NCBI GenBank assembly: GCA_000310025.1
Contig: FN648882.1
Span: 1 to 25,193, forward strand
DNA from: Ectocarpus siliculosus
Lineage: Eukaryota; Sar; Phaeophyceae; Ectocarpales; Ectocarpaceae
Direction: 5' to 3'
Length of the DNA: 25,193 bases
In this document: positions 1 to 25,193 of the stretch, piece by piece
Layout of the letters: each line of letters opens with the position of its first letter
Position numbering within the stretch: the first letter of the stretch is position 1
Made by a program: the position numbers and the translations under genes
The notes under the pieces: model-generated
Databases searched by the model: none
Told to the model about the DNA's origin: nothing
Seen by the model: the letters and a program-made list of their open reading frames with translations, nothing else

Positions 1-1611
1 CACGGCACATACGGCCACCCGGGGACCGCGCGTACGATGATGCTGATCGAGAGGGGTACCACTGCCCCACCCTCAAGAGAGACGTCCGCGCCTACGTCCT
101 GTCCGGCAAATGCCGCCGGCGGAAACGGGCATAGAGCAAGCAGCTCGCCATGGTGCCGGCCTGACTCCTTCAGCCGTGGGAAGTTGTCGAGATTAACACC
201 CAGGACACGAAGGTGTTATCCGACAACGGTAATCGGTACTTCCTCGTCCTCGTTGACAGAGCATCCAAGTTCCTCACCGCCTTCCCCCTGCTGTCGAAGG
301 AAGCAGTCGGTGTCAGCCGCAAACGGCTGGGACTCCTCCTCACGTTCGGGCTGCCGCTCTCGATCCGATGCTACCTCGGAGGCGAGTTCACGGCGGGCGT
401 GATGAAGCACCTTTGTCGCTGGCTCCGCGTATCGCTGAACTACGGCCGAACGAACCGCCCGTGGGCACAGGGAGCGGTCGAGAGGCTGGGAGGCTGGCTC
501 CACGAGACCCTGACCCAGCTGTGCACTTCATGGCTCCAGCGCTGGGACGACTTCGTCCCTGTCGCCACCTGGATCCATCGGGTCACGCTAGACGTGTCTC
601 TCCCTGGGGGGGCATCACCATACCGAGTACTCTTTGGTCGGACGTAGCGTAGCTACATCGACGCCATGACCCAAGCCCTGGACAACAACTCCTTTGGCCA
701 AGGACTTGAGGACGATTTCGGGCCAACAACGCATGACGTAAGAAATCCTCAAACGACGCCATCAAGCCCAAAACCGGCAACGGCCGCGCCGCAACGCCAG
801 CATTGGCGCGGGAGTCGCCGGGTGCCAAGGCCGTAGTCGGAAGGCTCGTCTTAGTCAAGGGGGCGAGCAGCACTCTCCATCGCGACAGCAACCACCCGAA
901 GCTGGCGCACGAGCACTACACCGGCCCGTGGAAGGTCACCCACGTCATCCGCGACCGCCTGAGCTTCAAGGTCCGACTGAACGGGCGACGGGTGCGCCAA
1001 CGCCGAGTCGCGGCCGCCGATGTCAAGATGTACCATGCACGACCCCTCCACCTCCGGCTCCCGTTCGAGGACGAGTATGCACACCTCGTGTGGTCTGCCG
1101 ACCTCGGCCTCGCCGACATCTCTCTCCCCACGGCCCCCCTGTACACGCTTTTGGACAGGAAGGTCGTGCACGGTACCGGCGGCACCTCGACATGGTCTTG
1201 GGAGTATCAGGGCCGCTTCCAAGACGGCAAGCTGTCGCCTTGGCTCACGGAAGACAAGACGAGCGACAGCTTCTCTCCCCTCCAACTCGACCTCTTTCAC
1301 GCGGCGTATGAGGTCAATCATGGTGGGGATGCTACACCACGACCTGCCGGACCCACCTACCCCGGGGCGCACGTGAAGTGGAGTCACGGGAACACGCCCT
1401 GCGGCTCTTCCCAGCGGACACGCAAGTGGGCCGCGAATTTGTCGACAGCGGGGGCCAACCCAAGGTTTTCAAGGCCACCGTCTTCGACGTTTGCGACCCC
1501 TTCTGGCGAGTGGAGTACCTCGACGGCGACCGGGAGGAACCCACGAAGCGAGAGATGGACGTTGGCGTGGGCGTGGCTGCCCACCCTTCTCTCTGCGTGA
1601 GTCGCAATTGA
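1..1611 (+). pseudogene. Ty3/gypsy retrotransposon pol 3' end (integrase to chromodomain-like tail), inactivated
   Basis: The remains of an integrase, which in an active element inserts retrotransposon cDNA. Visible in order are a degenerate zinc-finger region (1-125), the core (about 180-645), a GPY/F module with GPWKV (922-936), a chromodomain-like stretch (about 1138-1250: LLDRKV, WSWEYQGRF, WLTE), and a short barrel-like C-terminal segment in another frame (1378-1611, FWRVEYLDGD). It is broken by a frameshift near 51-58, TAG at 132-134, TGA at 162-164, TAG at 645-647, and further shifts between 650-800 and 1320-1380. In the core, the usual D-x-G-x-x-F motif reads YLGGEF, so the second catalytic Asp is Tyr (372-374). 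The catalytic Glu in VERLGGW (480-482) remains. The place where I expect the first Asp reads VEINTQD. The 5' part lies outside the window. Family assignment is firm; the clade is not. Confidence 0.85.
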
Positions 1612-1935
1612 CCCGTACGCCACTGCCTCGAGCCTGCTGACTGTCTGCCTGGCAGTCTGGGGGGGTGTCCTGGCAGTGGACGGCCATGCGGAATCTCACG
1701 CGGCCGGAATGATTTTCATCGCCGTCATCGTACCGATCGACGGAGAGTGGATGGGACCCACGATCGCCGTCTCATGGTCCACGACAGTCAAGATCACCTT
1801 CTCCCGGTCCAAGGTCGGGACTCCCTTCGCTAGCTTATGTCTTGGCGGACTAACTATTGTAAGAAGCGGGAGAACAACTGGGTCGGGGGGACCGGAATGC
1901 CCGTCCTTTTAGCATAGCCGTGTACCACGGTCGAT

Positions 1936-1955
1936 GGTGGGGGGGTGTTACGGGC
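1936..1955 (+). mobile_element. Candidate polypurine tract and start of 3' LTR
   Basis: About 330 bp after the last pol codon, a G-rich tract (GGTGGGGGGG, 1936-1945) is followed at 1946 by TGTTACGGG. A purine tract followed directly by TG is the expected junction between the internal region and the 3' LTR of a gypsy element. I could not place the LTR's CA end or a target-site duplication, and the 5' LTR is outside the window, so the LTR length is unknown. Confidence 0.4.
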
Positions 1956-4700
1956 GGTCGTCCCCACCGGTTCTCGAAACACGATGATGGATACTTCGCA
2001 TGGTCGCGGGTATCCGCAGGGCGCAGGCTGACATGGTCGGGAATCAGACAGACCAAGATGCCTCCCGACCCAGCCTGCTGGAGCGGCCAGCATCCATGGC
2101 GTCTGGCCCTGGAGGCAAACGCCTCTTCCTATGGCGTTTGTCCAGGTGTCACTCGATACCGCCAGGCGAAGCAAAGATCTTGAGCCATATCCCTTGCCTA
2201 TTGCCACCCACTGTGAGTGGTGAACCTGATATGTTGACAATGGAGCTTGCTATGGATACTGGATGCGATATGGATGCCATGGGGGGGTCGGAATGGAGCT
2301 TTCGGGAAGTTGGAGCTGCTTGTTAGGATGTGTGATACGTTCGATTGCTTACAAAATGCCGACTCTGAAGATATAGGTTGACTATGTCGGCACAGGTGAG
2401 ACGTATCTTGCCCGATGGGATATTGCCCAACCTTACGTCTGTTTCGATGGGACCGACTTATAGCACAGGACAGCATCCGGTTGCTGACCCCTCTCTTGTG
2501 GTGTGAATAATCTATCTACACGAGGGCCGGGAACCGACGAACGGCGAGAACGATGTTTGGATCCGACTGTCTTTGCAGGAGGGATGCCACCTTTTCTTCG
2601 CCTCTATCTGCTCCTTCTTCTTGTTGTCGAACGTTTGACGCCCCACCAAGATCATCCATCCATCCCATCAACTTCAAACTACACATGTATCCATACTCAC
2701 CTTCCGTGTTGTTTGCGTGTGTTTGCATGTACGAATGGATCATCCATGCGTGTATGCGTACGTAAGGACGACAACATTAGCTACTTTCGATCTTCACGGC
2801 CGGCCCTGGCTGGACGTCAGACGTTATCACTGAGTTACGTGTCGTCGAGAGCGAATACCACAACGACGATTACTGGTATTTTCATGGGAACTGTCCGCAA
2901 CACTTGGGCTCGTAGTTCCGTGCTTTCCGTCTAGACTATAGTTTTTCCTGCCTGGTAATGTACCCACCGTCGCGTTTCGCCCATGATGGCTTACCCCCGG
3001 GCGGCGGAACAAGCGGGCGCTTCCAAGCCTCCCCCGTGGCATGATATGGAGGAAAGACGGGGAAAAGGCGTCTGTTCTTGATGTTCAGGGTTGTCATCTT
3101 GGCGGCAGGTCTGCCACATTCGACTTCGATTGTCTTGCTCGAGCCTGATTGGTTGTTCTACCTAGCTAAAACGTCCCCCGGTGGTTTGGAGTTGGCATCA
3201 CCACCGCCGTGAATCATTCCCAAGTCCACATAGCTCGGTATTTTGAGCCGGCTTCCGATTCCTCGATCAAGCACCACTATAGATAGTTTGGACACGAAAT
3301 GCTTTGAATGGGCGCACGAATGACCATTTTCCCCATTTTGACATTCTATTGTCGTTTCCCTAAATCGTGGTCGGTTCACCGCGATGCCATCCCTGTCACC
3401 GACCGCGTTTCTTTGTCGCGCCGTCTGGGCGCTCGAGGGAAAGGCAACAGAATACTAAGACGATTCTCTGCTGTCCCTAGATGGGTTTTGCAAAACGCTG
3501 TCAACGAAGGCATTAAGCATCTCGATGGCAGAACATCACAAAGCTTGGATGCCTCCCAGACGGGCTCGTGACCTTTCCACCTCCTATACGGTGATGCCAG
3601 ACGGTGATGCCAGTCCTAGTGGGAATGTGGAACCCTTGGATGTTGAAGCGAGCGATTCCGGTCGTCTTCCGTTTGGCCCTAAATTCACCTGTAGCCATCA
3701 ACTACGCAGCGCGGGATTACAACTCCCACATTCTTACCAAACCTAAGAGACCGTCTTAGACGTAGGGTTTTACACGCCACCAAGCACACAGCCCCGGATG
3801 GACGTTTTCAGTGCGCCCCTGTGCTCTGCTACCACAATCACCTGTCGGAACCACACCATGTAGAAGCAAGCACAATTGGCAACGTTTTGGAACACCAAAC
3901 AGAATAAACGCCGTACGGTACGCTAACCTAACTTATTGCACGAAACCACTGACAATGCTCTACTGCTGGAGGTCACGAAATAAAGATCTCATGGAGGTCT
4001 TACCTCGAAACGAAGTCTCAACTAACCTATAAAGACGAAACTACACTTCAACAAAACTAACAACAATTCGCCTTGATAAACTGACAAACGTTTGGTTTGG
4101 TCTGGGACCCCATAATCCTCCGGAAAACCACCTCACCCAACCCATCAATACACCGCGGACATAAACTCCCGACAGAACATTGACAAGACATCGTTGACGA
4201 ACCGATCGTGCACGCCTCGCCTCAACTAACGTTTCTCATCCACCTATACTATATTCAGTGAAGCATATTTTATACCAGTGGCATCCATGTGCGAAACAAT
4301 GACCGTCACGGGGCCTGCGAAATCAATCCAAATTATTGGCGCATTTCACGATACTTATTACTGGGTGGGTGGGGGGAGGGGTCGTGAATTTGCGGGTCAC
4401 GGCGGACCAGCATGTGGCTGCTCGCTTGTACACGCTTGTTGGATCCAATTTTGGGCACGGATCAGAGAAAAAATGCATGCAGCCACATCTCTAGCGCCTG
4501 GCAACTTGGTCTTGGGTTTTGGCGATCACAAGTTTCAGTTAGGGCTACAGAGAACGGGGGGTAAATGCAAAGTTGACACCGGAACGGGAATTCAAAATTC
4601 ACCCCAGGAAACCAAAATGGAGCAAGATAGCCTTACGAGAGGAGCAAGATGTGGGTGTGATGGGCTAGGCGGTGTTGAACCGGAAGGGATTGGTGTTTTG
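1956..4700. other. Gene-poor stretch; may include the gypsy LTR body
   Basis: No protein family, RNA gene or clear exon was recognised on either strand. The first few hundred bases probably belong to the 3' LTR of the gypsy element. The only structure seen is a 13-bp perfect tandem duplication at 3588-3613 (ACGGTGATGCCAG twice). The open frame at 4287-4721 (+) has no recognisable domain and is not annotated. No continuation of the discoidin-like gene that ends at 4714 was found here. Confidence 0.5.
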
Positions 4701-4713
4701 GACTCGTGCGTAC

Positions 4714-7024
4714 CGAGTTGAAGCTCGTCGATGCGGTACTCAGCCCCACGGTCGTAAGAGATGCTGCAGAGGCCGCCGAGCTCGGGAGCACACGACCACC
4801 TGGAATCCTCGGACATGTCGCCATCCTACCAAACGGTTTCACACGGGAAGGAGAGAAGTGAAGATAAAGAATGCAACCAATGGAAGGGCGTGGAGTCGTA
4901 AGAATCGTTCTGAGAGCTTGCGGCCATCATCAGATCCGAGAGTCATCAACCGTGATATCGGCAGCAACCAGGGCTTGGGGGCATGCTTACGCACAACCCA
5001 AGCGTGCGTAGGACGTTCACAACATCATCCATGGACCACCAAACCACGTTGAGGCCGCCGATACGGCCTTTTGTTTCGTCCCGTGAACGGAACAGAACAA
5101 GGGGCTTTCAGCATCGGCTTAGGTACCCGGCAGTCGGTTCGATTCCTTACCCTTGTTAGCGCTGCCGTGCACCCGTCGGGGTCGCAGCCAACGGTGTCTC
5201 CGAGTCGATCGTCGTAGAGATCGGCCGTAGCCGTGACGGTTCCCAGTTCGCCGGCCTCCACCACATCGACCTCGCTACCATCATCGCCATCGTCGACCAG
5301 TATTTCCACCTGCGCATTCAGCACGTGGCAAGTGCACGTGCTTGACTTGTGCGAACTGGTGCGATATATCGCAGGGTCGTTGGTTGTGTACCAGTGCTGA
5401 CCGCTGAAAAATAGAACGCCTTCGGATCTATGGTATGTGGCTCTGCCCTGTGCAATACCCATCCGACCTCAAGCAACAATGGCTGGGTTGTGTGTGCGTT
5501 TGGCGTATTGTGATGTCATCCCGTCGGTGAACATTGCAGGGTAAACAATTCGACACAGTATGTTGGAAAAAAAACATTTCACGTCGAAATTGTGCCAACC
5601 TCTAGGATGCTGAGCCATTCCGAGTCCTGCAGGTCACCGACCAGCTCCACCAGCTTACCATCGACACCGAGGTCAATGCTTTCGAAGTCGGAGGTCGTTC
5701 CCGAGCTCGTCCAACTGAGGGCATAGTTACCATCTACGGAGACGTCGATGGTCCTCGTCCGTGTGTCACCCTGGTACAGTGCTGCGAGCAGGACGTCGTG
5801 CGGCCGGCCCAAGCAAGCAATGTTGTGGGGCTTGTCCTATTTTCTTCGTTTTGGCATGGTGGATCGGGGAACGCTCCTGCGAACGGTTCGGGTTGACAGA
5901 AAACCTACGGCTACCTCTCCCCTTTTACGACCTCCCTCTCCTATGACCTGCCCCTACCACCTCCTTCTCTCTCGCGCTCCCTCTGTAACATCTCCCGGGA
6001 CCGGGGTATTTCGAACGAAGAAGGGCCGCGAATCCATCTATCGCTTTTGTAGAAGGGGAATTGGGAAGTACCACCAGGGCATATGCGCAAATCCTACGCA
6101 AAAGTCGGCAAAGTCACAACACACAATTGGCACCATTTCGCGCGGGGTCTATTTCTTTGCGATTCGCGCGCTGGTTCGCCCCCTAGACTATACACAAGTC
6201 TCGGAAGAACCTTGCCTGCTCCACACAGATCTGCAGGACTGCTGTATGACTAGGCATATTATGCGTTCCCCGCACAAGCTTGAGTATGTCTTTCCCTCCG
6301 CGTGGACCATGGGAGGGCGTACCTTGTAGACAATTTGTTTTCTTCCCTATATTCCAGATCTGATTTCTGAGCATGCCAATCCAGTGATGATGTCTTTGCG
6401 ACGCCTCAACCGCCCGCTACAGCAATATCCCGAAGAACAAAAGGATTCTACATCGGAGATACAACGCACGCTAGCGTGTTTGCACCGAGTTTTCTTCCGC
6501 CTTTTCTGATTCTCAAGACACTCCGATGTTATGGTACTTGGAGGTGGCCGTGCGATGATGGTGCCTTGCCATGGATACTTGGATATTTGGCGATATCAGA
6601 AGTTGTGTAACGGCAGTGTGGCAAAATTCAGGTGTGGTTATTCCGAGTTATGCGCCCTTTGTTCAACTGTTTAGTACTTCTCTGGAGTCTGGTTTGTGGT
6701 TCATTCCGGCTGCATGGTGTCGACTAAATGCACGGTGACAGGAAATCACAATCAGCGGGAGAACAAAGGAAAGTAACAACCTGCTGTCCACGCAGCATCA
6801 AAGGAGATTTTACCCGTCGTCAGTGAAGATGTTCAAAAATCACTTTACACCGCGACGTCTGAGAAGCCAATTGAATACCGTATACCCTATATCCAAATGA
6901 AAGGCGAATACCATATTCCTCACCTATCTTCAGAGCTTCGAGATGCTGCTCGTCTTCGAGAGTGTAGGTGATGGTGCACCCACTGGAGTCGAGCGAAGGT
7001 GCACACGACCAGCGAGATTCATCG
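4714..7024 (-). CDS. Modular discoidin-like (F5/8 type C-like) protein gene, four internal exons, both ends missing
   Basis: Read on the minus strand, exons are 7024-6924, 5781-5600, 5309-5151 and 4825-4714. Introns use GT-AG: donors GTGAGG, GTTGGC, GTAAGG and GTACGC; acceptors GCAG, GCAG and GTAG. Phases agree at each internal junction (1, 0, 0), and the joins read smoothly: LKI to ALYQGDTRTRTIDV, SEWLSILE to VEILVDDGDD, CTAALTR to DGDMSEDSRWSC. The first and last exons are homologous (ESRWSCAPSL and DSRWSCAPEL), so the gene repeats a cassette of about 150 residues. The ALYQGD...WTSSGTT...SEWLSI segment resembles galactose-binding discoidin folds, which usually bind carbohydrate or cell-surface ligands. 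I infer an extracellular or wall-associated protein. Start, signal peptide and stop are not visible. The 5' acceptor of the first exon (AG at 7026-7025) is doubtful because a minisatellite abuts it. No further cassette exon was found left of 4714. Confidence 0.75.
5782..6923 (-). other. 1,142-bp intron of the discoidin-like gene
   Basis: This interval lies between two phase-matched exons. I see no additional exon, RNA gene or repeat in it. The open frame on the opposite strand at 5748-6329 partly mirrors the exon at 5781-5600 and is not counted. Confidence 0.55.
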
Positions 7025-7030
7025 CTCCAC

Positions 7031-7500
7031 GGGTGGCCAGAGGGCAGGTTGTGGGTGGGTTGTGGGCATCCATAAGGTAGGGGCAGGTTGTAGACGGGGG
7101 TTGGGAGGAGGCCCCAACCTTGGCCAAACGGCTTGGTTGTAAAAGGACGGATGCGGAAGGTTGGGAGGCAGCCACAACGTTAGGCCGCACCTCTTGGTTG
7201 TGCAAGCACCGGTCACACAGGTTGCGAGGCAGCCACAACGTTAGGCCGCACCTCTTGGTTGTGCAAACACCGGTCACACAGGTTGCGAGGCAGCCACAAC
7301 GTTAGGCCATACCACTTAGTTGTGCAAGCACCGATCACACAGGTTGAGGCCAGACCTCCTGGTTGTGAAAGCACCGATGATACAGGTTGGGAGGCAGCCA
7401 CAACCTTAGGCCAGACCTCCTGGTTGTGAAAGCACCGATGTTACAGGTTGGGAGGCAGTCACAACCGAAGGCCAGACCTCCTGGCTGTAGATTGTGTCGG
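7031..7500. repeat. 61-bp minisatellite
   Basis: Tandem units begin AGGTTG(C/G)GAGGCAGCC and continue through a TTGTG-containing core to CACAC. Clean 61-bp units start at 7158, 7219, 7280 and 7383, with a shortened unit of about 43 bp at 7340-7382 and diverged edge copies at 7086-7157 and 7444-7500. The first 55 bp (7031-7085) are GT-rich and look like a degenerate edge. The array directly abuts the exon at 7024-6924. Open frames inside it are a by-product of the repeat. Confidence 0.85.
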
Positions 7501-8900
7501 TTCGACGGTCCCGGAAAACTGGCTTCGCAGTGTACTACAATTTCTTTTTTTTCCGGCTGGACAAAACGCAACGTCTCCAATACAGATATGTAGATATAGA
7601 CTAAGAGCCCAGGATACGTTGGCACAATGCGTACTAAATGAACGCATACACCATTCAATTTGGGCTTTTGTGTGAGTGTGTGCGGGGATTCACGAGTGCT
7701 ATGTGTGTACCAGCTACATTGTGCAGGGTACAACAAGATCCCGTTCCAGATCCCGCCAGACAGATGGGAAGAGGGAGTGAGGGGCATCCGAACCATCGAG
7801 CCCCCTATTGCATTTGCATGGCCCTGCACATCACCCCGTGTGACGAACTAGCTAGCCTTGACACAGGCGACCAGAGGTGTGACGAACTAGCTAGCCTTGA
7901 CACAGGCGACCGGAGGCCGCCGCATGCCAAGACGAATAGCGACCAAGCTGGTGTCATTCCTTTCGTAACGAAGGCAAACAGCTATGCTATCTCTAGATGC
8001 TCGGACTCGGGGCACAGCAACCACCGCGAGCTAACCCGGCGCACGACACTGCTGCTGTATAGCGGCAAGGCGAGCTCCACACGGCGCGCGTGGAGAAGAT
8101 CTAGAGCGACATTCCGGCAGCAGTTGCTGATTAGGTAATCGATTCCCCTCCAGTTACATCTGGATGGTACCAGTAGAAGGATGAATTGAGTGAATATTGT
8201 GTGTTGTGTAGTTGTGTATCCCTAAGTATGTATATGTCCCCGTTGGGAAGGGCGCGAAGTCTCCACGTACGTGCTGTAGATGCATGAATATACGCTCAGA
8301 CACCAGCAGTTGGTCCTGCACACCCAACGGCTCTCGGCCTACTGCGTGTATGCGGCTCTTCCTCACCATGCACAGAGCGGGGATTATCCCGGAGGCGTCA
8401 ATAAGCGCCCAGCCTCATAAAAGAGCTTTTTGGAGGGCGGGTAGGCACTTTGATACTTTCAACGTTTTTTTTGTTTTTTGGTGGGCGCTCGTTTTCTTCG
8501 ACAACAGCAACAACGCACAGTAACAAACCCGCATGTCTGCTGCATCTGACCTGTCCACACATATGCATAGCATCAACCGTGTCGACCGTCCACATGCTTC
8601 AACCAACGCCCAGCGCTCATAACACCCAATTGTTTTACATGGGTTGCTCGATTGACACAGGTCGTTCACATGCATGCAATATATCGCGTTCAAAGCAAGA
8701 ATTAACGGTAACCGTAGGTTGCACAAGATACCACACCCCCTTGACCAAGTTTCAACCTATCATGTTCCACGACGAAGACGATTCCGAAAATCAAACGATC
8801 CTTTTTCGAAACGCTCTCGATGAGACAGGTCCAATGCAGCCATTTCCGGCCTCGCCACTCCTTCTGGTGTGGAATAATCAGGCTTTGGAAATTGGTCCAG
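7500..8900. other. No recognised gene
   Basis: Open frames at 7638-8138 (+), 8154-8369 (-) and 8450 onward (+) show no family signal. Apart from the 39-bp duplication annotated separately, I see nothing to call here. Confidence 0.5.
7838..7915. repeat. 39-bp tandem duplication
   Basis: Two adjacent copies (7838-7876 and 7877-7915) both begin GTGTGACGAACTAGCTAGCC and differ at one visible position near the end (CCAGAG against CCGGAG). A length of 39 keeps any reading frame, which explains the repeated peptide in the open frame across it. Confidence 0.9.
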
Positions 8901-8902
8901 GG

Positions 8903-8968
8903 GGCGTGGTATCTTATGCAACCAACTGCTGTGCTGTGAGATCAGTGGATTCGATTCTCCTCTGCGCC
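8903..8968 (+). tRNA. tRNA-like sequence, probably a pseudogene
   Basis: GGCGTGG at the 5' end can pair with CTGCGCC at the 3' end over seven positions, two of them G-T pairs. A B-box-like GGATTCGATTC lies in the T-arm position, and a T6 run follows at 8972-8977, as at a pol III terminator. The T stem pairs poorly, the total is only 66 nt, and no clear anticodon loop can be drawn. A decayed tRNA or SINE head is the likely origin. Confidence 0.3.
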
Positions 8969-9257
8969 ATATTTTTTCTTCCCACCACCCTTTTTGTCTC
9001 TTTCTTTTTCCTCCGGAATTTCGATGTACCCCTTTGAAAACATTATTGGCCGTAAAATACAGAAATATGGCGTGTCAGACATCGGAAAGTGTTTTTCTTT
9101 CGATGTCAAGACAACAACAACAACTGAGAAAAGGCGGTCGCAGCGGGTCCCCCCATGCCGCGCCACTGATGCGAAACGAAGAGGTCACCAGTAGCATTCA
9201 TAGCAGAGCGAAGGGATATGCATGTGCGTCGTCATATATTGCGTCTCACCCACTCCC

Positions 9258-9447
9258 CCCCCCCCCCCTCGGGGTTGGGTTTTTCTCGCTTGGCAACGAC
9301 GTTGTAAAACAAGCCGCCCCCCCCGGTGTTTGCCATCGGGGGGTTTTCGTCGCTTGGCAACGACGTTGTAAAACAAGCCCCCCACTCGGTGTTTGCCATC
9401 GGGATTGGGTTTTCGTCGCTTGGCAACGACGGTGTAAAACAAGCCAA
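9258..9447. repeat. About 65-bp tandem repeat, three copies
   Basis: The unit contains CGCTTGGCAACGACGTTGTA followed by AAACAAGCC and a C-rich linker. Copies of the CGCTTGGC core begin at 9287, 9351 and 9417 (spacings 64 and 66). The C-rich linkers differ in homopolymer length (about 14, 8 and 6 bases). Long C runs here may be poorly resolved in the assembly. Confidence 0.85.
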
Positions 9448-9471
9448 TTCACTTCGTGAACTCGGCAACCA

Positions 9472-9518
9472 GGTTACCGTTTTTTTTTTTTTACCTCGTT
9501 TTTTTTTTGGCGGTAACC
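9472..9518. other. Short inverted repeat around a T-rich loop
   Basis: GGTTACCG (9472-9479) and CGGTAACC (9511-9518) are perfect inverted copies around a 31-nt loop that is almost entirely T. It lies just right of the 65-bp repeat array. It could be a hairpin or the ends of a tiny insertion; no function is claimed. Confidence 0.35.
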
Positions 9519-9825
9519 ATAATGGTGGTCGAGTAGATCATGTTGTGCGGGGTCGAGAACCCTCACTCCGCGCAACGGGGGATGATCGCACCACGTTGTT
9601 TTAAAATGGTCAAGCTTCCTCGAGGCAGTTACACAGTGCTTACAACTGTCTCTGGAAGTGAAAGCACCAGAAAATAAATTAAGTCATACGTAGCTGTCAT
9701 CCGTACGCAAGGAAGTAAGCACAAGATGCCGAACACCCTTAGCAGGATGCAGCTCACCCTTCATGCGACTCGCCAAATACCTCACGGCGCTTCGCGCTTG
9801 GTGATGTGAGAGCCTGGTCCGGTGA

Positions 9826-10074
9826 GAACCCGGTGTGCTCCGTCCCGGCTTTGCAGGGATGCGAGGTCAATGGTCAAACGACTACGGCATGCACGACTAT
9901 GAGTACCCCCCCTATCGTACTATGTAGGCGGATACCGCCATGAGTGGGCTTGGTATCGTCATGTTCTCGAACGTTCTAGGGCCAGCCAACCACGGCATTC
10001 CCGTGTCAGAGAACAAGGTCATGCAGAGCGTGACCTTCAATCAGGTCCACCGATGCAGGCGCACCACCCCATAG
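9826..10074 (+). pseudogene. Possible decayed open frame with one internal TAG
   Basis: An 83-codon frame runs from 9826 to TAG at 10072-10074, with a single in-frame TAG at 9925-9927. On both sides of that stop the composition looks protein-like (RPGFAGMRGQWSNDYG; ANHGIPVSENKVMQSV). A plausible splice acceptor, CTTTGCAG, lies at its left side near 9850-9857. I do not recognise the family. It could be an old transposon or gene fragment, or chance. Confidence 0.25.
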
Positions 10075-11440
10075 CTCAGGTACGGTCGGGTTAAGTGAAC
10101 TCTTCGGAGTAAATGCGAGATTTGTTCAGAAATTGTGCCCAGTGATTTGAAACACAGATTATGATGGAAAGTTCATGTCCGACCCGCGACCCCTCTGTCC
10201 ACCGAGAACCGATGAAGGTCTGCTACGGCACCTGCTGTCGGAGTCGTGCATTACATCGTCGATCACTCCGGCATAGCTCCACGCAAGTTTTGAGTAAATC
10301 GCTCCTATTAGGATTGAACGGAAGGAACGATGGAATACCTTCTTTCGAGAGCTGTTCATTCGTTCATTTACGAGACTCAACCAAAGCGTATGCATACAAT
10401 AGAGGGAAGGAACGGGGGGACGTGCCGGCAACTATTCCTCGCGATGCATTGCTTGTGGAGGGAGTAGAGAATTTTGACGCACGCGCACCGCCGGTACTGC
10501 TGTTGGTTTGAGGGTCTCGCATGTTGTAGCGTTAGCTTATAGTGCAAGACAGAAGGGTGTCGCAAAGTGAACCGATAGTGTGCAATTAGCCAACATCTCA
10601 TGATGCCAAGCAACAGCGCCGGGGACGAAGAGTTATTGTCCTTGAAATGTTAACGCCGCTTCCCTGTGGTTTTGACGAATGAACTTTTTAATCCCCATGC
10701 ACGTTTTTGCAGCGAGGATAGCTGCTGCTGATGTCCTGTTCGCCCTCCTGCTTGCTGTTTCCGGCGCAAATTCCAGGCCATCTACTGTCACCCTTGCTGT
10801 GGTGCATCCATCCATCCAGCCCCTTGCCCGCTCAGCACCACTCCCCCCCCCCTCACGGTAGGGATTGGCATCGTTCGAAGGTGCTCGAGCAGTACGTCCT
10901 CACGGATATCAAGACGAAGATGGGCAGTACAGGCTACACTTGTCGGTAACAAGAGCGACCCCGACCACGACGGTATTGCCGTACCTTCCCCGTGTGTGAG
11001 GCATTTTTCGAAAAGGCGTTTGCTGCGAAGGGCGGCGGCGGTGAAAAAACTTGGACGTCATCAGCGACATGTACGTTGCCTTTGTTGATATGTGAACTAA
11101 GCTCTATGGGGCTGAGGGGTTTTGTTGTCTTTAGCGTATTCTTCTAACCCTGTCTCCCCTGGTGTACTGTCGGCAATTTGTCAGGCCGATGAGCGCTCAT
11201 TGGACGTGCAAGCTCTGCTGAACGTCCAACACTCTCGTTTATTTTGTGCCTGACACGTTTCCAGCCTTTTACATCATTTTCCCACATTTTCAGCGTCCCC
11301 TGACGTTGCTCCTAGGCAGTCGACGCGCTGGTGGTTTGTCGCAAGCTGTTTATGTATGAACCCGTGACGTCGAACAAACTGACATTCACATGGGACGCTA
11401 TTTGTTCTTTGTTTCGTGTCTCAGGTCCTAGGAGAGCTTC
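10075..11440. other. No recognised gene
   Basis: Open frames at 10161-10511 and 10679-10861 (+) carry no recognisable motif. A short plus-strand piece (about 10862-10947) ends in a donor-like CG/GTAACA, but I could not join it to another exon. C runs (around 10847-10855) and T-rich stretches are the only compositional features. Confidence 0.45.
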
Positions 11441-11830
11441 ATGCGGTTCGGCTTGGAATACGTTGGGCCGATCCTCTCCACCGAGAGTATTGATCGTCAG
11501 GACGATGCTAAGCGCTCCCTCAAGCCGTGCTTGTTCGCGGACGAGGGGGCAGGAGGTGGAGGAGGTGACCCAGGGGCGGATGGGGGTGGAGGGTATACTA
11601 AAGATGGAGACGGGGATGTTCTTCGTCTCCCAGCGATAAAAGCGATGGTCCTGATGACAACGCTGGCTACAAAGCCTGGCGGACACCTCAACCGTGTTGA
11701 CAAGGGATATCATGTGTCTTGTCCTTTCCAAAAACCGTGCCTCTCTTTCTGCCTCTTTCTCTGTGCCTGCGATGGTGTTGGATGCCTGCGTGTTTCTTGT
11801 CGTGCATCCGTTATGCCCGCGGCTCCCTAA
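11441..11830 (+). CDS. Unidentified open frame with Gly/Asp-rich segment
   Basis: The frame runs from ATG at 11441 to TAA at 11828-11830 (129 residues) and sits just right of an acceptor-like CTCAG. Residues about 37-59 are dominated by Gly and Asp (GGGGGDPGADGGGG). The opposite strand across the same bases encodes a Pro-rich peptide, so either strand might be coding, or the G-rich DNA may simply give open frames both ways. No family is recognised, and I would not treat it as a gene without transcripts. Confidence 0.2.
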   Translation: MRFGLEYVGPILSTESIDRQDDAKRSLKPCLFADEGAGGGGGDPGADGGGGYTKDGDGDVLRLPAIKAMVLMTTLATKPGGHLNRVDKGYHVSCPFQKPCLSFCLFLCACDGVGCLRVSCRASVMPAAP

Positions 11831-12127
11831 AGTGTACACCCTTCCTCATCCCAGCGTGTCCGTTGGCGACCCCTGATGTTTGAATGTACCTCGCCTCCCT
11901 TCAATTTAGTTCTGCGGGGGTGCGTAGCTTATCCTCGTCTCTGACGTTTTCTACGGCCTGCGGTTATGCTGTCGGTTTGTGTCCCCCCCCCCCCATGCCT
12001 GCTTGCAAATATTATTGTTGACAATGTACATCTGTCAGCTATACCAACAACTATACTGCAGCAAAGGGGGAGAGCATACCCTCCATTCCTCGACGGCCCA
12101 CTATTACCCTCCTCTCACACTTCAATA

Positions 12128-12735
12128 TTATTTCGCTGCTGATCGGTAACCTCCAGGTCGAGTCGCCGGGTCCTCCGCTGGAACATCGTTCAAAACGTTT
12201 TCTCGGGTCCTCATGACGTTCACAACGGGTGGAAGCTTTGACGGAGGAGGCGGAGAAATATCCCGCTCGCCATGTCTCTCAGTTTTTTTTGTAATCATGT
12301 GGTGCTATGATACGCTTGTTGCTTTCGCTGGTGCATGAGGGCGCCTGGCGCAGGATGAGAGCCAGGTGTTTTCTTACTGTGTCTGCAAGGGCGTTTCGAA
12401 TCTGTCGCTGCAGCCTCTTGGCTTCGTCCGCGCCGCTTTTTGTCCGTGCGAATTGTGGATTTTTGGGGGGAGGGGAGGGGGGAGTTGTTTCGATGGTGTT
12501 GGGAAAGTAGAGAGGTCTATTTCTGCAGTATCTGCATTGTTTTTCGAGGACACCGCTGTCGCAGCTGGCTCCGTCTCAGGCAGTGACGTTTTTTCTTGAC
12601 TAGAGTTGGTTGAAGAATTGGGGACGGCCAGCGTGGGGGGGGGTTATGTGTTTCGTGTCTCTCCATCGTTTCTACCTGTGCGTTTGGACAACACTGCTGC
12701 CGCTACGTGTAGCTGTTGCCTCCGGCTGAGTTGTG
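12128..12735 (-). pseudogene. Ser/Thr/Pro-rich reading frame broken at two homopolymers (possible real gene)
   Basis: Two candidate exons, 12735-12676 and 12599-12128, are joined by a 76-bp intron (donor GTAGAA, acceptor CTCTAG) with matching phase. The frame is rich in Ser, Thr, Gln and Pro (TTQPEATATRSG, SLPETEPAATAVSS). It continues into an amphipathic stretch, DEAKRLQRQIRNALADTVRK, in another frame after the C-rich tract near 12464-12486. It then returns to the original frame after the A8 run near 12283-12290 (ISPPPPSKLPPVVN, NVLNDVPAEDPATRPG), ending at TAA 12130-12128. Both frame changes fall on homopolymers and cancel each other. This fits assembly errors or young pseudogene decay. No family is recognised and no start codon is visible; upstream exons are presumably missing. 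Confidence 0.4.
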
Positions 12736-13134
12736 CTTCCAGACAAACAAACAAAGGTAGTTTATTGCGGGGGTTGTGGGTCGTCTCCATGATTGACGTC
12801 GCTGACGGTCATGGGCCAGGGGATGCTGTTGTCGTGGGGGGACATTCAATACACAGAACGATGTTCGAAAGGGTATGTATGTATTGTTTAAATTTGAAGT
12901 ACCTTGTATGGTTCTCGCTTACATGTATTCGTGCAACTTGGGATGTTGACAACCCTGGGTCGAGATGATAAGCCGCGGGCGGAGATGGGTTTAAGCTAGA
13001 GCTGACAACATGCGTATGATGCATGGGCACGGGATGTCGTTGTTTCAGGAGTTTGTTCGGGAATCTACCGACTGTAAAATTGTAGTGATTCGAATACAGG
13101 GGGCGAAAAAACAAATGAAACATGAAAAAAAAAA

Positions 13135-13200
13135 AACGGATTGCAGGGGAATTGAACCCGCCACTACGGTGTTGAGCACTGCTGTTTGTTGTAGACCGGC
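13135..13200 (-). tRNA. tRNA-like sequence, probably a pseudogene
   Basis: On the minus strand, a B-box-like GGGTTCAATTCC is followed by CCTGCAATCC and then at once by a T12 run, which resembles a tRNA 3' half with a pol III terminator. The 5' half does not give a convincing acceptor pairing or anticodon loop. It lies at the edge of the 72-bp minisatellite. Confidence 0.25.
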
Positions 13201-13201
13201 C

Positions 13202-13745
13202 GCATCGTGCACAACCTCTATGAGAGGGTACGCATTGCAATACGCAACCTGCCCCCTACCGGCTTGTGCGCAACGCGCCAACCTGCAAGAGAGGGTACAC
13301 CTTGCACTATTACCGGCAACCTGCCCCCCAACCGGCTTGTGCAAAGCGCGCCAACCTGCAAAAAAGGGTACACCTTGTCATACCATAGGCAACCTCCCCC
13401 CTAACCGACTTGTGCATGGCGCGCCAACCTCCAAGAAAGGGTACACCTTGCGCTGCCATCGGCAGCCTGCCCACTGTCCAGCTTGCAGGCAGTGCACCAA
13501 CCACAAGAAATGGTACACCTTGCGCCGCCATCGACAGCTTGACCCCAATCCGGCTTGTTAGCAGCGCACCAACCACCAAGAAAGGGTACACCTTGTACTA
13601 CCATCGGCAACCTGCCTCCTATCCGGCTTGTAATAGCGCACAGCCACCAAGAAAGGGTACACCTTGCACTACCATCGGCAACCTGCCCCCTATCCGGCTT
13701 GCAAACAACGCGCAACCTCCAAGAAAGATATACCTTGCACAACCT
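13202..13745. repeat. About 72-bp minisatellite, eight copies
   Basis: The landmark GGGTACACCTTGC recurs at 13226, 13293, 13366, 13439, 13511 (first base changed), 13584, 13655 and 13726 (diverged), giving spacings of 67, 73, 73, 72, 73, 71 and 71. Each unit also carries a C-rich segment, a CCGGCTTG-like segment and a CCAACC(T/A)CCAAGAAA-like segment. Similar open frames on both strands across it are repeat by-products, because the copies differ in length by amounts that are not multiples of three. Confidence 0.9.
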
Positions 13746-14079
13746 GGCCATCGTTGCATTGCAAGGATTACCCAAGGTTGGGAGGTTGCAACTCGTGCCA
13801 AAATAAATCTCGATTCAGGTTGGCAAAAGTGCCCTCCTTACAACCCGGTCTGTTGGCCACCCGTGTCGTGATGCCGTCCTTTGTACGGACATAAAATCAT
13901 GCACGCAACAAGTACGACGAGAAGTTCTCAATCGTTCGTGTGTATTTCGTCCGGCGTATACCACTGACTGTATCTACAGGACAGGACTTGAGCACCGGAC
14001 TTTACCGTCAGCAGCTCTTCCTGTGTGTGATGAACCAGGTGCACGCGAAACACTTGTCTTTCACACTCACTCTCGTATT

Positions 14080-14267
14080 GGCGCCCACGCAACCGACGGG
14101 TGGGCATCCAGAGGGTAAGGTCGCGCGATCGTCGAACACAAGTGCCTCTGTCGTGACACCCGTCAGAGTCCCAGCGTCACCAATCGCCGCGTCCGCAACA
14201 CAGGCACCCGCGACTGCTGCTGGGAGCGCGGCCCAGCTGCGTGAAAGGGCCATGGTGTTACACGAGA
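14080..14267. repeat. Dispersed repeat R1, copy 1 (internally deleted)
   Basis: Bases 14080-14130 match 15844-15890 (shared CGGGTGGGCATCCA and AAGGTCGCG). Bases 14145-14267 match 20511-20637 (shared CTCTGTCG, CCAGCGTC, CGCGACTGC, CGTGAAAGG, CACGAGA). Relative to the other copies, the middle segments seen at 15911-15942 and at 17766-17983 or 20279-20500 are absent. On the minus strand the copy has an open frame (about 14526-14008) without a recognised family. Confidence 0.7.
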
Positions 14268-15061
14268 AGGGGGTGTGTGCAACAATATCGTTTACCGCTT
14301 CTTGATGGTCTCGTGCTAGCCAGTTGCGCGTGTGGAATGAGATTGTGTATTTGATCCTCGGCGACATACTACTGTACATACCCCGCGAGATACGGTACAT
14401 AGATGGAAGATGGACGTTCGCGCTAGCGCCGAAACTAATTCGAGAAGCCGGAGAAATACCCCGAACAGGCAGGACGACCGGACCGCCAACCAACCTCGTT
14501 CTCTCTCCCTGCCAAAATCGGTACATCCATTACTGGTGTACGTACCAAGTAGAGACTGTATAAGCATGTCAGCTCCATAACATCCAGTATTGGACATCCC
14601 GAAACATTTTCGCGCCGTGCTCGATGTTGCACCTGGTTGTGGCTGTGGGTGACTCCGTGACTCCGTGTACTGCGCTACTGTACTGCGGTACTGCGGTAGC
14701 TGAGGGTGCGGGCTAACTATTTTTGTGGGCGCGCAGACACAGGTTTTGTGACGCACAAGGTTCCTGCTCGGTAAAAAGCGGCAGAACTACTGTACGAGAA
14801 CAGCACCGTCCAGCAGTTCACTTTTTTTTTTTTGGCTTCACTTCAAATCAGCGCTCACAGCACTAGTGCCGTTTACTCCAACCCGTGGTCACACAGAAGA
14901 GCCCCTCTCTACCCTCCCCTCCTGCGGTACTTTGCCTTCGATTTTTAATGCGAGAAGAGTTCAGCACTCTCTTCCCTCTGTGTACACACGAACTAGCGCT
15001 ATCCACTCGGCCAAAAGCGAAAGCGAGAGAAAAACTCACTTTGCAAGAAAAGCTCGCTTAC
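14268..15061. other. No recognised gene
   Basis: Short tandem motifs occur around 14646-14700 (TGACTCCG twice, and repeated TACTGCGG-like units), and a T11 run lies near 14823. Open frames on either strand lack recognisable domains. Confidence 0.5.
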
Positions 15062-15165
15062 GCCGGGATTCGAACCCCTGACATGACCTGTAGAAGGTTT
15101 CGAGAATACCAACTAGACCACCGGGGCGACCGGGGGTTACTAGACCACCGGGGCGACCGGGGGTT
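15062..15165 (-). tRNA. tRNA-like sequence with a 27-bp duplication of its 5' half
   Basis: On the minus strand, TGGTCTAGTTGG fits the A box and GGTTCGAATCC fits the B box exactly. GGGG/CCC-type pairing flanks the T loop TTCGAAT. The stretch carrying the 5' end and A-box start is duplicated: plus-strand copies at 15112-15138 and 15139-15165 are identical over 27 bp. The acceptor and anticodon stems pair imperfectly; a 7-nt loop drawn as TTCTACA would put CTA at the anticodon. I regard it as a decayed tRNA or tRNA-derived element. Confidence 0.4.
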
Positions 15166-15368
15166 ACTTACAAGCGAGCGAAAGGCGAAGCACAACTGTG
15201 GTCTGCAGAGTGTGCACACATATTGCGTATCCTCTGAGTCCGTAGGTCCGGATGTGATGTATCGTCGCTGCACTGGAGAGCTTGTTGCATTGTTCTTTAG
15301 CTTACAATTAATTGTAGTACCCCAACTTTCCTTCTTGCCTCACGTGCAGGCTAGAGCGGCTCGGAACG

Positions 15369-15483
15369 GTATCACATGTGTCGGATCGAAACTCGATCCA
15401 AGGGCGTCACACACACCACTACGACATGCTCTTTCCGAAAATCTTCCTCGGTGCGTATGTCTAAGTAGTTCGTGGTGTGATAC
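15369..15483. other. Long-range inverted repeat enclosing a perfect hairpin
   Basis: GTATCACA (15369-15376) is the exact inverse of TGTGATAC (15476-15483). Inside, GGATCGA (15383-15389) and TCGATCC (15393-15399) form a 7-bp stem with a 3-nt loop. The whole could fold as a structured RNA of about 115 nt, but a competing pairing (CACACCAC with GTGGTGTG) also exists. No known RNA family fits. Confidence 0.2.
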
Positions 15484-15740
15484 GCGGTTCCCCCATCCCC
15501 CTTCTCTCCTCTCTCTGTCTGTGTCTCCATCCTCTGCCCACCTCGCAAAAACCTTGCCAATCATCAAGTCGTTGTAGCTGTCGTTGAAGCTCAATCAGCA
15601 GAGCACGTCCCGAGACAAGGGATTACAACCCTCCAGTGGCGCTCCACACATGAGAGATCAAATTTCTCCCGAAACAGCCAGGATGTGCTGTTCATACCAA
15701 AAAAAGAACATGTCCCAGGGCCCAGACCGTGCTACTTGAC

Positions 15741-15812
15741 CGAGATTCAAACCTTCCTCTTCATCCGTAAAGGAGGTCGCGACTTCAACTAAACCAATTG
15801 GGGCATGCGGTA
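15741..15812 (-). tRNA. tRNA-like sequence, probably a pseudogene
   Basis: The minus strand carries TTGGTTTAGTTGA (A-box-like) and GGTTTGAATCTC (B-box-like, one key C changed to T) at tRNA spacing. T-stem and acceptor pairing are poor. It lies immediately left of R1 copy 2. Confidence 0.3.
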
Positions 15813-15843
15813 CGTCGCTATGGATAAAGGCTCGAGCTCTTGT

Positions 15844-15952
15844 TGGCACCCAACCAACGGCGGGTGGGCATCCATAGGGCAAGGTCGCGTGCAACCATCG
15901 GACGCGGGGTGTTTGTATATGCCCATGTTGTGGGAGCTCCAGGTCTACAGAA
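15844..15952. repeat. Dispersed repeat R1, copy 2, left part (interrupted)
   Basis: Bases 15844-15890 match copy 1. Bases 15911-15942 (TATATGCCCATGTTGTGGGA) match copy 3 at 20234-20265. Homology stops close to 15952, where the inverted-repeat element begins, and the copy resumes at about 17759 on the far side. Confidence 0.8.
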
Positions 15953-16184
15953 CAGCCGCTCCCGATGATTGAGAAAAATATTTAATGAGAAAAAAAAGTT
16001 GGTCGGCGCACAACAATTGGCCGAAACGTTTCCTCTTTCGCGAACACAGCAAAATGCCAGGCCCGGCGAAAAAACAATTTTAACGCCGCGTGGGGCAAAG
16101 CGACCGCAAAGCCGGCATAGACTACTGCGGTTGGAAACAGGAAACACAGCCTTGAAGAACTTTCCACACACCCTCTGATTCGCT

Positions 16185-16623
16185 TCATACAGCTTGTGGT
16201 TGTGCTGCTTTGAGTGGAACATGTTGGATGGCGAAGTTCTGCCGTGCAGCTTCGCTCTCCAACTCTTGAAACCGCTGGTGCTCGGCCTTGCTCGGCCTTG
16301 AGCAGCTCTAAGCTGTAGTCGTGCTCTGTAGGGTCGGAAACCTTGCTGCCCACATTGCTGTAGGCAGCAACTGTCCGCGACCACGGAGGATACATCTCTC
16401 GATTTGTCACGCCGACGTTTTTTTGGAGGCTCTGTCGGCGGCGTAGAAGGAAGCTCTCCTGCGCCTGGAGATCATGATGAAGTTTCTCCAATTCAATGGA
16501 GTCCGAGGCAGGGCCAGGTACGGCACCGAAGAAGCCTAGAGTATCTGGACTACTGTAAGGACCATGGGGTGTCTGGTCAGGTAGACTGCGAGAAGGGTCA
16601 TCGCGGACAACAACCTCTCTCTG
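16185..16623 (-). pseudogene. Element-internal reading frame broken by a 10-bp tandem duplication
   Basis: On the minus strand a frame opens after an acceptor-like AATAG (CAG at 16623-16621). It runs through Ser/Pro-rich sequence (SSPDTLGFFGAVPGPASDSI) into a Glu/Gln/Leu-rich, coiled-coil-like part (ELEKLHHDLQAQESFLLRRR ... LELLKAE). At 16281-16300 the 10-mer CTCGGCCTTG occurs twice in a row, shifting the frame. The register that would follow a single copy continues as HQRFQELESEAARQNFAIQH and stops at 16187-16185. A third register (HSKQHNHKLYEANQRVCGKF) also looks coding further on, so a second shift is possible. It lies inside the inverted-repeat element and is probably part of the element's own decayed protein. 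Family unknown. Confidence 0.45.
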
Positions 16624-16700
16624 CTATTCCATCCACATCGACCGCGATGATGAAAGAAGGTAGGTGTGAAACTAAAAATTCAAGTTTGGAGTGGTAAACT

Positions 16701-16732
16701 AATACCTCTGCACGGATCCGTGCAGAGGAATT
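16701..16732. repeat. Long palindrome with GGATCC centre
   Basis: Bases 16705-16728 form a perfect 24-bp palindrome (CCTCTGCACGGA and its complement). One mismatch outward it continues to 16701-16732. The centre lies between 16716 and 16717. Confidence 0.9.
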
Positions 16733-16958
16733 ATTGCTACGAGCTTCCTCCTCCGAGGGTTTGGTCGGAACCCACACAACCATAGACACGACGGAAGGGT
16801 TGAGTCGGAATTAAATGGGGTTTATTTCGTGTCCAATGGTATAATGATTGTCCAACGGAGGTTTGATGCAGATTTGGATTTTTCTGAAACACCGCGCTGG
16901 TCTGCTGCCGTCGGCCCGTTCCTCGGAAACCTCAAACACGTGGAAGTAAGTCAATGCA

Positions 16959-16988
16959 GTTTCGGCGTTCCGATCGGAACGCGGAAAC
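16959..16988. repeat. Long palindrome with GATC centre
   Basis: This 30-bp palindrome has one mismatched pair (G-G at 16964 and 16983). Its arm reads GTTTCGGCGTTCCGA. The arm shares GTTTCGGCGTTC with the next palindrome. Confidence 0.9.
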
Positions 16989-17026
16989 GTTTTCGCAGTC
17001 TGTTCTATTGTCAACATATTCACCAC

Positions 17027-17062
17027 AACGTTTCGGCGTTCGGATCCGAACGCTGAAACGTT
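17027..17062. repeat. Long palindrome with GGATCC centre
   Basis: This 36-bp palindrome has one mismatched pair. Its left arm is AACGTTTCGGCGTTCGG. It lies 68 bp from the previous palindrome (centre to centre about 71 bp), and its arm repeats the AACGTTTC motif found in the element's terminal repeats (CCGAAACGTTTCC). Confidence 0.9.
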
Positions 17063-17409
17063 TTGGCCGTCAGGTGTATTTTCAAGTCACTTCAAACAAC
17101 GTTTCCACGCCGGTAATCGGACACATGCCGGGCCAACAATATATCGGCTCACACACCGGCCCACACACCCACACGCTATACCCTCGCGCTCGAGGTCCCC
17201 ACGCACGGGGTCATCCTCGTGTGAAGTTCTTCAAGGTCGCTTTTCCTGTTTCCAATAACAGCAGTCAGTCCATGCCGGCCTTGGCAGCCGCTTTGACCAT
17301 GCGCGTGAAATTTGTTTTTCCGAAGGGCCTGGCATTTTTTAGGGTTTTCCGCTCAACCACCTAGACTAACGGAAGCCCACCCCTGACCTTTCCTAAAACG
17401 CGGTGACCT

Positions 17410-17676
17410 CTACGACAGATCGCCCCTTGGTCTCACAGGAGCAGCTGCAGTGTGCACTTTTCTTACTGCTGCTTGCTGCTGCTGCTGCTGGCTGAAAAAG
17501 TGTTTGGACTCCACTACGTCATCACCGCCGTTGCTTATCCAATCCATCCCCCGATGAAACTCCCCCGCAATTTCTTGCTTACTTTGCCACTGCTGCACTG
17601 ACTGCTGTACGATCCAATCCCGCGCCTCAAACACCAGATTTCCTTCGTTCAATCTTACACGTTTGCGTGATGAGAG
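17410..17676 (-). pseudogene. Element-internal polyglutamine-containing reading frame
   Basis: On the minus strand a frame continues out of the right terminal repeat and ends at TAG 17412-17410. After RLNEGNLVFEARDWIVQQSV it carries EIAGEFHRGMDWISNGGDD and a run of six Gln (CAG repeats; plus-strand CTG repeat around 17466-17490). An acceptor-like GTGTAAG lies just before it. No family is recognised. Since it sits between the two parts of the right inverted arm and has no counterpart in the left arm, it was either gained on the right or lost on the left. Confidence 0.35.
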
Positions 17677-17758
17677 GAAACGTTTCGGCAAATTGTTGTG
17701 CGCCGACCAATTTTTTTTTCTCAATCAAATATTTTTTCTCAGTCATCGAGAGCGGCTG

Positions 17759-17983
17759 GTAAAGGGTGTTGTTAACCGCATGTATTAGATCGCAGGGGCG
17801 ACATCGGAGAGGAGGAGTAGGAGAATGGAGGAGAAAGGAGGAGCGCCAGGCCAAAACCAGTCGAAAGGGGGCCCGCAACTCGTATCCTAATGTCTCTCCT
17901 AGCATGTCCATCAAGGTCATTCCCATCTGCAATATACGATCCCGCCAGTATCGGTACAATCCGACCAATCTACCTCCACGCAC
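17759..17983. repeat. Dispersed repeat R1, copy 2, right part
   Basis: From 17766 (GTGTTGTTAACCGCATGTAT) to about 17983 this matches 20279-20500 at roughly 85% by eye, including CTCTCCTAGCATGTCC and CAGTATCGGTACAATCCGAC. On the minus strand this copy keeps an open frame (RLVGLYRYWRDRILQMG, LGETLGYELRAPF) that is shifted in copy 3 by an extra four bases near 20448. Confidence 0.85.
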
Positions 17984-18775
17984 AATTACCCTCCCTTGGT
18001 TGTTCACGCCAGTGCCTAGCCATCCGTGGGTCGAAAGAATATCCGGAAGAACACCGAAAAAACACAAATCAAAAACAAAGAGAAACCCGCCGTCGGATCA
18101 AAACACTTCCGAAACTCAACGCGTTCACGCCAGTCATATCACGACATATTCCAACGGCCGTACTGCAACATCAAGGCAAAACACTTCTATCATATCACCG
18201 CCCCAGGGTTCGCTCTACCCGCCACGCGGGAGGGACTTCATAAGATCCAACTTTGAGCAGCACAAAAACAAGTCGATCATGTCCCCACTACACCTTGGGG
18301 AGGCCGTACGATAAACTGGGCAAACAACCACTAACAAGCACCTGATTCTACTCTGCTGTCTGCATTCCAAACGAAAACACTGATAATCTCCGCATTATGC
18401 CCTCCCTTGCGCAACAAGCTGCCTATTAGTTGAGGAAAACCTCACGTGCCCTCTCTGGTGTGCCAACGCGCGCTCTCTACCCACCCTGTAGAGGCGTCTT
18501 TATATCGTTAGGTGGCGTTATCCACCAGACTACCCAGTGGGCTGACTGCCCTAGAAGTACATACACACAACAATCATCCAGAATTCGCTGAACAAAACAG
18601 ACACATGATAAGACCATGCCTCCGGCCGTGGAAATACGACCGAAACCACTTTCTCGACCTCTGGTCACTCGCACTACGTGGCACGTCTTTCAGCAGTCAA
18701 ACACCTATTATGATCATGTTCCAACTTAAACATAAATGCACGCGATACCTCCCACGCGACTTGCATTGAGGACAC
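17984..18775. other. No recognised gene
   Basis: After R1 copy 2 ends, the sequence departs from copy 3 and no family, RNA or repeat was recognised on either strand. Confidence 0.5.
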
Positions 18776-19310
18776 TTCCGTTCCGCTGTTTCCGAACAAA
18801 CAAATTGTTCCTCTGGCGTCCCTGACTGTACGCCTGAGCAATCAAACTGCCCCGTTGCTGCCGACACACGACATGGAAACATCTGTGCTGCATTACCCCC
18901 GTTTTTATCTGGCGTCCCTAACTGTACGCCCGCGCCCCTGACTGTACGCCCGACCACTGCCCTGTTTCTGCCGACTCACAGCATGGAAAAACGCCTGTAC
19001 TGCGTTACCTTTGCTTCGATCTGACGCCCCTAACTGTATGTTGCCGGCGTCGCTGACTATACGCCCGAGCACACAACTGCCCAGATTTTTGTCAACACGT
19101 CTGCCCAATTTGCAACAAAGGCACGTCTATACTACGTGCCACCTCATCAATTGTCCACGCAGGAAAAGTTGTTTCATCACCCGCGGACACAATTGGAACC
19201 CTTCGACTGCAGTTCCCTTTCTGGCGTCCCTGACGGTACACCAGCGTCCCTTCCTGTACTCCCGGACAATACAACTGCAATCAAACTACCCCGTTTCTCA
19301 TAACTTCCGA
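18776..19310. repeat. Degenerate repeat array (CTGTACGCCC units)
   Basis: The motif TGGCGTCCCT(G/A)ACTGTACGCC and close variants recurs around 18815, 18910, 19020-19060 and 19220-19260. Between some of them lie CTGCCCCGTT and CTGCCGAC(A/T)CAC...CATGGAAA segments (18850 and 18960 regions). Spacing is irregular (about 95 to 200 bp). It looks like an old tandem or nested repeat. Confidence 0.6.
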
Positions 19311-19342
19311 CCCCTCTGGTCTCAAACACGCACACTCATCAC

Positions 19343-19815
19343 TCACTCAGCAAATAAAATCGTTGATACGGAGTCGACGTCGCTGCTATCGGGTGACTCG
19401 ACCACTGCCAAAACCGTTTGCTTCTCCTTCTCCCCCACCGATGGGCACTTGCAATTCTTGTGAACGAATCCCGAGCAGTTGTCACACTTCGATAAGTAGT
19501 TCTTCCTATCGGTGGTGCAGTCTTGAATGGGGGCGGCAGGATGCGGGGCAATTGCTTCACACTGCTGTATACAGCATCCTCGCCAATCGTCACCGCCCCC
19601 AACACTGGAACCAAGCTCACCTCTCGAGGGATATCAATCCCTCCAGACTCCTTCGACCCCTCCTGTGACCCCTCTTGGCCGTCAGTACATGTGCGGCTCG
19701 GAATGCTCGACATCCCCTGACTGTCGCCCGAGGCAAACTGGTTGCCCCCTGGGCCAGCAGCGGCGCTTTCTCCGCCGCTCGACTCCCTGCGTCCCCCTCC
19801 ACCAACCAACCCACC
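19343..19815 (-). CDS. Cys/His zinc-finger protein, last two exons
   Basis: On the minus strand, exon 19815-19621 (65 codons, rich in Gly, Ser and Glu, ending GGIDIPRE) is joined by a 56-bp intron (donor GTGAGC, acceptor ATACAG, phase 0) to exon 19564-19343 (73 codons and TGA). The second exon has Cys at residues 2, 16, 27, 30, 38 and 40 and His at 35, in the order C-x13-C-x10-C-x2-C-x4-H-x2-C-x-C (KCDNCSGFVHKNCKC). This is a cross-brace-like zinc-binding pattern related in style to PHD or RING fingers. A short acidic tail follows (ESPDSSDVDSVST). The second exon lacks a start codon, so ORF listings miss it. The first exon's acceptor (CCTGCAG) is tentative and upstream exons are not identified. 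It could be host or transposon-derived. Confidence 0.5.
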
Positions 19816-20233
19816 CTGCAGGCGTGACGTACAAAACCCGCATCAGGCGCTTTCCACACCCGGCACACTACTGCTCTCTCCTCGAGCAGCGCGGCCCTCC
19901 CTCATGATCACCGCAGCATGAAGCTCCCGGTGGCTGCTCGGCGGAACCAACACCCTAATTCCGCCGCACCTGCTGTGCCTCTTTCAGCACAACCCGACTC
20001 CTCCTGGCCTCGCCCATCCGACTCGGCCCGCAGCAGCGATCGCAGCGTGCCCATCATCCCCGGTATCCCTGGCTCTCGTCTCTACTCGAGCCCCTGGTCT
20101 AAACCTGCGCGTCGTGTCACTCAGTAAGGTGCTTCCCACCGGACACACACACACACCCCTGCTGCTGCGTCCCGACACCCAGCTGAACTCGGAAGATCAC
20201 GGGCGGGCGCCTCCGGAGGACACATTCTAGAAT

Positions 20234-20637
20234 GTTTGTGTATGCCCATGTTGTGTGAGTTCCAGAGTCCAAAGAAGAGTGTTGTTAACCGCATGTATTA
20301 GATCGTAGGGGCGATATCAGAGAGGAGGAGTAGGAGAAAGAGGGAGAAGGGAGGAATGCAAGGCCACAAACAGTAGGAAGGGGACCCGCAACTCGTATCC
20401 CAAAGTCTCTCCTAGCATGTCCCGCAAGGTCATTCCCATCTGCGATAGATATACGAAACCGCCAGTATCGGTACAATCCGACCAATCTACCTCCACACAC
20501 GAATACGGGGGACTCTGTCGCGACATCGGTTTTGAGAGTTCCAGCGTCGACAATGATCTCATCCATACCCAGGCACTCGCGACTGCAGCTGCGAGCCTGA
20601 CCCAGCTTCGTGAAAGGTCCATGGCGTCTACACGAGA
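20234..20637. repeat. Dispersed repeat R1, copy 3 (uninterrupted at the insertion point)
   Basis: This copy contains, in order, the segment matching 15911-15942 (from 20234), the uninterrupted junction TTCCAGAGTCCAAAGAAGAG, the 222-bp segment matching 17766-17983 (20279-20500), and the segment matching copy 1 (20511-20637). It gives the empty site for the inverted-repeat element. The left-most R1 segment of copies 1 and 2 was not found here. Confidence 0.85.
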
Positions 20638-20730
20638 TATGAGATGTGTGGAAACTAGTGCTGCCGATGTGGGCGTGCAGCTAGTTGTGTGTATGTGGTG
20701 TGTGGGTGTGTGAGCCCCTACAACTTTTAG

Positions 20731-21051
20731 TTGTCGTGTGCCACAAAACCTCCGCCAACATGGCGCAGAATACCGAGAGATGCATTCCGGGCTGAGATAA
20801 AAGTAAACGGTATCAAGATACCCCCGACACAGGCAGGATCGATGTGTAGCTTCTGTCGTCCGTTAATGACGTCCATCGAACACCGGAATCGGCTGAGAGC
20901 AGTGATAGCTGAGAGCACTGGTATAGGTGTGACTGATGTTTGTGTCGAAGTTCAGGGTGAATGGTTGGGCAGCACAAGGCGGAGTCCTGCACGTCTGATC
21001 GAAACGTGCGCCCGGCACAGCGATTCGAAATGCTTTCGACCCGCCATGTGA
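20731..21051 (+). CDS. Unidentified open frame
   Basis: This 106-codon frame begins at a TTG with no ATG near its left edge, so it would have to be an internal or terminal exon. It has mixed composition (EIKVNGIKIPPTQAGSMCSF, RLRAVIAESTGIGVTDVCVE) and ends at TGA 21049-21051. No family is recognised. The region to its right up to 21889 holds a further unsupported frame at 21498-21824 and nothing else that I can name. Confidence 0.2.
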   Translation: MSCATKPPPTWRRIPRDAFRAEIKVNGIKIPPTQAGSMCSFCRPLMTSIEHRNRLRAVIAESTGIGVTDVCVEVQGEWLGSTRRSPARLIETCARHSDSKCFRPAM

Positions 21052-21889
21052 GATGCAGGGATTGGGATGGACATCATATTTTTCGTGATTGATTCCAGAT
21101 ACCCCACTTTGTATCCATGGTTGGCCGATTGCTGGAACGACGAACATCTGTATTGCATACTTGTAGCTCATCATCCTTGACTCTTCCTCTGTAGATCGAG
21201 ACAGATTCATTGTGTTGAACTCCGAAGTAGCAAGAAATGAAATGACACAAAACTCTGAGCGGCGAAGAAGCCCCGCCGCGCTTTTGTCGTCACGAATCAC
21301 CGAAAAAACAATCAACTAGCCATTCGGTGAGCGTGTGCGAACTAGCTAGTCCGAACTACGGACTTCTGGCGTTTGTGTTCTTGTGTTTAACGCAGCAACA
21401 CATCACACTTCCACATAAGAGTATCAATTCTTCGTAATATCGATACACTGATCCGCGGAGCACTCGGCATCGTTCCAGGTAGTGGAGGTTCAGACCAGTG
21501 TGTTCAAGTTTGGAGTTGTTGGCTGTTTCTTGTGAGGGGTTTCTCCGGCGTGTGGTCCACTTTAGGCGGGCACCAGAAGAGACCCGCTCCCTTCAGTTCC
21601 ATCGTAGGAGACGGTGTACCTCGACCCATCTTGACCGAGCTTTGTCCACCGATATCCAATTGTTCAACCTCCAAGCTTTGGAGGCTGCTTCACTTCTCAG
21701 CGAGCATCTCAAGGCTTCCCGAGTGTTCAGCCTCGCGCCCCACGGCTGCAAGCTGATCATCAGCAAGCTAACCCTAGATACGCACGTGTTCAAATCAACT
21801 GAGGCAAAGATTCGTCATCTGTAGACATTTCCTAGTTTATCCCGTTCACACCAAACGCGGATATTGTCGCGTCACCACAACAACCAATT

Positions 21890-22855
21890 CTATTGATATC
21901 CTTTGGCCAACAACATATTGTACAGAAGTCGAATCCAGTGATCTATTGGCCCTGGAATACAGTAGTGTAGGCAGTCCGGGTTATCGTCTCCCCCCAAATG
22001 GAAGTCGGGACGAAGCAAGGTCGGTGTGTAGGCGTCTAGTTCCTTCCATCCATCCGTAGCGTTGATCAGAAAGGCCTCTTCGAGCATGGCATTGTATTCT
22101 GGGAATCGGCCCCACTGGTACTGGTGAGGTCCGCTCGCGACCAAGTCGAGGGCGGTATCAACATCAACGGGCCCGTCAAACGTCCTGTGGCGGTGGTTAA
22201 GCGGCGACGGTGGGGTGAAACGAAATGCGACAAGATCGGTGATCGCTTCTGAGAACCTTCATGATGCAGGTGCAGCAGCTTGCCTCCCCGGATACGTCTT
22301 CAACGCCGCGCATGGGGTTGTCAAGCGAAATCTTTCTCCAGCACAACCGGTACGGGAGATGGATTGACACTCGCACTACCGCGATGCATGTAGACTTAAG
22401 AGTTGTAGAAATGGCATTTTCCAACGCCGTCCTACACCAGTGCGACCGGAGAGTTGTCCCGTACCCTTTAGTCACCTGTGTCCTCACTCTCTCACTCGTC
22501 TAGCCTCGCGCACTGACCTTTCGGTGCATGTTACACCGTGCCCTGGCGGGGTGTTTCTCACGATGAGAAGTGCATCATCTCCGTGGAGACGTTTCATGGA
22601 CACCGTTATCTCTTTGCTTGCGGTCTCCATCGAGTCTCTGTACTCGTCCAAGGATCTGGGGTGTGCCCCGCTGTTGATAATCAGCGTGTCGTACTCCTTG
22701 AGGGTGTCGTCGTCCGCGAACACTTCGCACTGCGCGTTCCGTTTAGGGTTTCTTGAGTCACAGAACCCGTCCCAAAACGAACTCCGCCTCGTGGTAGTGT
22801 CAAGGAAGTCGTTTCGATAAAAGGAAGGTTTGTTCGTCGAAGCAGATAGAATAAA
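21890..22855 (-). CDS. PC-esterase family (TBL/PMR5-like) acyltransferase, C-terminal exons
   Basis: On the minus strand, exon 22855-22518 and exon 22184-21890 are joined by a 333-bp intron (donor GTCAGT, acceptor CCACAG). Phase 2 is restored exactly (CTE-R-TFDGPVDVD). The last exon carries PDCLHYCIPGPIDHW, the D-x-x-H block that holds the catalytic Asp and His of this family in plants, and ends AKGYQ-TAG. The upstream exon has YDTLIINSGAHPRS and RNTPPGHGVTC, which match the conserved middle blocks (LVFNSGHWW-like and R-T-x-P-x-H-like). Known members O-acetylate wall polysaccharides in the Golgi, so a polysaccharide acetylation or deacetylation role is inferred. The N-terminal anchor and the GDS serine block are not found between 22856 and 23330. 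They may lie past a longer intron, or the copy may be truncated. The left exon edge (acceptor CACCAG) is tentative. Confidence 0.8.
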
Positions 22856-23330
22856 CTGGTGTTTATTTTGTAACAGTCGAATTAGAATTTGGCTTCATTT
22901 TCTACCGGAAACCCAGGGTCACGGTGTTTGGAATTATTAGTCTATAGTTGGGGGTGTCATTCCGTGATCGAGTCCACGCAGGGGCTGTAGCAAAGTCGGG
23001 TAACGTGTGACAGCTACAGAGCGCGTGAAGCAACGGAAGGACAGCAGCAGCCGCCTAACGCAGTAGCGGCGGCAGTTTAGAAAAGGGCGGGACGGGACAC
23101 GGCGCAAGCATTGGGGAAGTGACCAGCACGCGACTCTCCATATAAAGGTGTGTACTCGTGTCCAACATCCATCGTGTCGGCCGTGTTCCTATTCGCGTCC
23201 CGCTACTCTTGTGACCTCACCGCTGCGTGCATTTAGCACGAGGGGGGAGGGTGCAGTAAGATAAGCGGCGGCAAGCCAACGCAGTCTCGCTCGCCGCGCC
23301 GCTCAGATAGGTCCCTTCCCAAACATGGGA
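22856..23330. other. No recognised exon; GC-rich with a TATA-like site
   Basis: I looked for the missing GDS-containing exon of the PC-esterase gene on the minus strand here and did not find it. The interval is GC-rich from about 23010 and contains the TATA-like site annotated separately. Confidence 0.45.
23141..23147 (+). promoter_or_regulatory. TATA-box-like element
   Basis: TATAAAG within CTCCATATAAAGGTGTG lies just after a GC-rich stretch, as a core promoter might. No convincing coding sequence follows on the plus strand, so it may be chance. Confidence 0.2.
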
Positions 23331-23418
23331 TGCGGTTCATCCCAACCGAGACGTACTCTCGCTGAAGAAAAAAAATGCGGTTCGTCCCAACCAGACGTAC
23401 TCTCTCTGAAGAAAAAAT
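23331..23418. repeat. 45-bp tandem duplication
   Basis: Two units begin TGCGGTTC(A/G)TCCCAACC at 23331 and 23376 and continue through GACGTACTCTC and CTGAAGAAAAAA. They differ by a few substitutions and one short indel. Confidence 0.85.
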
Positions 23419-23724
23419 TCAACGGCAAAAAGAAAGAGCGGGGCCTGTTGTATGGTCGCACGCTGACTTGTCGCGGTTGATAGCAGCCATTGTACTGCAC
23501 GGGGTGGAGGAACCCTGCGGCATCGGACATAACCAATCGACCCGCGGCAGTAGGGCATGATGCTGTCACGATTATGCACATGAGGCAGGTGCCTTGTTTT
23601 CTGTTTCCCCCGGCTTACTAGGGACTACTTGCCGGTACAATCTTGTCTGTGCCGCGCACAGAGGGGCATATAGCTGAAGGAATCGACGATAATATGCACA
23701 CTCACGTAAGCAATCGTCTCCACG

Positions 23725-23769
23725 GATGGTATTGACAAGTCCCCACTGATGGTATCGACAAGTCCCATG
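23725..23769. repeat. 23-bp tandem duplication
   Basis: GATGGTAT(T/C)GACAAGTCCC begins at 23725 and again at 23748. Confidence 0.8.
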
Positions 23770-23981
23770 GCATACAAAGCGGCCGCATACGTAATCGGAA
23801 AGTGCATTCAACAGCATTCACGGGAACGGATAAAAGCAAAAAACACATGCATGCGAGAGAAAGACTCAAAGAAAAAGACTGAAAAACAATGAAGACGAGA
23901 AAAAAAAAACGAGACAGCGAACTACGTGCTGTATGCATAAGGAAAAAGAAGATGAGAAAAAAATAGGGGGGGGAGGTGGAT

Positions 23982-24060
23982 GTGACACGCGAGGTTCGAA
24001 CTCGCGAGGAACGTCAGGTAGCGGTCCATATGAGTGCATCACGGTCTCGAGGGGCATCAC
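23982..24060 (-). tRNA. tRNA-like sequence with perfect T-arm
   Basis: On the minus strand, GCGAG-TTCGAAC-CTCGC is a perfect 5-bp T-arm with a canonical loop, followed directly by GTGTCAC. GTGATGC, which pairs with that 3' end over seven positions (two wobbles), occurs twice upstream (starting at 24060 and 24042). The outer choice gives 79 nt and the inner 61 nt. A T7 run follows downstream (about 23963-23957). No clean anticodon stem can be drawn for either, so this is a probable pseudogene or tRNA-derived element. Confidence 0.4.
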
Positions 24061-24243
24061 GTCAAATTTATTGCCGCCGTGACACAAACCTTCTATAAGA
24101 ATACGTCACGTCCATCGACGATTAAGCGACCAAAAACGCCCGGACAGCAATTGATGCATGCCAAAAACTCGTCAACCTGCCGTAGGATTGTCTATGCGGA
24201 AGTGATCTCAATGAAAATAAAAAAAAAACAAGGACACGCACCA

Positions 24244-25193
24244 GCACGGGACGCGCCAATAGTGGAAGCACTCGTCCGTGCTGTTGGCGAGTGGAAGTTA
24301 ACCGATCTCAACGCAACGAAACACGAAGTCATACATGTATCAGCACGGGATGCGCCAATGAGTGGAAGCACCCGCGCTGTTGGCGAGTAGAGTTAACCGA
24401 ATTCAACGCAGCGGTAGAAAAATACCACAAATCATGCATCAGTACGGGACGCGCCAATGAGTGGAAGCACCCGTGCTGCATATGTGATGTCAGCCTCAGC
24501 ACGGGACGCGCCAATGAGTGGAAGCACTCGTGCGGTTGGTGAGTAGAGTTAACCGATCTCAAAAAGAAAGAACAAAACGCCGTACATGTATCAGCACGGG
24601 ACGCGCCAATGAGTGGAAGCACCCGCGCTGTTGGCGAGTAGAGTTAACCGAATTCAACGCAGCGGTAGAAAAATACCACAAATCATGCATCAGTACGGGA
24701 CGCGCCAATGAGTGGAAGCACCCGTGCTGCATATGTGATGTCAGCCTCAGCACGGGACGCGCCAATGAGTGGAAGCACTCGTGCTGTTGGCGAGTAGAGT
24801 TAACCGATCTCAAAAAGAAAGAACAAAACGCCGTACATGTATCAGCACGGGACGCGCCAATGAGTGGAAGCACTCGCGCTGTTGGCGAGTAGAGTTAACC
24901 GAATTCAACGCAGCGGTAGGAAATACCACAAATCATGCATCAGTACGGGACGCGCCAATGAGTGGAAGCACCCGTGCTGCATATGTGTTGTCAGCCTCAG
25001 CACGGGACGCGCCAACGAGTGGAAGCACTCGTGCTGTTGGCGAGTAGAGTTAACCGATCTCAAAAAGAAAGAACAAAACGCCGTACACGTATCAGCACGG
25101 GACGCACCAATGAGTGGAAGCACCCGCGCTGTTGGCGAGTAGAGTTAACCGAATTCAACGCAACGGTAGGAAATACCACAAATCATGCATCAG
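24244..25193. repeat. 251-bp higher-order satellite of three related subunits, continuing past the window
   Basis: Every subunit begins G(C/T)ACGGGACGCGCCAATGAG followed by TGGAAGCAC. Start points are 24244, 24343, 24442, 24499, 24594, 24693, 24750, 24845, 24943, 25000 and 25095. From 24343 the spacings follow a strict 99-57-95 pattern (251, 251 and 250 bp per round). The 99-bp type ends in GAATTCAACGCAGCGGTAG and CAAATCATGCATC. The 57-bp type ends in CATATGTGATGTCAGCCTC. The 95-bp type ends in GATCTCAAAAAGAAAGAAC. CGCCAA and TTGGCG form a short inverted pair inside the 99- and 95-bp types. A period of 251 is not a multiple of three, so the long open frames here are not genes. Confidence 0.95.

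Follow-up and report, generated by a model that had tools for sequence, protein, structure and literature searches.

A probable non-autonomous DNA transposon with long, split terminal inverted repeats, inserted in a dispersed repeat of Ectocarpus siliculosus that has an uninterrupted copy in the same window

In the window analysed here, that is, the whole 25,193-nt stretch of Ectocarpus siliculosus DNA (contig FN648882.1), one copy of a dispersed repeat (R1) is interrupted by a unit of about 1.8 kb that starts with CAGCCGCTC and finishes with GAGCGGCTG. The unit is bordered by outer terminal inverted repeats (TIRs) of approximately 85 bp each (91.9% identical by self-BLAST of the window), followed by a second pair of inner inverted arms, and harbors a near-perfect palindrome and a central module of short tandem copies (Table 1).

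Table 1. Features of the inserted unit, of its R1 flanks and of the uninterrupted R1 copy (window positions)
Feature	Position	Strand	Remarks
Whole inserted unit, CAG...CTG ends	15953..17758	.	1,806 bp; TIR ends at most 3 bp from both R1 homology breaks
Left TIR, outer part	15953..16036	+	91.9% vs 17758-17673, 86 columns (self-BLAST)
Right TIR, outer part	17673..17758	-	Partner of 15953-16036
Left inner inverted arm	16051..16169	+	Collinear with outer arm; 79.8% vs 17338-17219 (self-BLAST)
Right inner inverted arm	17219..17338	-	Partner of 16051-16169; 334 bp from outer right arm
Right-arm stretch, no left-arm counterpart found	17339..17660	.	About 322 bp; from reading of the junctions
Near-perfect palindrome	16700..16733	.	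34 bp; 94% complementary
Central module	16959..17105	.	71-bp sequence repeated 2.1 times in tandem; includes palindromes and GAAACGTTTYGGC (TIR motif) variants
Left flank, R1 sequence	15910..15952	+	Matches 20233-20276
Right flank, R1 resumes	17759..17989	+	Matches 20275-20506 from 17762 on
Uninterrupted R1 copy (empty site)	20233..20506	+	Single alignment with joined flanks, 85.3%, 279 columns

The R1 sequences on both sides of the unit are found side by side elsewhere in the window. By self-BLAST, 15910-15955 matches 20233-20279 (85.1% identity, E 6e-7) and 17762-17989 matches 20275-20506 (87.1%, E 5e-77), such that two flanks lying about 1.8 kb apart at the unit abut in the second copy, with an overlap of a few bases, and give one BLAST alignment with it when joined. 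The initial annotation had proposed that this copy runs straight through and preserves the empty site, and that 15953-17758 moved as a unit with inverted ends; both proposals hold. The TIR alignment opens exactly at the first base of CAG (15953) and at the last base of CTG (17758), the left R1 match overruns 3 bases into the unit (two of the three matching), the right R1 match begins 3 bases outside it, and the local score of one end of the unit against the other is 133, for a maximum of 26 among 300 dinucleotide shuffles. Boundaries obtained by two approaches, the TIR ends and the R1 breaks, thus agree on both sides, as predicted for an insertion, and the sequence indicates that 15953-17758 most likely entered R1 as one unit. 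A single copy of this unit is seen within the window, together with just two R1 copies that include the insertion point. A third R1 piece (14072-14282) associates a segment similar to 15837-15889 (14072-14125) with another similar to 20500-20653 (14133-14282, self-BLAST), and is devoid of the middle stretch of R1 that carries this point.

The two arms of the unit are not organized in the same way, as the spacing between outer and inner arms is 14 bp on the left against 334 bp on the right. Judging from the sequence, this asymmetry (17339-17660) would correspond either to a gain in the right arm or to a loss in the left one; neither the ends nor the duplication of a second insertion were recognised around this stretch when inspected by eye. 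A 10-bp direct duplication at 16280-16299 reveals a small rearrangement in the interior of the unit. The 13-bp TIR motif GAAACGTTTYGGC, searched on both strands with up to two mismatches, is matched 12 times in the window, including 10 times inside the unit, for a chance expectation of 1.15 in the whole window, and a count of 12 was reached in none of 100 shuffles. As the core of the motif is palindromic, every place is counted twice, and the matches in the unit correspond to five places: the central module contains three of them and each outer arm a single one. The excess is also weaker than the bare count because the motif was defined on the unit itself, and because arms and tandem copies are not independent of each other. 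These places could be candidate protein-binding sites.

Does the unit encode its own transposase? Twenty-three ORFs of at least 45 aa overlap the unit, 22 of which were scanned against Pfam (the omitted one, 15828-15968, lies mostly in the flank), and none of the 22 has a match above the cut-off. No transposase was therefore detected by this profile search, in line with the initial annotation, which had recognised none. Sub-cut-off matches were obtained for three of the 22 ORFs (DUF7785, E 0.13; DUF5955, E 0.28; FIBL-2, E 0.092, the last belonging to an ORF mostly in the flank), none of them a transposase, and two ORFs of the unit were compared with solved structures and had no match. The lengths of the ORFs are borderline against shuffles: an ORF as long as the longest one within the unit, 213 aa, arises in 23 of 500 shuffles, while the value for the second longest, 173 aa, is attained in 16 of 500. 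Codon-position bias was evaluated in seven partly overlapping stretches of the unit, with p 0.0035 for 16303-16623 (minus strand, chosen by eye) and 0.06-0.85 for the six others; for the ORF containing 16303-16623, p is only 0.25. From these values, a coding relic inside the unit is possible.

For duplication lengths of 1-13 bp, the bases on the two sides of the unit were set against each other and against the empty site, and no convincing target-site duplication was found at any of these lengths. The best flank counts are 2 of 3, 2 of 4, 4 of 8 and 4 of 10 matching bases, while other lengths give 2 of 5, 2 of 6, 1 of 7, 2 of 9 and 1 of 11. The highest-scoring solution relative to the empty site (153) takes out 5 bp, with two supposed duplication copies that match at 2 of 5 bases. 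The degenerate duplication of 8-10 bp that had been allowed for in the flanks by the initial annotation thus finds support neither in the flank counts nor in the comparison with the empty site. One can also sketch by hand an 8-bp duplication shortened by 3 bp through later slippage in the AAG-rich target; the 8-bp solution scores 144, against 153 for the 5-bp one, and this post hoc reading was rejected. The AAG-rich composition of the empty site leaves room for minor slippage, which may have obscured the target site. Heavy decay of a duplication is not expected with outer arms that are only about 8% apart, and an 8-bp duplication with four mismatches would represent more decay than this difference predicts.

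To which group of elements could the unit belong? Terminal inverted repeats at both ends and an uninserted counterpart of the target (20233-20506), which characterize class II TIR DNA transposons, are both present. Kolobok elements duplicate TTAA and Mariner/Tc1 elements TA; the unit is flanked by AGAA and GTAA, with AA and GT at the junctions, and corresponds to neither. A DIRS-type element, raised because no duplication is seen, has both of its ends complemented by a long internal segment, and no such segment was noticed among the inverted pairs. The CAG...CTG ends resemble those of hAT elements, and the best-fitting empty-site difference of 5 bp would also suit a hAT element, but the TIRs of hAT elements are usually much shorter than those observed here. 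The hAT duplication is usually 8 bp, with groups at 5, 6 and 7 bp (PMC12730594), and the flanks of the unit match at 4 of 8, 1 of 7, 2 of 6 and 2 of 5 bases at these lengths; none of the 22 scanned ORFs carries a hAT domain. KDZ (Zisupton) elements combine an 8-bp duplication with TIRs (PMC12730594); the unit has TIRs, a 4 of 8 match and no transposase seen. Canonical PIF/Harbinger elements, defined by TNA or ANT duplications, do not correspond to the GAA and GTA junctions of the unit, and as some of their relatives duplicate 2 bp or nothing at all (PMC12730594), a Harbinger relative without the canonical duplication is possible.

Long TIRs, additional inner inverted sequence, an unrelated interior and no transposase are shared by the unit and by non-autonomous MULEs, including multiple- and tandem-TIR ones (PMC3310237). 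Multiple-TIR MULEs were accepted in that study only when a 9-11 bp duplication carried no more than two mismatches; the unit shows 2 of 9, 4 of 10 and 1 of 11 matching bases, and falls outside the MULEs by this duplication criterion. The MULE transposase domain is absent from the Pfam matches in 22 of the 23 ORFs, which remains compatible with a non-autonomous member, and the unit may work like a MULE. It also has long inverted arms with repeats, like foldback-type elements, but differs from them by mostly non-repeated sequence between its arms. Finally, long split inverted arms, a palindromic central module in which the TIR motif recurs and an unusual target duplication (about 5 bp or none) might be taken together as the hallmark of a new superfamily, a reading to which we attach very little weight. 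According to PMC12477816, the majority of Ectocarpus TE families have yet to be classified.

The TIRs, the empty site, the lack of Pfam matches in 22 of the 23 ORFs and the copies of the TIR motif in the center of the unit all count in favor of a transposon, and it is highly probable that the unit is an old, non-autonomous, long-TIR DNA transposon, mobilized in trans by the transposase of another element, and since decayed. This transposase, encoded elsewhere, would have moved the unit, probably by binding its inverted ends, through a cut-and-paste reaction presumably catalyzed by a DDE-type enzyme, and the unit would have landed in one R1 copy after the two R1 copies diverged. The outer arms are about 8% apart, against 13-15% for the R1 copies, which is consistent with an insertion later than the separation of the R1 copies, provided that both arms were initially alike; the inner arms, about 20% apart, do not fit this dating unless they already differed when the unit inserted. 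Decay following insertion would then have led to the divergence of the arms, to the gain or loss of about 322 bp in one of them, and to the erosion of any target duplication.

The opposite direction of change, in which the 1.8 kb would be ancestral in this R1 lineage and would have been lost from the 20233-20506 copy by precise excision or deletion, has to be considered, given that just two R1 copies span the point in the window, that the 14072-14282 piece is without the middle of R1, and that excision could have left the apparent net difference of 5 bp as its footprint. Yet the break sits at the ends of the inverted repeats, so that a transposon would still be implied, and the divergence between the outer arms is lower than that between the two R1 copies; we regard this direction as improbable. 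It is also quite improbable that some other mechanism (foldback-type rearrangement, filler DNA at a repaired break, or a tyrosine-recombinase element) set an inverted-repeat segment in place without target duplication: the absence of a clear duplication, the split inverted arms and the palindromes inside the unit would suit such an origin, but the CAG...CTG ends are sharp and symmetrical, and no recombinase was found among Pfam matches in 22 of the 23 ORFs.

Read as a decayed non-autonomous transposon, the unit is an ordinary kind of element, soundly observed, and taken alone it is an ordinary piece of repeat-rich, eukaryote-like sequence. The insertion and its empty site together in one window can be used as a seed to define the repeat family in the host genome, and a larger significance would arise only if genome copies had a consistent target duplication of an unknown kind. 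Relatives were searched in other collections: exact inverted-repeat DNA patterns of the unit and an exact R1 pattern had no match in viral contigs, and no similar DNA was found in plasmids or phages. A 16-base pattern was found in at least 80 stretches of prokaryotic genome contigs, for about 120 expected by chance (our own estimate), and the 80 listed stretches gave one weak match to the whole window (25 bases, E 0.007). No Rfam family at the gathering threshold and no tRNA were detected in the window.

Several other features were observed in the window. Two ORFs on the plus strand (165-647 and 737-1600) display a strong codon-position bias, with values reached in none of 2000 permutations, as compared with p 0.25-0.51 for four other ORFs of the window. 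A weak Pfam match to an integrase core domain (E 0.011), below the threshold, was obtained for 165-647, there is no Pfam match for 737-1600, and both could perhaps be read from their sequence as a retrotransposon fragment; a peptide pattern from 165-647 matched 9 stretches in viral contigs, none of which was confirmed. At 8714-8926, a 213-bp sequence with 42-bp inverted ends (86% complementary) resembles a miniature inverted-repeat element, with no clear flanking duplication by eye. A tandem array runs from 24242 to the window end at 25193 (period of 251 bp, 3.8 copies, with subrepeats of about 95-99 bp), an exact 25-base pattern of which is absent from viral contigs, and other arrays are composed of 73-bp units at 13244-13744 (6.9 copies) and of 61-bp units at 7158-7488.
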